NCBI GenBank assembly: GCA_900319105.1
Contig: ONND01000007.1
Span: forward strand, 117,569 to 181,568
Direction of reading: 5' to 3'
Length of the DNA: 64,000 nt
From: an uncultured Bacteroidales bacterium
Lineage (GTDB): Bacteria; Bacteroidota; Bacteroidia; Bacteroidales; Paludibacteraceae
This document shows, in pieces, positions 1 to 64,000 of this stretch. Position numbers and translations under genes: made by a program. Each line of letters opens with the position of its first letter. The stretch's first letter is position 1. The notes beneath the pieces were generated by a model that had not been told where the DNA came from, did not search any database, and saw only the letters and a program-made list of their open reading frames with translations.

Positions 1-56
1 GTCGTGCAGGCTACTGCCATTACCGCCACCAAAAGATAGAAAAAGGAGTGCTTCAT
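1..56 (-). CDS. Lipoprotein, N-terminal fragment (runs off the left edge)
   Basis: Only the first 18 codons are in the window. The start ATG is the complement of 54-56 and the peptide reads MKHSFFYLLVAVMAVACT, a short basic N-terminus, a hydrophobic stretch and a Cys at position 17 in a plausible lipobox (AVAC). It is therefore the signal peptide of a lipoprotein exported across the inner membrane. It lies 28 nt downstream of mutL on the same strand and may be the last gene of that operon. Nothing can be said about its function. Confidence 0.6.
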   Translation of the reverse strand, partial: MKHSFFYLLVAVMAVACT

Positions 57-84
57 AGTATTTGTGTTATGAATAGTCAGTTGG

Positions 85-1881
85 TTAGAATCGTTTGCCG
101 ATCTCTTCGTCGGAGAGCAGTGAAACGATAGTCTTGCCGTTGGGTAGGCGGCGGTAGTTAGCCGTCTGTACCAGGCGAGTGAGGATATCCCGCATCTCTT
201 CCTCAGTGAGGTTTTTGCCGTACGGGATAGCGGCATTGTTGGCAAGCGACATCGCTATCTGTTCGCGCCACTCGGCTTGGGTGTCTGCATCCCGGTCGCG
301 TACTTGCAGGATGATGTCCTGGAGGATGGGGACGGCAGACATGTTCGCTATCTGCGCCGGAACGCCTTGGATCGAGTAACTGTCCGGACTTAACTGCTCG
401 ATGTCAAAACCGATGGCGCGCAGATCGCCGAGCATGGTGTTGACTAATACCATCTCGTCTTTGGGCAATGCCAGCACTTCCGGGAAAAGCAGTTGTTGCA
501 TCGCGCCCTGCATGTGCTTGAGCTGCTCGATGAATTGTGCGTAGAGCACGGCTATGTGAGCCCGGTGCTGGTTGATGAACACCAGTCCGTTTGCGGTTGG
601 AGCCAGGATATACTTGCCGCCGTACTGCCATAGCGGACAGGTCTCGGCATCGGCAAGGCTCAGGATACCCGGATCGCTTGGTTGAGCCGGATGAGTCTGT
701 ATGTTAGGCAGCCCCTCGTATAGGTCCTCCCAGTTCCTCGGCGCTCTGTCCGGATAGATAGCTCCGCGGGTATGGAAAGGGTTGTAAGTGGGATCTACCG
801 TGACCTGTGGCTGACTGACTGGCTTGGAACTCGGCTGCGGAAAATCCAACGGGTCAGGATTCTCGAAATCAATCGTCGGCGCCAGACTGAACTTACCCAA
901 AGCCTCCCGGACGGATGCCATGAGGATCTGGAAGATCGTCTGCTCGTCGGCAAACTTAATCTCCGTCTTCGTCGGGTGGATATTGACGTCTATCGCCTCC
1001 GGGTTGATGTCGAAATAGATAAAGAATGAAGGCTGGTACTCGCCGGTAAGCATGCCCGAATAGGCGGTCAAGACGGCTTTCTGGAAATACGGATGGCGCA
1101 TGTAACGACCGTTGACGAAGAAATACTGTTCCGCTTTCTTGGTCGCATTCTCCGGCTTGATGACAAACCCGTGGATGTTAACCATCTCCGTTTCCGTATT
1201 GATATCCACGAAGGCGGAGGTATAGACATTCCGTTTGGGGTTGCCGAAAATAGCCTCGATACGCTGTTTCTCGGTGCCTGCCGGCAGTTCCAATAGGATC
1301 TCGTCGTTGTGAACAAAGGTGAAATTGACCTTGGGATAGACGAGTACTATATGGTAGAACTCCGTCAGCAGGTTGCGTAACTCAGTCTGGTCGGTCTTGA
1401 GGAACTTACGCCGAACCGGCACGTTAAAAAAGAGGTTGCTGACCTTGATGTTGGTGCCTACCGGACAACTGCAAACCTCTTGCCGAACGACGTCCGAACC
1501 GTGGATCTCAATCAGCGTTCCTGTCTCATCTTCGGCGCGGCGGGTGGTCATCTCCACTTGCGCTACGGCGCATATACTGGCTAACGCTTCGCCGCGGAAA
1601 CCCATCGTGCGCAGCGAGAAGAGGTCCTGTGCTTCTCGGATCTTACTGGTGGCATGGCGTTCGAAAGCCAGACGGGCGTCCATCTCACTCATGCCACAAC
1701 CGTCATCTATCACCTGCAACAGCGTGCGTCCGGCATCGCGAACGATCACCTGCACGCGGTGGGCACCCGCGTCCAAGCTGTTCTCCACCAGTTCTTTGAG
1801 GCAGGAGGCAGGGCGTTGAATAACCTCGCCTGCCGCGATCTGGTTGGCTACACTGTCCGGTAATAAATGAATGAGGTCCAT
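85..1881 (-). CDS. mutL: DNA mismatch repair protein MutL
   Basis: MutL couples mismatch recognition by MutS to strand removal. The 598-residue protein starts at MDLIHLLPDS; an upstream in-frame ATG at 1941 would overlap the preceding gene and is rejected. GHKL ATPase motifs are visible: ELVENSLDAGA (E30, N34), DDGCGM (59-64) and GFRGEAL (94-100), followed by the transducer domain and, after a Pro-rich linker (about 340-405), the C-terminal dimerization domain. The metal-binding endonuclease motif DQHA(x)2E(x)4E of nicking MutLs reads NQHRAHI at 437-443, and the C-terminal CPHGRP motif is absent, so this looks like a non-nicking MutL. It is 8 nt downstream of a small membrane protein gene and probably in its operon. 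Confidence 0.97.
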   Translation of the reverse strand: MDLIHLLPDSVANQIAAGEVIQRPASCLKELVENSLDAGAHRVQVIVRDAGRTLLQVIDDGCGMSEMDARLAFERHATSKIREAQDLFSLRTMGFRGEALASICAVAQVEMTTRRAEDETGTLIEIHGSDVVRQEVCSCPVGTNIKVSNLFFNVPVRRKFLKTDQTELRNLLTEFYHIVLVYPKVNFTFVHNDEILLELPAGTEKQRIEAIFGNPKRNVYTSAFVDINTETEMVNIHGFVIKPENATKKAEQYFFVNGRYMRHPYFQKAVLTAYSGMLTGEYQPSFFIYFDINPEAIDVNIHPTKTEIKFADEQTIFQILMASVREALGKFSLAPTIDFENPDPLDFPQPSSKPVSQPQVTVDPTYNPFHTRGAIYPDRAPRNWEDLYEGLPNIQTHPAQPSDPGILSLADAETCPLWQYGGKYILAPTANGLVFINQHRAHIAVLYAQFIEQLKHMQGAMQQLLFPEVLALPKDEMVLVNTMLGDLRAIGFDIEQLSPDSYSIQGVPAQIANMSAVPILQDIILQVRDRDADTQAEWREQIAMSLANNAAIPYGKNLTEEEMRDILTRLVQTANYRRLPNGKTIVSLLSDEEIGKRF

Positions 1882-1889
1882 CTCCTTAT

Positions 1890-2126
1890 TTATAATATAT
1901 AATAGAAGGCAAACAACAGCAATCCCAAAAGAACCAGCCAAAAAGTCAGTTTGGATTGCTTTTTCTTCCGCAACTCGGTCATGTTCTTCTCATGCTCCTC
2001 GCGGAAAGCCCCGCGACGAAGACGCGCAAGTTTTTTATCCTTGCGCGCCTCCTTTTCCTCGTCGAAGTAAATGGGGCGATAGTCCCACTCACGGGGTTTA
2101 TTTACTTTCGGAAATAATACCGACAT
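1890..2126 (-). CDS. Small membrane protein with C-terminal transmembrane helix
   Basis: A 78-residue protein with a very basic, charged N-terminal half (about residues 24-58, rich in Lys, Arg and Glu) and one hydrophobic helix at the extreme C-terminus (about 60-77). This suggests a tail-anchored inner-membrane protein with its charged part in the cytoplasm. Its start overlaps the stop of the upstream OmpA/TPR lipoprotein gene (TAATG, one shared base), and mutL starts 8 nt after its stop, so the three genes are probably cotranscribed and translationally coupled. No known domain is recognised and the function is unknown. Confidence 0.8.
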   Translation of the reverse strand: MSVLFPKVNKPREWDYRPIYFDEEKEARKDKKLARLRRGAFREEHEKNMTELRKKKQSKLTFWLVLLGLLLFAFYYIL

Positions 2127-3811
2127 TATTTAACGATTGCCTGGAACTCAGCATCCTCGGCAAACTTAGCGAACTCGATATCCTCAGCTGCGCGCTCTTT
2201 GAACGCTGCATCTTGAGCGATAGCCGATTTCAGGTTTGCATAAACGGCTGCTTTGTCGTTCGTGCGAGCGCCAACGATAGCTTTGAGGTAAGCGGTGGTA
2301 GCGTTCGGCTCTTTTACGTTATTCAGCGTCTGGCGAGCGGCTGCATAGTCCTCGTTGAGGATCTGCTGAACAGCGGCGTTGTTGGTAGCGCTGTTGCCAT
2401 AAGCTTTCTTAGCTGCCTCATAGTCACCCTTCTTCGTGTACAGGGTACCCATAGCGGCGTTAAGATTAGCGCTGGTACCGGCTGCTTTACCCAGGTACTC
2501 TTCTGCCTTGGCGAGATCGTTGTCTGCCATAGCAGCTACACCTGCGTTGTAGTTCACGTCAGGATCGTTCGGCTGGATCTCCAATGCTTTTGCATAGCAA
2601 CGACGAGCCTCTGCAATGTTGTTGTCTGCGAAATAGAGCTCGCCCATACCGTTCCATGCGCGGTAGTCGTTGTAGAGCTCAGCAGCCTTCTGATAGATAG
2701 CCATCTTCTCTGCCTTGTCGTTGGTCAGCGTAGCTGCGTAGAGCAACTCCTCAACGCTCAGCTGGGCAGGATCGTTCTTCGCCAGAGCCGAGATCTCTTC
2801 GTCGCTCTTACCAATCAGGTCTGTGGTCAGGATAAGACGGCTGCGGCGGAGCGCCGGCAGAATCTCCTCGGCAATGTTCTTATATACAGCGCTCAGGTTC
2901 TTGATCTGTGCCTCGCGCTCCTCAGGATCGTTGTACATCTTCAGCACGCGCAATACGAGGTCTTTGTCCTGGATATTGCTCTGCTCCATAGCAGCCTGGA
3001 AACCTTCCCAGTCCTCAGCGGTGATGTTACCCTCTACTTCGTTCGATACTTTGTTCTTCTTCAGATCTTTCTTCAGGAAATCCTGAGCGGCTTTCTGACG
3101 GTTCTTTGCCAGCTTCTCGTTGAGGTCCATGCCGCCATCCGGGGAAGCGTAACCGCTGATCTCAATCTTGTTGATAGCTTTCTTCTCATCTGCCTGAGCG
3201 TCCTTGATAGCTGCCTGCAGAGCCTTCATCTCATCCGATTTGGTCTCGGAAGAACGAACGGTTGCCTGCTGGATGAGGAACATGATGTCTGCCTCGGTCA
3301 GCTCCTGGATGATACGTTGGAACTTGTCCGGAGTTGCAGCCAACTCATTGTCTTGAGCCTCTGCCAGCTCGTCTGTAACGAGGATTCCGTCAGCGATTTT
3401 TACATCAGGGATCTCAATAACTTTCTTGCCTACGCGAGCCTCGAAGCGCAGATAGAGCTCCGATTGACGCATTTCAGGAACATAAGTGAACGAGCAGTGT
3501 TGTGTGTACTTACCGCCGTTCTTGTAATTAACGGTCTTACCGTTCTCTTTTGCCTTCTCACCTACGTAGGTAACAGGCTCTGCAAGTGCCTCCTGGCCCT
3601 GGTACTTGAGCACCGGAGTAACAACCAGCACACCTTTCTTCGCAAATTTCTTTGCAGGGAAAGTACCGGTAATGTCTGCATCCACCTTGTCGCCTACCTT
3701 GGTCAGCGGGTTCGGATTAACGGTGATTTGATCGGGTTCCGGCAACGATTTGTTGCACGATGCCAGCAATGCTACTGCAGCAATGAGGCTAAGAAATAAA
3801 CCTTTCTTCAT
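2126..3811 (-). CDS. OmpA-like/TPR lipoprotein
   Basis: The 561-residue protein begins MKKGLFLSLIAAVALLASCN, a lipoprotein signal with Cys19; a longer open frame upstream would extend through the promoter and is rejected. After an N-terminal beta-rich region, residues about 210-260 (KIEISGYASPDGGMDLNEKL) resemble an OmpA-type peptidoglycan-binding segment. From about residue 365 to the end there are tetratricopeptide-like helices (AYNDYRAWNGMGELYFADN, IAEARRCYAKALEIQPNDPD). It is likely a periplasm-facing lipoprotein linking outer membrane and cell wall. A strong promoter lies at 3857-3888. It heads the operon with the small membrane protein and mutL. The exact role is unknown. Confidence 0.85.
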   Translation of the reverse strand: MKKGLFLSLIAAVALLASCNKSLPEPDQITVNPNPLTKVGDKVDADITGTFPAKKFAKKGVLVVTPVLKYQGQEALAEPVTYVGEKAKENGKTVNYKNGGKYTQHCSFTYVPEMRQSELYLRFEARVGKKVIEIPDVKIADGILVTDELAEAQDNELAATPDKFQRIIQELTEADIMFLIQQATVRSSETKSDEMKALQAAIKDAQADEKKAINKIEISGYASPDGGMDLNEKLAKNRQKAAQDFLKKDLKKNKVSNEVEGNITAEDWEGFQAAMEQSNIQDKDLVLRVLKMYNDPEEREAQIKNLSAVYKNIAEEILPALRRSRLILTTDLIGKSDEEISALAKNDPAQLSVEELLYAATLTNDKAEKMAIYQKAAELYNDYRAWNGMGELYFADNNIAEARRCYAKALEIQPNDPDVNYNAGVAAMADNDLAKAEEYLGKAAGTSANLNAAMGTLYTKKGDYEAAKKAYGNSATNNAAVQQILNEDYAAARQTLNNVKEPNATTAYLKAIVGARTNDKAAVYANLKSAIAQDAAFKERAAEDIEFAKFAEDAEFQAIVK

Positions 3812-3856
3812 ATGCATATAAAATTGTTTAATTAATAAATTATTGCAATTTGGGCA

Positions 3857-3888
3857 CAAAGGTACAGCTTTTTTTTGAATTATGCAAG
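3857..3888 (-). promoter_or_regulatory. Promoter of the OmpA/TPR lipoprotein operon
   Basis: On the minus strand the -33 box is CTTG (3885-3888), followed by a 20-bp spacer containing eight A's, then the -7 box TACCTTTG (3857-3864). The start codon is 46 nt downstream of the -7 box. Confidence 0.85.
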
Positions 3889-3923
3889 AATTTCGAAAAA
3901 AAAATGCATTTATTATATAAATA

Positions 3924-3955
3924 TTTGCATATATAAAATATTTGTAGTAATTTTG
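3924..3955 (+). promoter_or_regulatory. Promoter of mdh
   Basis: TTTG at 3924-3927, 20-bp spacer, TAATTTTG at 3948-3955, followed 40 nt later by the mdh ATG. It fits the Bacteroidota -33/-7 pattern. It is divergent from the lipoprotein promoter, 35 bp away. Confidence 0.85.
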
Positions 3956-3995
3956 CGTGCTATTTCGAAAAATTTAATGATAAAATATAATTACT

Positions 3996-4937
3996 ATGTC
4001 TAAAGTAACTGTTGTAGGCGCAGGAAACGTAGGTGCTACGTGCGCGAATGTTCTGGCAGTCAATGAAGTTGCCAATGAAGTATGTCTGATTGATATCAAG
4101 GAGGGCTTTGCAGAGGGTAAGGCGATGGATATCATGCAAACGGCGCAGCTGATGGGCTTCGACACCGTTGTGGAGGGTGTAACGAATGATTATAGCAAGA
4201 CTTCCGGTTCGGATGTTGTGATCATTACTTCCGGTCTTCCCCGTAAGCCCGGTATGACCCGCGAGGAGTTGATCGGTGTGAACGCAGGTATTGTTAAGTC
4301 AGTTTGTGACCAAGTGTTGAAATATAGCCCGAATGCTATTCTTGTGGTCGTTTCGAACCCGATGGATACCATGGCTTATCTAACGTTGCATGCACTTAAG
4401 TTGCCGCGCAACCGCGTGATCGGTATGGGTGGCGCGCTCGATAGCGCACGTCTGAAATATTTCTTGAGCCAGGCGCTGAAGTGCAATGCTAACGACGTGG
4501 ACGGTTTCGTGATCGGTGGGCACGGTGACACGACCATGATCCCGTTGACAAGCTACACAACCTACAAGGGTATCAATGTGTCCGAGTTCCTCTCGAAAGA
4601 AGAGTTGGAGAACGTGGTTAAATCGACGATGGTAGGCGGTGCTACCCTGACTGGCCTGCTCGGTACATCCGCTTGGATGGCTCCGGGTGCTGCCGCTGCT
4701 TCGGTGGCTGAGGCGATCATCAAGGACCAGAAGAAGATGATCCCTTGCTCCGCTGCCCTCGAAGGCGAGTACGGCATGAAGGACATCACCATCGGTGTGC
4801 CTTGTATCATCGGTAAGAACGGTATCGAGAAGATTCTGGAGCTCAATATCAGTGACGAGGAGCGCCAGAAACTGCATGAGAGCGAGGCAGCCGTTCGTAA
4901 AACAACCGCTATCCTTAAAGAACTTAACGTCCTCTAA
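3996..4937 (+). CDS. mdh: Malate dehydrogenase
   Basis: The enzyme oxidises malate to oxaloacetate with NAD in the TCA cycle, or runs in reverse in the reductive branch of fermenting Bacteroidales. At 313 residues it is of normal length for the LDH-like MDH family. Visible motifs: Rossmann loop GAGNVGAT (8-15), substrate-loop arginines R83 and R89 in LPRKPGMTRE, NP at 121-122, and the catalytic His176 in GGHGDTT. The Arg-rich loop supports malate over lactate. The next gene starts 2 nt after its stop, so transcription is shared with the PLP enzyme. Confidence 0.97.
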   Translation: MSKVTVVGAGNVGATCANVLAVNEVANEVCLIDIKEGFAEGKAMDIMQTAQLMGFDTVVEGVTNDYSKTSGSDVVIITSGLPRKPGMTREELIGVNAGIVKSVCDQVLKYSPNAILVVVSNPMDTMAYLTLHALKLPRNRVIGMGGALDSARLKYFLSQALKCNANDVDGFVIGGHGDTTMIPLTSYTTYKGINVSEFLSKEELENVVKSTMVGGATLTGLLGTSAWMAPGAAAASVAEAIIKDQKKMIPCSAALEGEYGMKDITIGVPCIIGKNGIEKILELNISDEERQKLHESEAAVRKTTAILKELNVL

Positions 4938-4939
4938 CA

Positions 4940-6124
4940 ATGGATCTTTTTGAAAAATGTGACCATTTTGAGACCCTCAAACAAGTTCGTAAATTAGGTA
5001 TTTATCCCTATTTTCACGAACTTGAGAGTCGTCAGGCACCGGTGGTCCGGATGGAAAACCACCGGGTCATCATGCTCGGTAGTAACAACTATCTCGGCTT
5101 CACGGAGAACGAGGCAGTCATCAAGGCAGGTCACGAAGCACTCGATAAATACGGAACAGGTGTCAGCGGTAGCCGTTTCTTGAACGGCACGCTGGACCTG
5201 CATCTGCAGTTGGAAAAGGAGATTGCTGAGTTTACGGGATATGAAGAGTGTATGACGGTCTCCACTGGTTTCCAGACGAATCTTGCCATCATTTCCGCGA
5301 TCGCAGGCAAGGATGACTATATCCTCAACGACCGTGAGAACCACGCTTCTATCTATGACGCTTGCCGTCTGAGTTATGCAAAGGTGCTCCGTTACCGTCA
5401 TTCGGACATGGAGGATCTCGAGCGTCAACTCAAATCTATCCCGGAGAATGCCGGCAAACTGATCATCACGGATGGCGTCTTCTCCATGCGCGGCGATATA
5501 TGCAAACTGCCGCAGATATGCAAGTTGGCGGAGAAGTACGGAGCGCGTGTGATGGTGGACGATGCGCACGGTTTCGGTGTGCTCGGTCCCGGCGGACGCG
5601 GTACAGCAGCCCATTTCGGCTTGACCGATAAGGTGGACATCACTATGCTGACCTTCTCCAAGTCCCTGGCTTCTATCGGCGGATGTATGTTGACGAGCCA
5701 TCGCGTAGCCGACTGGCTGCGTCATGTGAGCCGGCCGTTCATCTTCTCTGCTTCCATCACGCCTTGCTCGGCAGCTACTGCTCTTGAGGCGCTCCATCAG
5801 TTGATCGCTGACCCCGAGAGGCCCGCACGACTGATGAAGATTGCGAAGTATTTCCAGAAGCAACTCATCGCGAACGGCGTTCGTATCATCGAGGCCCCGA
5901 CGCCTATCGTCCCGATCTTCACCTATAAGACACTCGACACCCTCTATTTCGGTAAGAAGATGTTTGAGGAAGGTGTCTATGTCAATCCGGTGATCGCCCC
6001 TGCGTGTGTCGAAGGCGAATGTCTCCTCCGTACGACGCTCATGGCTACCCATACCGAACCGGTCATCGATGAGGCGGTGCAGATCATTGCCAGAGTCCTC
6101 CGCGAAGGAGCTCCAAAGATGTAA
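4940..6124 (+). CDS. Serine palmitoyltransferase-like PLP enzyme (alpha-oxoamine synthase)
   Basis: A 394-residue member of the alpha-oxoamine synthase family, which condenses an acyl-CoA with an amino acid. The PLP lysine is K241 in TFSKSLASIGG; the cofactor-stacking His135 (ENHAS) and DDAHGFG (207-213) are present. The N-terminal GSNNYLGF (47-54), GTGVSGSRFLNGT (72-84) and HFGL/SKSLAS details resemble bacterial serine palmitoyltransferases, the first step of sphingolipid synthesis, more than 2-amino-3-ketobutyrate CoA ligase or BioF. Bacteroidales commonly make sphingolipids, and the following reductase gene (22-nt gap) would fit the second step. The specific substrate is inferred, not proven. 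Confidence 0.82.
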   Translation: MDLFEKCDHFETLKQVRKLGIYPYFHELESRQAPVVRMENHRVIMLGSNNYLGFTENEAVIKAGHEALDKYGTGVSGSRFLNGTLDLHLQLEKEIAEFTGYEECMTVSTGFQTNLAIISAIAGKDDYILNDRENHASIYDACRLSYAKVLRYRHSDMEDLERQLKSIPENAGKLIITDGVFSMRGDICKLPQICKLAEKYGARVMVDDAHGFGVLGPGGRGTAAHFGLTDKVDITMLTFSKSLASIGGCMLTSHRVADWLRHVSRPFIFSASITPCSAATALEALHQLIADPERPARLMKIAKYFQKQLIANGVRIIEAPTPIVPIFTYKTLDTLYFGKKMFEEGVYVNPVIAPACVEGECLLRTTLMATHTEPVIDEAVQIIARVLREGAPKM

Positions 6125-6146
6125 AATAGCTAATAGCTGACAGCCA

Positions 6147-6932
6147 ATGGCTAAAGTACTTGTCATATCCGGCGGTAGTTCCGGTATCGGAAAAGCAACA
6201 GCCTCGCTCTTCGCAGAGCGGGGCTGGCGTGTCTTTGAACTAAGCCGGCATGGCGAAGACCATGAAGGCATCACTCATATCGAATGTGATGTCTGCTCCG
6301 AGGAGAGTACGCACCGGGCGATGGAGGAGGTGCTCCGCCAAACCGACCATATAGATGTCGCTATTTCCAATGCCGGATTTGGCATCTCCGGACCGATCGA
6401 GTTCACCGAGATCAAGGAGATCGATCATCAGATGGATGTCAATTTTACAGGCGCGGTACGTTTCACACAGGCAATCCTGCCCCAGCTGCGCAAGCAGCAA
6501 TCAGGACGGCTGATATACACTTCGTCCGTCGCGGCACAACTGGCTGTCCCCTACCAGGCTTTCTATTCGGCCTCCAAAGCAGCCATCAACGCCTTCGCCT
6601 TGGCGCTCGCCAATGAGTTGCGCGATTTTCATATATCCGTTTCGGTCATTATGCCCGGGGATGTCTATACCGCCTTTACCGATGCACGACGCAAATCGAC
6701 GGCGGGAGAAGAGATCTATCATCATGCGGCACGGGCTATCAAGGCTATGGAGCGCGACGAGAGGGAGGGTATGGATCCGATGCAGATGGCGAAGCTCTTC
6801 TATCATATCGCTACCTGCTATAGCCCCAGACCGCAGTACGTGGGCGGACTCAGTTATCGCCTGCTTTGTTTCTTTGACCATCTGCTCCCCAAGCGTCTCG
6901 TTAATTGGATTGAATATAAGCTATATAGTTAA
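6147..6932 (+). CDS. Short-chain dehydrogenase/reductase, possible 3-ketosphinganine reductase
   Basis: A 261-residue classical SDR. Cofactor loop SGGSSGIG (8-15), NAG (75-77), and catalytic Ser127, Tyr140 and Lys144 (YSASK) are all in place, so it should be an active NAD(P)H oxidoreductase. The C-terminus (about 225-261) has a hydrophobic stretch that could touch the membrane. Position directly after the serine-palmitoyltransferase-like gene suggests that it reduces 3-ketosphinganine; this is inference from context, since SDR sequence alone does not fix the substrate. A generic oxidoreductase is the alternative. Confidence 0.8.
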   Translation: MAKVLVISGGSSGIGKATASLFAERGWRVFELSRHGEDHEGITHIECDVCSEESTHRAMEEVLRQTDHIDVAISNAGFGISGPIEFTEIKEIDHQMDVNFTGAVRFTQAILPQLRKQQSGRLIYTSSVAAQLAVPYQAFYSASKAAINAFALALANELRDFHISVSVIMPGDVYTAFTDARRKSTAGEEIYHHAARAIKAMERDEREGMDPMQMAKLFYHIATCYSPRPQYVGGLSYRLLCFFDHLLPKRLVNWIEYKLYS

Positions 6933-6951
6933 TCCCCAATCATCAATTCCC

Positions 6952-7812
6952 ATGCACATCCGCATTATATCGCCCTCAGGAGTCATCGACCCTTCGTTTA
7001 TCGACGGGGCGGCAGCGCGCCTGCGCGCGTGGGAATATATAGTGAGCGAGGGCGCGCACGCGCGTGATGCATGGGGACGTTTTGCCGGAACAGATGAGCA
7101 TCGTCTGGCGGATATAGTGGATGCCATCAATGATCCCGAGGTGGATCTTATCCTCTGTTCGCGAGGCGGGTACGGATTGCAGCGAATCATCGATCGGGTG
7201 CCGCCGATCACCAAACCCCTCATCGGCTTCAGTGACATCACGGCGTTGCATCAAGCCGCCGGCTTGAATGCCCAGCCGACCCTCCATGCCATCATGTGCA
7301 AGCATATAGCGACTCTGCCGGAAGACAGCGAACCCATCCTTGCGCTACGCAAAGCGCTGGCGGGCGAGACGCTCAACTATCGTTGGCAGAGCCATCCGCT
7401 TAACCGTTTGGGCAAAGCCTGCGCACCGATCATAGGAGGCAACCTCTCTGTCCTCTACGGCCTCCAAGCTACTCCATACTCCCTCCCGGCAGCGCAGCGG
7501 TCTATTCTCTTAATCGAAGACATCGCCGAGCGCCACTATCATATCGACCGGATGATGCGCAACCTGCGCATGAGCGGCGTCTTGGCGAACATCAGCGGAC
7601 TTATCGTCGGGCAGTTCAGCGATTGTGACGACGATCCCCTCATGTCTCAAACGGTCTATCAGACAATAAAAGAGGCAGTCGCTGACTACGACTACCCCGT
7701 TATTTTCAATGCTCCCGTCGGTCACGTGGAGCGCAATCTGCCTTTATGGATACATGGTCATACGACCATCGACTGCCGCCCGGAGGGTGTCCTGCTCACG
7801 AACGGCATCTAA
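6952..7812 (+). CDS. ldcA: LD-carboxypeptidase (family S66)
   Basis: It removes the terminal D-Ala from murein tetrapeptides during peptidoglycan recycling. Start chosen at MHIRIISPSG; a longer frame would run back into the reductase gene. At 286 residues the length fits the family. The Ser-Glu-His triad is visible: Ser94 in IGFSDIT, Glu189 in LLIEDIAE and His258 in PVGHVERN; the oxyanion-region motif SRGGYG is at 70-75. No signal peptide, so it acts in the cytoplasm. Its 3' end overlaps the convergent nucleotidase gene by 69 bp. Confidence 0.92.
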   Translation: MHIRIISPSGVIDPSFIDGAAARLRAWEYIVSEGAHARDAWGRFAGTDEHRLADIVDAINDPEVDLILCSRGGYGLQRIIDRVPPITKPLIGFSDITALHQAAGLNAQPTLHAIMCKHIATLPEDSEPILALRKALAGETLNYRWQSHPLNRLGKACAPIIGGNLSVLYGLQATPYSLPAAQRSILLIEDIAERHYHIDRMMRNLRMSGVLANISGLIVGQFSDCDDDPLMSQTVYQTIKEAVADYDYPVIFNAPVGHVERNLPLWIHGHTTIDCRPEGVLLTNGI

Positions 7813-8481
7813 ATACAAATCCCGGATCAGCAGATCACTGTTCCAATAATCTACATAACGCGCGAGGGCGTCCATGTGGTCCGCTCCGCCGGATAAGTAG
7901 TCGCTGGTGGCTACGGTGTATAACGCTTTGGTATCCAGCGCCTTACCGCCGATCTGGACATCCGCTACATGCCCGTTAACGATCTTCACACGCATTCCCG
8001 CTACGCCTTGACCGCCGTATTGCGCAAACGATTCGCAGAGCGCTAAGACATCTTCGCCTTTGAGCGTCAGCACGACCAAACGGTTGTCGAACGGCATTAA
8101 CTCAAACACGTTCCTTTTCGTGATCGGTCCCGCGGGCCATGAGCAACGTATTCCTCCCACATTCACGATCGCGATATCCACACGGCCGTCATACGCCTTC
8201 TTGGCCGCCTCCCATAACGCATCGCTTGCCCAGTTAACCATCGGACATTCAGGCGCATCTACCCATAACGCCTCCGGTGCGTAGCCTAACTGCACATTCA
8301 TCTCGCGCTCCATATTTTCTTGGATAGGGGCTAATTCCGCCAAGTAGCCCGAGTCTTGAATAGCATCCGCTGACTCGTTCACAGGGATGGCTTCCGTCGT
8401 TGCGCCCGTAACACGTAAGGGACGGTGACCGCAACTGCTCAAAACAGCAAGAAGGAGGATTAAAAAGAAACTCTTTTGCAT
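7744..8481 (-). CDS. 5'-nucleotidase C-terminal domain lipoprotein (no catalytic domain)
   Basis: A 245-residue lipoprotein starting MQKSFFLILLLAVLSSC (Cys17). The mature part matches the substrate-binding C-terminal domain of 5'-nucleotidases (VNVGGIRCSWPAGPITKRNV, FDNRLVVLTLKG, YTVATSDYLSGGAD). The metallophosphatase domain that carries the metals in two-domain family members is absent and no such gene is adjacent. In Bacteroidota the two halves are often separate genes, so a partner may be elsewhere. The start at 8481 follows the promoter at 8504-8535. It converges on and overlaps the LD-carboxypeptidase gene by 69 bp. Confidence 0.85.
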   Translation of the reverse strand: MQKSFFLILLLAVLSSCGHRPLRVTGATTEAIPVNESADAIQDSGYLAELAPIQENMEREMNVQLGYAPEALWVDAPECPMVNWASDALWEAAKKAYDGRVDIAIVNVGGIRCSWPAGPITKRNVFELMPFDNRLVVLTLKGEDVLALCESFAQYGGQGVAGMRVKIVNGHVADVQIGGKALDTKALYTVATSDYLSGGADHMDALARYVDYWNSDLLIRDLYLDAVREQDTLRAAVDGRMTMYP

Positions 8482-8503
8482 GGTATATACATTTTTTACG
8501 CTG

Positions 8504-8535
8504 CAAAGGTACACTTTTTTTTTGATATATGCAAA
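8504..8535 (-). promoter_or_regulatory. Promoter of the nucleotidase-domain lipoprotein
   Basis: Minus-strand TTTG (8532-8535), 20-bp A-rich spacer, TACCTTTG (8504-8511). Its -33 box lies inside the spacer of the opposite pepD promoter, so the two promoters physically overlap. Confidence 0.85.
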
Positions 8536-8551
8536 AAAAGTTGTAACTTTG
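8521..8551 (+). promoter_or_regulatory. Promoter of pepD
   Basis: TTTG (8521-8524), 19-bp spacer, TAACTTTG (8544-8551), ATG at 8584. It interlocks with the divergent promoter: each -33 box is in the other's spacer. Confidence 0.85.
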
Positions 8552-8583
8552 TAGCCAAATTTGAAAATTAAACGAAATTCTAT

Positions 8584-10143
8584 ATGGAGCCCAAAGCAGT
8601 TTTTGAGATCTTTTCTCAGATCAACAAGGTGCCTCGTCCCTCCAAGCACGAGGAGAAAATCAGTAAATGGTTGTGCGATTTTGCTGCAGCCCATCATATC
8701 GACTATGTCACCGACGAGGCGATGAACGTCATCATGCGGGTGTCCGCTACGCCCGGATACGAAGATCATGAAGGAGTCATCCTCCAGGCGCACATGGACA
8801 TGGTGTGCGAGAAAAACGGCGACGTTCAGCATGATTTCATGACCGACCCTATTCAGACCTACGTGGACGGTGAATGGCTTAAAGCCAAAGGAACGACCCT
8901 CGGCGGCGACGACGGAATAGGTATCTCCATGGCGCTGGCGGCTATCACTGATCCCTCACTCGCACACCCGGCTATCGAATGTCTCTTCACCGTCGATGAG
9001 GAGACCGGACTCACCGGTGCCATGAAACTGCAGGACGGCATGCTCCGTTCCAAACGGCTCATCAACCTCGACTCCGAAGACGACGGTCAGATCTTCATCG
9101 GCTGTGCCGGTGGCATCGACACCCTCGCCAAAATGCACTACGAACCCATTTCTGTCAGCGAAGCGGTCTGTCAGCAAAGCGGTCTGTGCTCTGTCAGCCC
9201 GCAGGGCGGTCTGGCAATCCGCCTCTCCGTAAGCGGATTGCTCGGCGGCCACTCCGGCGATGATATCAACAAAGGCCGTGCGAACGCGAACCAACTCATC
9301 GTCTGGTTCCTCGCCCGTATATGGCCGCAGACCGAGCTGCACCTCGCGTCCATCAACGGAGGCAACCTCCGCAATGCCATCGCACGCGAAGCCGAAGCAG
9401 TCATCACGATCCCCATGGCATACAAAGAGCAGATCCGCATCGAGTGGAACCGGTTCATCGCCCAGATGGAAGGTGTCTTCGGCGAAGTGGAGAAAGACAT
9501 GCGCCTCGATCTCGAGACCACCGACATGCCCGAGACCTTCATCCCCGATGACAAAGCGTACCGACTCATCATGGCGCTCTGCGAATGTCCGCATGGCATG
9601 ATCGCTATGTCCAAAGACATGCCCGGACTTGTCGAGACATCCACCAACCTCGCCTCCATCAAAATGAAGCAAGAACCGCTAACTCAGTCTGTCAGTCCGC
9701 AGGACGGTCTGTCAGCAGAGCGGTCTGTCAGCGAAGCGGTCTGTCAGCCCCAAGGGCGGTCTTATATTGAGGTCAATACTTCGCAACGGTCCTCTATCGA
9801 GACGTCCAAACATCACCTCAAATGGGCGGTTGAGCAGGCTCTCTCCCTCGCTTGCGACGAAGTGACGCACGGTGACGGCTATCCCGGATGGGCACCGAAC
9901 CCCAACTCACCGCTCTTGGAAGTCGTCAAGAAAGCCTATATCGACCTCTTCAAGGCCGAACCCAAAGTGCTGGCTATCCATGCCGGCTTGGAGTGCGGAC
10001 TCTTCCTCGAGAAATACCCGTACCTCGACATGATCTCCATCGGCCCGCAGATGGTCGGTGTTCACTCGCCCCAGGAGCGTCTCTCCATCCCCTCCACCGA
10101 GCGTTGCTACCGTTGGCTCTGCCAAACTCTCAAATCCCTATAA
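8584..10143 (+). CDS. pepD: Aminoacyl-histidine dipeptidase PepD with two in-frame repeat inserts
   Basis: A cytosolic M20-family zinc dipeptidase that splits Xaa-His and other dipeptides. At 519 residues it is longer than the usual roughly 485. Metal and catalytic motifs are intact: QAHMDMVCE (68-76), GGDDGIG (107-113), DEETGLTGA (138-146), NLDSED (161-166), GLLGGHSGDD (218-227) and the C-terminal HAGLECGLF. Two stretches do not look like PepD: residues 190-210 (SVSEAVCQQSGL...) and 368-392 (SVSPQDGLSAERSVSEAVCQ). Both are encoded by the GTCTGTCAG repeat family and seem to be tolerated surface-loop insertions, since all flanking motifs remain. The gene is monocistronic behind the promoter at 8521-8551. 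Confidence 0.95.
   Translation: MEPKAVFEIFSQINKVPRPSKHEEKISKWLCDFAAAHHIDYVTDEAMNVIMRVSATPGYEDHEGVILQAHMDMVCEKNGDVQHDFMTDPIQTYVDGEWLKAKGTTLGGDDGIGISMALAAITDPSLAHPAIECLFTVDEETGLTGAMKLQDGMLRSKRLINLDSEDDGQIFIGCAGGIDTLAKMHYEPISVSEAVCQQSGLCSVSPQGGLAIRLSVSGLLGGHSGDDINKGRANANQLIVWFLARIWPQTELHLASINGGNLRNAIAREAEAVITIPMAYKEQIRIEWNRFIAQMEGVFGEVEKDMRLDLETTDMPETFIPDDKAYRLIMALCECPHGMIAMSKDMPGLVETSTNLASIKMKQEPLTQSVSPQDGLSAERSVSEAVCQPQGRSYIEVNTSQRSSIETSKHHLKWAVEQALSLACDEVTHGDGYPGWAPNPNSPLLEVVKKAYIDLFKAEPKVLAIHAGLECGLFLEKYPYLDMISIGPQMVGVHSPQERLSIPSTERCYRWLCQTLKSL
9151..9212 (+). repeat. GTCTGTCAG-unit repeat, copy 1 (inside pepD)
   Basis: Two 16-bp-type units (the first lacking its initial G), a 7-bp spacer, then a 20-bp-type unit with the hairpin GCCC-GCA-GGGC, ending in GTCT. 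It is read in frame as part of PepD residues 190-210. Confidence 0.9.
9687..9762 (+). repeat. GTCTGTCAG-unit repeat, copy 2 (inside pepD)
   Basis: Unit order 20, 16, 16, 20, then GTCT. First unit GTCTGTCAGTCCGCAGGACG (9687-9706), second GTCTGTCAGCAGAGCG (9707-9722), third with GAA instead of AGA (9723-9738), fourth with hairpin GCCC-CAA-GGGC (9739-9758). The first 46 bases match the aroC copy at 45 positions. Confidence 0.93.
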
Positions 10144-10304
10144 GCGTAAAGCTCGGACATAGGCGGTTTTCTCTGTGCATTTTTGTCGCATCATTGCGAC
10201 AACTATGTTTTTCCTATTCTCTCCCCTTGAGGGGTGAAGGGCATTGCCCGATTGAGCGTCCAGTGGACGGTCATAGAACCTTATGGAGGGGGGTACACCC
10301 GCCT

Positions 10305-10441
10305 TTTTGAGGCTCCTCGCAAGAGGTGATGTGTTCTCCGTAGAAACAGTGGCTTCCGCTTGGGGAAGCGGACGGGAGGGGGCGCCGGGAGCGCCCGTTT
10401 TCGAGGAGAATACATCAGCCATAGGCTTAAGAGCCTCAAAA
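10305..10441 (+). ncRNA. Candidate structured RNA or cruciform element
   Basis: Nested complementarity: a perfect 11-bp outer stem (10305-10315 with 10431-10441); inside it a hairpin CTC-GCAA-GAG with a GNRA loop (10316-10325), an inner stem of 13 bp with one G-U pair (10327-10339 with 10405-10417), and the hairpin AGCC-ATA-GGCT (10417-10427, competing for one base). The inner stem encloses CCGCTT-GGGG-AAGCGG (10356-10371) and GGGCGC-CGGGA-GCGCCC (10380-10396). No own promoter was recognised on either strand, so transcription and strand are uncertain. It could be a repeat element rather than an RNA gene. Confidence 0.45.
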
Positions 10442-10564
10442 CATCAGTCTGTTGAAACGGATCATATTTACCACTCTTCCTCTCTCCAGTCGTATGTTTT
10501 TCATGTTCATGTCCGAAGGGGTTTTGCCGGTTTTTGTCAAAACTTACTTTTTCCCTCCCCAAAA

Positions 10565-10596
10565 TTTGCATATATCAAAAAAAAGCCGTAACTTTG
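10565..10596 (+). promoter_or_regulatory. Promoter of the 142-residue unknown gene
   Basis: TTTG (10565-10568), 20-bp spacer with eight A's, TAACTTTG (10589-10596). The leader to the ATG at 10726 would be about 120 nt, longer than others here, with no obvious structure. Confidence 0.8.
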
Positions 10597-10725
10597 CACT
10601 CGGTAATGGTTTTCAACCACTGGCTACTGTGCGGGCATAGAAAAAACAAGGCTTGCACCGATAGAAAAATAGGCTATTAACAGGTGATTAACACGCGATT
10701 AATACGCGATTCAATAAGAAACATT

Positions 10726-11154
10726 ATGGCAAGAGCACAATACGCAAACATTCTCAATGAGTTACACGGCGCCACCTCGCCCGATTCTATCCATCGCCAG
10801 AAGCGCTTTCGCGACGCCCGCGGACGTATTATCGGCTACGCCACGCCCGAGGTGTACAGAGTTACGAAACCGCGAGATTGGGATCGGAAGCCCGCTGTTG
10901 GAGACGAGCTCTCAAACCAAAAACTGTGGGGAAAGACTTGTCATCTGTACGCCAAAGCGCTGGAGACAGACGAAGGCGTCGAGTATTGGCAGAAACGCTT
11001 TGAGGCGCAACTCTATGCCACACGGGGCTCCAAACCCGATCCCTTTGCTTCGGTGTTGCCCAACGGAACAAAGAAACGGTACGTCCGTTTTGATGCGTTC
11101 GTTAGAGGAATTATCCGTAATGAACTCAAAGCGGCGAATAATCCCTATAAATAG
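10726..11154 (+). CDS. Conserved-looking protein of unknown function
   Basis: A 142-residue soluble protein starting MARAQYANILNELHG; an upstream ATG at 10684 is possible but has less support. No signal peptide or membrane segment. It is basic, with an N-terminal stretch naming a Gly-rich turn (DARGRIIGY) and a helical middle (SNQKLWGKTCHLYAKAL). The middle and end weakly resemble the unknown protein encoded at 32489-33223 (helix, gap, then a basic R..F..YVR segment ending in a helix), so the two may be distant relatives. It is followed by the feoB promoter. Function unknown. Confidence 0.7.
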   Translation: MARAQYANILNELHGATSPDSIHRQKRFRDARGRIIGYATPEVYRVTKPRDWDRKPAVGDELSNQKLWGKTCHLYAKALETDEGVEYWQKRFEAQLYATRGSKPDPFASVLPNGTKKRYVRFDAFVRGIIRNELKAANNPYK

Positions 11155-11156
11155 GG

Positions 11157-11188
11157 ATTGCACATCTCAGAAAAAAGCAGTACTTTTG
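11157..11188 (+). promoter_or_regulatory. Promoter of feoB
   Basis: ATTG (11157-11160), 20-bp spacer, TACTTTTG (11181-11188), starting on the last base-pairs after the preceding stop. The -7 box is the left arm of the inverted repeat CTTTTGC-AGCC-GCAAAAG (11183-11200). Confidence 0.8.
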
Positions 11189-11231
11189 CAGCCGCAAAAG
11201 AATTTGACTAACGACCAACGACCAATAACCA

Positions 11232-12905
11232 ATGCCCAAAATAGCCGTCATAGGACTGCCGCAGAGCGGGAAAAGTTCGCTTACGCTGGCCTTGCAACGC
11301 TTGGCTGACGAGACGAACCGCGACTTGCAGTTCACCGAGGTACATCATCTCGATGAGCTGCACGGGCATGCTTATGACGTCGTGCTTCAAGTGGTTGATT
11401 CCACGCGCCTCGAGGACTCGCTCATGCTCACGCCGCATATCATCGACGAGCAGCAGAAAATTGTGCTGGCGATAGGTCGGTATGATTTATTGCTGGAGAC
11501 TGACCACTCGCTGGATATACCTAAGTTGGAGCAGCTCATCGGTGTGCCTACTTGCCGTGTCTCCGTGCACCGTAATTACGGTTTGCAGGAGTGCCTGCAA
11601 ACCGTAGAGGCTACTCTTCAGAAACCGGCCTCCACGGCGCACCCAATCTATCACCTCCGTGATCAGGAAGGGGATGAGGATACCTACCGCGCGTACGTAC
11701 ACGGTATATTAACGGAGACGCTCAGGCACGCGAAGGACGACAAGCACCAAACGCCCCTCGAGCGCATCGATAAAGTGCTGACGAACCCATGGCTCGGCTT
11801 CCCGATCATGATGGCGATTCTCTATTTCGTCTTCTGGTGTACCTTCACCCTCGGCGCTTATCCGCAGGACTGGATAGAGATGGGCATCGACTCTTTGGGC
11901 GACTGGGCGTGGGGCTATCTGGACTCCAACTGGTGGTCCTCTTTGCTCATCGACGGAGTGCTGCAAGGTGTCGGAGCGGTCTTGGCTTTCCTGCCGAATA
12001 TCATCATCCTTTTCTTCTTCATCTCCCTCATGGAGGACTCCGGATATATGGCGCGTGAAGCGTTTATCATGGATAAGATCATGCACCGCGTAGGTCTGCA
12101 TGGACGGAGTTTCATCCCGATGTTGATGGGCTTCGGATGTAACGTACCGGCGATCATGGCGGCGAAGGATATACAGAACCCGAAGGACCGCGTCCTGACC
12201 ATGCTCATGGTACCGTTTATGTCTTGCTCGGCACGACTGCCGGTATATATGCTCTTTGTCGGCACTTTCTTCGAGCGTCATCAGGCCTTGGTCATGATCT
12301 CGCTCTATGCGATAGGTATATGCCTGTCGGTCCTTTTTGCTATCTTCATGAAGCGCACGAAATGGTTCCGCCAGGATAACGACGATACGGTCAATGAGTT
12401 ACCGGTCTTCCGTCTGCCGCGTCTGCGCACCACCGCCGCACATATATGGGAGCGCGTAGCCGACTACCTCCAGAAAATATGTACGGTCATCCTTTGGGCG
12501 TCCATCATCATCTGGGCCTTGGAGTATTTCCCTACCCAGGACCTCAATGATCTCGAGCACTCCTATTTGGCTTCCATCGGCCAGTTCGTCGCGCCGGTTC
12601 TGGAGCCGCTCGGCATGGACTGGAAGATGTCCGTCTGCCTCTTGACCGGTCTCCCCGCGAAGGAAGCGATCGTCTCAACGCTGGCTATCTTGTATGGCGG
12701 CGACATCGCGACCGCGGGCTTCACGCCGCTGACAGCCTTCAGCTTTATGCTCTTTGTGCTGCTCTATTTCCCGTGCGTGGCTACGATCGCCACACTCCGT
12801 CGCGAGGCCGGCAAACAATGGGCTTGGTTCACTGTCTTCCATTCCCTCGCCCTCGCCTGGCTCGTCTCTTTCATCGTCTATCAGATCGGTACTCTAGTAT
12901 TCTAG
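11232..12905 (+). CDS. feoB: FeoB-type ferrous iron transporter with degenerate, shortened G domain
   Basis: FeoB moves Fe(II) across the inner membrane. The membrane half is typical: the Gate and core motifs GFGCNVPAIMA (around 306) and GLPAKEAIVST (around 475) are conserved and about eight to ten hydrophobic segments can be counted from residue 190 on. The N-terminal G domain is abnormal. The P-loop GLPQSGKSS (8-16) is there, but the segment with switch I and the G3 motif DxxG is missing; only about 35 residues separate the P-loop from YDVVLQVVDSTRLEDSL. The G4 motif NxxD reads GRYD (82-85). The protein has 557 residues against about 700-830 for Bacteroidota FeoB, and there is no FeoA domain. 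Either GTP control is altered or this is a divergent paralogue. Confidence 0.88.
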   Translation: MPKIAVIGLPQSGKSSLTLALQRLADETNRDLQFTEVHHLDELHGHAYDVVLQVVDSTRLEDSLMLTPHIIDEQQKIVLAIGRYDLLLETDHSLDIPKLEQLIGVPTCRVSVHRNYGLQECLQTVEATLQKPASTAHPIYHLRDQEGDEDTYRAYVHGILTETLRHAKDDKHQTPLERIDKVLTNPWLGFPIMMAILYFVFWCTFTLGAYPQDWIEMGIDSLGDWAWGYLDSNWWSSLLIDGVLQGVGAVLAFLPNIIILFFFISLMEDSGYMAREAFIMDKIMHRVGLHGRSFIPMLMGFGCNVPAIMAAKDIQNPKDRVLTMLMVPFMSCSARLPVYMLFVGTFFERHQALVMISLYAIGICLSVLFAIFMKRTKWFRQDNDDTVNELPVFRLPRLRTTAAHIWERVADYLQKICTVILWASIIIWALEYFPTQDLNDLEHSYLASIGQFVAPVLEPLGMDWKMSVCLLTGLPAKEAIVSTLAILYGGDIATAGFTPLTAFSFMLFVLLYFPCVATIATLRREAGKQWAWFTVFHSLALAWLVSFIVYQIGTLVF

Positions 12906-12926
12906 TATTCTAGTATTCTAGTATTC
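12895..12926 (+). repeat. 8-bp tandem repeat at the end of feoB
   Basis: Four perfect copies of TAGTATTC. The first copies include the last codons and the stop of feoB, so changes in copy number would leave the protein end unchanged. Confidence 0.9.
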
Positions 12927-12953
12927 TAGATCTCTACTCCCCCTCCCCCCCAC

Positions 12954-12989
12954 AAAAAAATAGACGCCCGTCGGACGTCTATTTTTTTT
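12954..12989 (+). terminator. Bidirectional terminator between feoB and gapA
   Basis: Stem AAATAGACG/CGTCTATTT (12958-12966 with 12976-12984) flanked by A's on the left and T's on the right, so it can end both convergent genes. A second hairpin (12998-13021, CCCCGAGGATT pairing with AATCCTTGGGG) and a triloop hairpin GCGGT-GAA-ACCGC near 13052 lie between it and gapA. Confidence 0.85.
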
Positions 12990-13091
12990 ATTGGGGTCCC
13001 CGAGGATTTTAATCCTTGGGGAGAGCGCAGATCAAGACGTAGGCGCCATCGAGCGGTGAAACCGCGAGTCGCGCGAAGTCTTAGATTAAGC

Positions 13092-14159
13092 TTACTTCAG
13101 CTCTGCGAGGTACTTGATAGTACGTACCATCTGGCTGGTGTAGCTGTTCTCGTTGTCGTACCAGCTAACTACCTGTACCTGATAGGTATCCTCGTCGATC
13201 TTAGCAACCATAGTCTGGGTAGCATCGAAGAGCGAACCGAACTTCATACCGATTACATCGCTTGATACGATCTCGTCCTCGGTGTAACCGAAGCTCTCGG
13301 TCTGAGCAGCCTTCATTGCTGCGTTGATACCCTCTTTGGTGATGTCTTTACCCTTAACAACAGCTACCAGGATAGTGGTCGAACCCGTAGGAGTCGGAAC
13401 GCGCTGTGCGCTACCGATCAGCTTGCCGTTCAACTCCGGAATAACCAGACCGATGGCCTTAGCTGCACCGGTGCTGTTCGGAACGATGTTCTGTGCACCT
13501 GCACGGCTACGACGCAGGTCACCCTTACGTTGCGGACCGTCGAGAATCATCTGGTCGCCGGTGTAAGCGTGGATCGTGCTCATGATACCGCTCTGGATCG
13601 GAGCGTATTTGTGAAGAGCTGCTGCCATCGGAGCCAAGCAGTTGGTCGTACAAGAAGCGGCGGAGATAACTTTGTCTGCCGGAGTCAAAGTCTTGTGGTT
13701 TACGTTGTAAACGATGGTCGGAAGGTCGTTGCCTGCAGGAGCAGAGATAACAACTTTCTTTGCGCCGGCCTGGATATGAGCCTCTGCTTTAGCCTTGCTG
13801 GTATAGAAACCGGTGCACTCGAGTACTACGTCGATACCGAGTTTGCCCCAAGGCAGCTCAGCTGCGTTCGGCATAGCGTAGATCGTAATCTCCTTGCCGT
13901 CAACGGTGATGGAACCCGGAGTTACAATGGTCTTACCGTCCTCTGCGAGAACAGCGTCTTTGTAACTTACAGTGTGCTTGCCCTCACCGAACTTACCTGC
14001 GAAACCACCCTGAGCGGTGTCGTACTTCAGAAGATGAGCCAACATTTTCGGGCTGGTCAGGTCGTTGATGGCAACTACCTCGTAACCCTCTGCCTCGAAC
14101 ATCTGACGGAAAGCCAGACGACCAATACGGCCGAAACCGTTAATTGCTACTTTTGTCAT
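13092..14159 (-). CDS. gapA: Glyceraldehyde-3-phosphate dehydrogenase
   Basis: Glycolytic enzyme converting glyceraldehyde-3-phosphate to 1,3-bisphosphoglycerate with NAD. The NAD fold starts NGFGRIGRL (7-15); the catalytic Cys170 is in [12 protein letters not shown] and its partner His197 in [10 protein letters not shown]. The length of 355 residues is slightly above the usual 330-340, with a few extra residues spread in the N-terminal half. The gene stands alone behind a strong promoter, in keeping with high expression. Confidence 0.98.
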
Positions 14160-14234
14160 AATTGTAGATAAATTTAAGTTATTTGTGTATTAATTGTTTT
14201 TCCTTGTCAAAGCTCTTTTCTTTGAAAAGCGGCG

Positions 14235-14266
14235 CAAAGTTACTGCTTTTTTTGCACGTATGCAAA
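14235..14266 (-). promoter_or_regulatory. Promoter of gapA
   Basis: Minus-strand TTTG (14263-14266), 20-bp spacer with an A-tract and GCAG, TAACTTTG (14235-14242); about 75 nt leader to the ATG. The rest of 14267-14396 holds short ATGGTAAATG-type repeats and no gene. Confidence 0.85.
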
Positions 14267-14396
14267 TAATTCGTCCAAAAATCTTATTTTTGTAATCTAT
14301 TTTTTGCAAAACCCTGTCTGACTACAGCCCCGCATGGACTAACTACCATCGACTAAATAAAATGGTACATGGTAAATGACCCAATGGTAAATGGCT

Positions 14397-14816
14397 TTAC
14401 TTCCTTCCAAAGTCCGCAGGGATCTCTCCCCAGGCTTTCGTGTCCCATTTATAGATGGGTGTCGTCCACGTGTTATCGTGCAGCCACATCTCCGCCTTGC
14501 GTACCATGAGGAACAGGTCCTGGTTGGAGGCGTTCCATTCGATCTTGGTCTTGCATCGTTTCTGGCGCAGCCACGCGAGCGCAGTCACACTGTCGGTATA
14601 GATCACCCAATTCAGGTTATATTTCTTGATATAAGCCAATCCCAGGACCAGCGCAAGGAACTCGCCGATGTTGTTCGTGCCTTGTACGAACGGACCTCTA
14701 TGGAAGACCTCGGTGCCGGTGTCGGCGATCACACCCCGGAACTCCATGACACCGGGGTTGCCGCTGCACGCTGCGTCCACCGCTAAGGCGGGTAAAACAG
14801 GTTTTGTATTACTCAT
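14397..14816 (-). CDS. rnhA: Ribonuclease H
   Basis: Degrades RNA in RNA-DNA hybrids. A 139-residue single-domain RNase HI with the four acidic residues in order: Asp14 (AVDAACSGNPG), Glu52 (NNIGEFLAL), Asp75 (YTDSVTAL) and Asp135 (IPADFGRK). Many Bacteroidota homologues carry an N-terminal viroplasmin-type hybrid-binding domain, which is absent here. Its ATG overlaps the stop of the upstream large secreted protein gene by 8 nt (ATGAGTAA), so it is probably translated by coupling as the third gene of that operon. Confidence 0.92.
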   Translation of the reverse strand: MSNTKPVLPALAVDAACSGNPGVMEFRGVIADTGTEVFHRGPFVQGTNNIGEFLALVLGLAYIKKYNLNWVIYTDSVTALAWLRQKRCKTKIEWNASNQDLFLMVRKAEMWLHDNTWTTPIYKWDTKAWGEIPADFGRK

Positions 14817-17800
14817 AAGCAGTTAGTATCTTCTTTGTTTCCACGACGCCGTCCGTCTCGGTCTGGATGATATACACATGCGGGCTGACGCGGTACTTAC
14901 GTACGACAGTGGCGGGTGTAGTGCTCTCCGAACGGCTCGGTTGAACCTTGTCGAAGGTCTGCTCGCAGGTGTAGATCTTCTTACCGTCTTTCATCAGCAG
15001 TTGGCAGCAATACGTGCCCGGCAGACCCTCCGGTCTATACAGACGCTGTGCGGTCTCGCCGTCCATCTTCACGCCGTTCTCGTACCATTGGTAACCGACG
15101 AAAAGGCCGGCTTTGTTATCGATAAAGAGTACATCGGTCCATTTGCTGTACATCGAGTTGCCGAGCGCAACGGAGAAATCAACGGTGTTCTGCGAGGTGC
15201 AGGTGGAACCCTTGGTACCCACCGTAACCGTCGCTGTATAATCGCCTGCTATCAGCTCTGCAGCGCGAGTGAAGACGATGTCGGAGCCGGAGATAGAACC
15301 GCTGTAATGGTTCGTGCCCACTGCTATATCAATGGAGTCCGGCGTCCCCGAGATGACCGTGAACGGGATCGCGATAGTGCTCTGATCGTCGCAGGTGACA
15401 GCCGTCGTGCCCACGGATATCTGAGGCGTAGCGACGACGAAGAGGAAAAGACTGTCGGTTCCCACACCGTATTTGTTCTCGCCTACCACGCCCGAGTAGT
15501 ACTGATCGCCGACCGGCCAGAAATAGGGTAACTGACTCTCGCACAGCGTGACCGAATCGCGGATACAACTGGTCATCTTAGGCAGGGTATAGCTGCCGGA
15601 GGTCGTGCAGGTCGGGGTGGTACTAAAGGCAGCGGTGATTGTAGTGTTGCTGCCCGCCGCGAAGTTATAGAGCGTAAGCGAGTAGGGGAACTCTGTCAGG
15701 GCTATCGGCGCCGTAGTCTTGGATGTCCCCAAGGAGTCATAGGTCAGGACGATCGCTTGGCCGGTCGCGTCGTAGTGCGGCGTGATCGTGATGATTGCGT
15801 TATAAGCTGTCGTCCCGCATGGAACGGTGGTCGGTACGCCGGTGATGGTCACGGCATCAATCACCGGCGAGAACGGTACTGCGGGCAGGGTGTAGTCCTT
15901 GACGCAGCTGTGCGCACCGTCGAACGAGATATGCAGCACATGGTTGTTCTTGCCGTCGGCAGGAACACCGGCGAAACTCAGTGCCTTGAGCGTATCCGGC
16001 GTGTTCTTGGCGATGTTATACGTGGCTGTCTGTTTGGTTAAATCATCCACCCAATACGTTAGCGTGCCCTGTTGATAGGTATAGGCGAGGTTGAAGGTGA
16101 GTGTCGTCGTCAGATCCGTACAGCCCGGTTCGCTGAAGGCAATGTCAAGAGTGTCGCTCGTCGGCACGACAGGTGCGCTCGTCGTCACGCCGCTGATCTT
16201 CGCCGTCGGCCATTCCTCGAAATAAGCCTCCCATGTATGGATCGCGGGCGTCAGCCCGGTGATGACGATATTCGTGTCCAGCACCGCCTTCGTGTCGAAA
16301 GCCACAGACGGAGCAACGCAACTATAGGTGTTGCTCTGATCGTCCTTAATGATGATCTGGCCTTGTGGATTTTGGTATTCTACATGCATCTTCACCGTGT
16401 ACTTCGGTGCAGCGTCGCAATCGAGCGGCACCACCGTCGCCGTGAATGCATCCATCTTAGGCTCATGCGCCGTCACCACGAACTGCTGCTGCGTCTTCAC
16501 AACCTTTGACACGCTGCTGATAGGATGGAACTGGATATCATCCAAGGCGAAGTCATTTCCTACGTTGAGGACGTTATTGTTGAGGTTAACTACCGAGATC
16601 GTCACATTATCGCAATCCTCATCCGCTGTGAAGGTCTGGGAGCATTGATGCCAGATATTATTGCGGAACTCAGGGTCTGACAGGTTCAACTCTTTCGACT
16701 CCCAAACTTTGGAGTTGTATTCGATCCGGAATTTGAATCGTGCGGCGTTATCCATCTCGCCGTAGTTATTGATGTTTGCTGCCCAGAACGAGAGGACGTA
16801 TGTCGTTCCTTTTTGTAGTTTCAGTTTGGCGCTGGTGGCGGTAGTGGCATACCAGGCTTTCTTATTGGCTCCGGAGGCTCCGGTCGCGGCGTCAAAGAGG
16901 GCGAAGTTATTGCCGGACTTGGCACTTATCTTGGCGTACGTAGGGTAGAAGTTATGCGCACTGCGTACGACCGCAAAACCATTACTTTTCTTATCCGGCG
17001 CCAAGGAACAGGTGTCGTAGAAATTCATCTGTGAGGCACTATTATCGTATATGCCCCAGAAATCATTATCGCTGATGGTGCTCTTCTGCTTGTATGTTCC
17101 GTAGCCGGTCGCGTCCTCATAATCTCCGTTGGAGATGATGTCGTCCATGGAGCCGCTGGCAGGGTAGTACTCCTTGTAGGTATAAGTGGTCGTCGAGTCT
17201 TTGCTGTAAGCGTCAATGACCAGTACTTGCGGCGCTCCCTTAATGGTATCGTCGTTCGCCAGCCATACGTAGGTGTTCGCCGGATCGTAGTCTTTCGGCG
17301 TCAACACAAACTGCTTTCCGGTCAGGGAGTCCACTTCGACCACTTGCACCGCCTCTTTGGCGTTCGGAACATCAATCGTGATTTGCTGAGAGCAGTTCGT
17401 CTGGTCTCCGTCGAAATAAGCAGTCGCCGTAGTGGTCACGCCGCTGGTCGTAGCAGCCGGCACACCGTGCAGCGAGAAAGCCTGCGGGCTCTTCGGATCA
17501 TCGATCGTGATGGATTTGCCGTCGCACGAGATCACTAACTTGCCGTTCGCCTTACCGAAAGCAACCATGCCGTCCAGCGTGTAGGTGTTATCGTCAGCGT
17601 TCACATTGGAGATAGCGGTCTCAAAGGAAGTGATCTCGCAGTCGAGATCGCAATAAGCGGAGTTGGTGTTAATCTGAATCAGCCGCCGGCCGGATGCAAT
17701 AGACGAATGGAGGTAGTAATAGAGGGTACCTCCGGTGTAGTCCTCCGGCAGTTGGTTCTTGTTGAGATCGATCTCATCGTCGATGCCGTCCATAGGCACA

Positions 17801-18462
17801 CCGGTCGAGCCGGGCAGCACTTCGCTCCAGGTCGTACCATCGTAGGACTTGTACCAGCCGTGCCCCTTCACGTCGGAATAGTCGTACTCCGTCTTACTGG
17901 TGTTCAGTTTGACGCGCAGAGAGAACGGACCTTTCAGGTCGTTCGGACAGATACTAATCTGCTCCATGGTCACTCCACTGGTCACGATCGAGGAAGCCGA
18001 AGGAAGCGTACTGGCTTTCGGCGCAAAACCTTTCCAGTTAGCGGTCGCGCCGCAGTAGATATTAATGTAGTTGCAACTGCAATCGCCGTTATCGGGTATA
18101 TTGATATCACAACTCTGATTCCATACATTATTCCAATTGCCTGCAGTGCCGGACGGTTCCTTGCGCACCACGATCACGCGGTCGTACCAAGGGTGCGAAC
18201 CGCTCATCGTTCCGCCATAAACATTGCTGCCCGATTCAGTAGCGCTCATCGCCACCCATTCGTTATTGCCGGTGGCAGTGCTCTGGAAGAAATAGAGGAA
18301 AAGCTTGGCTCCGTCGTTCTTCCAGTTGAACTTTTGCTCGCTCACTTCGGAGGCACTCTGGTCGGTATTGATATAGATGGATTCTCCGGCTTTGTAAGTA
18401 CGTGCGCTGAGGCTCAGCGACAGGCTCATCAGCAGACCTGAAACGATATATTTTGCTTTCAT
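14809..18462 (-). CDS. Large secreted modular protein with carbohydrate-binding-like domain
   Basis: A 1217-residue exported protein. The ATG at 18462 is preferred over 18468 because AGGAGG lies 8 nt upstream. Signal peptide about residues 1-20 (ending SLSLSA). The middle has a jelly-roll module like CBM4/9 proteins (NNIWHQCSQTFTADEDCDNV and GNDFALDDIQFHP, about 560-640), then several Ig-like or Pro/Thr-rich modules with paired Cys. The C-terminal part (VLFIDNKAGLFVGYQWYENG... PGTYCCQLLM) is shared with the protein at 24968-28147. The last 30 residues (RKYRVSPHVYIIQTETDG) resemble a type IX secretion sorting tail. It is the second gene after the OmpA partner (12-nt gap). Probably a surface adhesin or glycan binder; the ligand is unknown. 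Confidence 0.8.
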   Translation of the reverse strand: MKAKYIVSGLLMSLSLSLSARTYKAGESIYINTDQSASEVSEQKFNWKNDGAKLFLYFFQSTATGNNEWVAMSATESGSNVYGGTMSGSHPWYDRVIVVRKEPSGTAGNWNNVWNQSCDINIPDNGDCSCNYINIYCGATANWKGFAPKASTLPSASSIVTSGVTMEQISICPNDLKGPFSLRVKLNTSKTEYDYSDVKGHGWYKSYDGTTWSEVLPGSTGVPMDGIDDEIDLNKNQLPEDYTGGTLYYYLHSSIASGRRLIQINTNSAYCDLDCEITSFETAISNVNADDNTYTLDGMVAFGKANGKLVISCDGKSITIDDPKSPQAFSLHGVPAATTSGVTTTATAYFDGDQTNCSQQITIDVPNAKEAVQVVEVDSLTGKQFVLTPKDYDPANTYVWLANDDTIKGAPQVLVIDAYSKDSTTTYTYKEYYPASGSMDDIISNGDYEDATGYGTYKQKSTISDNDFWGIYDNSASQMNFYDTCSLAPDKKSNGFAVVRSAHNFYPTYAKISAKSGNNFALFDAATGASGANKKAWYATTATSAKLKLQKGTTYVLSFWAANINNYGEMDNAARFKFRIEYNSKVWESKELNLSDPEFRNNIWHQCSQTFTADEDCDNVTISVVNLNNNVLNVGNDFALDDIQFHPISSVSKVVKTQQQFVVTAHEPKMDAFTATVVPLDCDAAPKYTVKMHVEYQNPQGQIIIKDDQSNTYSCVAPSVAFDTKAVLDTNIVITGLTPAIHTWEAYFEEWPTAKISGVTTSAPVVPTSDTLDIAFSEPGCTDLTTTLTFNLAYTYQQGTLTYWVDDLTKQTATYNIAKNTPDTLKALSFAGVPADGKNNHVLHISFDGAHSCVKDYTLPAVPFSPVIDAVTITGVPTTVPCGTTAYNAIITITPHYDATGQAIVLTYDSLGTSKTTAPIALTEFPYSLTLYNFAAGSNTTITAAFSTTPTCTTSGSYTLPKMTSCIRDSVTLCESQLPYFWPVGDQYYSGVVGENKYGVGTDSLFLFVVATPQISVGTTAVTCDDQSTIAIPFTVISGTPDSIDIAVGTNHYSGSISGSDIVFTRAAELIAGDYTATVTVGTKGSTCTSQNTVDFSVALGNSMYSKWTDVLFIDNKAGLFVGYQWYENGVKMDGETAQRLYRPEGLPGTYCCQLLMKDGKKIYTCEQTFDKVQPSRSESTTPATVVRKYRVSPHVYIIQTETDGVVETKKILTAYE

Positions 18463-18474
18463 AATCATTCCTCC

Positions 18475-19995
18475 TTATTGTTCCATTACGATAGTATTGT
18501 TATACACCACTTTGATCTCTACACGGCGGTCGCGACGCATCTCTTCGCGTTCTGTGTCTTCGTTCGGCTCACGCGATCCATGACCGGCAGTGACGATACG
18601 TTTCTTATCTACGCCTCGGCTGACAAGGTAGTTACGAACGGCACGTGCGCGGTTCTCCGACAGGATATCGTTGTATAGATCCTGACCTTCCGACGATGCA
18701 TGTCCGTCAATCATGATCTTCGCATCCGGCACACGGTTAAGCGCTTCTACGATCGAGTTGAGGTAGAACTTGGCCTTGTTCGTCAGCTCGTATCGGTCGA
18801 AAGCGAAATAGATCTTGTTGAATCGCTCCACTTCTTCCGCTACTTGCTGGATGTGGGTCGGAACGACCGTATCTTCCGCCACCTCCGGCTTCGCCTCAAT
18901 AATCGTGTCTAAGCGGGTGATGAGCACGGTGTCTATACGCTGGATATAATCGGTAACGATCTCCTCACGCGTGATGGGTTCGAAATAGTCTTCTGTCTCA
19001 TGCTTGTCCGGCTTGATGTAATGCCAGTGGATACCGATCTTAACACCGGCTTCCCAGGGATGCGAAACACCCGCCAGGTCCGTAGCATAGGCTCCACCGT
19101 ACTCCTCCATGAAGGTGAACGTGTCGTCTTTCCATCCCAACGCTTTCTTCTCCGAGCTATTGGCATTATTGACCACTACGTTCATGTACGCGCCGAGCAG
19201 CAGGTCGATCTGCTTCGTCAGTGGAATAAGGGTTCCGAAATCCGCGAAGAGGGCTACCTGCGGACGGACACTCAGGCTGCCTTTCGACTGCGGAGCGTCC
19301 TTATAGTCCTTCACGCCGAACTCATGAACGTCCGTCAGCGTCAGGTCCCATTTGGGGTAGTAGCCCGAGTGAGCGATCTCACCTTCCACCACTTTGTATT
19401 TCTTCGAAACGGAGAAAGAGGGGGCGACACCTATCGCCGCGAAAATGCCGGCTTTCCAATGCTCCTTACGCATCTGGAATTGCAGCGAGATAGGAATACC
19501 GAGGTTATGAATAGTCTCTCGCTCGCGCCAGGTATGTACCTGCGACGTGTGGTCGTAGTTGGTCTCCAGATCCGTGTCCGTCTGACCTAACCATTGGTAC
19601 TGACCGCCTATATGCGCATGGGAGGTGTAGTTAGTGAACCATAGACCGGCGCCAACACCCCAGTTGGGATGGAAGAAATAAGCGTACTGGAGTTGCAGCA
19701 GGGCGCTGAACGAACCGTTCACGCGGTTGTCTGCACCGTCTAACTTATACCCCAGACTACCGTACCCAAGCCCTACGTGCGCTTGGATATAATGCCCGCG
19801 GCGGTCAGCTGAGTCCGTCGGGATAATGACCTCACGCTGCTTGGCTACGCTGTCCTGAATGAGCTGGACACGACTCACCGTGTCCGTGACGGACCGATAA
19901 ACCGTGTCGGTGTGAGGACGGATGATCGTGTCGTTCTGGGCGACTACCGGTAGCGAGAACACCGCTGCCATTAAGATGATCCATTGTACTTTCAT
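18475..19995 (-). CDS. Outer-membrane beta-barrel/OmpA family protein, partner of the 1217-residue secreted protein
   Basis: A 506-residue protein with signal peptide MKVQWIILMAAVFSLPVVAQ. The start at 19995 is chosen because the upstream extension is Lys/Thr-His low complexity running into the tRNA pseudogene. Residues about 60-340 alternate as beta strands with aromatic pairs, typical of a barrel; residues about 392-506 are an OmpA peptidoglycan-binding domain (IYFAFDRYELTNKAK, MIDGHASSEGQD, NRARAVRNYLVSRGV). It is a paralogue of the protein at 23531-24946. The 5' leader has a (CA)n tract at about 20001-20017. It probably anchors or exports its neighbour. Confidence 0.85.
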   Translation of the reverse strand: MKVQWIILMAAVFSLPVVAQNDTIIRPHTDTVYRSVTDTVSRVQLIQDSVAKQREVIIPTDSADRRGHYIQAHVGLGYGSLGYKLDGADNRVNGSFSALLQLQYAYFFHPNWGVGAGLWFTNYTSHAHIGGQYQWLGQTDTDLETNYDHTSQVHTWRERETIHNLGIPISLQFQMRKEHWKAGIFAAIGVAPSFSVSKKYKVVEGEIAHSGYYPKWDLTLTDVHEFGVKDYKDAPQSKGSLSVRPQVALFADFGTLIPLTKQIDLLLGAYMNVVVNNANSSEKKALGWKDDTFTFMEEYGGAYATDLAGVSHPWEAGVKIGIHWHYIKPDKHETEDYFEPITREEIVTDYIQRIDTVLITRLDTIIEAKPEVAEDTVVPTHIQQVAEEVERFNKIYFAFDRYELTNKAKFYLNSIVEALNRVPDAKIMIDGHASSEGQDLYNDILSENRARAVRNYLVSRGVDKKRIVTAGHGSREPNEDTEREEMRRDRRVEIKVVYNNTIVMEQ

Positions 19996-20056
19996 GGTAT
20001 TGTGTGTGTGTTTGTGTGTCTTTCCTTTTCCTTTGTCTTTCCCTTTATTTTTTGTG

Positions 20057-20167
20057 TGATCCGAGCGGGAATCGAAAATTGCCTTTGGCAATAATCGTGC
20101 CCCTTTAGGGGCTAAGAACCCGGATCTGAGTTTTAGGAGAGCCCTGTCCTATTTATTTCTTTATTAG
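20057..20167 (-). pseudogene. Decayed tRNA-Arg copy interrupted by a hairpin insert
   Basis: Bases 20057-20076 are identical to the 3' end of the intact tRNA-Arg next door (20168-20187). After a 40-bp insert (20077-20116), 36 bases (20117-20152) match the tRNA's T-arm to anticodon region at 31 positions, and the D-arm side continues at low identity with many C-to-T changes. The insert, in the T-loop, consists of ATTGCC-TTT-GGCAAT and GCCCC-TTTA-GGGGC hairpins. The 5' acceptor strand is lost, so no functional tRNA is expected. Confidence 0.8.
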
Positions 20168-20239
20168 TGATCCGAGCGGGAATCGAACCCGCATTTGAGC
20201 TTTAGGAGAGCCCCGTTCTATCCATTGAACTATCAGACC
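20168..20239 (-). tRNA. tRNA-Arg (anticodon CCT)
   Basis: On the minus strand a full cloverleaf of 72 nt: acceptor GGTCTGA/TCGGATC with two G-U pairs, D stem GTTC/GAAC, anticodon stem GGGCT/AGCTC with loop CTCCTAA (anticodon CCT, reading AGG), T stem GCGGG/CCCGC with loop TTCGATT, discriminator A. CCA is not encoded. It lies downstream of the rfbC-rfbD-DUF2461 operon. Confidence 0.95.
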
Positions 20240-20270
20240 GAGTGCTTGCACGACCATCGACCATCACCCC

Positions 20271-20984
20271 TCAACATCTACTCGGAAATTCTCCGTATTC
20301 CTCGAAGGTATAGTTGAGAAAATCATTCATCGGTTTGGCGGCTTTGGCGATGTCGATGATGCGGTCCATGAAATCCGGCGCACAGACCTCTTCGTCGCTT
20401 AGCGGACGGCTGAACGTGTACATCTTATGCTTGAGCCATTCGGCATGGACGAACTCCGGATCAAAACCTGCCGGCACTTTCTTGAGACCGGTGCCCCAAT
20501 ACGAGTCAAAATCCTGCGCGAAATATTTCTTCCATTGTTTGGACCCCATGATCTCCTCCACCTCTTCGTAGTTCGCTTCTATCTCCGTCCGAAGCGCCTT
20601 GAGCAACTCTTTGCCCGGGTCCCATATACCGCCGGCGAACATGCACTGTCCCGGTTGGATATGAATGTAGTACCCGCCCCGCATAGATTTCTTGCCCCAG
20701 GTCTTGGGCTGCCCCGGTACGCCGGTCGCAGGGAACACACCGAACCACTCTTTGTACGGACGCTTGTCTGCCGAGAAACGGATGTCACGGTTGATGCGCC
20801 AGATGCAGTCTTTCGGCTCCAGGCCTTTCAGGGTCGGGTCGATGGCTGTCAAACGGTTGATGTACTCCGTCGAAAAAGCGATAAACCGTTCCCGGCAGGC
20901 TTGGTACCATGCCCGGTTAGCGTCAAACCAGTCCTTGCTGTTATGAACCGCCAACTCCGCCAAAAAATCAAGAGTCTCTCTCAT
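20271..20984 (-). CDS. DUF2461 family protein
   Basis: A 237-residue cytosolic protein matching the DUF2461 (TIGR02453) family: N-terminal FLAELAVHNSKDWFDANRAWY, then NRDIRFSADKRPYKEWFG and GGYYIHIQPGQCMFAGGIW. The family is widespread in bacteria and fungi and has no established function. The ATG at 20984 is chosen; the codon before it is a TTG. It starts 6 nt after the rfbD stop and is probably cotranscribed with rfbC and rfbD, though nothing links it to rhamnose synthesis mechanistically. Confidence 0.88.
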   Translation of the reverse strand: MRETLDFLAELAVHNSKDWFDANRAWYQACRERFIAFSTEYINRLTAIDPTLKGLEPKDCIWRINRDIRFSADKRPYKEWFGVFPATGVPGQPKTWGKKSMRGGYYIHIQPGQCMFAGGIWDPGKELLKALRTEIEANYEEVEEIMGSKQWKKYFAQDFDSYWGTGLKKVPAGFDPEFVHAEWLKHKMYTFSRPLSDEEVCAPDFMDRIIDIAKAAKPMNDFLNYTFEEYGEFPSRC

Positions 20985-21010
20985 CAATCATCAATTATCA
21001 ATCATCAATC
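20985..21010 (-). repeat. ATTGATAATTGATG-type spacer repeat
   Basis: Alternating ATTGAT/ATTGATG words at the rfbD stop. The same words fill the rfbC-rfbD spacer (21867-21893) and appear shorter before ldcA (6936-6948). They add residues MIDN to the RfbD C-terminus. Confidence 0.75.
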
Positions 21011-21860
21011 TATCAACGCATCGTACCAACGATGTCTTCCAATACGGGATCTCCACGCCGAAGGTCTTCTTGTATTTGGATTTGTCGAGCACGCTGTAGT
21101 GCGGACGCGGGGTCTGGTATTGATATTCCTCCGACAGGATCGGATGCACCTCACATCCCGCGATGCCGGCTGCCTCATGGATAGCGATCGTGAAATCGTA
21201 CCATGAGCATACACCCTCGTTCGTGAAATGATAGATACCCGGATGCCATACGGGGCACTCGAGGACGGTGAAGATCGCCTGTGCCAGGTCGGCAGCGTAC
21301 GTCGGCGTACCGATCTGGTCAAAGACCACTCCGAGGCTCTTCTTCTCTTTGCCCAGACGGATCATGGTCTTCACAAAATTATTGCCGAAAGACGAGTAGA
21401 GCCACGCGGTACGGAGGATGATCGCTTCCGGACACTCGGCTAACAGACGTTTCTCGCCCTCGTACTTGGTGCGTCCATAGACGGTACGCGGGGCAACGGG
21501 GTCGGTCTCGCGGTAAGGCTGGTGCCCGTCACCGGAGAAAACATAATCGGTCGATACATGAATGACCTTGATGCCTTGACCGCCTAACACGCTCAGCGCA
21601 TCCGCGTTGATCTTCTTCGCCGTCACTTCGTCTTCTTCTGCTTTATCGACGTTCGTGTACGCCGCACAGTTGACGATCAGGTCTATCGCATGATTGCTCA
21701 CAAAAGCCGACACCGCTTTAGCGTCGGTGATATCCAGCACACTCGTGTCGTCTGCCTCCATGACGTCCGTGAAGAAATAGCGATGCTTCGGGTGCTCCTT
21801 GCTCATCACCCGCATCTCATTCCCCAACTGTCCCTTCGCGCCTGTAATTAAGATATTCAT
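20991..21860 (-). CDS. rfbD: dTDP-4-dehydrorhamnose reductase
   Basis: Last step of dTDP-L-rhamnose synthesis, NAD(P)H-dependent. A 289-residue extended SDR starting MNILITGAKGQLGNEM (start at 21860; an earlier ATG only adds MIIDKK from spacer repeats). Nucleotide loop GAKGQLG (7-13), NCAAYTNVDKAE, STDYVFSGD and the catalytic YxxxK (YGRTKYEGE) are all visible. It lies 21 nt after rfbC. rfbA and rfbB are not in the window, so the pathway is split. Confidence 0.95.
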   Translation of the reverse strand: MNILITGAKGQLGNEMRVMSKEHPKHRYFFTDVMEADDTSVLDITDAKAVSAFVSNHAIDLIVNCAAYTNVDKAEEDEVTAKKINADALSVLGGQGIKVIHVSTDYVFSGDGHQPYRETDPVAPRTVYGRTKYEGEKRLLAECPEAIILRTAWLYSSFGNNFVKTMIRLGKEKKSLGVVFDQIGTPTYAADLAQAIFTVLECPVWHPGIYHFTNEGVCSWYDFTIAIHEAAGIAGCEVHPILSEEYQYQTPRPHYSVLDKSKYKKTFGVEIPYWKTSLVRCVDRLMIDN

Positions 21861-21881
21861 CTTTTTATCAATTATCAATCA

Positions 21882-22442
21882 TCAATTATCAATGCTGAAA
21901 GGATTATCGAAATCCTTCAGCAGTGGATGTTTTTTGTCCTTCTCGCTCAATATCCGCAGCTCTTCGGGTACCTGCCAATCAATCGCCAGATCCGGGTCGC
22001 TGAGCAAGATCCCGCCGTCCGCCTCCGGATGGTATAACTCATCGCACTTATACGTAAAAACCGCCGTCTCACTCAGTACCGAAAAACCATGCGCAAAACC
22101 CTTGGGGATGAAGAACTGCAGGTGGTTCTCTGCACTCAACTCGACACTGTGCCACTGACCGAAAGTAGGACTGTTCTTACGCAGATCTACCGCGATATCT
22201 AACACACGCCCTACCGTGCAGCATACCAGTTTGGCCTGGGTGTAAGGAGGACGCTGGAAATGCAACCCGCGTACCACGCCATAAGACGAACAACTCTGAT
22301 TATCCTGCACGAATTGCGCATCGATCCCCGCCTCGCGGTAACGCTTCTCGTTGTACGTCTCTACGAAATACCCGCGTGCGTCCACGAACACCTGCGGCTT
22401 AATGACCAACAATCCCTCTATCGGCGTCTTAATAATTTCCAT
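21882..22442 (-). CDS. rfbC: dTDP-4-dehydrorhamnose 3,5-epimerase
   Basis: Epimerises C3 and C5 of dTDP-4-keto-6-deoxyglucose. A 186-residue cupin of standard length with the catalytic base His61 in RGLHFQ and Tyr131 in FTYKCDELYHPE; IPKGFAHGF (112-120) is also diagnostic. First gene of the operon rfbC-rfbD-DUF2461, with a promoter at 22510-22541. Confidence 0.97.
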   Translation of the reverse strand: MEIIKTPIEGLLVIKPQVFVDARGYFVETYNEKRYREAGIDAQFVQDNQSCSSYGVVRGLHFQRPPYTQAKLVCCTVGRVLDIAVDLRKNSPTFGQWHSVELSAENHLQFFIPKGFAHGFSVLSETAVFTYKCDELYHPEADGGILLSDPDLAIDWQVPEELRILSEKDKKHPLLKDFDNPFSIDN

Positions 22443-22509
22443 ATAATCATTAATTATTATCCACTAATCCACTAACCCCTAACCACTAACCTTTTTTTCA
22501 AAAAGCGTG

Positions 22510-22541
22510 CAAATTTACTGCTTTTTTTTCATATATGCAAG
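22510..22541 (-). promoter_or_regulatory. Promoter of rfbC operon
   Basis: Minus-strand CTTG (22538-22541), 20-bp spacer with eight A's and GCAG, TAAATTTG (22510-22517). Between it and rfbC are short CCACTAA/CCCCTAA words. Confidence 0.82.
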
Positions 22542-22599
22542 CCCGCGCGCGTTTTAATACAAAAATGTGTATTTTTTTGGGGGAATTTTCTATTTTCAG

Positions 22600-22631
22600 T
22601 TTTCACTATTCAATTATTTTTACTACCTTTG
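22600..22631 (+). promoter_or_regulatory. Promoter of the DUF3667-like gene
   Basis: TTTT (22600-22603, imperfect -33), 20-bp spacer, TACCTTTG (22624-22631), with GCACCCGCAAAAG just downstream. The leader to the ATG at 22644 is very short (about 5-10 nt). Confidence 0.7.
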
Positions 22632-22643
22632 CACCCGCAAAAG

Positions 22644-23519
22644 ATGTCGATGGAAAGGCCAACATATTGGCAGAGGTGCAAAGAATGGACTCTCCGGCTA
22701 TGGGAATGGGTGAAAAACCTGTGCCTGCCTCTGTGGCATCGGTGTTCCGAGTGGTACCTGGCGCAGCAGGAGGTGGTGAAGCGGCAGAGCGAGGTATCGC
22801 ACGAGCGCATCACGGTCAAACGCGCCGTGCTCTCTTTTATGGAAACATGGGGCTTGGGCTCGCGGAATATCTTTTACACCATGTGGCATCTGATCTGGCG
22901 TCCGGGGTATATGATGAACGACTATCTCAACGGACGCAGGAAACGTTATCTGCAGCCTTTCTTCATGTTCTTTGTCCTTACGCTGATCTTGGTGCAGATG
23001 GCGTGGATGCTGGATGTGCAGCTCCCGAAGAACCGCGATATGACGATGGAGGTCTTTGATCTGATGAGCAAGCATAGCGACTGGTTCTCCGTCCAGCAGA
23101 TGACGTATATCTTCAAAGCCGCCCATTGGATCGACTGGTTGCACGACTGGAGGGATGCCAACCGCGCATGGGACCTGATCATCCATTCTATAGGGATCTG
23201 TCTTGTTACCTGGCTCTTATGGCGTAAGAGTCCGCGTGTGGGACAAGCCGAATGGGCCATCGATAGCGGCACTATTGTGGAGGGGTATAACTTCGCCGAG
23301 ATAATGACCGCCATTGCTTATATCTTATGCCAATTCCAATTGATCAGCATGTTTTCTCTGGTCTGTTTCCACCAACTGCCTTTTGATCATATACAGGGTT
23401 ATGCCTTGATCCCCTCCTTGATCATTTTTACGGTCCTGCTGATTGATTTTATCCAACTCTTCCAACGCGACTGGTGGCCTACTATCTGGCGCACCGCCCT
23501 GATCATGCTCTTTATCTAA
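22644..23519 (+). CDS. DUF3667-like membrane protein
   Basis: A 291-residue inner-membrane protein. Residues about 60-135 carry the DUF3667 signature: a TLxxMxW-like stretch, then WRPGYMMNDYLNGRRKRYLQPFFMFFV and the first hydrophobic helix. Several more membrane helices follow (about 180-200, 230-255, 258-275). The N-terminal zinc ribbon usual in the family is replaced by a Trp/Cys-rich amphipathic region. The start at 22644 is set by the promoter; ATG at 22650 is an alternative. Function unknown. It converges on the OmpA gene 11 nt away. Confidence 0.72.
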   Translation: MSMERPTYWQRCKEWTLRLWEWVKNLCLPLWHRCSEWYLAQQEVVKRQSEVSHERITVKRAVLSFMETWGLGSRNIFYTMWHLIWRPGYMMNDYLNGRRKRYLQPFFMFFVLTLILVQMAWMLDVQLPKNRDMTMEVFDLMSKHSDWFSVQQMTYIFKAAHWIDWLHDWRDANRAWDLIIHSIGICLVTWLLWRKSPRVGQAEWAIDSGTIVEGYNFAEIMTAIAYILCQFQLISMFSLVCFHQLPFDHIQGYALIPSLIIFTVLLIDFIQLFQRDWWPTIWRTALIMLFI

Positions 23520-23530
23520 CCCCCTAACTC

Positions 23531-24946
23531 CTAATCCGGAATAATCTCCACCCTCCGGTCTTTCGAGAGTTGCTTCTTGGAGTTGTAGCGGAAAGGACGC
23601 TTGGCACCGTAGGACCAGACGTACATCCTCTCTGCGGCGACTCCTTTCTGCTCCAGTAGGTCCGCCACCGCCTTGGCGCGCAATAGAGCCAACCGTTGGT
23701 TATAACGGTCTGTCCCTAAACGGCAGGCATGACCGTTCACATGGATGCGCAAACCCGGATGACGGTGCATCATCGCTGCTACGGAGTCCAAGATATACGC
23801 TGGCTCAAGGATGGGAACATATTCGTCGAAAGGAAACCAGATGACCGCTTCCGACAGTAGCGAGTCCAGCGCTTCCTGGGCTGCCGTAGGAACTTTTATT
23901 GGGGCCTCTTCAGCCAAACTCATTTCCGAACAGATGGTGTCATGCAGAAAAATCGTGTCATGAACGACCTCCCTTACCGCCATCTCGGGGTACTGCTTCA
24001 TCAGTCGCTTCAGCTCTTTTTTCCGCTCTTTGTCGGTCTTGCCGGGCCAGATAGAGAGTCCCACCTTCACGCCGGCCATCCACGGGTGGATAGCACCTAC
24101 TCGGTCAGTGCCTACTAACCCCTTGTACTCGTTCATGAACGGATAGCCGTTCTTCTCGGTCCGGAAACCCAAAGCCCCTCTATCCGCCTTGGCTGTGCTA
24201 TTCATGTCATTGACCGTGTATTGACCGAAAGCGGCGATATAGAGTTCATAATGCACGTTAATTCGTATAGCGATACCTATCTCTCCGTACAGCTCGGCGT
24301 TGATCGTACGCAGCCGGCGAGTCATATTCTCTTCCTGTGCCCTCACTTCTTCTCTCTCAAACCGCCCCGGCAAATCGTACAGCAGTAGTTGCCATTGTTC
24401 GTACCATCCGGTATGGATGAGCGTTCCGGAATGGTTCCGGTAGTTTGCCCACACCGGTATAGCGGCTTTGGCACCCAGGGCGGCATGCAATCCGGCACGG
24501 CTGTCCTTGTCCCTGAAGTATCTGAACCGCAGACCTAACGGCACCTCTATCAGATAGGCTTGTTCTTGCTCTTTCCATCCTTCAAAAGCGGTGCGGTGGG
24601 TGTAAAGATCGCCCATGTAGTCGGTCAGCGCAGAGCCGTCCTGCCATTGAGACCATTCCATGGGCTCTGTCAGCCGAGCTGTTGAAGCGATCCGGCTGAA
24701 GGATAAACCCGCCTGCAGACCTACGTTCGGATGAAAGAAGAAGGTGTACCCTATGCCCGCGCCGAACGCACCGCCGATAGCTACCGTTCCTCCCTCAAGC
24801 GGATAGTTCCAATGACTCACGCCACCTGCCCCGTAGAGGTCTATGTAGTGGCGTATAGGACGCTCTTTCGGAGCCTCTTTCGCCCCGGCTGCCTTTGCTC
24901 CTGTAAGACTCCATACTGCCAAAAGAATAAACACAATCCGTCTCAT
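23531..24946 (-). CDS. Outer-membrane beta-barrel/OmpA family protein, partner of the GLUG protein
   Basis: A 471-residue protein with signal peptide MRRIVFILLAVWSLTGAKAAG. It has an N-terminal barrel of about 280 residues (GAGIGYTFFFHPNVGLQAGL, AIHPWMAGVKVGLSIWP) and a C-terminal OmpA domain (about 365-471: VIWFPFDEYVPILEP, IHVNGHACRLGTDRYNQ, KDRRVEIIPD). It is clearly paralogous to the protein at 18475-19995: both share the FFHPN.G and HPW.AGVK.G strands. Last gene of the four-gene surface operon, 21 nt after the GLUG protein gene. Confidence 0.85.
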   Translation of the reverse strand: MRRIVFILLAVWSLTGAKAAGAKEAPKERPIRHYIDLYGAGGVSHWNYPLEGGTVAIGGAFGAGIGYTFFFHPNVGLQAGLSFSRIASTARLTEPMEWSQWQDGSALTDYMGDLYTHRTAFEGWKEQEQAYLIEVPLGLRFRYFRDKDSRAGLHAALGAKAAIPVWANYRNHSGTLIHTGWYEQWQLLLYDLPGRFEREEVRAQEENMTRRLRTINAELYGEIGIAIRINVHYELYIAAFGQYTVNDMNSTAKADRGALGFRTEKNGYPFMNEYKGLVGTDRVGAIHPWMAGVKVGLSIWPGKTDKERKKELKRLMKQYPEMAVREVVHDTIFLHDTICSEMSLAEEAPIKVPTAAQEALDSLLSEAVIWFPFDEYVPILEPAYILDSVAAMMHRHPGLRIHVNGHACRLGTDRYNQRLALLRAKAVADLLEQKGVAAERMYVWSYGAKRPFRYNSKKQLSKDRRVEIIPD

Positions 24947-24967
24947 AGCTTTTAGTCTTTTGTCTTT

Positions 24968-27900
24968 CTACTTTTTTCTTTCTACTATTCTCCCTCGTAC
25001 ATCGTACATCCGTCCTTCGTACATCAGATAGAGTTGTCCGCCCAGCAGAACCTTTGTACATTGTACATTGTCCCCTTGTACATTGCTATTCTCTATCCCC
25101 TCCGCAGGCCTCATCTCGTACACACAGCTATGATACACCGTGCCGTCCTCCGTGGTCATCTCTACTTGGTAATAGCCGTTCAGACCGGGGTGCTCATAGT
25201 AGAACTGACCCTCTTCGCCGTCTAACAGACTGCCGTTCTTATACCATCGATAGGCGGTGAAAGTCAAACCTTCTTCCGTATGCAGACCGCTGTTATCCAC
25301 AAAGAGCACGTCCTCTCCCTTGCGGAAGACATAACCGTCCAAATCCAGAGAGAACGTAACCGTCCGTGGGGACCCTTTGCACCCGTCGCTGCCCATCGAG
25401 GCATAGAAAAAGACGGAGAACGCATATTGCCCTAACGCCATACCCTCTGGCAGAGGAATACGAATCATGCCGTCGGACGGCAGTATTGCCCCTTCTATAT
25501 CCAGACAACCCGCTTCCTTGGCGCTTTCGCTGAACCGCACATCAAAACGGTCCGGCGATCCCTCAAGAATAGTGAAAGTCATCGCCAGGTTCCCTTCCGT
25601 CTGACATACCGACACATGCGGCTGGACTTCGACCTCCGGAGTAGGAGTGGTATGACAGACGATCGTCACCTCATACGGACATCCCTCTTCAGTCAGGTCA
25701 TGCGCCGTGAGCGCTTCACCGTCGTAGGAGAAAAGAAACTCTTCCTCATGTCCGTCCGCATAGGTGTAAGGAAAAAGATAAGGCAGGTCGTTCTCGCAGA
25801 TGGTCAACACCTTTGTCTCTGTTTTGGAGCATAGCGCGATACAGGAGTCGTTGGGGAGTAGGATGGTAATCAGAACCTCTCCGGCGGAAGTAATCCAGTC
25901 CGTCAAACCGATGGTGTCTTTCACCTGCCTCCGGAAGAGATAACTTTGGCCGGGCACAAGAATCATTCCGCCTAACTCCAGCTCCGTGGTGTCGCTCTCC
26001 GCAATCGGCACATCATTGCACGTCCAGCGGTAGGTATATACGCCGTTCCCGCCGCTCACACGGCTTGTCTCGCGGATAGTGTCTGTACAAACGGCACTGC
26101 AGGATTCTCTCTCGTAACGGTCGATACTACCCGGGTTGATAGCATTATACACCACTACTTTGTGTGCGTGCTCGCATTCCTGCGGCAAGGCATGACACGT
26201 CTTTTCGCTCACCTTGCGGTAGAACGTGTATTCCCCGGCTTCCGTAAAGAGATATTCAAACGAAGCCGTGCTTACTTTGGTGGCGCCTATATAAAGCGGT
26301 TCGCGTGTGTCTTCCGGCACTTTTCGCCATGTTTGACTCGCTGTGTCCAGCACCGCGTGCTCCATCTTCCATACATATTCAAACACTTCCCCTCCGCCCG
26401 AGGCATCCCGCTTGCTTTGGATCGTCAGCGTTTGCGGAAGACCGTAGATAGTATCGGGCTCTTCATATAAATCGCCCGGCTCGAACCTCCGGCGCACGTA
26501 TAGATAGAAACGGCCTTCCGCTTCACCCGTGCCGCCTTTCGAGGCAGTCCATTCGGTTTTGCATTTGGTGTCGTGTACATACCGGCGGAAAGCATACTCG
26601 CCCGGCACATCGGTCGGCATCGCCCATTCGTTGTACGCGGGTTGCGACATATAGAACGTGTCTATCGGCTCAAATTGATTCGGAAAATCATTCTCGTCGT
26701 GCCCGATAATAGTGTCCCGTATGATCATGTATTGGTAGGAGACACTCCCGTTGTCCTGTTCGTCGTCCTTGCCGCCTGTGGCCTCTTTGCCCCCTCTGTT
26801 CTTGTCTATGAGCCGCACATCCTCCTCGTTCCAACACGCGGAATAGCTGTCGTTCACGATGCCGGCATCGAAAGCTTCATAACCCTTCACAAGGGTATAG
26901 ATCTGCTTCACATACCGGTCGTACGTCAGCGTTAGAATGACCTCCTGGTTGCCGCACGGCCGATGAACAGAGGCTCTATCGGAGGTCGGAGTAGGGATGT
27001 GAATAACATCCGGCGTCGGAGAGTACCACGCTCCGTCGCCATAAGTAGTATGGTGGATCTGTTCCAGCACGAACGGTTGTCGAGGGTTGTTACCTTCCTT
27101 CGGCGCTCCCACACCTTCTGCCCGCTCCACCGGTAACTCCTTCGCATCCAACAGAATTGTCTTAACGGACACATGAGAAGCCGGATGGTCCTGGAAACAA
27201 GCCAACTGCGGATGACTCCATGTGCCGCCCGATGAACAAAGCCATTCCGTCTCGGGTTGTTGGTAAAAGGGGCTGTTTTTACCGATGAAATCAGTCGATT
27301 TGGCGATCGCGTAGAGCGTGTTGTCGGTAATGATTGGATCCGCAGCTCCGTAGCCCGTGGCATACATCCTCGTCAACTGCTGGTCGAAATAGACCTTCGT
27401 CAGTTGGGTCTCCGGCGCTTCGTTCTTGCCGAAGAGCGCACCTACGTGGTCAGAACCCTTGCAATAACCGATGTTATAACAGTTATCTAATACCGCCGGA
27501 GAGTGGTTCCGTCCCACTATACCGCCTACATGGTCATTGCCGTCCGTGATGATGCCCGCGTTATAGGCGTAGGCGATACGGCCGTAGTTAGACCCTACCA
27601 GACCGCCTATGTTATCGCCGTTATGGGCGATGATCTGCGCCATGTTAAAACAGTGGTGGATCGATCCACGGTGTACACCCGCTATACTGCCTACATTGCT
27701 CGTCGCGTCCGTCATGATCTGACCTTGTGCTATTCCTAAATGATGGATCACTGCCTCACTCCCGCTCTCTGCTATCAGTCCCGCCCCTTGTGGAAACAAC
27801 GATGAGAGCATATAGAGGTTGTAAATCACATGGTTAGCGCCGTCTATCTCACCCCGGAAAGGCTTCCCGGCACTGCCGATGGGTTCCCAACTCGGAGGAG

Positions 27901-28147
27901 TAACTGCCGTTCCACCTAAATCGATGTCGTCGGCGAGTACGATCTTTTTGCCTGCGAAATCATTCGAGCGGCTCGCTGAGGCTATCCAGGCTAACTCTTC
28001 CGCCGTCCGGATTGTGTAGATTTCTCCGTTGAAATCGGGCTTTTGTGTACTCCCGTTCCAGGGACTCGAACCTTCCATATAGGTACAGGTCGCCCCTAAT
28101 ACCATGCTTATCAGCATAGTATTGACTCTTCTCAATACGTGTGTCAT
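24968..28147 (-). CDS. Secreted GLUG-repeat surface protein with C-terminal tail
   Basis: A 1059-residue exported protein with a signal peptide of about 25 residues. Residues about 135-245 contain GLUG-type repeats (GDNIGGLVGSNYGRI, NDHVGGIVGRNHSP), found in adhesins and peptidases. Long Ig-like regions with Cys pairs follow. The region about 930-1015 (VLFVDNSGLHTEEG, FTAYRWYKNGSLLDGE) is shared with the protein at 14809-18462. The last 24 residues (GGQLYLMYEGRMYDVRG) form the tail seen in neighbours. Just before it, SNVQGDNVQCTK is encoded by TGTACAA-type spacer repeats that have become coding. It is third in the operon and 10 nt after the LRR gene. Confidence 0.82.
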   Translation of the reverse strand: MTHVLRRVNTMLISMVLGATCTYMEGSSPWNGSTQKPDFNGEIYTIRTAEELAWIASASRSNDFAGKKIVLADDIDLGGTAVTPPSWEPIGSAGKPFRGEIDGANHVIYNLYMLSSLFPQGAGLIAESGSEAVIHHLGIAQGQIMTDATSNVGSIAGVHRGSIHHCFNMAQIIAHNGDNIGGLVGSNYGRIAYAYNAGIITDGNDHVGGIVGRNHSPAVLDNCYNIGYCKGSDHVGALFGKNEAPETQLTKVYFDQQLTRMYATGYGAADPIITDNTLYAIAKSTDFIGKNSPFYQQPETEWLCSSGGTWSHPQLACFQDHPASHVSVKTILLDAKELPVERAEGVGAPKEGNNPRQPFVLEQIHHTTYGDGAWYSPTPDVIHIPTPTSDRASVHRPCGNQEVILTLTYDRYVKQIYTLVKGYEAFDAGIVNDSYSACWNEEDVRLIDKNRGGKEATGGKDDEQDNGSVSYQYMIIRDTIIGHDENDFPNQFEPIDTFYMSQPAYNEWAMPTDVPGEYAFRRYVHDTKCKTEWTASKGGTGEAEGRFYLYVRRRFEPGDLYEEPDTIYGLPQTLTIQSKRDASGGGEVFEYVWKMEHAVLDTASQTWRKVPEDTREPLYIGATKVSTASFEYLFTEAGEYTFYRKVSEKTCHALPQECEHAHKVVVYNAINPGSIDRYERESCSAVCTDTIRETSRVSGGNGVYTYRWTCNDVPIAESDTTELELGGMILVPGQSYLFRRQVKDTIGLTDWITSAGEVLITILLPNDSCIALCSKTETKVLTICENDLPYLFPYTYADGHEEEFLFSYDGEALTAHDLTEEGCPYEVTIVCHTTPTPEVEVQPHVSVCQTEGNLAMTFTILEGSPDRFDVRFSESAKEAGCLDIEGAILPSDGMIRIPLPEGMALGQYAFSVFFYASMGSDGCKGSPRTVTFSLDLDGYVFRKGEDVLFVDNSGLHTEEGLTFTAYRWYKNGSLLDGEEGQFYYEHPGLNGYYQVEMTTEDGTVYHSCVYEMRPAEGIENSNVQGDNVQCTKVLLGGQLYLMYEGRMYDVRGRIVERKK

Positions 28148-28157
28148 AGAAAAATTT

Positions 28158-30197
28158 TTACTCTACTCTTATCCCTTGCACATTGTACATCCGTCCTTTG
28201 TACATCAAATAGAGTTTTCCGTCCTTGAGGTACTTCTTTCCCTCCCTTGAGGGGAGGGGCAGGGAGGGCTTACCCGTTGTGACTCCTTGTGCATCGGGGT
28301 TGCCGGGGATGATAGGCGGCGTCGGGATGATCTCGTTTCCGTCGTATTTCAGTTCGCCGGTGTAGCCCAAGGTCGCAAAATCACCGATATACACGTGCAG
28401 CGGTGTGCCATTCTCATCCAAGACAGATAGCACATACGTGTACCGCGACGCCTCGTCCAGACCCGTCACTTTGAAACTCAGCGTATACGGCAGACTGCTC
28501 TCCGCAGTACTCTTGGCTGCATTCCGCTTCCCCGGCGCCGAGAAATTGATACCTAACAACTGACCTCTGTTACCTAACGTCAGTTTGCAGAATACCACGC
28601 CGTCCTTATAGATATCGATCTGATAACTGTGCGCCGCGCTGTCCGTCGGCCAGGTGAAATCCGCGGTCGTCTCGCCCGGATCCACGGTCACCTTCCGTTG
28701 GATCATCGCTGAGTCAGGCACATCGTTCATGCGGAAACGACCCCAATACGGATGTTCGCGGTACAACTTGCGGCTGTCCGGTAGCACGCTCAGCCATGCA
28801 CTGTCCGGCACATCCGCAAACGTTCCTTCACTCACTGCCGGAGGGGTCGCCGCCCAGACAGAAATATGTGTTATCGCGCTGTCCCCTTTGAAGGCATTGT
28901 CCCCGATCAAAACGACGTTTTTACCGATACTCAACTCCTTGAGACCGCTCCAGTTCTCAAACGCGTTCGTGCTGATCGAAATCACCTTGTCGGGAATAAC
29001 GAGGCTGTCCTGCAACTTAATCCCCGAAAAAGCACTGCCGCCGATCATCGTCAGTTCGGTCGGCAGTACAATGGAATCCAATGCCGCGCAGCCCGAAAAA
29101 GCATTGTCGCCTATTGTCGTTATGCCATTAGGCAGATGTACCCGCATCAGTGCCGTACAGCCGTTGAAAGCGGATGAGTTGATCGCCGTCACATTCTCCG
29201 GTATGGTGATTCGCTTGATTTTCGAACAGCCTTTGAACGCCTCCTGGTGAATGGCTGTCAGCGTAGAAGGCAAAATGACTGTATCCAGACTATTATTCGA
29301 GGCAAACGCACCGGCACCGATATATTTACAGCCTTCGGGCAGCACGACTTTCTTCATGCGTACCTGCTGGCATAGCTTGGCGGGCACGAACTTCACATCC
29401 GGACCAAAAAGAAAATCCCCGTTCCAATAGTCATACAGATTGTAGAATACCGACGAAGAAGTCGGCGGGTTCTTGGCGTTCCATACAATCACGGGATTAG
29501 AGTGGAGACACCACGAGATCTGTTTGCTCGACCGGAAAGTGGCAGGGAAGAACAATGTATCCCGAAGCGGAATAGTGGCAACACTGTTCGGGTCGTATTC
29601 CGCACGATTGGGTTCGCCGTCAAAAATACTGCCGTCTATCTCCTCCAGACAGTCCGACCAGCGGACAGAGTTCAAGTGATAGCAGTTCTGGAAGGCCATC
29701 TGACCGATATATTTCACCCCCTTGCCCAAATCGCACTTTACCATCGTTGTACAGTTGCTGAAGGCGTATTGACCTACCGTGTCCACCGAGTTCGGCAGTT
29801 TGATCTCTTTCAGCTTGTAGCATTCGTCAAACATATACGCCGGTATCTTCGTCACGCCTTCCGGTATCTCGCATTCCGTCAGGTTCCACCAGTAGCGGAA
29901 GGTGGCGCCGCTGAATCCCGTCAACCCTTCCGGCAGAGAAATCGTCTTGCACGAATTATAAGGATAATAGGTCTTGTAATCCGTCGCCCATGACGAAGCC
30001 TGCAGAACCTGTTTGTTCCACCAGAGACTATCGACGACATTCTTCAACTCGCCGTAGCCCTCAATGGTCATGTGCGCCGTCTCCGTGTCATAACTCCACG
30101 TCAGATGCTCTCCGCACACGCCTTCATAAACCGTCGCCTGAAGGCTACTTGCCATCATCGTCAGGCAAACAAGAAGAATACATACTTTCGTTTTCAT
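28158..30197 (-). CDS. BspA-like leucine-rich-repeat surface protein
   Basis: A 679-residue secreted protein (signal peptide about 1-21, ending SSLQA). Residues about 85-460 consist of LRR_5 (BspA/TpLRR) repeats of the form AFxNCxxLxxIxLPxxVxxIG, for example KRITIPENVTAINSSAFNGC. A fibronectin-like domain follows (about 500-610), then the tail KLYLMYKGRMYNVQG. Such proteins bind host or food-matrix ligands at the cell surface. Residues KPSLPLPSREGKK are encoded by a CCTCCC-TTGA-GGGGAGG hairpin repeat. Second gene of the operon, 9 nt after the first LRR gene. Confidence 0.88.
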   Translation of the reverse strand: MKTKVCILLVCLTMMASSLQATVYEGVCGEHLTWSYDTETAHMTIEGYGELKNVVDSLWWNKQVLQASSWATDYKTYYPYNSCKTISLPEGLTGFSGATFRYWWNLTECEIPEGVTKIPAYMFDECYKLKEIKLPNSVDTVGQYAFSNCTTMVKCDLGKGVKYIGQMAFQNCYHLNSVRWSDCLEEIDGSIFDGEPNRAEYDPNSVATIPLRDTLFFPATFRSSKQISWCLHSNPVIVWNAKNPPTSSSVFYNLYDYWNGDFLFGPDVKFVPAKLCQQVRMKKVVLPEGCKYIGAGAFASNNSLDTVILPSTLTAIHQEAFKGCSKIKRITIPENVTAINSSAFNGCTALMRVHLPNGITTIGDNAFSGCAALDSIVLPTELTMIGGSAFSGIKLQDSLVIPDKVISISTNAFENWSGLKELSIGKNVVLIGDNAFKGDSAITHISVWAATPPAVSEGTFADVPDSAWLSVLPDSRKLYREHPYWGRFRMNDVPDSAMIQRKVTVDPGETTADFTWPTDSAAHSYQIDIYKDGVVFCKLTLGNRGQLLGINFSAPGKRNAAKSTAESSLPYTLSFKVTGLDEASRYTYVLSVLDENGTPLHVYIGDFATLGYTGELKYDGNEIIPTPPIIPGNPDAQGVTTGKPSLPLPSREGKKYLKDGKLYLMYKGRMYNVQGIRVE
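28236..28270 (-). repeat. CCTCCC-TTGA-GGGAGG hairpin repeat inside the LRR gene
   Basis: A G/C-rich hairpin repeat of the sort usually seen in spacers (compare 10220-10236 and 35005-35030) read in frame as SLPLPSREGK just before the C-terminal tail. Confidence 0.75.
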
Positions 30198-30206
30198 GAT
30201 CGTATA

Positions 30207-32435
30207 TTATTTGATTTGGTTTCCTCGTACATCGTACATCCGTCCCTCGTACATCAGATAGATTTGTCCGTTACGGAGGATCTTGCCGTTCGAACCCTCA
30301 AAAGTGCCGGTTTCATCGGATATTTCTTCGATAGCGGTCGGCATGTTTGCACCGAGCGTAGCAAACGAACCGGAGGTCTGGAAAAGCTCGGTATTTTGGG
30401 CATCATAAGCCCCCATCGTGTACCAATAGTGAGTGTTCTCATCCAAACCGTTATAGCGGAAGGAGAATGAACCTGCGGTATTGTCAGCAAGACGTGCAGG
30501 AGCATGCTTGGAGAAGTTGATTTCGACGAGTTGCCCCATGGAGTTGAACGTCAGCGTACAAATCTTCTCCGTGCGCTCTTCATTCGCCCAGATGATGAGG
30601 GTGTAGTAACTGGCTCCTTCTACCGCCGGCCATGTGAACTGGACGCTGTGGTCATCAGTCTGAGTCGCAACTGCCGCTTCCTTGTCCGGCTGTTTCAGCA
30701 AAGTGCTGTCCACTTGGATAGCAAAGCCCTTCCATGTGTTGTTGGCGCGGTAGATAGCCGCGAGCGAGTCGCAGGGCACCAAAAGCACCGTCTGCCCTTG
30801 GTTGAGCAGGTTAAACGGATTGCCTTGCGTTGCAGGTACGGCCATCATAGGCGCTACGATCGTGTCAAGAACAGGTGTCACATCATTGCCCCAGAAATAA
30901 CCGCCGAACACTTCATTTTCCAGCAATGTTGTTTGCCTCGAAAGCACCAACTTGTCCTTGTCTATACCTCTCAGCGAACCGGAACGCAACGTGGTGGTCT
31001 GCTCCGGCAAGGTAATAATTTCCCCGTCATGCTTAGGCGGATAAAGTGCCAAAGCCGTTGTGTCGGCAGAGAAAAGTACACCGTCTATCGTACGGAAATA
31101 ATCATTGGCTTCCGGCATGCGGACGTACCAGAGTTTTTGGCATTGCTGGAAAGCATACGCGCGTATCTCACGCAGGTTCGTGCCTATTTCAATGGTCTCT
31201 AACCCCGTCGCATTGTAGAACTGTCCCTTTCCGATGATGGCATTGTTGATCACCGCCTTGCTCAGCTTGCGCGAACCGCTGAAAACCTCTTCGCCTATGC
31301 TGGTCACAGATGCAGGAATGGTCACGCTGGTCAGATCGTACGATTCGGAGAAAGCCTCATTTCCGATTTCCTCCAGGCATGCCGGCAAGGTAAGGCTTTC
31401 CAGACTGTTTTGCACAAAAGCATATCGACCGATAGTCTTCACGTTCGGCATCTCTAACTTATGCAGATAGCTCGCCACGTAGAATGCGTAGGGAGCAATA
31501 TGTTCAATGGATTCGGGCAATGTGGTGTACACATATTTGCGATCCGGACAATAAACCAAGGTCTTCATGTCTTTGGTGCAGACTAACCCGTTCCAAGTAG
31601 TATAGTGCTGATTGTCAGCCGCTACCGTCACCGTCTCCAGCCATCCGCTGCATATGGCGTTCGGACCGATATAGTTTACCGTCGATGGAATATGTAGTGT
31701 CTTTACCATACTGTTCAAACTAAAGAAAAGCGACAGACTCTCTATCCGTTCCACGCCCTCAGGTATAGTAAGGCTCGTGACCTTTGTACAGCCGTAGAAA
31801 GCGCTGTTGCAAATCACTTTGATGCTGGAAGGAATCGTGTACGCTCCGCTGTAACTTCTCGGCATCAGCACAAACAGACTGTCATTATATATCGGATCTT
31901 GCAACGCATCCAAGATATAAAACGCCCACGAACTTACAGACTGAACCGAATTAGCAAGGTGTACGCGTTGCAAATTGGGCATCTGTTCAAACGATCGCTG
32001 CTCGATATACGTCACGCCTTCCGGCACGCGGAACTCAATGAGACCGGCCCCCCAGAACGCCTCAAACGGAATCTCCGTAATCGTACTGTCCGGAATGATG
32101 CACGACGTCAGATTGGTGCACCTCAGAAAAGCGTACTGCCCCAAGTTGCGAAGCGTCTGCGGCAATGTAATGGACGTCAGTTGATTGCATTCGGCAAAGG
32201 CGCCGTCAGCCATCTTCGATACCGCGTAATTCACGCCCTCGTACGTCACGGAGTCGTTAATAACAACGTCGCCTACCGCGGTACTGGTGCTCTGTACCGC
32301 AATTTCCGCCGTTTTTGTCGCGCCGTCAAGCGTATAGTACACGCTGTCAATCAAAACTTTCTGCGCGTACACGCATGTTCCTTTTAATAACATTACTGCT
32401 AAAACCAGCAGACCGATCAAATTTTTTGTTCTCAT
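30207..32435 (-). CDS. BspA-like leucine-rich-repeat surface protein (first gene of surface operon)
   Basis: A 742-residue secreted protein. Start taken at MRTKNLIGLLVLAVMLLKG, whose signal peptide ends CVYAQ; MYVN at 32447 is an alternative, and an ATG at 32486 precedes the likely transcription start and is rejected. LRR_5 repeats span about 70-480 (TSVTIPASVTSIGEEVFSGS), followed by a fibronectin-like domain and the tail QIYLMYEGRMYDVRG. Organisation is the same as in the next gene, so the pair arose by duplication. It is driven by the promoter at 32484-32515. Confidence 0.87.
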   Translation of the reverse strand: MRTKNLIGLLVLAVMLLKGTCVYAQKVLIDSVYYTLDGATKTAEIAVQSTSTAVGDVVINDSVTYEGVNYAVSKMADGAFAECNQLTSITLPQTLRNLGQYAFLRCTNLTSCIIPDSTITEIPFEAFWGAGLIEFRVPEGVTYIEQRSFEQMPNLQRVHLANSVQSVSSWAFYILDALQDPIYNDSLFVLMPRSYSGAYTIPSSIKVICNSAFYGCTKVTSLTIPEGVERIESLSLFFSLNSMVKTLHIPSTVNYIGPNAICSGWLETVTVAADNQHYTTWNGLVCTKDMKTLVYCPDRKYVYTTLPESIEHIAPYAFYVASYLHKLEMPNVKTIGRYAFVQNSLESLTLPACLEEIGNEAFSESYDLTSVTIPASVTSIGEEVFSGSRKLSKAVINNAIIGKGQFYNATGLETIEIGTNLREIRAYAFQQCQKLWYVRMPEANDYFRTIDGVLFSADTTALALYPPKHDGEIITLPEQTTTLRSGSLRGIDKDKLVLSRQTTLLENEVFGGYFWGNDVTPVLDTIVAPMMAVPATQGNPFNLLNQGQTVLLVPCDSLAAIYRANNTWKGFAIQVDSTLLKQPDKEAAVATQTDDHSVQFTWPAVEGASYYTLIIWANEERTEKICTLTFNSMGQLVEINFSKHAPARLADNTAGSFSFRYNGLDENTHYWYTMGAYDAQNTELFQTSGSFATLGANMPTAIEEISDETGTFEGSNGKILRNGQIYLMYEGRMYDVRGNQIK

Positions 32436-32483
32436 ATTCACATACATTTTGAGGACCCCTAATCCATGATTAGAAATTCGGTG

Positions 32484-32515
32484 CAAAATTACTGCTTTTT
32501 TTTGACATACGCAAA
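32484..32515 (-). promoter_or_regulatory. Promoter of the surface operon, embedded in the preceding gene
   Basis: Minus-strand TTTG (32512-32515), 20-bp spacer with eight A's, TAATTTTG (32484-32491). It encodes the last codons (FAYVKKKQ) of the gene at 32489-33223, and the TAA stop is the start of the -7 box. Confidence 0.88.
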
Positions 32516-33223
32516 TTCTGCAGTTGTACGATGGATATTTTCGTTATTTGTAAATGCTTGAACATCAGGAGGTTGTAAATTGCGTTCTCGGAAATAGTTG
32601 TACGCGATACGAAGAGGGCTTGCAAACCCCTTCAGCCTTGGACGGAATTCAATCGGTTCGAACGAAATTTCCTCCGAAATAGGGTATGATCCACCCTCCT
32701 TTCCCTCTCTCTCTTGGAGAGGCTCGGAGTGACGCTTTCTCTCTTCCTGAAGTTCCCGGTAAATGGCTACATATACATATTGGTAAAAACGCGAATAGGC
32801 CTTCATCCCCTCTTCGGGCTTCTCGCCGCCTTTGAATACACGGAAATAATGACGAAAGAACCGGATTCGCCATTCTATGCCTGCTAACGAATAGTCGTGC
32901 TCTAAGAGATGTGCCCGTCTCTGCGCTTCTTTGATCAATTCCCTGTTTGCAACACACGCCGCGGACCACACCTTCGGAAAATGATAAGTATAAAGTTCAA
33001 AAAGACCGTCCCTGTATCGCGCACGACGAACTATAATCCGTTTTTTGTACCTCCTGCCCTCTTTCTCTTCGTCCATTGCGCCCCATAACATATCGATTCC
33101 CGTGTTTGCACGGAAATACTTCACCCCTCTGGCGTGAGGCGTGGACCCGGCCGGCAGCGGCTCGAACTCGAACCCGCAACTTTTTAAGCCCTCAATAACT
33201 TTACTTTTTAAATGCTTTGACAT
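32489..33223 (-). CDS. Protein of unknown function, basic and helical
   Basis: A 244-residue soluble protein starting MSKHLKSKVIEGLKS, without signal peptide. It is strongly basic and aromatic (IRFFRHYFRVFKGG, YSRFYQYVYVAIYREL). Its central part loosely resembles the protein at 10726-11154. Residues about 165-180 (SEPLQEREGKEGG) are encoded by a CTCTC-TTG-GAGAG hairpin repeat, an apparent insertion. Its C-terminus is formed by the promoter of the next operon. Own promoter at 33395-33426. No family recognised. Confidence 0.72.
   Translation of the reverse strand: MSKHLKSKVIEGLKSCGFEFEPLPAGSTPHARGVKYFRANTGIDMLWGAMDEEKEGRRYKKRIIVRRARYRDGLFELYTYHFPKVWSAACVANRELIKEAQRRAHLLEHDYSLAGIEWRIRFFRHYFRVFKGGEKPEEGMKAYSRFYQYVYVAIYRELQEERKRHSEPLQEREGKEGGSYPISEEISFEPIEFRPRLKGFASPLRIAYNYFRERNLQPPDVQAFTNNENIHRTTAEFAYVKKKQ
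32697..32735 (-). repeat. Hairpin repeat inside the unknown gene
   Basis: Contains CTCTC-TTG-GAGAG (32709-32721) in a CT-rich setting like the intergenic G/C hairpins; read as PLQEREGKEGG. Confidence 0.65.
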
Positions 33224-33394
33224 ATATTCTCCCTTTGTCCATTATCCTCTGTCCTTATAAACCAGAGTCATTCTTCTATGCATCTATAGGTCGTTCCGTA
33301 TGAATCCTAGACCTTATTCCTTCCTCTTTGCTCATAATTCACTCACATTCAGCCAAATAAGTGCATATTTTCCGTAATTAAAATAAATCGCTTG

Positions 33395-33426
33395 CAAAGA
33401 TACGCATTTTTTCTTATATATCCAAA
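33395..33426 (-). promoter_or_regulatory. Promoter of the unknown gene at 32489-33223
   Basis: Minus-strand TTTG (33423-33426), 20-bp spacer, TATCTTTG (33395-33402). The leader is about 165 nt; no structure was recognised in it. Confidence 0.75.
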
Positions 33427-33461
33427 TTTTATCCCATTAAAAATGTTTTTTGGCTTAATAA

Positions 33462-33493
33462 TTTGCATAAATGCAAAACTTTTACTACCTTTG
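33462..33493 (+). promoter_or_regulatory. Promoter of the TPR/HTH regulator gene
   Basis: TTTG (33462-33465), 20-bp spacer, TACCTTTG (33486-33493) followed by GCACTCGCAAAA. ATG at 33513, leader about 12 nt. Confidence 0.85.
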
Positions 33494-33512
33494 CACTCGC
33501 AAAATCAAACTT

Positions 33513-34982
33513 ATGCTGTCCTTTAAATCTTTTCATAGCGTCTATTGGGTACTTCCGGTAGTGATCCTTCTAACTGTTTCCTGCGGAGGAAATGATTCCT
33601 TGCGGCTTCTGGAGCAAGGCGAACAGAACTACACAGCCGGCACGTCCTCTAATTATGCCAGCCATTATGAGGAGTCGGTCTATTACCTCAAGCAGGCAGA
33701 AGAGATGTTCTTGGATATCGATCCTGCGGCGCTCACGCCGGAACTAAGGGCAAAGCGCACTAAGTTGCTCAGTCTTACATGGTTTCATCTGGGCAATACC
33801 TCTGAGAGCGAGATGCTTTATGAGATAGCCAATACCTATTACCGCAAAGCCGTTCCTCTGCTCCTGGAGAGTCAAAACCTCACCTATCTGGCTTGTGCCT
33901 ATCGTGACATAGCACGCACGATGGAGCTCACCGGGGGAGACCGGGACAGTGTGTTGTACTATTTCGCGCAAGCGGAACGCTATGCAAGGGAGGCAAAAAG
34001 TGAGGTGCTGGAGTTAGATACCCGGGCGTATCGATACCAACTCTGTTATCCGGACAGCATCGCACAGCGCTTGGAGGTATGCCGCCGTCTGGCGGAGGAG
34101 TTCGGCGCTCATGCCCGCTATTCGGAGATAGTGGAGATGTTCTTATCCTCTGGCAAGACCGATTCGGCGGCGTATTACCTGGAGCGCTTGCAGCCCAAGG
34201 ATTCGGCGTATACCTACTGGTTCGAGCAGAGTTACACATACCTGCAAAGCAAAATACTGCTCCGGCAGGGAAAGGCTCGTGAAGCCTATTCCAAGTTGCT
34301 CGACCTTTACGACCGGAAGATAGAGGAACTCCAGCGAGATGCGGGTGCGCGCACCTATGCCCTCACGCTTCATTACGACGTAGCCCGGGAGCAACAGCTG
34401 GCGCAGGAGGCGCAGCGCGAACGGAGGTGGCAGAGGACGATCTCTGCTGTGCTCGTGCTCTTATTGGTCGTGTTAGTCGGACTCTTCGTCGTCCTCTGGC
34501 GCTACTGGCACCATCGCCGCCATGAGCAGGAGCGGCAGCTGGAAGCGATGAGGGATAAGTATATCCAGCAGTTACAATTGGCGCTCGAACGACTGCAACA
34601 GAAAGTGAACCTGACACGCGAGATAGAGCTGCAACGCATGAGGGGCAATGAGGTGGCGTTCCCTAAATGGCTGCAGACTTACCGCGACGAGCAGCTGACC
34701 ATGAGCAAGGAGAGCCTCGATGAACTGATCCAATCGATTGACAAAGCACTCGACGGCGCAATCAGCAGGTTAAGGAAGGAATATCCGGAACTGACCGAAT
34801 CGGATATGCAGTTCGCGATCCTCTCTATCATCGGTGCTTCGGATACGGACATGTCGATCGTGCTGAATGTACAGAAACAGACAATCTACCACCGCCGCCA
34901 GATCGTTCGCAAGCACGTTAATCCCGCTATCGAAGACATCGACGCCTGGCTCCGCTCCTACGTCCTATCGACCAACCCCTAA
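33513..34982 (+). CDS. Membrane-anchored TPR sensor with cytoplasmic HTH (putative transcription regulator)
   Basis: A 489-residue protein with a lipoprotein-like N-terminus (VVILLTVSCGG, Cys24), TPR-like helices from about 30 to 290, one transmembrane helix (about 308-332), a coiled coil (335-390) and a C-terminal helix-turn-helix-like domain (LRKEYPELTESDMQFAIL, VQKQTIYHRRQIVRKHV, about 418-470). The layout implies a periplasmic TPR sensor and a cytoplasmic DNA-binding part, as in other Bacteroidota TPR regulators. Target and signal are unknown. It is monocistronic and convergent with the end of the fructan locus. Confidence 0.8.
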   Translation: MLSFKSFHSVYWVLPVVILLTVSCGGNDSLRLLEQGEQNYTAGTSSNYASHYEESVYYLKQAEEMFLDIDPAALTPELRAKRTKLLSLTWFHLGNTSESEMLYEIANTYYRKAVPLLLESQNLTYLACAYRDIARTMELTGGDRDSVLYYFAQAERYAREAKSEVLELDTRAYRYQLCYPDSIAQRLEVCRRLAEEFGAHARYSEIVEMFLSSGKTDSAAYYLERLQPKDSAYTYWFEQSYTYLQSKILLRQGKAREAYSKLLDLYDRKIEELQRDAGARTYALTLHYDVAREQQLAQEAQRERRWQRTISAVLVLLLVVLVGLFVVLWRYWHHRRHEQERQLEAMRDKYIQQLQLALERLQQKVNLTREIELQRMRGNEVAFPKWLQTYRDEQLTMSKESLDELIQSIDKALDGAISRLRKEYPELTESDMQFAILSIIGASDTDMSIVLNVQKQTIYHRRQIVRKHVNPAIEDIDAWLRSYVLSTNP

Positions 34983-35041
34983 CCCCTAATCCCCTAACCC
35001 CTAATCCCCTTTACGGGGAGGCCGGGTGGGGCTCAACGACC

Positions 35042-35074
35042 AAGAAAAAGCCCCTCCATACCGGAGAGGCTTCT
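35042..35074 (-). terminator. Terminator of the fructan locus
   Basis: Stem AAGCC-CTCC paired with GGAG-GGCTT with one mismatch (35048-35057 with 35063-35072), loop ATACC, followed on the minus strand by five T's. Between it and the regulator stop are CCCCTAA words and a CCCC-TTTAC-GGGG hairpin (about 35005-35020). Confidence 0.8.
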
Positions 35075-35105
35075 GTTGGCGGCGTTGGCCGTTAGCGGTT
35101 CGCCA

Positions 35106-35954
35106 TTACTTCATTTCTACGCCGAGGGCGTTATAGGTCTTGCCGCTTTTCTCAATGACGAGTTGACCGTTGCGGAAGGACTTAACTGCCTTTGCCTCTG
35201 CAGCGGTGTTGTCAATACCCGTTGTACCGCTCATGACCAGGACAATATCCGTTACATTGAACGCATTGAGCTGCTCTTTGTTGAACTGAATCATCCACTT
35301 ACCGGCATTAGCGAGACGTGAACGAAGTGCATCGGTGAGCGGGAGTTCCTTGTATCCCTCTCCATCCGTCATGTCAGCTTGGCTGGCGATTTGACCTTCC
35401 GGATCCCAATTCTCTTTTACGTTGATGATGTAGTTCGTACCTGCGGCCTCTGAGTAGAAACGGATAGCTGTTGCTTTGGAGAAATCCACATTGCAATAGC
35501 CGTCGCGATAGAGCTCGAGTGTGCTCCACTCGTCAGCCCAGAAGAAACCGGTCCAAACAGTGATACCGTCTTTGAGGGTCTTGCCATCGTTGAGTTCCAC
35601 CTTGGTTGCAGTGAAGTTCGCACCGATGATCTCCAGGCCATAGAGTTTCAGGCTGTCCACAGCAGTTTGGGTGAGGAACTGCTCGAATACCCCGCCATCT
35701 TTGATCCACGCTGCCTCGCGGCTACCGGCAAGGTGATCAAAATGTTCATTCATCACTTTGAACTCGATACCATCCGTTGCATCCGAGTAGGTAACAACGA
35801 TCTTCTGACCGGCAGTTGCGTTAGCGAACTGAGCGGCTGCAATCTGAAGGCCGCCATCTGACCAAGATACATGCTTCGAACCTGTCCAAATGTCCGTAGC
35901 ATTCACATTCATTACCAGCGCTGCGAAAAGCGCAATTAGAGAAATTTTCTTCAT
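35106..35954 (-). CDS. Small secreted protein with two beta-sandwich-like domains and C-terminal tail
   Basis: A 282-residue exported protein (signal peptide MKKISLIALFAALVMNVNA). Two similar beta-rich repeats can be seen, the second containing STLELYRDGYCNVDFSKATAIRFY and FNVTDIVLVM. It is paralogous over most of its length to the protein at 36028-36912 (TTLDLYKEALTGVDFSKYKAIRFY, FHLTDVVLLP). It ends with the tail FRNGQLVIEKSGKTYNALG. As distal gene of the fructan locus (73 nt after its paralogue) it is likely a surface or secreted glycan-binding accessory protein; that is inference. Confidence 0.75.
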   Translation of the reverse strand: MKKISLIALFAALVMNVNATDIWTGSKHVSWSDGGLQIAAAQFANATAGQKIVVTYSDATDGIEFKVMNEHFDHLAGSREAAWIKDGGVFEQFLTQTAVDSLKLYGLEIIGANFTATKVELNDGKTLKDGITVWTGFFWADEWSTLELYRDGYCNVDFSKATAIRFYSEAAGTNYIINVKENWDPEGQIASQADMTDGEGYKELPLTDALRSRLANAGKWMIQFNKEQLNAFNVTDIVLVMSGTTGIDNTAAEAKAVKSFRNGQLVIEKSGKTYNALGVEMK

Positions 35955-36027
35955 AATTCTAAATTTTTTGAAGGGTTAATAAAAAGGGTTAATTACTCAT
36001 ATGCTATAGGCATAATGTGTGTTCAAA

Positions 36028-36912
36028 TTAATAAACATAGAAACAATTGGTACAATCGTCCGGACTAATGGGAAGGAGAACGACGTCGGTGAGATGGAAT
36101 GCCGCGCCATCATTCTTGTCACATTGTATTTTCAACGTCCCTTCGCCGGAGGACATGAATGTGGTAAATTTTCCTCTCATTGTTTCGTCTAATGGGAGTT
36201 CGAAATACTCGTTTGTCTTCGTCATATCATCCTGATCGGCAATTTTCACCATAGGAGCCCACGCCTGAATAATATTCATTTTAAAATCAGTACGATTCGC
36301 ATCATGGTAAAAGCGGATAGCTTTATATTTGCTAAAATCCACTCCAGTCAATGCCTCTTTGTACAAATCCAACGTCGTCCAAGTATCCATAATAAAAGGA
36401 TGAGGTATAGTAGGAACTTGCATCCATAGAACTTTTCCAAATTTCACGCTACCAGCCTTACCCGTATATAATTCCACACGATTAATTGTCATGTTTTCTC
36501 CATAGATACGAATATTTTGACCTCCCTTGATTGCATCTATCATTTCTTGGGTCAAATAGCATGAAATCGGCAACGAACTTACACGAAAATCCGTCCCCGG
36601 AAAATGATAATCGGGATTATCTCCACCTACATATATTTTATGAGGTTCACTTTCTTTTCCACTAGGTATAAATCCATTGATAAATATCTCATTCCCGGGT
36701 ACAGCATAGCTGAAGAAATCTTTACTAATAAAACAACCATTCGACCAATCGGAATATCCACCAAGCGGAAAATCTTTTACACGGTCTTCATTATCGTTTG
36801 CAGGAACAAAGTCTCCTGGTGTAGGGTATAAAATTGATATCCAATCTCCCGCCATGAGGTTTGCCATGCTTGCCATCAAAAGGGCAGTCAATACATAAAA
36901 TTTCGTTTTCAT
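36028..36912 (-). CDS. Small secreted protein, paralogue of the adjacent one, without the tail
   Basis: A 294-residue exported protein (signal peptide about 1-21, ending NLMA). The domain pattern is as in the gene at 35106-35954, but the C-terminus ends DDCTNCFYVY with no sorting-type tail, so the two products should end up in different places. Local base composition is A/T-richer than the rest of the locus, which may mark a more recent origin. It lies 26 nt after the GH32 gene and is probably cotranscribed. Confidence 0.72.
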   Translation of the reverse strand: MKTKFYVLTALLMASMANLMAGDWISILYPTPGDFVPANDNEDRVKDFPLGGYSDWSNGCFISKDFFSYAVPGNEIFINGFIPSGKESEPHKIYVGGDNPDYHFPGTDFRVSSLPISCYLTQEMIDAIKGGQNIRIYGENMTINRVELYTGKAGSVKFGKVLWMQVPTIPHPFIMDTWTTLDLYKEALTGVDFSKYKAIRFYHDANRTDFKMNIIQAWAPMVKIADQDDMTKTNEYFELPLDETMRGKFTTFMSSGEGTLKIQCDKNDGAAFHLTDVVLLPISPDDCTNCFYVY

Positions 36913-36938
36913 AACCGTTTGTGTTTTTTATGTGAGTA

Positions 36939-38543
36939 TTAAAGTTTTTGTCCCATAGAGGTGTATTTATGTCCGTCACGGCAGATGATCATCTGACCGT
37001 TCTCCATGCGTTTGAAGGCGCCTTCTTTTCCTTCTATAACCGGAAGGGATGTCGGTTTATTGGGGTTATAGACCTGCTGCCGGATGGCGGTTATTTGAAT
37101 AGAGCCGTCATAACATTTGATGCTCCATGATTTACCCGACATACCATAGATACGGTTCGTATAACTAACCTGTCCGTTGATATACAGCACGAGCACCGAG
37201 CGGTCGATATAGATGTCTATATGATAGATGCGGTCGGCTGGCTGCGAGAAGAAATATCCGTCTATGTATGGGATGAAACCCATGGCGTCGGGTCCCTCTT
37301 GCTCGAAGTTCACCTTCGCCATGTTGTTTGCTTCCGGATTAACGATAAGCGAATAATAGCGTCCCGACCAACTCTCTTTGGCTATGGAGACGCCGAATTT
37401 CGTTTGTGCGGAACTCGCCGTGACGGTGAAAGAGAGATGTGTTTTATCGCTGAGTGCAGGTAGTTCGATAGAGCCTCCTGCTGCTATGGATGTAGCGGTA
37501 GTCGATACCGATACCTCATCGTTAAACCAATTACGCACAGTCTCTATCTCTCCCAAGGTGAGCGATCCGTCGTCATGCTGGATTAGACGATGTGCCACCA
37601 ATGTACCTGCCCAATCCGGTTCGCCGTTGTCATTATTGACGGCGGTGTTGTTATTGTCCCTCCGCGTCGGGCACCAGCCCCAGATATACCGGTTGGAGCC
37701 GTCCGAAGCAGTCTTGCCCGCATAGAATCCGCGGGAGTCCAAGTACCCCTCATGGTTATCCGGCCAGACAGGGTTGTCATCCTTTGTACAAGCTGCCAGA
37801 CCTTCATAGGTCTTCGATTTGAAGTACTGTACACGGCGGATCTCTTTGTGTAACTCGCTATAGACCAGATACCACCATTCGCCCATCTTGAACACATTGG
37901 GACACTCGTAAAAGCGATCCCATAGGGTATTCATAAACAACCCTTTGTGAGTCCAATTCCGGCAATCGGAGGATGTAAATTCCGCTAATACATTACGGCC
38001 GTCCTTGCCGGTGGCTACTAACATATGGTACACACCGTCTTCCGTACGGAACACCTCCGGGTCACGGAAATCATTACGGTAATAATACCATTCATTGCCG
38101 TTCAATCTCAAGTCTGTCTTGCTCCACTCGACTCCGTCGGTTGATGTCGCACTCATCACTACCTGCCTGTTCTCCCAGTCGGACGGATGGTACTTGTTTC
38201 CGGTATAAAACAAATAATACAACCCGTCTTTATGACACCGGATCACGGATCCGGTGCCGATCGCCGCATCCTGCGCCCATCTATTGCCGGTAGGCAGGAC
38301 TTCACCCAAGGCGTTATAGTGCGTCAAGTCCATTGTCTCTATGGCATACACGGGATGATAGGTAGCCGGATCATTCGGACGGAACTCCTGCAGATAATAA
38401 ATCCTGAAGAGTCCGCTCTGCGCATCGTAAAACGGCATAGGGTCGCCACACCAGCCGGATGCAGGTTGATAGTAATACCCTTCTGTTGAGAATGCTATAC
38501 CACTAAGGGTGCAAAAGAGTAAGATAGATAATATTCGTTTCAT
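36939..38543 (-). CDS. GH32-like glycosidase with GDPMPF variant, secreted with C-terminal tail
   Basis: A 534-residue protein with a type I signal peptide (about 1-20). GH32 five-bladed propeller with the three catalytic residues kept: Asp34 in CGDPMPF (in place of the usual NDPNG), Asp161 in FRDPEVF and Glu213 in YECPNVF. A beta-sandwich domain covers about 345-495. The C-terminus (MENGQMIICRDGHKYTSMG) is the tail motif. It is a paralogue of the next gene (RFYECP, HEGYLDSRGFYAGKTA, WAGTLVAHRLIQH). Likely acts on levan or inulin outside the cell; linkage and endo or exo mode cannot be told from sequence. Confidence 0.87.
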   Translation of the reverse strand: MKRILSILLFCTLSGIAFSTEGYYYQPASGWCGDPMPFYDAQSGLFRIYYLQEFRPNDPATYHPVYAIETMDLTHYNALGEVLPTGNRWAQDAAIGTGSVIRCHKDGLYYLFYTGNKYHPSDWENRQVVMSATSTDGVEWSKTDLRLNGNEWYYYRNDFRDPEVFRTEDGVYHMLVATGKDGRNVLAEFTSSDCRNWTHKGLFMNTLWDRFYECPNVFKMGEWWYLVYSELHKEIRRVQYFKSKTYEGLAACTKDDNPVWPDNHEGYLDSRGFYAGKTASDGSNRYIWGWCPTRRDNNNTAVNNDNGEPDWAGTLVAHRLIQHDDGSLTLGEIETVRNWFNDEVSVSTTATSIAAGGSIELPALSDKTHLSFTVTASSAQTKFGVSIAKESWSGRYYSLIVNPEANNMAKVNFEQEGPDAMGFIPYIDGYFFSQPADRIYHIDIYIDRSVLVLYINGQVSYTNRIYGMSGKSWSIKCYDGSIQITAIRQQVYNPNKPTSLPVIEGKEGAFKRMENGQMIICRDGHKYTSMGQKL

Positions 38544-38590
38544 AATGGGTCAGCACAGGCGGTAATCAGCCGCCTGTGCCGTAGGAGGTA

Positions 38591-40174
38591 TTAATATTGT
38601 TTGAGTTGGATATCCGATACATTGATCGCTTTACCGTAGTTATTGACCGACCAGCAGTTGCGTGCCACGCCATAGATGCGGTTGGTATATGCCAGACAAT
38701 CGTTGATATACATCGTAACGACGGAATTATCGGTATAGATATCAATATGGTATATATTATCCGCCGGTTTGTTGAACTTATAGCTGTCGATTGCTTTGAT
38801 AAAGCCTTGCCCTTCGGGGCCCTCTTCCTCGAAATTGATCTTGCGCTTGGCGCCTCCGTCTTCGGGATTGACAACGAGGGTGTACCACTTCTTGCTATCC
38901 GTACCACGAGCGAAGGATATACCGAACTTATCGGCGCACTCCACGGTAAGGGAGAGATGGTTCTGGTATCCCAGACGGCTGTAGAGGGTGCAGGAATCGG
39001 TAGTTATCATCGCCTTCACCTCTTTGGTCTTGTTGTACTTGGCTTTGATCCCCGGCACTTCTCCGAGCGTCAAAGAGCCATCCTCGTGTTGGATCAGACG
39101 GTGTGCAACCAGCGTACCGGCCCATTGGGGTTCGCCTTCGGGATTGGTCTTGGTATTATTGTTTCCTTCGCGCGTCGGGCACCATCCCCAGATGAGACGG
39201 TCAGTACCGTTGGTAGCCGTCTTACCGGCATAGAAACCGCGGCTGTCGAGGAAGCCCTCATGGTCATCCGGCCATATACCTGCGTCACCCGCTGTACAGG
39301 CTTTAAGATCCGCCAAGGTATGACCCTTGAAATACTGCACGTGGCGACCCCATTCTTTGCCTTTTCCGCCGGAGAGCTCGCTATAGACGAGATACCAGTA
39401 GTTGCCCATCTGGAACACATCCGGGCACTCATAGAAACGATCCCACATCATGGGCATGAAGATACCTACATGTGTCCAGTCCTTGAGGTTCGGCGAGGTG
39501 TACTCCACGAGGTTACCTTTGCCTCCCACGCGGGTAGAAATAATCATATGCCACAGATCGTCGGCGAAGAAGATACAGGGGTCACGGAAATCCTGCGCAC
39601 TGTATCCATCCACTACACCGCGCAGACGGAAGAGCGGATCCTTCGTCCAGGTCTTGAAATCCGGCGAAGTAGCCCGCATGATCACCTGTACATCCTCTCC
39701 GGCTTTCGGCATCTCGCGCTCACCGGTGTAATAGATGTAATAGAGGTGCTCCGCTTCGCTATAGACCACACATCCCGTACCGAGGTGCGCATCCTGCTCA
39801 GCTGACGAGCCGGTCGGCAATACCTGGCTCAAGGGACTGTAATTTGCAGCATCCTTGGTCTCCAAACCCCAGTAAGGGTGGAACGTAGCCTGGTTAGGAC
39901 GAAACTCCTGCAGGTAAAGCACCTTGAAGGACTTGGTGTTTTGATCGAAGAACGGCATCGGATCGCCTACAAAACCGGTGTACGGCGCGTAGTAGGTTGT
40001 AGCCGGCTTCTCATCGCCGGAGGCATAATAAGTCGTTGTGCCATCCCAGTCTTTCTGCTCGGGTTCATCGCTTTTCTCGCAGCCGGAAAGAGTAGCACAT
40101 ATTAACATGAGACCTACTCCTACTCTCCCCATATGGAGGGAGAAGATATTATTCATTGTTGCTTTCATACCCAT
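38591..40174 (-). CDS. GH32-like glycosidase with GDPMPF variant, lipoprotein form
   Basis: A 527-residue lipoprotein: hydrophobic segment VGVGLMLICATLSGC ends in Cys32. The enzyme core has FVGDPMPFFD, FRDPCIFF and YECPDVF, so nucleophile, transition-state Asp and acid/base Glu are all present. The beta-sandwich C-terminal domain is as in its paralogue, but the sorting tail is missing. Its ATG overlaps the stop of the DUF4960-type gene (TAATG). Probably exposed on the outer membrane next to SusC/SusD as the surface fructanase. Confidence 0.87.
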   Translation of the reverse strand: MGMKATMNNIFSLHMGRVGVGLMLICATLSGCEKSDEPEQKDWDGTTTYYASGDEKPATTYYAPYTGFVGDPMPFFDQNTKSFKVLYLQEFRPNQATFHPYWGLETKDAANYSPLSQVLPTGSSAEQDAHLGTGCVVYSEAEHLYYIYYTGEREMPKAGEDVQVIMRATSPDFKTWTKDPLFRLRGVVDGYSAQDFRDPCIFFADDLWHMIISTRVGGKGNLVEYTSPNLKDWTHVGIFMPMMWDRFYECPDVFQMGNYWYLVYSELSGGKGKEWGRHVQYFKGHTLADLKACTAGDAGIWPDDHEGFLDSRGFYAGKTATNGTDRLIWGWCPTREGNNNTKTNPEGEPQWAGTLVAHRLIQHEDGSLTLGEVPGIKAKYNKTKEVKAMITTDSCTLYSRLGYQNHLSLTVECADKFGISFARGTDSKKWYTLVVNPEDGGAKRKINFEEEGPEGQGFIKAIDSYKFNKPADNIYHIDIYTDNSVVTMYINDCLAYTNRIYGVARNCWSVNNYGKAINVSDIQLKQY

Positions 40175-41541
40175 TATTTAGATAAATAGTTAATAGCATT
40201 TTCCGTTATTTTCGACACGTTGGCATGGTAGTATTCGGTAACGCCTTCGGCAACGGTGTACCAGTCATAGCAACCGGATCCGATACAGATAATACCTCCG
40301 TGTGTGCCGTTTGCCGGATATTCCCATGCCACCACTGCGTCATTGCCACCGGCTATATCAACAGCACCGGTTTTGGAGCAGAACACCTCCTTGGTAGCAT
40401 AGCCACCCCAGTCCGCACCAATGTGGTATTGCGCGGTAGAGTTGGTAATACGGTAACCCTTATCGCAGGTATATACCGAATTGAGGTTCTCGGGGTTCAT
40501 CAGAAGGTTCTGCCAGATCGCATGATCGGTATGACCGGCAATACTGAACTCCCAGGGATTGTTAACCGTCTCAGCTTTGTCCTCATCCTGTCCCCAGCAG
40601 TTGTTAGGCACACAATCCGCCTCGCCGAGGTAAGCCGGCAGGTAGGTCGCATAGCGGGTAAGGAGGAAGGCACCGCCGTTGTTGTAGTACTCCTTCAGTT
40701 TATCAACCGCAGGCAGTGCATCGGCAGCGTTGGTCTCGAACTGACCCTTGCCGTCAACACCTCCGTCTTTATGGAAATGCCACCAGATCACCTTGCACTC
40801 ACTCAGATCCACATGTCCTGCAGCGATGTCGGAGAACGACGCGTATTGCGCATCCTCGATCGTGCTCAGCAGCCATGCGCAGGCAGCCTGTTCCTCTTTG
40901 TTGAGCTGCTGCTGGGTCGGCGCTAAACCGGCATAGAGCGCTTTGGGCTTGCCCATCACCTTGACGGTAACTACGTAGGCTGTCGAAGCGGTGTTATAGG
41001 TCACAGTGAAGGTTACCGGATTCGTGAAATCATGTGCCACACCGCTCGCCGGCGTTATGGTCGCACCTTCGGTAGCGGTAATAGTAGGCACGAGATTCTT
41101 GATATTCGTTCCCTCGGGTACTTGTACCGTGATCGTATGTTGCGATTCGTTGATTATACCTACGAACTCATTATTGAGTACGAATCCGATGATACGTGCC
41201 TCGTCGTGTTTGACGCGAATGGTGAACTCCTGGTATAAGTTACCGTTGGTTACAACCACGGTACGCGGCGAGAGGAGGTTCAGTTGGTCTCCCACATGGA
41301 GGTTTGCCTCTGCGCCGGCAGAGAGTTGGAGGGCTGTGACAGTCATCAGTTGCTCGTCATACTTCTCCGGGATAGCTACCATGACGGTTCTCTTCACCGG
41401 ATCAATCGTGCCTTTGTACAGGCTATCCAGCGTGATGGATTCGATATTACAATCGCCTTCTAAATTGAACGAGTTGTCTTTTTTGCAGCTTGCCAGCATT
41501 ACTGAGCAAAGCGCAAAGATATATACCATTAGTCGTTTCAT
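40174..41541 (-). CDS. DUF4960/DUF5018-type surface glycan-binding lipoprotein
   Basis: A 455-residue lipoprotein (MKRLMVYIFALCSVMLASC, Cys19). The N-terminal part (about 30-195) has beta-sandwich repeats of the DUF5018 kind (ARIIGFVLNNEFVGIIN, TITVQVPEGTNI); the C-terminal part (about 200-455) resembles DUF4960, a glutamine-amidotransferase-like fold without obvious catalytic residues. It follows susD by 1 nt, the position of SusE/SusF-like glycan-binding proteins in such loci. Probably binds fructan at the surface. Confidence 0.8.
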   Translation of the reverse strand: MKRLMVYIFALCSVMLASCKKDNSFNLEGDCNIESITLDSLYKGTIDPVKRTVMVAIPEKYDEQLMTVTALQLSAGAEANLHVGDQLNLLSPRTVVVTNGNLYQEFTIRVKHDEARIIGFVLNNEFVGIINESQHTITVQVPEGTNIKNLVPTITATEGATITPASGVAHDFTNPVTFTVTYNTASTAYVVTVKVMGKPKALYAGLAPTQQQLNKEEQAACAWLLSTIEDAQYASFSDIAAGHVDLSECKVIWWHFHKDGGVDGKGQFETNAADALPAVDKLKEYYNNGGAFLLTRYATYLPAYLGEADCVPNNCWGQDEDKAETVNNPWEFSIAGHTDHAIWQNLLMNPENLNSVYTCDKGYRITNSTAQYHIGADWGGYATKEVFCSKTGAVDIAGGNDAVVAWEYPANGTHGGIICIGSGCYDWYTVAEGVTEYYHANVSKITENAINYLSK

Positions 41542-41542
41542 A

Positions 41543-43255
41543 TTACCATCCTCCTATGTTTTGTGTATAATGTCCGTTAGATGCGGCGATCTGCGAGAAC
41601 GGGATCGGCAGGTATTCGTTCTTATTGGCGGTAAAATGTGCCTCATTGTAAATCGCGCAGTTATCCGCCTCCTCTGCGTAGTACTTGTTGATCACTTTCT
41701 CTGCTTCGCCCCATCGCACGAGGTCAAAGAAGCGCTCGGACTCCATAGCGAGTTCCAGACGGCGCTCCATCTTCACACGCTCCAGTGTCTCCTCTTTGCC
41801 GAAGCCGCCGGTATAGGGTTTGACGAGGATATGTGCTCCGTAGTTGATGTCATATCCGTCGAGCATACCTGTACTTTGTGCTGCGCGTGAACGGATGCGG
41901 TTGACCAGGCTGATAGCGTCCGGCAGGTCGGTACCGAGTTGCGCCTCTGCCTCGGCACGCATCAGCAGAACGTCGGCATAGCGAAGCACAATACGGTTCA
42001 TCGGGCTGCCCCACCATGCTCCTTTGATCAGGTACTCGCTGTCGGGATCCACATTATGCTTGAAGGACACATAGTAGCCATAGAGCCCGTTCGAACGGCT
42101 CCAGGTCTGAGTCTTGGCCATCATATAGTTCGGGTTGAACATGTACGGGAATCCGGGCACACCTACGGTAAGCCACAGACGAGGGTCGGCATTATCGCTC
42201 ACTTTCCAGTCCGTCTGGTTGAAGTTATCGAGCAGAGGCAGACCGGCATCGTCGGTATGGAAAGCGTTCACCAGGTTCTGGCTGGGTTTGTAGAAATCAC
42301 AACCTCCATCGGTCACACCCGGTATATTCGGTACGATCAGACCGTACGACCAGTTGCAGTTACCGTTCTTCGTACCGTCGTTCATCGAGTACTGCATCGC
42401 CCAGATGCTCTCACGGCCGTTCTCGTACTGCGGCTCGGGACGGAAATTATTATGCAGGTCGGGCTCGAGGTCATAGCCGGCATAGAGCGACGGATCGGTA
42501 TATTTGATGACCTGCTTGAGATCCTCCTCGTTGATACTCGTTACCTGATGCGAATTGGGGTTATCCTGACGATACGCCTTGTACAGATATACTTTGGCGA
42601 GGAGAGCAGCCGCAGCTGCCTTGGTAGGACGGCCTACCTCCACCTGAGCCTGAGGCAGCGCATTAAAGGCGGCGGTCAGGTCATTGGCGATCACCTGCCA
42701 TCCTTCGTCATTGCTGTACTCCGTATTGGAGAGGTTATTATAGTCCGCCTGTGACATATCCCGCTGGATCACAAAGGGGATGTTCTTATACAGACGTTTC
42801 AAGAGGAAATGTCCGTAGCCGCGGAGAAAATACATCTCGCCCAACCGCTGCTCTTTGAGCTTGTAGGAGTCGTCCATCTCCAGCAATTCGTCGATTGCAG
42901 CGTTGGTACGACTGAGCGCATTATAAAGACGCACCCACATATCATTGATATTCCAGTTGGTGGTCAATATACCTTGCGAGATCTCTAACTGGTGGAATAC
43001 ATCGCCGTCTGAGGTTCCGTTTCCGCCTTTGTAGGCATCGTCGGAGCGGACGTCGAAATTCCACATGGAGAAGGAGGAGTTGATGTCTTCGGCGGAGATG
43101 AAGACGGCATACGCAGAGATCACCATGTTCTCCACCTGCTTCGGATCCCGTACCTGCTCTTCGCTCAAGGTCGCTTGCGGGACATTCCCGTCCAGAAACG
43201 AACAGCCGCAGAGCATTGTACCCAGGACAAACGTTAATATCTTATTTGTTTTCAT
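41543..43255 (-). CDS. SusD/RagB family outer-membrane glycan-binding lipoprotein
   Basis: A 570-residue lipoprotein (LGTMLCGCS, Cys near 18). SusD features: N-terminal YAVFISAEDINS helix, LYNALSRTNAAIDELLE, GEMYFLRGYGHFLLKRLY, KAAAAALLAKVYLYKAY and C-terminal RMERRLELAMESERFFDLVRWGEAEKV. It caps the SusC transporter and delivers oligosaccharides. The spacer to susC (70 nt) holds TAAACTT repeats. The fructan ligand is inferred from the neighbouring GH32 and fructokinase genes. Confidence 0.96.
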   Translation of the reverse strand: MKTNKILTFVLGTMLCGCSFLDGNVPQATLSEEQVRDPKQVENMVISAYAVFISAEDINSSFSMWNFDVRSDDAYKGGNGTSDGDVFHQLEISQGILTTNWNINDMWVRLYNALSRTNAAIDELLEMDDSYKLKEQRLGEMYFLRGYGHFLLKRLYKNIPFVIQRDMSQADYNNLSNTEYSNDEGWQVIANDLTAAFNALPQAQVEVGRPTKAAAAALLAKVYLYKAYRQDNPNSHQVTSINEEDLKQVIKYTDPSLYAGYDLEPDLHNNFRPEPQYENGRESIWAMQYSMNDGTKNGNCNWSYGLIVPNIPGVTDGGCDFYKPSQNLVNAFHTDDAGLPLLDNFNQTDWKVSDNADPRLWLTVGVPGFPYMFNPNYMMAKTQTWSRSNGLYGYYVSFKHNVDPDSEYLIKGAWWGSPMNRIVLRYADVLLMRAEAEAQLGTDLPDAISLVNRIRSRAAQSTGMLDGYDINYGAHILVKPYTGGFGKEETLERVKMERRLELAMESERFFDLVRWGEAEKVINKYYAEEADNCAIYNEAHFTANKNEYLPIPFSQIAASNGHYTQNIGGW

Positions 43256-43256
43256 A

Positions 43257-43325
43257 TCTTTAAACTTTAAACTTTAAACTTTAAACTTTCAACTTAAATA
43301 CTTCTTTCAACTTTCAACTCTCAAC
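43257..43325 (-). repeat. TAAACTT tandem repeats between susC and susD
   Basis: About four copies of the 7-bp word, then degenerate TTTCAACT words filling the spacer. Low complexity; no terminator-like hairpin was seen, so read-through from susC to susD is plausible. Confidence 0.8.
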
Positions 43326-46300
43326 TTAGAAAGTCACCTTTGTTCCGAGCGTAACAGTCAACGGAATAGGATATTTGAAATTGGGGTTCTCCGGATCTAC
43401 GCCCGTGAAGGACTTGCCATGGATCGTGAAGACGTTCTGTGCAGAGAGGTAAAAACGCCAATTCTGCATCTTCATCTTTTCCGTAGCCGATTTGGGGAGG
43501 TTGTAACCCAATTGGATATTACGCAGTTTGAGGAACGATCCGTCTTCTACCCAATAGGTGGACACACGCTTCTCGTTGTTATTATCCGAGAGGGAAAGCG
43601 CCGGGATATTACTGTCCGGGTTCGTCGGACTCCAGGCATCCAAGAGTCGAGTACCCTTATTGAGGAAACCGATGTTCAGACCAGCCCAGATATCCGTCTC
43701 ACGCTTGAGATCGGAGATCACATCTACTTTGCCTACGCCCTGGAAGAAGAGCGTGAGGTCGAATCCTTTGTACTCGAAATAGAAATTGGCACCGAACGCC
43801 ACAGCGGGAACAGGCGAGTAGATCCAGTCCTGATCCGCCTCGTTGATAACACCGTCATTATTGAGGTCCTTGTAGCGAATACGACCCAGACCTGCGCCCT
43901 CCTGATACGCATGGTTGTCGATCTCGTCTTGCGATTTGAAGATGCCGTCTGCGATATATCCTACTTGCGAACCGATGGCATGTCCGATGACGGACTTAAC
44001 GCCATTACCGCCGAAGCGTCCGCTGGATGCGACTGTACCCGGCAGATCGACTACCTTATTGCTGTTATGCGAGATGTTCGCTGCTATATCGTACTTGAAT
44101 CCGCCGCTGGTCTGATTGCGATAGCCTACGCTGAACTCCACACCCATGTTATCTACAGCGCCGGCGTTCACCCATTGGCTCGATCCTTCACCCATCGCAG
44201 CGATACCGTCCATGAAGACGAGAATGTCCCTTGTCTGCTTGTAGTACCAGTCGAACGATCCGTAGAACGTTTGTTTGAAGAACGAGAAGTCCAGACCGAC
44301 GTTCGTCTGCATCGTGGTTTCCCATTTGATGTTATCATTACCAATCTGGTTGCGCTTGAAACCCGAAGGCAGCGTCTGACCACCATTGGTTCCCATGATA
44401 TCATACGAGGTGCCATAAGACTGACCGCCTGACTCTACTACACCGTAGTTAGGTATATAGATCGTGTAACGTGCCACCGAGGATATATCCTGGTTACCGG
44501 TCTGACCCCATGATACACGCAGCTTGAGGTCATCCATCCACGACGATGCGCCGCTCATGAATTTCTCCTGACTGATACGCCATCCGGCAGAAACAGAGGG
44601 GAAGAAAGCAAAGCGGTTGTTCTTACCGAAGCGGCTCGATCCGTCGCAACGCGCGGTAAAAGAGAACAGATACCGGTTGTCATAGGAGTAATTCGCTTTC
44701 GCAAAGAACGAGAGAAGCGAATAGCTGCCGGCGCTACCGTACGCCTGCGCCTTGCCTACACCGGCATCCGGCCACATATAATCCGGAGTGAGGATCAGGA
44801 AGTCCTCTTTATAACCGGAGAACCACTGATCAATGGATTTATTCAACTCGGTACCTACGAGGAAGTCCGCACGGTGCTTGCCGATCTCCAGGTTATAGGT
44901 TACAATCGCATTCCAGAGCCATTTGGTCCAGTGCTCCTGCTTAGCCTCCACGCCGTTCTTGTCATTCGCCATCGTTCCCTCCGTAATAGGATAGGTGAAG
45001 ATACGCTGACGTTTCTGCGCATAGTCGATACCCGCGGATGTGCGGATATGAAGGCCCTTGATCGGGTTGACGTCAATGAACGCATTACCGAAAATACGCC
45101 AATAGACGTATTGGTTGTCTTTATTACGTTTGAGACGCGCCAGCGGGTTCTCACGGTCTGGATAGCCGCCTACAGGACCTGCGAACTCGCCGTCCTTCGT
45201 ATAAACCGGCAGAGAGGGGTTGAACTGCAACACGTTCTCCAGGAAATTATCCGGAGCTGCTACCTCGGAGGTGCGGCTCAGCGTGAAGTTCTCGCCGATC
45301 GTCACCTTGTCATTGAAGAGCTTGAAGTCGCTGTTGGCACGAGCCGAGAAACGATCAAAATTGGTATATTTGATGATACCGTCATTGCGATAGTACCCTA
45401 ACGAGAAGAAACTACTACCTTTCTTACCGCCGTGCGAAACAGACACATTGTAGTTCTGCGCCCAACCCGGACGGGTGGTCTCCTTGTACCAGTCGGTATT
45501 GGCAGCAGGTACCGTACCCGCTTCATCAAGATATTTATTCATCGTGATCGTATTGAGCACCGGATAGCCTTGGTCATTATAACCCCAATCGTAGTGATAG
45601 CCTAAGGCATTGCTATTCGGGTTGGTGCCGTCATTGACGTACGCCTGCCACATCACCCGGCCAAACTGCTCTGAGTTCAGCACTTTCATCTTATTCACGT
45701 AGTTCTGCGAGGATACCGAAGCGTCGAACGTCACATTGAGTTTGCCCTCCGTGCCTTTTTTCGTCGTGATGATGATCACACCGTTCGCAGCACGCGATCC
45801 GTAGATAGAAGCCGAAGCGGCATCCTTGAGGATCTGAATAGACTCGATGTCGTTCGGGTTCAGTTCGTGCATGCCGGACTTGGTCGCTACTCCGTCGATG
45901 ATATAGAGCGGGTCTTTGTCATTGAGCGTACCCTCACCGCGGATACGGATGGTTGCCGCTCCGGATGGATTACCATCCGCTTGAATGTTCAGACCCGGCA
46001 CACGACCTTGCAGCGCCTTCATGGGATTGTTCTCTTGCTGTTTCTCCAAATCAGCCGAACTGATGGCGGAGATAGCACCGGTAAGGTCAGCCTTGCGCTG
46101 GGTGGTATAACCCGTGACAACAACCTCTTCGAGGATCTCGCTGTCTTCTGCTAACAGCACTTTTAAGTTTTCGCCGGCACCCATCGTCTGCGTGGCATAG
46201 CCTACGTAACTGATCTCCAGCGTCGCATCGTCAGCTACCTCCAGCACGAAGTTACCGTCGAAATCGGTAATCGTTCCGTTGGTGGTACCTTTCTCTAATA

Positions 46301-46421
46301 CACTGGCTCCGATGATCGGTTCACCCGTCGCCTGATCCACAACAACACCCTTAGCGGGTCGTGCCATAGCAGAAAGAGCGAAAAGCACCATCAGTAGCCC
46401 TGTGAAAAATGTTTTTCTCAT
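43326..46421 (-). CDS. SusC/RagA family TonB-dependent transporter
   Basis: A 1031-residue outer-membrane transporter. Signal peptide about 1-20, carboxypeptidase-regulatory-like domain (about 22-105: GVVVDQATGEPIIGASV), TonB-dependent plug (about 110-230: LQGRVPGLNIQADGNPSGAAT, GTLNDKDPLYIIDGV) and a 22-strand type barrel ending in a terminal Phe. Imports oligofructosides with SusD. 19 nt after the fructokinase gene. Confidence 0.97.
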   Translation of the reverse strand: MRKTFFTGLLMVLFALSAMARPAKGVVVDQATGEPIIGASVLEKGTTNGTITDFDGNFVLEVADDATLEISYVGYATQTMGAGENLKVLLAEDSEILEEVVVTGYTTQRKADLTGAISAISSADLEKQQENNPMKALQGRVPGLNIQADGNPSGAATIRIRGEGTLNDKDPLYIIDGVATKSGMHELNPNDIESIQILKDAASASIYGSRAANGVIIITTKKGTEGKLNVTFDASVSSQNYVNKMKVLNSEQFGRVMWQAYVNDGTNPNSNALGYHYDWGYNDQGYPVLNTITMNKYLDEAGTVPAANTDWYKETTRPGWAQNYNVSVSHGGKKGSSFFSLGYYRNDGIIKYTNFDRFSARANSDFKLFNDKVTIGENFTLSRTSEVAAPDNFLENVLQFNPSLPVYTKDGEFAGPVGGYPDRENPLARLKRNKDNQYVYWRIFGNAFIDVNPIKGLHIRTSAGIDYAQKRQRIFTYPITEGTMANDKNGVEAKQEHWTKWLWNAIVTYNLEIGKHRADFLVGTELNKSIDQWFSGYKEDFLILTPDYMWPDAGVGKAQAYGSAGSYSLLSFFAKANYSYDNRYLFSFTARCDGSSRFGKNNRFAFFPSVSAGWRISQEKFMSGASSWMDDLKLRVSWGQTGNQDISSVARYTIYIPNYGVVESGGQSYGTSYDIMGTNGGQTLPSGFKRNQIGNDNIKWETTMQTNVGLDFSFFKQTFYGSFDWYYKQTRDILVFMDGIAAMGEGSSQWVNAGAVDNMGVEFSVGYRNQTSGGFKYDIAANISHNSNKVVDLPGTVASSGRFGGNGVKSVIGHAIGSQVGYIADGIFKSQDEIDNHAYQEGAGLGRIRYKDLNNDGVINEADQDWIYSPVPAVAFGANFYFEYKGFDLTLFFQGVGKVDVISDLKRETDIWAGLNIGFLNKGTRLLDAWSPTNPDSNIPALSLSDNNNEKRVSTYWVEDGSFLKLRNIQLGYNLPKSATEKMKMQNWRFYLSAQNVFTIHGKSFTGVDPENPNFKYPIPLTVTLGTKVTF

Positions 46422-46440
46422 GATTATTTGATATTTAGGA

Positions 46441-47343
46441 TTATTTTAAGTTGTCGGGAAGTACAGGCATAGCGCCGTTTTGAGTGCACACATATGCGGA
46501 AACAGCTACTGCTTTCTCGTGCGCCTCACGGATCGATTTGCCGAGCAGGATCTGCGCCACGAAGGTAGCGGTGAACGAGTCTCCGGCACCGACGGTATCT
46601 GCCACTTTCACTTTCGGAGTAACTACATAACTCTCTTCGGTCGCGGTGAATACATACGATCCGATCGCGCCACAGGTAAGGATGAGCATTTTCAGGTCGT
46701 ACTTGGCGATCAAGTCGCGGCATACGAGGCGCGTCTTCTCCGGATCTTCGGCGATCAGATGGCCGGGAACGGTAGAAACGCCGAGCAGCATAGTAGCTAC
46801 TACATCCAGTTCCTCGTCGTTGATCTTGAGCACGTTCGCACGGCTTAGACTCTCTGCGATCACTTCTGCCGTGTACCAGTTCTGACGCAGGTTGATGTCG
46901 AACACACGCAGGGCATCCTGCGGCGCTTCGTCGAGGAAGGTATGGATCGTCTCACGGCTGGTCTGGGAGCGCTGGGCGAGCGAACCAAAGCAGATCGCCT
47001 GCGCATGACGAGCCACATAGAGCATGTCTTCGGTCAGAGGGATATTATCCCATGCCACACCGAGACAGATATCGTACTGCGGTACACCCTTCGAGTCGAG
47101 CGTCACCTTGACCGTTCCGGTCGGTTGCTCTACTACGGGCAGAATATGATCCAGTCCCACTTTCTCGAAAGTCTCTACGATCTCTTCGCCCAACTCATCA
47201 TCGCCTATGGCTGAGATAGCCCAGCCGTCCAAACCAAATTGAGATACATGGTACGCAAAGTTCGCCGGAGCTCCGCCGAGTTTGCGCCCTTCAGGCAGGC
47301 AATCAAATAAGGCCTCACCTATACCTACTACATATTTTTTCAT
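46441..47343 (-). CDS. Fructokinase (PfkB family)
   Basis: Phosphorylates fructose with ATP in the cytoplasm. A 300-residue ribokinase-fold protein: GIGEALFDCLPEGRKLGGAPANFA at the start, FDINLRQNWY (148-157) and DTVGAGDSF (249-257) with the catalytic base Asp255. The N-terminal GGAPANFAYH pattern and length favour fructokinase over ribokinase, and the GH32 genes agree. 18 nt after the permease gene. Confidence 0.93.
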   Translation of the reverse strand: MKKYVVGIGEALFDCLPEGRKLGGAPANFAYHVSQFGLDGWAISAIGDDELGEEIVETFEKVGLDHILPVVEQPTGTVKVTLDSKGVPQYDICLGVAWDNIPLTEDMLYVARHAQAICFGSLAQRSQTSRETIHTFLDEAPQDALRVFDINLRQNWYTAEVIAESLSRANVLKINDEELDVVATMLLGVSTVPGHLIAEDPEKTRLVCRDLIAKYDLKMLILTCGAIGSYVFTATEESYVVTPKVKVADTVGAGDSFTATFVAQILLGKSIREAHEKAVAVSAYVCTQNGAMPVLPDNLK

Positions 47344-47361
47344 ACGATTAGATATTAATTG

Positions 47362-48528
47362 TTATTTCTTTATTTTCAGCGTATAGAACGCCAGGTAGAT
47401 TGCACCTACCGTCATGACGCAAACTGCGCCGATGGTGCCGAACGTCTGTGAGGCATAGCCCATGAATAGCGGGAAGATCGTTCCGCCAAACAGACCCATG
47501 ATCATCAGACCGGATACCTCGTTCTGTTTCATCGGCTCCGCTTTGAGCGCTTCGGCAAAGACGATGGAGAAGATATTCGAGTTACCGAATCCCACCAGCG
47601 CGATACCGGTATAGAGCATGAGTTGCGTTTGACCGAAACTCATCAGCGCCATAGCCGCTACAATCATCAATGCGCTGATGGCGAAGAAGGTCTTGCTTGA
47701 TACATAGCGCAGGATGAACGAACCGCTGAAACAGCCGATCGTACGGAAGATAAAGTATAGCGAGGTGGCAAATGCCGCCTGATGCAAGGTCCACCCCAGA
47801 CGCTCCATGAGCAGTTTAGGAGCGGTAGTGTTTGTTCCGACATCGATACCTACGTGGCACATGATGCCGAGGAAGCAAAGGAGCACGAACGGACGCCCCA
47901 GCAGCTTGAAGCAATCTGCGAAACCCGAAACTTTGCCTTCGATAGGCTTCTCTTCGATGCGGGTCAGATAGAGGAAAATAGTGGCCAAAACACCGATGAT
48001 ACCATACACGACGAAGATAATGCGCCAATCCAAGCCGAAGGACGGAATGGCAGCTACGGCTCCCCAGGTCATGATGATCGGCGCCATGAACGATGCAATC
48101 GCTTTGACGAACTGGCCGAACGTCAAAGTAGCCGCCAGTTTATCGCCGCTGATCAGATTCGTTACCAACGGGTTAAGGCTCGTCTGCATGATCGCATTGC
48201 CGATACCGAGGAGCGAGAAAGCGACTAACATCAGGTAATAACTATTCCCGCAAAGAGGCAATAAAAGCGATAATAGCGTCACGCCTAACGAGACGAGCAC
48301 CGTGTTCTTACGACCGATACGGTTCATCAGCGTCGAGGTCGGCACCGAGAAGATCAAGAACCAGAAGAATACCAGACTCGGAATAAAATACGTCTGCGAT
48401 TCGGTCAAGCCGAGATCTGCTTGTACATGATTGGATGCCGCGCCAACAAGATCCACAAAGCCCATCGTGAAGAAGGTCAGCATCACTGGCAAGAATGCCA
48501 ATTTATTTACCATTTTGTCATTTTCCAT
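47362..48528 (-). CDS. MFS sugar permease (FucP-like), likely fructose transporter
   Basis: A 388-residue inner-membrane protein with about 12 hydrophobic helices and the MFS loop motif NRIGRKNTVL (about 69-78). It resembles the fucose/glucose:H+ symporter group common in Bacteroidales sugar loci. Placed between the periplasmic-type GH32 and fructokinase, it most likely takes fructose into the cell. Two near starts (48528 and 48513) are possible. Confidence 0.9.
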   Translation of the reverse strand: MENDKMVNKLAFLPVMLTFFTMGFVDLVGAASNHVQADLGLTESQTYFIPSLVFFWFLIFSVPTSTLMNRIGRKNTVLVSLGVTLLSLLLPLCGNSYYLMLVAFSLLGIGNAIMQTSLNPLVTNLISGDKLAATLTFGQFVKAIASFMAPIIMTWGAVAAIPSFGLDWRIIFVVYGIIGVLATIFLYLTRIEEKPIEGKVSGFADCFKLLGRPFVLLCFLGIMCHVGIDVGTNTTAPKLLMERLGWTLHQAAFATSLYFIFRTIGCFSGSFILRYVSSKTFFAISALMIVAAMALMSFGQTQLMLYTGIALVGFGNSNIFSIVFAEALKAEPMKQNEVSGLMIMGLFGGTIFPLFMGYASQTFGTIGAVCVMTVGAIYLAFYTLKIKK

Positions 48529-48556
48529 TTGTTCATTTATTTAGCTATTTAACAAT

Positions 48557-49972
48557 TCAGATTTTCACATCATAAATAGTTGCTTTGCCGCCTTCTACCT
48601 TAATATGATTATACGGTTTGGACGGGAAAACGAGGTTCGTCATTGCCCAGTAGCCGTTGGCGTCGAACGCCTCGATAGAGCAATGATCGATGAAAAGGAT
48701 TACGCGGTACGTATCTTGCTTAACGAAGAGCGGCGTGGTCGTCGCGCCTGTGAAATCCGCGGAGAAAGAGCAGTCGCCCGACTCGGTGCGGTCCATGGTG
48801 AAGGTATGTTTATAGACATTGAGGGTCATGACCACGTTCTCCCCTTTGTCATTGGAGAGGGTGATGACGCCCGTCTCGGTGCTGCTCATCTCCAGTTCGA
48901 TGATCGCAGCGTCACCGAGTTGCTGGGTTTCCTCGCCCTTAATAGCCATGCTTTCCGCCGAAGGCACTACGCGTACGCGCACCTCGCCCGCGTCATCCTT
49001 ATAAAGACTCAAATCGCGCGCGATGGTGTTCTGCGAGCGGAAAGCTACGGTAGGTACATTGTTCGCGTACTGCCAGTTGGACATCCATCCTAGAGACACG
49101 ATACGTTGATCCGGCGCATTATGCCAGGTGAAGGTGCTATAGTTATCTTTACCATAGTCCAGCCATTTGGTCTCTTCGGGATCATCGGTACAAGTGAAGG
49201 TATGTCCGTCCCATTGGCCTACGAAATACTGCGTGGCACTGCCACCGAAAAGACCGCCCGGGTTGAGGCTCACCAGTAAGACCCATTGGTCGTCGAATTG
49301 CAGCAGTTCCGGGCACTCCCATACGCCGCCGTGTGCGCCGTAGCCGGTACCGAAAGAGGACTCGTATTGCCATTGTTTGAGATCAGCCGAGGAATAGAAA
49401 CGTATCTCCTGCTGACATGCCAGCGTCATGAGCCAGCGGTTGCTCTGCACATCCCAACTCACTTTCGGGTCGCGAAAATCAGCGATGTCACCCGTCAGAA
49501 CGGGGTTGCCTTCGTACTTGGTGAATGTCATACCACCGTCAAGACTATAAGCGATCGACTGATGCTGGCCGCATATCTCCGACTGGGTAAAGACAGCCAC
49601 GATGGCATTCTCTCCAAAGCCCGCCGTGTTAGTACGGTCTATCACGATAGAGCCGGAGAAGATGGTTCCTAACGAGTCCGGAGAAAGAGCAATCGGCTGG
49701 GGCTCCCAATGGATGAGATCCGTTGAGGTAGCATGCCCCCAGTGCATCGGGCCCCAGGTCGTACCGAAAGGATTGTGCTGATAATAAAGATGCCATACTT
49801 GAGCGGCTTCGTCATAGAACATACCGTTCGGGTCATTCATCCAGTTCTGCAACGGAGAATGATGATACACGCTGCGATACGGTTCATCGGTGGGATGATG
49901 AGCCGGTAGGCGGGTACAGGATGCCATGGCGCAAGCCAGGAAAAATAAGAGGAAAATTGTTGTCTTTTTCAT
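48557..49972 (-). CDS. GH32 fructan exo-hydrolase lipoprotein (classical type)
   Basis: A 471-residue lipoprotein (MKKTTIFLLFFLACAMASC, Cys19); the start at 49972 is after the promoter, and an earlier ATG would lie in the operator region. Canonical GH32 motifs: WMNDPNG with nucleophile Asp47, FRDPK with Asp168, WECPE with Glu219. C-terminal beta-sandwich from about 330. Likely releases fructose from imported oligosaccharides in the periplasm, as the exo-enzymes of characterised fructan loci do. First structural gene of the locus. Confidence 0.95.
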   Translation of the reverse strand: MKKTTIFLLFFLACAMASCTRLPAHHPTDEPYRSVYHHSPLQNWMNDPNGMFYDEAAQVWHLYYQHNPFGTTWGPMHWGHATSTDLIHWEPQPIALSPDSLGTIFSGSIVIDRTNTAGFGENAIVAVFTQSEICGQHQSIAYSLDGGMTFTKYEGNPVLTGDIADFRDPKVSWDVQSNRWLMTLACQQEIRFYSSADLKQWQYESSFGTGYGAHGGVWECPELLQFDDQWVLLVSLNPGGLFGGSATQYFVGQWDGHTFTCTDDPEETKWLDYGKDNYSTFTWHNAPDQRIVSLGWMSNWQYANNVPTVAFRSQNTIARDLSLYKDDAGEVRVRVVPSAESMAIKGEETQQLGDAAIIELEMSSTETGVITLSNDKGENVVMTLNVYKHTFTMDRTESGDCSFSADFTGATTTPLFVKQDTYRVILFIDHCSIEAFDANGYWAMTNLVFPSKPYNHIKVEGGKATIYDVKI

Positions 49973-50004
49973 CGTATTAATCGTTTTTGGTTTTTTTGAC
50001 GGTG

Positions 50005-50036
50005 CAAAAGTACTACAAATTATACACGCGCACAAA
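50005..50036 (-). promoter_or_regulatory. Promoter of the fructan operon
   Basis: Minus-strand TTTG (50033-50036), 20-bp spacer, TACTTTTG (50005-50012). Unlike most promoters here, the spacer lacks the A-tract, consistent with activator dependence. The start codon is 33 nt downstream. Confidence 0.85.
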
Positions 50037-50041
50037 AAAAT

Positions 50042-50100
50042 ATGTTGCAAAATATGACACGTATGTTTCACTGCAACAAATCGTGCATATTTTGCAACAT
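50042..50100. promoter_or_regulatory. Candidate operator: perfect 15-bp inverted repeat
   Basis: ATGTTGCAAAATATG at 50042-50056 is the exact reverse complement of CATATTTTGCAACAT at 50086-50100; arm centres are 44 bp apart. A related box, CTGCAACAA, lies between them (50071-50079). The repeat ends 5 bp from the -33 box of the fructan promoter and starts 22 nt after the regulator gene's stop. A terminator reading on the minus strand (repeat followed by A then seven T's) is the alternative, but the stem is A/T-rich and the loop has 29 nt. Confidence 0.7.
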
Positions 50101-50122
50101 TTCTACCACTCGGGCGCTGCTT

Positions 50123-51598
50123 CTACCTTGCGCTGGGCAGATGCCCGAAATACTCCTTATAGCATTTGGAGAAATAGCCGGGAGAGGAGAAACATAGTTC
50201 GAGCGCCACCTGCTGGATGGTCATGTCGGTGGTACGCAGCAACTCATCCGCGCGGACTAACCGGCGCTCACGGATGTAGTCTAAAGGCCCCTTGCCGGTG
50301 ATTGCCTTGACGCGGCGGAAAATCTGCGTGCGGCTCAACGCAAGCGCGCTACCCAGAAACTCCACATTCAGCTTCGGATCGGTCAAATGGTCATCTACAA
50401 TCTGCTTCAGCCTTTCCCCGAAGGCTACATCGCGGTGACTCAGTTGAATGGCTTCCTGTACCTCCTCCAACTGCGGTAAGATATCCCGCTTGATTTCCTT
50501 TTTGATGCTTCCCTGGGAATAGAATAAAAAAGCGAGTATGATCAGGAAAAGAAAACTGACGCCTACGATGATCAACACGATCACTATGCGCCCATAGCGG
50601 ATCTGTTGCCATCGCGATTCGGATTGCAACTGTACTATATGCAGGGTCTCAAAATCATGCATCCGCGCGCGGTACTGCATCAGCATCGGATTGGCAATAC
50701 TGGCATCTATCAGGATGGTCTCCAGTATCGTATCGCGCACAAAGGGCTCTCGGGACAATATGTGCGCGGCTGTTTCTATAATCATATCTCCTCGTGAGGG
50801 ATAGGTGGCGGAGCACTCGATGGTGCCGTCCAGGATAGCCTCCAACCCCAGTGTAATACCGTCCACACCCATGATCCGCACGCTGCCTTTTCCGTACCCT
50901 TTACTGTCGCGTACTGCCTCTGCCGCTCCGATAGCCATCAGGTCGTTATGCGCCACAATGGCATCTACATCCTTGTGACTCCGCAGATAGTCGGCCACTA
51001 CGCGGTAGGCGTCCTCTTTGTACCACGCCCCCATGACGGACGCTACTTCGGGATGGATGCCGCCGGATTGGGCTATCCGGTCTGCCATTCCTTGGTGACG
51101 GAGCGTTGCCGGCGTCGAGCCGGGAAGACCGGCTACCTCTAATACATGAAGCGCCTGTTTTTGGGTCGATTGGATAGATAATACCCAGTCCGCCATCAAC
51201 TGACCTACACGGTAGTTGTCTCCGCCGATAAAAGCAGTCCAATCCTCACCGCTTACTCGCCTGTCTGCAATAATGACAGGTATTCCCGCGCTATAGGCTC
51301 GGGTAACGGCAGGCTTGACCTCCTCCCCTACATTAGGACTGACAATCAGCAAATCCACCCGCTCGGCGATGAAACTGTCTATCTGCGCGCATTGCAACTC
51401 ACTACTGCCGTACGCGATGCGCCGCGATATGCGCATCTCCGGATGCAGCAATAACTCACGCTCCATCTCATCATTCATTTTTTGCCGCCACGCATCATCC
51501 AAACATTGGCTCAGACCGATACGATACTGTCCCTGACGCGTGCTACATCCCGTCAAAACAAATAGTAAAACAAATGTACTGATAATTATGTTTCTCAT
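50123..51598 (-). CDS. Periplasmic sugar-binding sensor fused through one membrane helix to an AraC DNA-binding domain
   Basis: A 491-residue regulator. The N-terminus is lipoprotein-like (LLFVLTGCS, Cys18). Residues about 25-300 form a LacI/ribose-binding-type periplasmic domain (RIGLSQCLDDAWRQKM, VDLLIVSPNVGEEV, IIADRRVSGEDWTAFIGGDN, AIVAHNDLMAIGAAEAV, IMGVDGI). One transmembrane helix is at about 336-360, a short linker helix follows, and an AraC-type double HTH fills about 395-491 (LSRTQIFRRVKAITG, MTIQQVALELCFSSPGYFSKCYKEYFG). There is no kinase, receiver or Y_Y_Y propeller, unlike hybrid two-component regulators of known fructan loci. It probably senses fructose and activates the downstream operon. 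Promoter at 51619-51650. Confidence 0.9.
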   Translation of the reverse strand: MRNIIISTFVLLFVLTGCSTRQGQYRIGLSQCLDDAWRQKMNDEMERELLLHPEMRISRRIAYGSSELQCAQIDSFIAERVDLLIVSPNVGEEVKPAVTRAYSAGIPVIIADRRVSGEDWTAFIGGDNYRVGQLMADWVLSIQSTQKQALHVLEVAGLPGSTPATLRHQGMADRIAQSGGIHPEVASVMGAWYKEDAYRVVADYLRSHKDVDAIVAHNDLMAIGAAEAVRDSKGYGKGSVRIMGVDGITLGLEAILDGTIECSATYPSRGDMIIETAAHILSREPFVRDTILETILIDASIANPMLMQYRARMHDFETLHIVQLQSESRWQQIRYGRIVIVLIIVGVSFLFLIILAFLFYSQGSIKKEIKRDILPQLEEVQEAIQLSHRDVAFGERLKQIVDDHLTDPKLNVEFLGSALALSRTQIFRRVKAITGKGPLDYIRERRLVRADELLRTTDMTIQQVALELCFSSPGYFSKCYKEYFGHLPSAR

Positions 51599-51600
51599 GC

Positions 51601-51624
51601 TGCAACATTTTCACACTGCAAAAT
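51601..51624. promoter_or_regulatory. Possible autoregulatory boxes in the regulator leader
   Basis: Two boxes like those of the fructan operator, CTGCAACAT (51600-51608) and CTGCAAAAT (51616-51624), flank TTTCACA between the regulator ATG and its -7 box. The shared form is YTGCAAMAW. This would place the regulator over its own transcription start. Confidence 0.45.
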
Positions 51625-51650
51625 TAGCGCTTTTTTTTGACATATGCAAG
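51619..51650 (-). promoter_or_regulatory. Promoter of the fructan regulator gene
   Basis: Minus-strand CTTG (51647-51650), 20-bp spacer with eight A's, TAATTTTG (51619-51626); ATG 21 nt downstream. Confidence 0.85.
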
Positions 51651-51678
51651 CATACACGCATTTTTTTTCATCTTTTTA

Positions 51679-51710
51679 TTTGCGTATGCCGTTTTTTTTT
51701 CGTACCTTTG
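51679..51710 (+). promoter_or_regulatory. Promoter of tamB
   Basis: TTTG (51679-51682), 20-bp spacer with nine T's instead of A's, TACCTTTG (51703-51710). The -7 box is part of the perfect inverted repeat CCTTTGC-AGCC-GCAAAGG (51705-51722). ATG at 51727. Confidence 0.85.
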
Positions 51711-51726
51711 CAGCCGCAAAGGTCAG

Positions 51727-54700
51727 ATGAAGCGAATAGGCTACATATTATCCGTGTTGATCGTGAGCGTATTGCTGGTAAGCGGTATGCTCATCGCCGC
51801 GTTGATGAGCGACCGCGTCGAGACGGCTGCCGTGCGCCTCGTGGCGGAGGAGTTCTCCCGCGCGCTCGGTACCAAAGCGAGCGTGGGCGCGATGGAGTAT
51901 CGTTTCCCCGCGCGCGTCGCACTCAAGGATGTCTATATCGAGGACCGGCAGCGCGACACCCTCTTGTATGCCGGAGAACTCTATGTCCATTTACGGCCCT
52001 TGGCGCTCAAGAACAACGAGATACGCTTCAGTCATGTACGCGTGCAGGATGTCGTAGCGAACCTCTACCGCTTGCCCGATAGTACCTGGAACTACGCGTT
52101 CCTCATCCCTCCGAAGGAAGAGAAGAAGAAAGAGTCATCCCCGCTGCAGAGCTTGATCTCAGTCCGCGATATACGGCTGGATAACATACGTGTCCGGTAT
52201 GAGGACTACGAGGCCTTCTTGGATCATGCCCGGATGGACCTTCATCAGTTCAGCGAAGACAAACTCGACGCGCAAATCTCTGAACTCGCCGGCACCGTCC
52301 ACCGTTCACCGTCCACCGTCCACCGTCCACCCTTTAAGGTCGAAGACCTCCAGGCTCATCTGATCATCAATGACTCGGCGCTGCTGATGCCGACCCTTAC
52401 CGCACGTCTGCCACGCTCACGGCTCGACATAAGCGGTATAGAGGTGCGGTTCCCGCAAGGCGATACCTTATACCTCAGCAAGTCTGCGCATGACATCACT
52501 TTCGCCCTCAATTTTCATGAGGCGGAGTTGGTGCCATCGGACTTGGCGCTCTTTGTGCCGCAGATGAAGCGTCTGCATAAGCCCGTCACCTTAGCCGGTA
52601 CATTCGGCGGCACACTTGACTCGCTCTATTTCCGCAATATAGCCATCCGCTATGATGGACAGGCCGTGCTTGAAGGCGACGTGAGTGCGGTAGGTCTGCC
52701 GGATCTCAAAAACCCCTACCTGCGTGCTAATCTCAAGGATCTGCAGACCAACGCTGCCCGCCTGCAGGATTTCCTCTCACGGCTCCAAGGTCGGCCTGTT
52801 CAGTTGCCCGCGGAGCTGCACCGCTTAGGTACGATCCACTACCGCGGATTAGCCGAAGGACGGCTCCATGACCTGACGCTCCACGGCGCGTTCCGTACCG
52901 CCCTGGGGGCTATCACGACGGACGGTGAGTTTCACGCCGATTCGCTCTTTGCGCACATGGATTATGACGCGCGTATCGTGGGACGTAACTTCCGCTTGGG
53001 GCGCATGGTCAATCATGCGCCGTTGCGCTCCGTGACGCTCGATGTGCAATCCAAGGGCGAGATCTTCGCCGGCGACTCAACCCACGAGCGTACTATCTAC
53101 GGTGACGTCAAGGCGTTCGTGCGCCAACTGACCTATAAGAACTACACCTATAGTGCCCTGCGTTTTGACGGACGGTACGAGCCCGGACGATACGCCGGAC
53201 GAAGCAGTATAGATGACGAGCACCTGAAGGCGGAGTTCGACGGCGTGGTCAAGCTGCGCAATGTCGATCCCGAGATCAATTGCAACCTGCGGTGCCATCA
53301 TTTCGATGTGCAGCCTTTCGGTCTGACCGGCCTGCTCAGCACCCTCCGTACACGCTTTGCTTTAGCGGTTGATCTGAATGGTTCGGAGACGGAGCGAGTG
53401 AGTGGCTATATGACAATCGACTCCCTCTTCGTCGCCACCTCCCGCGACTCAATCCTCATGAACCAGATGACGCTTCTCGCCTCCGGTGAGGTAGGGCATA
53501 GCAAGGCGTTCACCCTGCGCTCCGACTATCTCACAGCGCAGCTGGACGGCATTTTCCGATACAAAGATATTGGTCCGGCTTTCCAGGCGATGATGCATCA
53601 CTATCTGCCATCGGCGGTGTTGGCGCCAGCGGAAGAATGGCAACCTGTCTCCTTTAACCTCCGCGCCGACGGTCAGCGACTGAGGGATATACAACGGCTC
53701 TATACGGCGCCTTTCACCCTCAGCGATCATCCGGTCTTCACTGCCGACGCGCGGCTGGAGAACGGCGAAGAGCCGCATATAGAAGCGCGTTTCTTTGCGC
53801 CGGGAGTACGTGCCGGTAGTACACCGGTGCACGACCTGACGGTGACGCTCAATACGATTGATACCCTGCGCCACCAGGGCGGTAAAGGCTCGGGACTCTC
53901 CTTCAGTATATCCGCCGAGGCGCTGCAGATGCATACTGTCCTCTCGGCGCTCGCCTACCACGATACGCTCCTGACGCATCTCACGCTCCGACAGCAGGCG
54001 ATGATGGACGAGATGCTACCCGAGGGATGGCGCAATCTCACCCCGCGCGAGTTACAGCGTGCTCTATCGGATCTCTCCGGACGCGAACGACAACGCGCTC
54101 TGCTTTCCGCCCAGCGCGCCGGTACCTACGGAGGAGACCTCAAGCTGATCACACGTTTCACCCGTTATAACAAACAGCCGCTCATCGACGTGCACATGTT
54201 GCCCGGCACACTGCTCCTGCGCGACTCGCTATACTCCCTCTCGGAGAGTCGTATCACGTATTGCCAAGCGGACCAAACGGTAGAGGTGGATCACTTTAAT
54301 TTTGAAGGCGGAGGCCAACACTTGCGCGTACATGGTGTAGCGTCGAAGCGAGCCACCGATACGCTTGCGGTCGATCTGCAGAAAGTGAACGCAGCTTATG
54401 TCGTGCCCTTCATCCTGCCCGTCCAGACGATTATGTTCAATGGCCTGCTGACCGGTCAGGCGAGCATCACCAGCGTGCTTAAAAAGCCGCAGATAGATAC
54501 GCAGATACATATTGACTCGATGGGGCTGAACAACTGCTATTTCGGCGAGGCTGAAGTGGATTTGCATATTAGCGACTCTCTCGCCTTCCACGCCGATGTC
54601 AACAGGCCGGACCGTAAGGTAGTGGACCTCGACGGCAAAGCGCTCTTCGACGGAACAGGCCGATGGGAACTGGATATGACGGCGGACTCAGTGCCGCTGG

Positions 54701-56367
54701 CTTTTGTCAACCATTGGACCGCTACGGTGCTGGAGGATCTGCAGGGCAACGCCACCGGCCGCGTGGTCGTAGGCGGCTATAACGGGATGGTCTATGTGCT
54801 GCTGAACGCAGCGGCGCAGAACGCATCCCTCACCCTCCCTTGGACCGGATGCCGATATACGATACCCGAGGACACCATCGTCATGGATACAACCGCTATC
54901 CTCTTCCCCAACGTCCATCTGACCGATGCCGAGGGCAACAGCGTGACCATCGACGGCGGGATCTACCATGACCAGTTCCGCGATTTTGCCCTCGACCTGC
55001 ATGTGGAGGCAGATAATGCGCTGGTCTTCGACCAGGATAAACAGGGCGAGATGCTACGCGGGCATGTTTATGCCAACGGTACGGTGGATGTGTTCGGAAA
55101 TGAAGATGACCTGACCGTACTCGCCGACGCGGTTACTACCCGTAACTCGTTCTTCCGGCTCAGCATAGACCAGGTGTCCAATGCCAGCTCGTCTAACTTC
55201 ATCCATTTTGTGGAGCACCCCGATACCACCGCAGGTGCCCTCCAGGAGACCGACCTCGATAACATAGACATCGATATCAATGCGGTCAATGCGCCGGCAG
55301 TAATAGCCACCCGTCGAGCCAAATGTCTGTTGCAGTTAGGCATCGAGGTGAACCCGCAGTTGCAGTTCCAACTGGTGCTCGGCGAGCGGAACGGAGACAT
55401 GATCCAGGCGCGGGGAAGCGGTGCGCTGAGGCTCACGTATGATACCGAGACCGGCGACACGCGCCTGTTAGGTACCTACGAAATCGAGCGCGGTACACTC
55501 AACTATACGATCGCTAACATGATCCGTAAGGAGTTCAGCATTGCCGACGGATCGACCGTCGTCTTCTCCGGCGAACCCTCTAACCCGCAACTCGACGTGA
55601 CCGCCAAGTATCGCGTGACGGCGAACCTCAAGGACCTCTTCGGCGAAGATATAGACATGCTCTCGACCAGCCGCACGAACATACCCGTCTTGACCTGTCT
55701 GCACCTCAAAGGACCGCTGACGAACCCGATCCTCTCTTTCTCGCTTGAGTTCCCCCTCAGCGACCAGTCAATCCAGCAGCAGGTACGCCAGATCATTAAC
55801 ACGGACGAGATGCTAATGCGTCAGGTGGTTTATCTCCTGGCTTTCGGACGCTTCTTCACGCCCGAGTCGATGAAGTACAACGCCCAGTCCGCAACGCTCA
55901 ACTCCACCTATTCGCTGCTCTCTTCGACCGTCACGGGACAGATCAACGCCTGGCTGTCCAAACTGACGAATATGTTCACCCTCGGTGTGGCGATCCGTGC
56001 CGACGGTGAGGGAGCTACCGCCAGCCAGGAGTACGAGGCGCAGTTCCAGTTGCAGCCGATAGACCGGCTTATCATCAATGGTAATTTCGGCTACCGGTAC
56101 AACGATATATCCAACCGGCCTTTCTTCGGCGACCTGGATGTAGAGGTGCTCCTGACCCCCGACGGCCAGTGGCGACTCAAGGGATACACCCATACTGTCG
56201 ATAAGTACTCGCTTCGCCAGGCCGCTATGATACAAGGCGTAGGCTTCATGTGGAAGAAAGATTTCAACTGGCCGTCGCTCCAAAAGAAAGAGAGCAAGGA
56301 GAAAGGTGAGCCGGTGGTCGTTCATGTAGAGAAACCCAAGAAGGAAAAGCCCAAGAAAAAAGAGTAG
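51727..56367 (+). CDS. tamB: TamB-family translocation/assembly protein
   Basis: A 1546-residue protein with an N-terminal membrane anchor (about 5-27) and a very long repetitive beta-rich body, as in TamB/AsmA-like bridges between inner and outer membrane for lipid or outer-membrane-protein transport. The C-terminal TamB (DUF490) domain covers about 1160-1520 (RGTLNYTIANMIRKEFSI, NPQLDVTAKYRV, GNFGYRYNDISNRPFFGDLD). The final tail is Lys/Glu-rich. Start at MKRIGYILSV, 16 nt after the -7 box. Around residue 190-201, TVHRSPSTVHRPP is encoded by a 7-bp tandem repeat. Monocistronic, ended by the hairpin at 56361-56390. Confidence 0.92.
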   Translation: MKRIGYILSVLIVSVLLVSGMLIAALMSDRVETAAVRLVAEEFSRALGTKASVGAMEYRFPARVALKDVYIEDRQRDTLLYAGELYVHLRPLALKNNEIRFSHVRVQDVVANLYRLPDSTWNYAFLIPPKEEKKKESSPLQSLISVRDIRLDNIRVRYEDYEAFLDHARMDLHQFSEDKLDAQISELAGTVHRSPSTVHRPPFKVEDLQAHLIINDSALLMPTLTARLPRSRLDISGIEVRFPQGDTLYLSKSAHDITFALNFHEAELVPSDLALFVPQMKRLHKPVTLAGTFGGTLDSLYFRNIAIRYDGQAVLEGDVSAVGLPDLKNPYLRANLKDLQTNAARLQDFLSRLQGRPVQLPAELHRLGTIHYRGLAEGRLHDLTLHGAFRTALGAITTDGEFHADSLFAHMDYDARIVGRNFRLGRMVNHAPLRSVTLDVQSKGEIFAGDSTHERTIYGDVKAFVRQLTYKNYTYSALRFDGRYEPGRYAGRSSIDDEHLKAEFDGVVKLRNVDPEINCNLRCHHFDVQPFGLTGLLSTLRTRFALAVDLNGSETERVSGYMTIDSLFVATSRDSILMNQMTLLASGEVGHSKAFTLRSDYLTAQLDGIFRYKDIGPAFQAMMHHYLPSAVLAPAEEWQPVSFNLRADGQRLRDIQRLYTAPFTLSDHPVFTADARLENGEEPHIEARFFAPGVRAGSTPVHDLTVTLNTIDTLRHQGGKGSGLSFSISAEALQMHTVLSALAYHDTLLTHLTLRQQAMMDEMLPEGWRNLTPRELQRALSDLSGRERQRALLSAQRAGTYGGDLKLITRFTRYNKQPLIDVHMLPGTLLLRDSLYSLSESRITYCQADQTVEVDHFNFEGGGQHLRVHGVASKRATDTLAVDLQKVNAAYVVPFILPVQTIMFNGLLTGQASITSVLKKPQIDTQIHIDSMGLNNCYFGEAEVDLHISDSLAFHADVNRPDRKVVDLDGKALFDGTGRWELDMTADSVPLAFVNHWTATVLEDLQGNATGRVVVGGYNGMVYVLLNAAAQNASLTLPWTGCRYTIPEDTIVMDTTAILFPNVHLTDAEGNSVTIDGGIYHDQFRDFALDLHVEADNALVFDQDKQGEMLRGHVYANGTVDVFGNEDDLTVLADAVTTRNSFFRLSIDQVSNASSSNFIHFVEHPDTTAGALQETDLDNIDIDINAVNAPAVIATRRAKCLLQLGIEVNPQLQFQLVLGERNGDMIQARGSGALRLTYDTETGDTRLLGTYEIERGTLNYTIANMIRKEFSIADGSTVVFSGEPSNPQLDVTAKYRVTANLKDLFGEDIDMLSTSRTNIPVLTCLHLKGPLTNPILSFSLEFPLSDQSIQQQVRQIINTDEMLMRQVVYLLAFGRFFTPESMKYNAQSATLNSTYSLLSSTVTGQINAWLSKLTNMFTLGVAIRADGEGATASQEYEAQFQLQPIDRLIINGNFGYRYNDISNRPFFGDLDVEVLLTPDGQWRLKGYTHTVDKYSLRQAAMIQGVGFMWKKDFNWPSLQKKESKEKGEPVVVHVEKPKKEKPKKKE
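52293..52331 (+). repeat. 7-bp tandem repeat inside tamB
   Basis: Five copies of CACCGTC (one with a final T) plus CACC. The unit length is not a multiple of three, so a gain or loss of one copy would shift the frame of tamB after about residue 190. Confidence 0.88.
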
Positions 56368-56390
56368 CCGTTCGGGCTACTCTTTTTTAT
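56361..56390. terminator. Bidirectional terminator between tamB and pnp
   Basis: Stem AGAGTAGCC/GGGCTACTCT (56361-56382) with A's before and T's after, serving both convergent genes; the tamB stop codon is inside the stem. A perfect 20-bp palindrome, ATCGACCATGCATGGTCGAT, follows at 56394-56413 with T's to its right, possibly a second terminator for tamB. Confidence 0.85.
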
Positions 56391-56420
56391 TGTATCGACC
56401 ATGCATGGTCGATTCTTTTT

Positions 56421-58682
56421 TTATCCGCGCTTCTCAGGACGCGGTCCGCGACGCTCGGGACGGGGACCTCTTTCGAGACGTGCTCCGTCGCTGTTCTCGC
56501 GACGAGGGCGCTCACGCTTCTCCGGCTCGGTATAGCCTTCGGGTTTCTCCTTCAGCGCACGGGCGCTCAGACGGAACTTACCGGTCTTCTGGTCGATCTC
56601 TAACAGCTTGATGCGGATGTGATCGCCCTCTTTGATGCCGGTCTCTTCCATGGTCTCGTAGCGCTTCCAGTCGATCTCGCTGATGTGCAGCAGACCTTCC
56701 TTACCAGGCATGAACTCTACGAAGCAGCCGTACGGCATAAGGCTCTTAACCACCGAGTCGTACTCTTCGCCTACCTCCGGCAGAGCCACAATCGCCTTGA
56801 TCTTCGCGATAGCGGCTGCCATCTGTTCGCCGTTGTTGGAGGCAACCTCTACCTTACCGCCCTTCTCATCTTCGTCGATAGAGATGACAGCGCCGGTCTC
56901 AGCCTGGATGCCTTGGATGATCTTACCGCCCGGGCCAATAACAGCACCGATCATGTCTTTCGGGATATAGAAGGAAGTGATACGCGGAGCGTGCGGCTTG
57001 AGGTCGGCACGCGGAGCCGGCATGCACTCGAGGATCTTACCGAGGATGTACATACGTGCCTCGTGCGCCTGTGCGAGCGCGTTCTCTAATATCTCATAAC
57101 TCAGACCATCTACCTTGATATCCATCTGGCAAGCGGTCAGACCGTCCTTCGTACCGGTGGTCTTGAAATCCATGTCGCCCAGGTGGTCCTCATCGCCGAG
57201 GATATCGGAGAGGATAGCGTAGTTCTTACCCTGGTTCTCCGAGATCAGACCCATCGCAATACCGCTGACAGGCTTCTTCATCGGAACACCGGCATCCATG
57301 AGCGCGAGCGTTCCGGCGCAAACGGTAGCCATAGAGCTGGAACCGTTGGACTCCAGAATATCACTTACTACGCGTACGGTATAAGGAAAATCTTCAGGGA
57401 TCATGTTCTTCAGCGCACGGCAAGCGAGGTTACCGTGACCGATCTCACGACGGCCTACACCACGCTGCGCCTTAGCCTCACCCGTTGAGAACGGCGGGAA
57501 GTTATAGTGCAGCAGGAACTTATCGGTGCCCTGGATCAATGCCTCGTCAACGATCTTCTCGTCACGGCTGGTGCCGAGGGTCACAGTCGAGAGAGATTGA
57601 GTCTCACCACGGGTAAAGATAGAACTTCCGTGAGGGCCGGGTAGGTAACCCACCTCACACCAGATCGGACGGATCTCAGTGGTCTTACGGCCGTCGAGAC
57701 GCTTGCCCTCGTCGAGCACAGCGCGACGCATCGCCTCTTTCTCGACATCGTGATAGTAGCGGTCAACCAATGCTGCTACCTCGTCGATATCCACGCCGAG
57801 AGCCTCTGCACGGGCAGCCATATAATCGGTTTTCTCCGTCTTGAAATCCTCGCATATCTGGCTGAACATCGCCTCGCGGTGGTGCTTGTCGGTGTCAGCA
57901 CTCGTAGCCTGTGCGTAAGCACGTGCGTAAGAGTAGTCGTGTACCGCTTGCTTCAACTCATCGTCGTTCACCTCGTGGCAGTATTCGCGCTTGGTCTCTT
58001 TGCCATAAGCCTTCATCATCTCGTTGATAGCGAGGCACTGCGGCTTGATGGCCTCGTGCGCAGCCTTGATTGCCTCCAGCATAACGGATTCGGGCACTTC
58101 TTTCATCTCGCCCTCAACCATCATAATGTTGTCATACGTAGCGGCTACCATTAGTTCGAGGTCTGCATGCTCGCACTGCTCGAAAGTCGGGTTGATCACC
58201 ATCTTACCGTCCACGCAGGCTACACGTACCTCACTCACCGGACCCTCAAAAGGAATATCCGAGCAAGCAAGAGCCGCACCTGCTGCGAGTCCGGCAATGC
58301 TCTCTGGCATGTCGATACCGTCAGCGGAATACATCGTTACGTTAACGAATGTCTCTGCGTGATAGTTGGAAGGGAAGAGGGGACGAAGGGCGCGGTCAAT
58401 CAGACGTGCAATCAGGATCTCATAATCTGATGCTTTGCCTTCGCGGCGGGTAAAACCGCCCGGGAAGCGTCCTGCGGACGCAAATTTCTCTTTGTACTCT
58501 ACGGTCAGCGGCATAAAATCAGTGCCGGGAACCGCATCTTTTGCGGAGCAGACGGTGGCGAGAATCATCGTGTTGCCGAGGGTTGCCATCACAGCGCCAT
58601 CGGCTTGTTTGGCCAACTTGCCTGTCTCCAGTTTGATCACTCGTCCATCGGGAAGAGCGATTTCTTTGGTAACAATATTCAT
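56421..58682 (-). CDS. pnp: Polyribonucleotide nucleotidyltransferase (PNPase)
   Basis: Phosphorolytic 3'-5' exoribonuclease and RNA polymerase of the degradosome type. A 753-residue protein with two RNase PH domains (about 1-145 and 305-545: [36 protein letters not shown]), a KH domain (about 563-632, GxxG as IGPGGK) and an S1 domain (about 633-710, [20 protein letters not shown]). The last 40 residues are Arg/Pro/Glu repeats ([16 protein letters not shown]), a likely disordered RNA-binding tail. Own promoter at 58749-58780. Confidence 0.98.
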
Positions 58683-58748
58683 CTTAAATTCGTTATAAAT
58701 AGTCGCCGTTTGCGACCTTGTTAATTAATAGACCTACAAAAAGTCGCA

Positions 58749-58780
58749 CAAAGGTACAGCTTTTTTTTGACATACGCAAT
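58749..58780 (-). promoter_or_regulatory. Promoter of pnp
   Basis: Minus-strand ATTG (58777-58780), 20-bp spacer with eight A's, TACCTTTG (58749-58756). The leader is about 60 nt. Confidence 0.82.
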
Positions 58781-58832
58781 AGATTTTTTCATTTTGCATG
58801 CAATTTTCGACATTTCGGGCCTTTTGGGACAC

Positions 58833-58857
58833 AAAAAAACGCCACCGAAGTGACGTT
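58833..58857 (-). terminator. Terminator of rplS
   Basis: On the minus strand AACGTCAC-TTCG-GTGGCGTT, a UUCG-type tetraloop with one G-U pair, followed by seven T's. Between it and the rplS stop lie TTGTACA/TTTGTAC words. Confidence 0.88.
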
Positions 58858-58893
58858 TTTGTCATTGTACATTGTACTTTGTTCCTTTGTACA

Positions 58894-59247
58894 TTACTTA
58901 GCGCGGCGCTCTTGGATGCGGGCTTTCTTACCCGTACGCTCGCGGAGGTAATACAGTTTAGCACGACGTACTTTACCGTACTTGTTCACTGTAATGCTCT
59001 CAATGAAGGGGCTGTCCATCGGGAAGATACGCTCTACACCAACGTTGCCACTCATCTTACGAACCGTGAAGCGCTTCTTGTCGCCGCTACCGTGGATGCA
59101 AATAACATCACCGCGGAACTCCTGTACACGCTCTTTGTTTCCCTCTTTGATACGGTAACCGATAGTTACCTGATCACCTGCCTTGAATGCAGGGAATTCT
59201 TTCTTCTCGCCGGCAAAAGCTTGCTCAGCTACCTTGATTAAATCCAT
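58894..59247 (-). CDS. rplS: 50S ribosomal protein L19
   Basis: A 117-residue ribosomal protein at the 30S-50S interface. Clear L19 features: FKAGDQVTIGYRIKEGNKER, QEFRGDVICIHG, FTVRKMSGNVGVERIFP, KVRRAKLYYLRERTGKKARI. Normal length, own promoter (59365-59396) and own terminator. In many bacteria rplS follows rpsP-rimM-trmD; here it stands alone. Confidence 0.98.
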   Translation of the reverse strand: MDLIKVAEQAFAGEKKEFPAFKAGDQVTIGYRIKEGNKERVQEFRGDVICIHGSGDKKRFTVRKMSGNVGVERIFPMDSPFIESITVNKYGKVRRAKLYYLRERTGKKARIQERRAK

Positions 59248-59364
59248 TTCGTTTACTCTTTTTTATGGATTCGTTAATACGTTAAGAGCATTTACTACTA
59301 TTCGGTCGTTAACTCATTCACTCGTTAACCCCTAATTCAATCGCCAGAGGCTCAAAACGGGCTG

Positions 59365-59396
59365 CAAAATTACTGCTTTTTTTTGAATTGACCAAA
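59365..59396 (-). promoter_or_regulatory. Promoter of rplS
   Basis: Minus-strand TTTG (59393-59396), 20-bp spacer with eight A's and GCAG, TAATTTTG (59365-59372). The leader is about 110 nt, with CGTTAA-type words. Confidence 0.85.
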
Positions 59397-59421
59397 TAAA
59401 ATTGCATTTTTTTGTCTTTTT

Positions 59422-59453
59422 CTTGCATATTTACGAAAAAAGCAGTACTTTTG
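59422..59453 (+). promoter_or_regulatory. Promoter of aroC
   Basis: CTTG (59422-59425), 20-bp spacer with an A-tract and GCAG, TACTTTTG (59446-59453); the ATG is only 9 nt after the -7 box, so the mRNA is leaderless or nearly so. Confidence 0.82.
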
Positions 59454-59462
59454 TAGCGAATT

Positions 59463-60491
59463 ATGAACGTGTTCGGAGATAAATGGACGTTTACGAGCTT
59501 CGGTGAGTCTCACGGAGCCGCGATAGGCGGTGTACTGGACGGTGTACCTGCCGGGCTACCTATCGATCTGGACAAGATCCGTGAAGAGCTGGAGCGTCGG
59601 GCAGGGAAGAAACCTAACCCCGACCATTCCCTTAAGGGAAGGGAGACAGGAGTATCACCTCGAGCGGTGCGCGAACCGGATGAAGTGGAGTGGCTCTCCG
59701 GTGTCCTTCGGTCTGTCAGTCCGGAGGACGGTCTGTCAGCAGAGCGGTCTGTCAGCAATGCAGTCTGTCAGCAAAGCGGTCTAATAACTCTCGGTACCCC
59801 GATCGCCTTCATCATTCGCAACAAGGATGCGCGGCCGGAGGATTACGAATGGCTCAAACACTCCTATCGCACCGGACACGCCGATAAGGTATACGAGCAG
59901 AAATATGGTATTCGCGACTGGCGCGGAGGCGGCAGAGCGAGTGCACGCGAGACGGCAGCACGCGTGGTAGCCGGAGGGATAGCCAAGCAGGAGTTGGCGC
60001 AGAAAGGCATTGATATCCATGCAGAGTTGATCCAAGTGGGCGCAGAGACGGACCCGGCTAAGTTCGCCGACACGATTGCTGCTTATCAGCGCGAGGGAGA
60101 CTCTATAGGAGGCATCGTGGAGTGCCGCATCCAAGGCCTGAAAGCAGGAACAGGCGAACCGATCTTCGATAAACTGCAAGCGCATCTCGCCTTTGCGATC
60201 ATGAGCATCAATGCCTGCAAAGGGTTTGAGTACGGTACCGGTTTTGGCGGCGTCACGCAGCCAGGATCAGCCATCAATCATATTTCCGGAGGTATCGCCG
60301 GAGGTATTTCCGATGGTTCGGAGATTATCTTCCGCTGCGTCTTCAAACCCACACCCACTACGCCAAAGGCATTGGAAGAAGTGACAAAGGGACAAAGTAC
60401 AAAGGTCGGTCGCCATGATGCGTGTGTGGCGGTAAGGGCAGTGCCGGTAGTCGAAGCGATGACAGCTCTCGCTCTGGTACAGTTTTTGTAA
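59463..60491 (+). CDS. aroC: Chorismate synthase with in-frame repeat inserts
   Basis: Makes chorismate from EPSP with reduced FMN, the last shikimate-pathway step. Core motifs are intact: FGESHG (18-23), REPDEVEWLSG (about 72-82), RDWRGGGRASARETAARV (about 152-169) and VGRHDACVAVRAVPVVEAM near the end. Three segments look foreign: SLKGRETGVSPRAV (about 57-70, from a TTCCCTT/AAGGGAA palindrome), SVSPEDGLSAERSVSNAVCQQSG (84-106, from GTCTGTCAG units) and KGQSTK (about 309-314, from GGACAAAGTACAAAGG words). Together these bring it to 342 residues, still near family length. It is probably functional because pathway motifs around the inserts are kept. Confidence 0.95.
   Translation: MNVFGDKWTFTSFGESHGAAIGGVLDGVPAGLPIDLDKIREELERRAGKKPNPDHSLKGRETGVSPRAVREPDEVEWLSGVLRSVSPEDGLSAERSVSNAVCQQSGLITLGTPIAFIIRNKDARPEDYEWLKHSYRTGHADKVYEQKYGIRDWRGGGRASARETAARVVAGGIAKQELAQKGIDIHAELIQVGAETDPAKFADTIAAYQREGDSIGGIVECRIQGLKAGTGEPIFDKLQAHLAFAIMSINACKGFEYGTGFGGVTQPGSAINHISGGIAGGISDGSEIIFRCVFKPTPTTPKALEEVTKGQSTKVGRHDACVAVRAVPVVEAMTALALVQFL
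59627..59652 (+). repeat. Palindromic spacer-type repeat inside aroC
   Basis: TTCCCTTAAGGGAA (59627-59640, perfect 14-bp palindrome) followed by GGGAGACAGGAG, resembling the CCCTT-AAGGG hairpins of spacers; encodes SLKGRETGV. Confidence 0.7.
59711..59782 (+). repeat. GTCTGTCAG-unit repeat, copy 3 (inside aroC)
   Basis: Unit order 20, 16, 16, 16, then GTCT. The 20-bp unit has the hairpin GTCC-GGA-GGAC. The first 46 bases equal pepD copy 2 except one base in the hairpin loop. Confidence 0.93.
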
Positions 60492-60537
60492 AGAAAAAAA
60501 TGAATAAATAGTAAATAATCAAACAGTAAATAGTATT

Positions 60538-60771
60538 ATGGCAACAAAGAAATTAACCCGCTCGACCAATAAGATTTTGGCTGGCGTTTGCAGCGGAATC
60601 GCCGAGTATTTTGAAGTAGATCCAACTTTAATGCGTATCTGCTATGCAGCTTTATCTGTCTTTAGTGCAGCATTCCCCGGTCTCATTCTCTACATCATTA
60701 TGATGTTGGTAATGCCGGAGAAAAGTCAGGACAAGAATGACGGATTTGAGGATGCAGAAGTGGTGAAATGA
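60538..60771 (+). CDS. PspC-domain small membrane protein
   Basis: A 77-residue protein covered by one PspC domain: KKLTRSTNKILAGVCSGIAEYFEVDPTLMRI, then a membrane segment (about 35-58) with FPGLILYIIMMLVMPEK. In other bacteria PspC helps sense envelope stress; here only the short form exists. Its stop overlaps the start of the acyl-CoA ligase gene (ATGA), so the two are coupled. Confidence 0.92.
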   Translation: MATKKLTRSTNKILAGVCSGIAEYFEVDPTLMRICYAALSVFSAAFPGLILYIIMMLVMPEKSQDKNDGFEDAEVVK

Positions 60772-62675
60772 AAGAAAAGCCAACCATCATTGATTTTGTG
60801 GAGCATTATACCCACAAATTCAGCGAACATGTGTTTCTTCGTGAGAAGATTGACGATGTTTGGACGACTACTACCTTCCAAGAGACGCGCGAGCAGGCGC
60901 ATCGCATCGGTGCCGGAATGATGGCACTCGGTCTGCAGAAAGGCGAGCGCGTAGCCTTGCTCAGCCAGGGACGTAACCTTTGGGTCACCGGCGAATTGGG
61001 TATTCTCTATGCCGGCGGTGTGAATGTGCCGCTGAGTATCAAGTTAGAGGAAGCCAGCGATCTGCTGTTCCGTATCCAGCACTCCGACGCACGGTTTATC
61101 ATGTGCTCCGAGCAGCAGCTGCCAAAGATCCGGAAGATCCTGCCTGACTGTCCGAAGGTGGAGAAAGTGATTGTTTTTGACCCCTTGGAGCAATACGAGG
61201 AGAAAGAGATCTGTATCAACGAAGTGATCGCGCTCGGCGATGCACTCTTGGCTAAAGACCAGGCGTCTTTCCAAGCGCGGTATGAGTCAGTCGGACCGAA
61301 CGACTACGCCAACATCAGTTACACGTCCGGCACGACAGCAGACCCGAAAGGTATTCTGCTGACGCACCGTAACTACACCGCGAACGTGGAGCAAGGCGCG
61401 TCGGTTATCCACTGTGATGTCGATGATGTCATGTTGATCATCCTGCCGCTGGACCACTGTTTTGCGCACGTGGCAGGTTTCTACACGATGATGTCTTATG
61501 GCGGTTCGATCGCTACGGTGCCCGTGGGCAAAACAGCCATGGCGACCCTCAAGAACATTCCTATCGCTATCAAAGAGGTACGTCCGCATATCATGTTGTC
61601 CGTGCCTGCCCTGGCGCGTAATTTCAAAAAGAGTATAGAGGCCGGTATCAAAGCAAAAGGGCCCAAGCTAGAGAAATTGTACAACTTCGCCCTCCAGAAC
61701 GCGATCGAGTACAACCGCGAGTATTGGAACCGCGGCGGGCTGAAGAACGCGTGGCGTTACCCCTTGGTTAAGCTCTTCGACAAACTGATCTTCAAAGCCG
61801 TAAGGGATAATTTCGGCGGCAGGATGAAGTTCTTCGTGGGCGGTGGAGCCTTGCTCGACATCGCGTTACAACGCTATTTCTGTGCAGTGGGCATGCCGAT
61901 GTTCCAAGGATACGGTCTGAGTGAAGCGACACCGATTATCTGCTCCAACTCTGCCGACGGCGCTATCTTCGGTTCGTCCGGACGCATCGTCAAGCCGATG
62001 GAGTTGAAGATCTGCGATGCGGAAGGTAACGTTGTGCCGGACGGTGAACGCGGCGAGATCGTCATCAAAGGAGAGAATGTGATGGCGGGCTACTGGAAGA
62101 ACCCTGAATCGACCGCATCTACTATCATCGACGGCTGGTTGCACACCGGCGACATGGGGTACGTCACCAAAGAGCACCCGGGATATCTGTGGGTGGTAGG
62201 ACGATTCAAATCGCTCCTCATCCGTGCTGACGGCGAGAAATACAGCCCCGAAGGATTCGAGGATTCACTGACCGACGGAAGTATTTACGTGGATCAATGT
62301 ATCTTGCACAACAACCAAGACCCCTATACGATCCTGCTGATGGTGCCCAATAAAGAGGCATTACAGGCTTGGGCGAAGTCGCAAGGCAAAGACCCGGAGA
62401 CCCGTGAAGGCAAGGAGTGTATGCTGCTCAAGATCCAAAGCGAAGTGGACTCGTACCGCCCCGGAGGAAGCAGAGACGGCATCTTCCCGGAGGCTTGGCT
62501 GCCCACCTCCATCGCTGTCTTGGACGAAGCATGGACAGAGCAGAACCATCTCGTCAACTCCACCATGAAAGTGGTACGAGGCAAAGTGGAAACCTATTTC
62601 CAAGACCGCATCGACTATGCCTATACAGCGGAAGGCAAAGAGCTGATGAACGAAAAGAACCTTGCTGATATTTGA
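60768..62675 (+). CDS. Long-chain acyl-CoA ligase (AMP-binding)
   Basis: A 635-residue adenylate-forming enzyme that activates fatty acids as CoA thioesters. P-loop YTSGTTADPKG (185-195), the A5-like QGYGLSEATP, GWLHTGDMGY and GRFKSLLIRADGEKYSPE are all in place. The length and the N-terminal layout fit bacterial long-chain acyl-CoA synthetases. Substrate length is not certain. The stop lies inside the terminator hairpin. Confidence 0.92.
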   Translation: MKEKPTIIDFVEHYTHKFSEHVFLREKIDDVWTTTTFQETREQAHRIGAGMMALGLQKGERVALLSQGRNLWVTGELGILYAGGVNVPLSIKLEEASDLLFRIQHSDARFIMCSEQQLPKIRKILPDCPKVEKVIVFDPLEQYEEKEICINEVIALGDALLAKDQASFQARYESVGPNDYANISYTSGTTADPKGILLTHRNYTANVEQGASVIHCDVDDVMLIILPLDHCFAHVAGFYTMMSYGGSIATVPVGKTAMATLKNIPIAIKEVRPHIMLSVPALARNFKKSIEAGIKAKGPKLEKLYNFALQNAIEYNREYWNRGGLKNAWRYPLVKLFDKLIFKAVRDNFGGRMKFFVGGGALLDIALQRYFCAVGMPMFQGYGLSEATPIICSNSADGAIFGSSGRIVKPMELKICDAEGNVVPDGERGEIVIKGENVMAGYWKNPESTASTIIDGWLHTGDMGYVTKEHPGYLWVVGRFKSLLIRADGEKYSPEGFEDSLTDGSIYVDQCILHNNQDPYTILLMVPNKEALQAWAKSQGKDPETREGKECMLLKIQSEVDSYRPGGSRDGIFPEAWLPTSIAVLDEAWTEQNHLVNSTMKVVRGKVETYFQDRIDYAYTAEGKELMNEKNLADI

Positions 62676-62690
62676 GCAAGGTTCTTTCCT
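62654..62690 (+). terminator. Terminator of the acyl-CoA ligase gene
   Basis: Perfect 12-bp stem AAAGAACCTTGC/GCAAGGTTCTTT (62654-62665 with 62676-62687), loop containing the stop codon, ending in T's. A 14-bp palindrome CGCGTACGTACGCG (62699-62712) follows before the convergent transporter gene. Confidence 0.85.
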
Positions 62691-62721
62691 TATCTATACG
62701 CGTACGTACGCGCGTTATTTA

Positions 62722-64000
62722 TTATTTGACTACAACCGGCTCATATTTCGGAACAAGCGTCTTCATTACAGACCAGCCGATGAGGTAAGCCACAGCGCAG
62801 ATACAGAAGATGATCATGTATCCTGCGGGTTTGCCGGTGAAGCCTGCGAACTTAAATGCCTCGCCCATCTGAGCAGCGTGGTCGAAGAGCATACCCGAAC
62901 CCTTGTTGATGAGGAACGAGCCTACACCGCCTGCCATAGCACCGATACCGGTGATGGTAGCCACAGCCGATTTCGGGAACATATCACCCGTCGTCGAGAA
63001 GATATTGGCACTCCAACTCTGGTGAGCAGCGCCCACGATACCGATGATGATAGCTACTGCCCAAGGACCATAGACACCACCGAGCGGCTGTGCGAACAAT
63101 GCAAAGATCGGGAAGAACGCAAAGATCAACATAGCGCGCATACGACCTGCGTACGGCTCCATGCCTTTCTTCTCCACGAAGATCTTCGGCAGATAACCGC
63201 CAAACAACGAGATAACCGTTACAATCGCGTACAGCGTGAAGATCAAAGCAATACCTTGCGGGTCAGAAGCCTTGATACCAAACTGATCTTGGAAATAAGC
63301 CGGCGCCCAGAAGAGGAAGAACCACCAAACGCCGTCGGTCATGAACTTACCAAACGCAAACGACCAGGTCTGTTTGTGCTTGAAAGCCTCGCCAAACGAC
63401 ATCTGTTTTTCAGCTTTCTCACCGGATGGCTGTCCGTCTCCAGAGACGCTCCGGTCGTCTTGGTGGATATACTCAAGCTCTGCCTCGTTTACATGCTTGG
63501 ACTCCTCGGGTTTGTCATAGACAAAAATCCAGATACCTGCCCAGATGAAGCCCAGCGCACCGATGATGATGAACGCCATCTCCCATCCGAGGCTCTTCGC
63601 CAGCAGAGGGATAGTAGCCGGAGCAGCGAGCGCACCTACCGATGCACCTGCATTAAACAGGGCGGTAGCGAACGCACGGTCTTTCTTCGGGAAATACTCG
63701 GCAGTCACCTTGATAGCAGCAGGGAAGTTTCCTGCCTCACCAAGGCCCAAGACCAAACGGCAGAAGAGGAACAGGTACACACTCACCATCGAGATGGTAC
63801 TTACAATCGTTCCGGTCGCTTCCAACAGCGCTGCCTTGCTCTCCAAGCCAACAACCTGCTCGGTAACCCATCCGCATCCTGCGTGCATAACGGCACCTAA
63901 CGACCAAACGATGATCGCCCAGAGGTAACCTTTCTTCGTGCCCATCCAGTCGATGAACTTACCGGCGAAGAGGCAGAAGATAGCGTACGCGATAGAGAAC
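62722..64000 (-). CDS. MFS transporter, hexuronate/anion-cation symporter type (5' end outside window)
   Basis: At least 426 residues, open to the right edge, where the frame reads FSIAYAIFCLFAGKFIDWMGTKKG; the true start is outside. About 11 helices are visible. The loop DWMGTKKGY and RLVLGLGEAGNFPAAIKVTAEYFPKKDRAFATALFNAGAS are typical of the anion:cation symporter family that includes ExuT (hexuronate) and related sugar-acid permeases. A central cytoplasmic loop (around EKAEKQMSFGEAFKHKQTW) divides the two halves. The substrate cannot be fixed from sequence. Confidence 0.9.
   Translation of the reverse strand, partial: FSIAYAIFCLFAGKFIDWMGTKKGYLWAIIVWSLGAVMHAGCGWVTEQVVGLESKAALLEATGTIVSTISMVSVYLFLFCRLVLGLGEAGNFPAAIKVTAEYFPKKDRAFATALFNAGASVGALAAPATIPLLAKSLGWEMAFIIIGALGFIWAGIWIFVYDKPEESKHVNEAELEYIHQDDRSVSGDGQPSGEKAEKQMSFGEAFKHKQTWSFAFGKFMTDGVWWFFLFWAPAYFQDQFGIKASDPQGIALIFTLYAIVTVISLFGGYLPKIFVEKKGMEPYAGRMRAMLIFAFFPIFALFAQPLGGVYGPWAVAIIIGIVGAAHQSWSANIFSTTGDMFPKSAVATITGIGAMAGGVGSFLINKGSGMLFDHAAQMGEAFKFAGFTGKPAGYMIIFCICAVAYLIGWSVMKTLVPKYEPVVVK

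Follow-up and report, generated by a model that had tools for sequence, protein, structure and literature searches.

Short hairpins that carry a fixed tag, reach a high copy number, stand as tandem or inverted pairs and are moved by RAYTs are known as REPs, and the STRR of cyanobacteria are tandem repeats of a 7-bp unit. For residence inside genes the closest described systems are the Rickettsia and Wolbachia palindromic elements (RPE and WPE) which, as presented in the available text of two reports (PMC2229807, PMC3767692), are repeats that form hairpins, lie dispersed and are joined in frame to conserved genes; RPEs are palindromes of about 100–150 bp, and orthologues bear inserts of different groups at one locus, in solvent-exposed positions. 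The first of these sources, in the part available, also mentions coding palindromes for enterobacteria and Neisseria (PMC2229807). REP/REPIN–RAYT systems and GTAG-/CGTC-tagged palindromes are treated in the available parts of PMC3116915 and PMC3733652, and the TAACTGA repeats of Beggiatoaceae are given as mainly intergenic in the available text of PMC4679880. Organelle hairpin elements include the RHE of sponges, the palindromes of Volvox and the coding palindromes of Nematomorpha (available text of PMC2800124, PMC2670323, PMC6649704). In vitro, d(GCGAAGC) and hairpins with GNA loops are extraordinarily stable DNA minihairpins in solution (Hirao 1994 and Yoshizawa 1997, as cited in the available text of PMC11352879).

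In this paper we describe three repeat arrays residing in frame in pepD and aroC within a stretch of 64,000 nucleotides (hereafter “the window”). We are fairly confident that they belong to a genus-level interspersed family of mini-hairpin cassettes linked by CTGTCA and GGTC, for which stem covariation, a loop rule, in-frame residence and between-species swapping of sites are observed.

Results

The Window and Its Three Arrays

The genome containing the window (G000) comprises 2.26 Mb in 30 contigs. The closest relatives of its pepD are MAGs, several of rumen or gut origin, labelled Paludibacteraceae or Bacteroidales, and the organism is probably a gut Bacteroidales of the Paludibacteraceae. 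PepD and AroC both score above the curated cut-offs of their TIGR models (Table 1). The two pepD arrays lie where an earlier note on this DNA had placed them, and the kinship it had reported between array 2 and the aroC array was reproduced: the first 46 bases, counted from 9687 and from 59711, differ by one mismatch.

Table 1. Coordinates of the repeat arrays, their host genes and other features (positions refer to the window unless a locus is named)
Feature	Position	Strand	Details
pepD, aminoacyl-histidine dipeptidase (M20), carrying arrays 1 and 2	8584..10143	+	TIGR01893, 512 bits; PF01546; PF07687
Array 1 in pepD	9151..9212	+	In frame, begins at residue 190; three sense frames open
Hairpins of array 1	9158-9164; 9174-9180; 9197-9207		GCGAAGC; GCAAAGC; GCCCGCAGGGC
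Array 2 in pepD	9687..9762	+	In frame, residues 369-392; three sense frames open
Hairpins of array 2	9695-9705; 9715-9721; 9731-9737; 9747-9757		GTCCGCAGGAC; GCAGAGC; GCGAAGC; GCCCCAAGGGC
Separate hairpin-rich stretch directly after pepD, GTCC-AGT-GGAC-GGTC module	10220..10292	+	Recognised from sequence
TCATCAA heptamer array	20981-21016		In a long open frame
CACCGTC heptamer array	52293-52331		In a long open frame
aroC, chorismate synthase, carrying array 3	59463..60491	+	TIGR00033, 274 bits; PF01264
Array 3 in aroC	59711..59782	+	+22 residues (66 nt) versus many relatives; three sense frames open
Hairpins of array 3			GTCCGGAGGAC; GCAGAGC; GCAATGC; GCAAAGC
Inverted composite	L101:7073-7199		
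Inverted composite	L102:4879-5023		
Inverted composite	L148:1421-1567		
Single open frame, EPSP synthase and glycosyltransferase parts	L123:3856-5823		One frame of ~650 residues; counterpart in L134
Tandem array in G007 (L205)	around G007:C26:17656-17757		Nine units, outside long ORFs

The residues that the note had regarded as foreign to normal PepD are absent or replaced in most of the compared homologues: at the site of array 1 most relatives have other sequence and L010 an insert resembling that of the window, and array 2 is missing from most. Structural mapping was made for PepD. In an AlphaFold model based on 24 sequences (mean pLDDT 85.5) both inserts sit between neighbouring strands, site 2 between E350–363 and E393–403 with residues 373–388 below pLDDT 50, and site 1 between E176–186 and E209–217 with a predicted helix at 191–199 and block means of 75 and 62.

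The hairpin-rich stretch located directly after pepD is separate from the arrays, and its pattern occurs once in the 452 kb of G000 searched. In L010 site 1 is occupied by the CTGTCA-hairpin-GGTC family and site 2 by another stretch rich in hairpins; the latter sits in frame and resembles the stretch after pepD, with a compensatory change between them in one stem (GGGCATTGCCC versus GAGCTTTGCTC).

Structure of the Repeat Unit

The note had resolved the arrays into 16-bp and 20-bp units. The repeat units are real, and they are better described as CTGTCA, a short hairpin and GGTC, with successive units overlapping in GGTCTGTCA. With the short linker the unit is 16–26 bp long, tracking the length of the hairpin, and a second linker form (GGTCTGTGCTCTGTCA and variants) is 7 nt longer. 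Hairpins of 7, 8, 9 and 11 nt are the commonest. They differ in sequence (GCGAAGC, GTGAAAC, GTCCGCAGGAC, GGCGAAGCC, with GCGTTAGC as a further example), yet their pairing is kept by compensatory change. The unit pattern was found 133 times, some of these by chance, in 452 kb taken around matches, where unit density is not a genome average; the reversed pattern was found 7 times.

Covariation is informative at few pairs, the remaining stem pairs being mostly near-invariant. At the second stem pair of the 11-mers T-A, C-G or G-C occurs among the variants. This pair is Watson–Crick in 9/9 distinct sequences of G000 (shuffle mean 3.2; 2/2000 shuffles as high) and in 13/13 of G091 and G018 combined (shuffle mean 5.0; 0/2000 as high). 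Among the shorter hairpins of G000 pairing is kept in 13 of 14 7-mers (shuffle mean 8.0; 2/2000) and in 9 of 10 9-mers (shuffle mean 6.0; 41/2000), while covariation is not significant for the 7-mers (8/8, 258/2000 shuffles) and 9-mers (3/3, 693/2000) of G091 and G018. Template switching during replication is a source of paired stem changes (available text of PMC8794818), so the mutation mechanism, and not selection alone, could produce the covariation.

Over four genomes, triloops conform to GNA in 215/254 cases (73/94 in G000, 48/58 in G091, 52/56 in G007 and 42/46 in G002) and tetraloops to GNNA in 37/46 (10/11, 5/9, 17/20 and 5/6, respectively), with G007 represented by the first 30 of 40 matches and G002 by the first 30 of 56. 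DNA hairpins with a GNNA loop and a C-G closing pair are stable. Only 4 of the 46 tetraloops are GNRA, and this prevalence of GNA and GNNA with rare GNRA fits single-stranded DNA hairpins. Since the hairpin sequences are related, inheritance and not maintenance could account for the G and A of the loops. GCGAAGC is the commonest hairpin in G000 (17/112 units), and GCGCAGC is the commonest in G007 and G002. In longer hairpins, for example GCGAGCAAAGCGAGC, GCGAACAAAGTGAGC and GTGAGCGCAGCGAAC, a tandem G-A step is kept between covarying pairs, as judged by eye from few sequences.

Energy folding was tried as support for the mini-hairpins, and the ViennaRNA result alone did not back them: they do not come out as the optimal structure when whole arrays are folded, and single units are weak in energy. 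ViennaRNA is not known to model the stability bonuses of such hairpins.

Copy Number and Distribution

The window contains the word GTCTGTCAG 9 times, compared with 0.59 expected and with 0/100 shuffles reaching 9. Searching the whole genome revealed the further copies that a dispersed element should have: G000 contains 92, against 9 for the reversed word. Hairpin-bearing arrays hold 79 of these 92; the other 13 are lone and hairpin-free, which is approximately the number expected by chance.

Within the genus, CGGTCTGTCAG was found in 67 of the 101 genomes sampled, mostly in one or few copies, and low counts are about those of the reversed control. At least 20 copies are present in eight genomes (G002 71, G000 66, G007 64, G091 45, G022 36, G046 35, G050 24 and G018 20). 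The stricter gapped pattern CTGTCAGN{3,11}CGGTCTGTCA was matched in 1 of 295 genomes of the order, G000 itself, with 50 matches; besides G000, the draw included a single genome of the genus and two from its family, and since the pattern requires two adjoining units, single or diverged copies elsewhere would escape it. The CTGTCA-hairpin-GGTC family is patchy within the genus. The longest array in G000 has four units, and a tandem array of nine units was observed in G007 (L205, Table 1).

Residence in Coding Sequence

For counting, an array was placed in an ORF if the frame had at least 150 residues and at least 15 codons on each side of the array; a chance match of the loose scan at window position 12710 and L095, where one unit stands at the edge of the locus, are omitted from the G000 counts. 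By this measure 43 of the 47 G000 arrays lie in ORFs, 35 in sense and 8 in antisense, and under a stricter array definition the figure is 40/43. One array (L112) occupies a 154-codon frame with no Pfam match, which may therefore not be a gene. Pfam families were matched by 33 of the 36 array-bearing ORFs submitted (L095 among the 36), and many of them are housekeeping genes. The hosts include AroC, ArgS, CysS, DnaG, MnmE, RibBA and DapA; Pfam matches further point to an Mfd-type TRCF, a poly(A) polymerase/CCA-type protein, TsaB/TsaD-type proteins, a radical-SAM protein with TRAM, UvrD/PcrA-type and DHH proteins, an M16 peptidase, DAHP synthase with chorismate mutase, MutS2, an RNA pseudouridine synthase, a SpoU methylase, a UvrA-type protein, RsgA, EPSP synthase, Dus and a beta-CASP protein. 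Relative to the host gene, the orientation is antisense for the arrays of Mfd, poly(A) polymerase, DAHP synthase, the SpoU methylase and UvrA.

In other genomes such ORFs hold 25/28 arrays in G091, 13/25 in G007 and 14/21 in G002, the remaining 12/25 and 7/21 of the latter two lying outside long ORFs; the G007 and G002 loci are ~3 kb and some of their genes are truncated. Coding residence is strong in G000 and is not universal: a coding excess over intergenic sequence, considered as a general rule, holds in G000 and G091 and fails in G007 and G002. A crude gene caller based on codon usage assigned 14/48 arrays to intergenic sequence; it was set aside for the open-frame count because 9 of these 14 arrays (L091, L102, two in L105, L106, three in L111, and L127) sit in Pfam-matching ORFs.

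The note had supposed an element open in all three frames and selected for being so. The first statement is correct for the three arrays of the window and does not extend to the genome, and the second finds no support in the counts: on the sense strand of the element three frames are open in 21/47 G000 arrays, two in 25 and one in 1. On the opposite strand 14 arrays have no open frame, 23 have one and 10 have two. The antisense-to-sense ratio expected from open frames alone is 0.38, and the observed ratio is 0.23 (8 versus 35); since stop codons alone predict a ratio near the observed one, the sense bias requires no further cause. Among arrays of at least two units in four genomes, all three sense frames are open in 45/86 inside ORFs and in 7/24 outside them, so filtering by genes explains a part of the three-frame openness. 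In the sense arrays of G000 ORFs the first core is read in the SVS phase in 22/35 cases and in the other phases in 9 and 4.

Occupancy of the Same Sites in Sister Species

AroC was detected in 97 of the 101 genus genomes sampled. Many relatives align to residues 1–85 and 108–342 with abutting genome coordinates, so that the insert amounts to 22 residues, or 66 nt. For comparison of the site 30 loci were picked by score, and are hence biased toward query-like sequences; 29 were readable (all except L170). All keep the frame. The loop holds the CTGTCA-hairpin-GGTC family in 3 (L153, which is the window's own, L154 and L156), is short in 12 (L169, L171–L179, L181, L182) and has other inserts, many of them heptameric, in 14. 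The latter include GTGACCAAG-type repeats (L155), AATTAAAAATG (L157, L158), GGGTTAC (L160), CAGCCAA (L161), AAGGACA (L163), GTCAACT/CTCAACA (L168), an insert of its own in L166, and short inserts that are not clearly repeats in L167 and L180.

A similar picture was obtained for PepD site 1, where the 24 sequences compared include AAATC-type repeats (L009, L011, L015), CAATCTY (L014), AAAGTTG (L012) and repeated TGCACAA (L013). These residues of PepD and AroC are lacking or variable in relatives and are not a conserved ordinary protein sequence. At pepD site 1 of L021 a TCATTCC-type repeat also contains a AAGCGAAGCGG stretch, a sequence which suggests that the hairpin and heptamer families may mix.

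Orthologues of G000 and G091 differ at several sites, either in the string of units or by having the CTGTCA-hairpin-GGTC family in one and another repeat in its place; such different occupants were found in EPSP synthase, DUF5686 and a PG_1098-like protein, and near-identical sites in RibBA, an ABC ATPase and PepD site 1. The frame is preserved in the alignable orthologue pairs (13 tried, 2 unusable). An EPSP synthase part and a glycosyltransferase part share one open frame in L123 (Table 1), the G091 counterpart of which has 649 residues.

Tandem repetition in G000 extends beyond this family. The window together with L089–L128 (452 kb) contains 167 tandem arrays, compared with 2 in a Markov control; 46 of the 167 are of period 7, their units being numerous and unrelated, and 24 of those 46 lie in ORFs of at least 200 residues. 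Two heptamer arrays in long open frames belong to the window itself (Table 1). Repetition of non-triplet period within coding DNA seems to be characteristic of the G000 genome.

Discussion

The description of the arrays as a mobile-looking repeat is borne out by a dispersed family residing in frame in many genes. To this, the present analysis adds the covarying mini-hairpins and the finding that in sister species unrelated repeats occupy these loops. Most economically, the observations are read as hairpin-driven copying by host replication or repair, with the copies in genes filtered by frame and loop tolerance. Cassettes, each with one or more DNA mini-hairpins, would be copied to many loci, presumably with single-stranded DNA as the working form. 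The process would be slippage aided by the hairpins, template switching, or ectopic copying by the host replication and repair machinery. Inside genes the survivors would be in-frame, stop-free copies at permissive loops, which would result in odd peptides in core enzymes, and the inserts would be near-neutral for the host protein. We put forward only tentatively that errors of replication or repair suffice for this copying with no dedicated transposase. Arrays at different loci share exact stretches of up to 56 nt, and 28/1059 pairs share at least 30 nt (counts taken with no control, the few unit types favouring sharing); since long stretches are common to different loci, multi-unit cassettes appear to be copied. 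Identical neighbouring units within arrays show no significant excess (6/84 versus 3.5 expected, 239/2000 shuffles as high), and local GC skew reveals no replication-strand preference of the G000 arrays (22 versus 25).

Mobilisation of a non-autonomous element by a dedicated enzyme of another HUH or transposase family, as RAYTs move REPs, is in our opinion rather unlikely, although the fixed 5' tag with short hairpins recalls REP/RAYT substrates and the copy number is strongly patchy across the genus. Inverted composite copies at three loci speak for the same mechanism: antisense units are followed by a ~20-nt spacer ending in ATCA and by sense units, two of the spacers being similar by eye, and these composites hint at a longer palindromic form. 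However, the two enzyme families sought do not follow the repeats. The Y1 transposase (RAYT) showed no association in the 101 genomes searched (Fisher P 0.23): Y1_Tnp was found in just 4 of the 8 copy-rich genomes, above the cut-off in G018 and G022 and below it in G007 and G000 (in G000 as a partial match of 20.6 bits over 26 positions), and is absent from G002 with its 71 copies. Reverse transcriptase was rejected similarly, RVT_1 occurring in 3 of the 8 and showing no association with copy number (P 0.39). No recurring target duplication, such as MITEs with their terminal inverted repeats leave, was seen by eye in the few filled/empty pairs, the flanks of which are diverged. Carriage by phages was considered as well; the gapped pattern yielded 6 stretches in IMG/VR, taken as chance because each has a single core, no array and by eye at most two closing base pairs.

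The occurrence of tandem repeats of many other sequences at the same loops of sister species, and the frequency of period 7 among the tandem arrays of the 452 kb, would agree with ordinary hypervariable loops that tolerate low-complexity sequence produced by local slippage, loci resembling one another through convergence. We consider this improbable, since one grammar of linker and hairpin is common to the 47 G000 arrays and the sister genomes, and this grammar together with the long shared stretches makes local slippage alone insufficient; moreover, among the 295 genomes the CTGTCA/GGTC hairpin grammar was not seen in unrelated genera. Local slippage may well explain the heptamers. Selection for a functional RNA or protein module, by which the arrays would regulate mRNA or mediate binding, could be proposed from the core genes that hold most G000 arrays and from the predominance of the SVS phase, but it is quite improbable: the inserts are missing or replaced in the same genes of sister species, their peptide and phase vary, the tetraloops are GNNA and not GNRA, and no known RNA family was matched in Rfam at E up to 1 (window 8500-10900). 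Inserts bypassed by the ribosome are known as the byp elements of yeast mitochondria. That the arrays are bypassed like these, or removed from mRNA, might be suggested by so many hairpin repeats within essential-type enzymes, and yet we find it highly improbable, because either process would relax the upkeep of the frame, while 43/47 arrays are crossed by an open frame and the alignable orthologues stay in frame downstream.

Host-driven copying with filtering in genes admits an extension, which we offer with reserve as a possibility: the family may be selfish DNA in which the selected unit is an extra-stable single-stranded mini-hairpin, with core-enzyme loops serving as standing “docking sites” at which unrelated micro-repeats are continually gained, exchanged and lost in frame. 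If so, the GNA/GNNA loops and the tandem G-A of longer stems would be features of the selected unit, and protein loops would represent a genus-wide habitat for competing micro-repeats.

In-frame coding palindromes of bacteria are best known from Rickettsiales, and a further, unrelated lineage is represented here. Due to the many copies, and to sister species with filled, empty and swapped sites, the origin, spread and tolerance of such inserts become testable. The GNA/GNNA rule connects a natural repeat family with the rules of DNA hairpin stability established in vitro. Repeat insertion accounts for the odd peptides of these proteins, a point relevant to annotation, structure prediction and metaproteomics.

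Comparison with Known Systems

The note had known of no description for this family, and none was found among the top open-access literature matches, subscription papers being mostly outside this scope; as literature text GTCTGTCAG gave nothing relevant by title among the matches listed. The top literature matches likewise included no genomic repeat family built on the GNA minihairpin rule. The likeness to stable DNA minihairpins lies in the commonest hairpin of G000, which is GCGAAGC itself, and in triloops that are mostly GNA.

Short tagged hairpins, high copy number and tandem or inverted pairs are common to REP/REPIN and our family. REPs are extragenic by name, whereas the CTGTCA-hairpin-GGTC arrays are mostly coding in G000 and mixed in G007 and G002, and the cognate Y1 transposase does not track the copies. 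Group II introns and retroelements differ in that no RVT_1 was found in G000 or G007. The heptamer repeats are similarly short, dispersed and tandem with a non-triplet period, and the long and short linkers of our family differ by 7 nt; unlike the TAACTGA repeats and STRR, it has covarying hairpins and units of 16–26 bp (short linker). The organelle elements, as far as the available text of their descriptions goes, likewise consist of hairpins that are repetitive or palindromic; a selfish nature has been proposed for some, and those of Nematomorpha are located in coding sequence; they are mitochondrial or plastid, of other sizes and apparently of other anatomy.

The family is RPE-like in behaviour, not in anatomy. 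It differs from RPE in the direct arrays of 16–26 bp units, each with its own hairpin and with inverted composites at three loci only, in the phylum, in its gut bacterial hosts and in the sites shared with heptamer repeats. Like RPE, it resides in frame in conserved protein genes (43/47 arrays in ORFs of at least 150 residues), and orthologues carry different inserts at one locus, as in AroC, PepD and the G000/G091 pairs.
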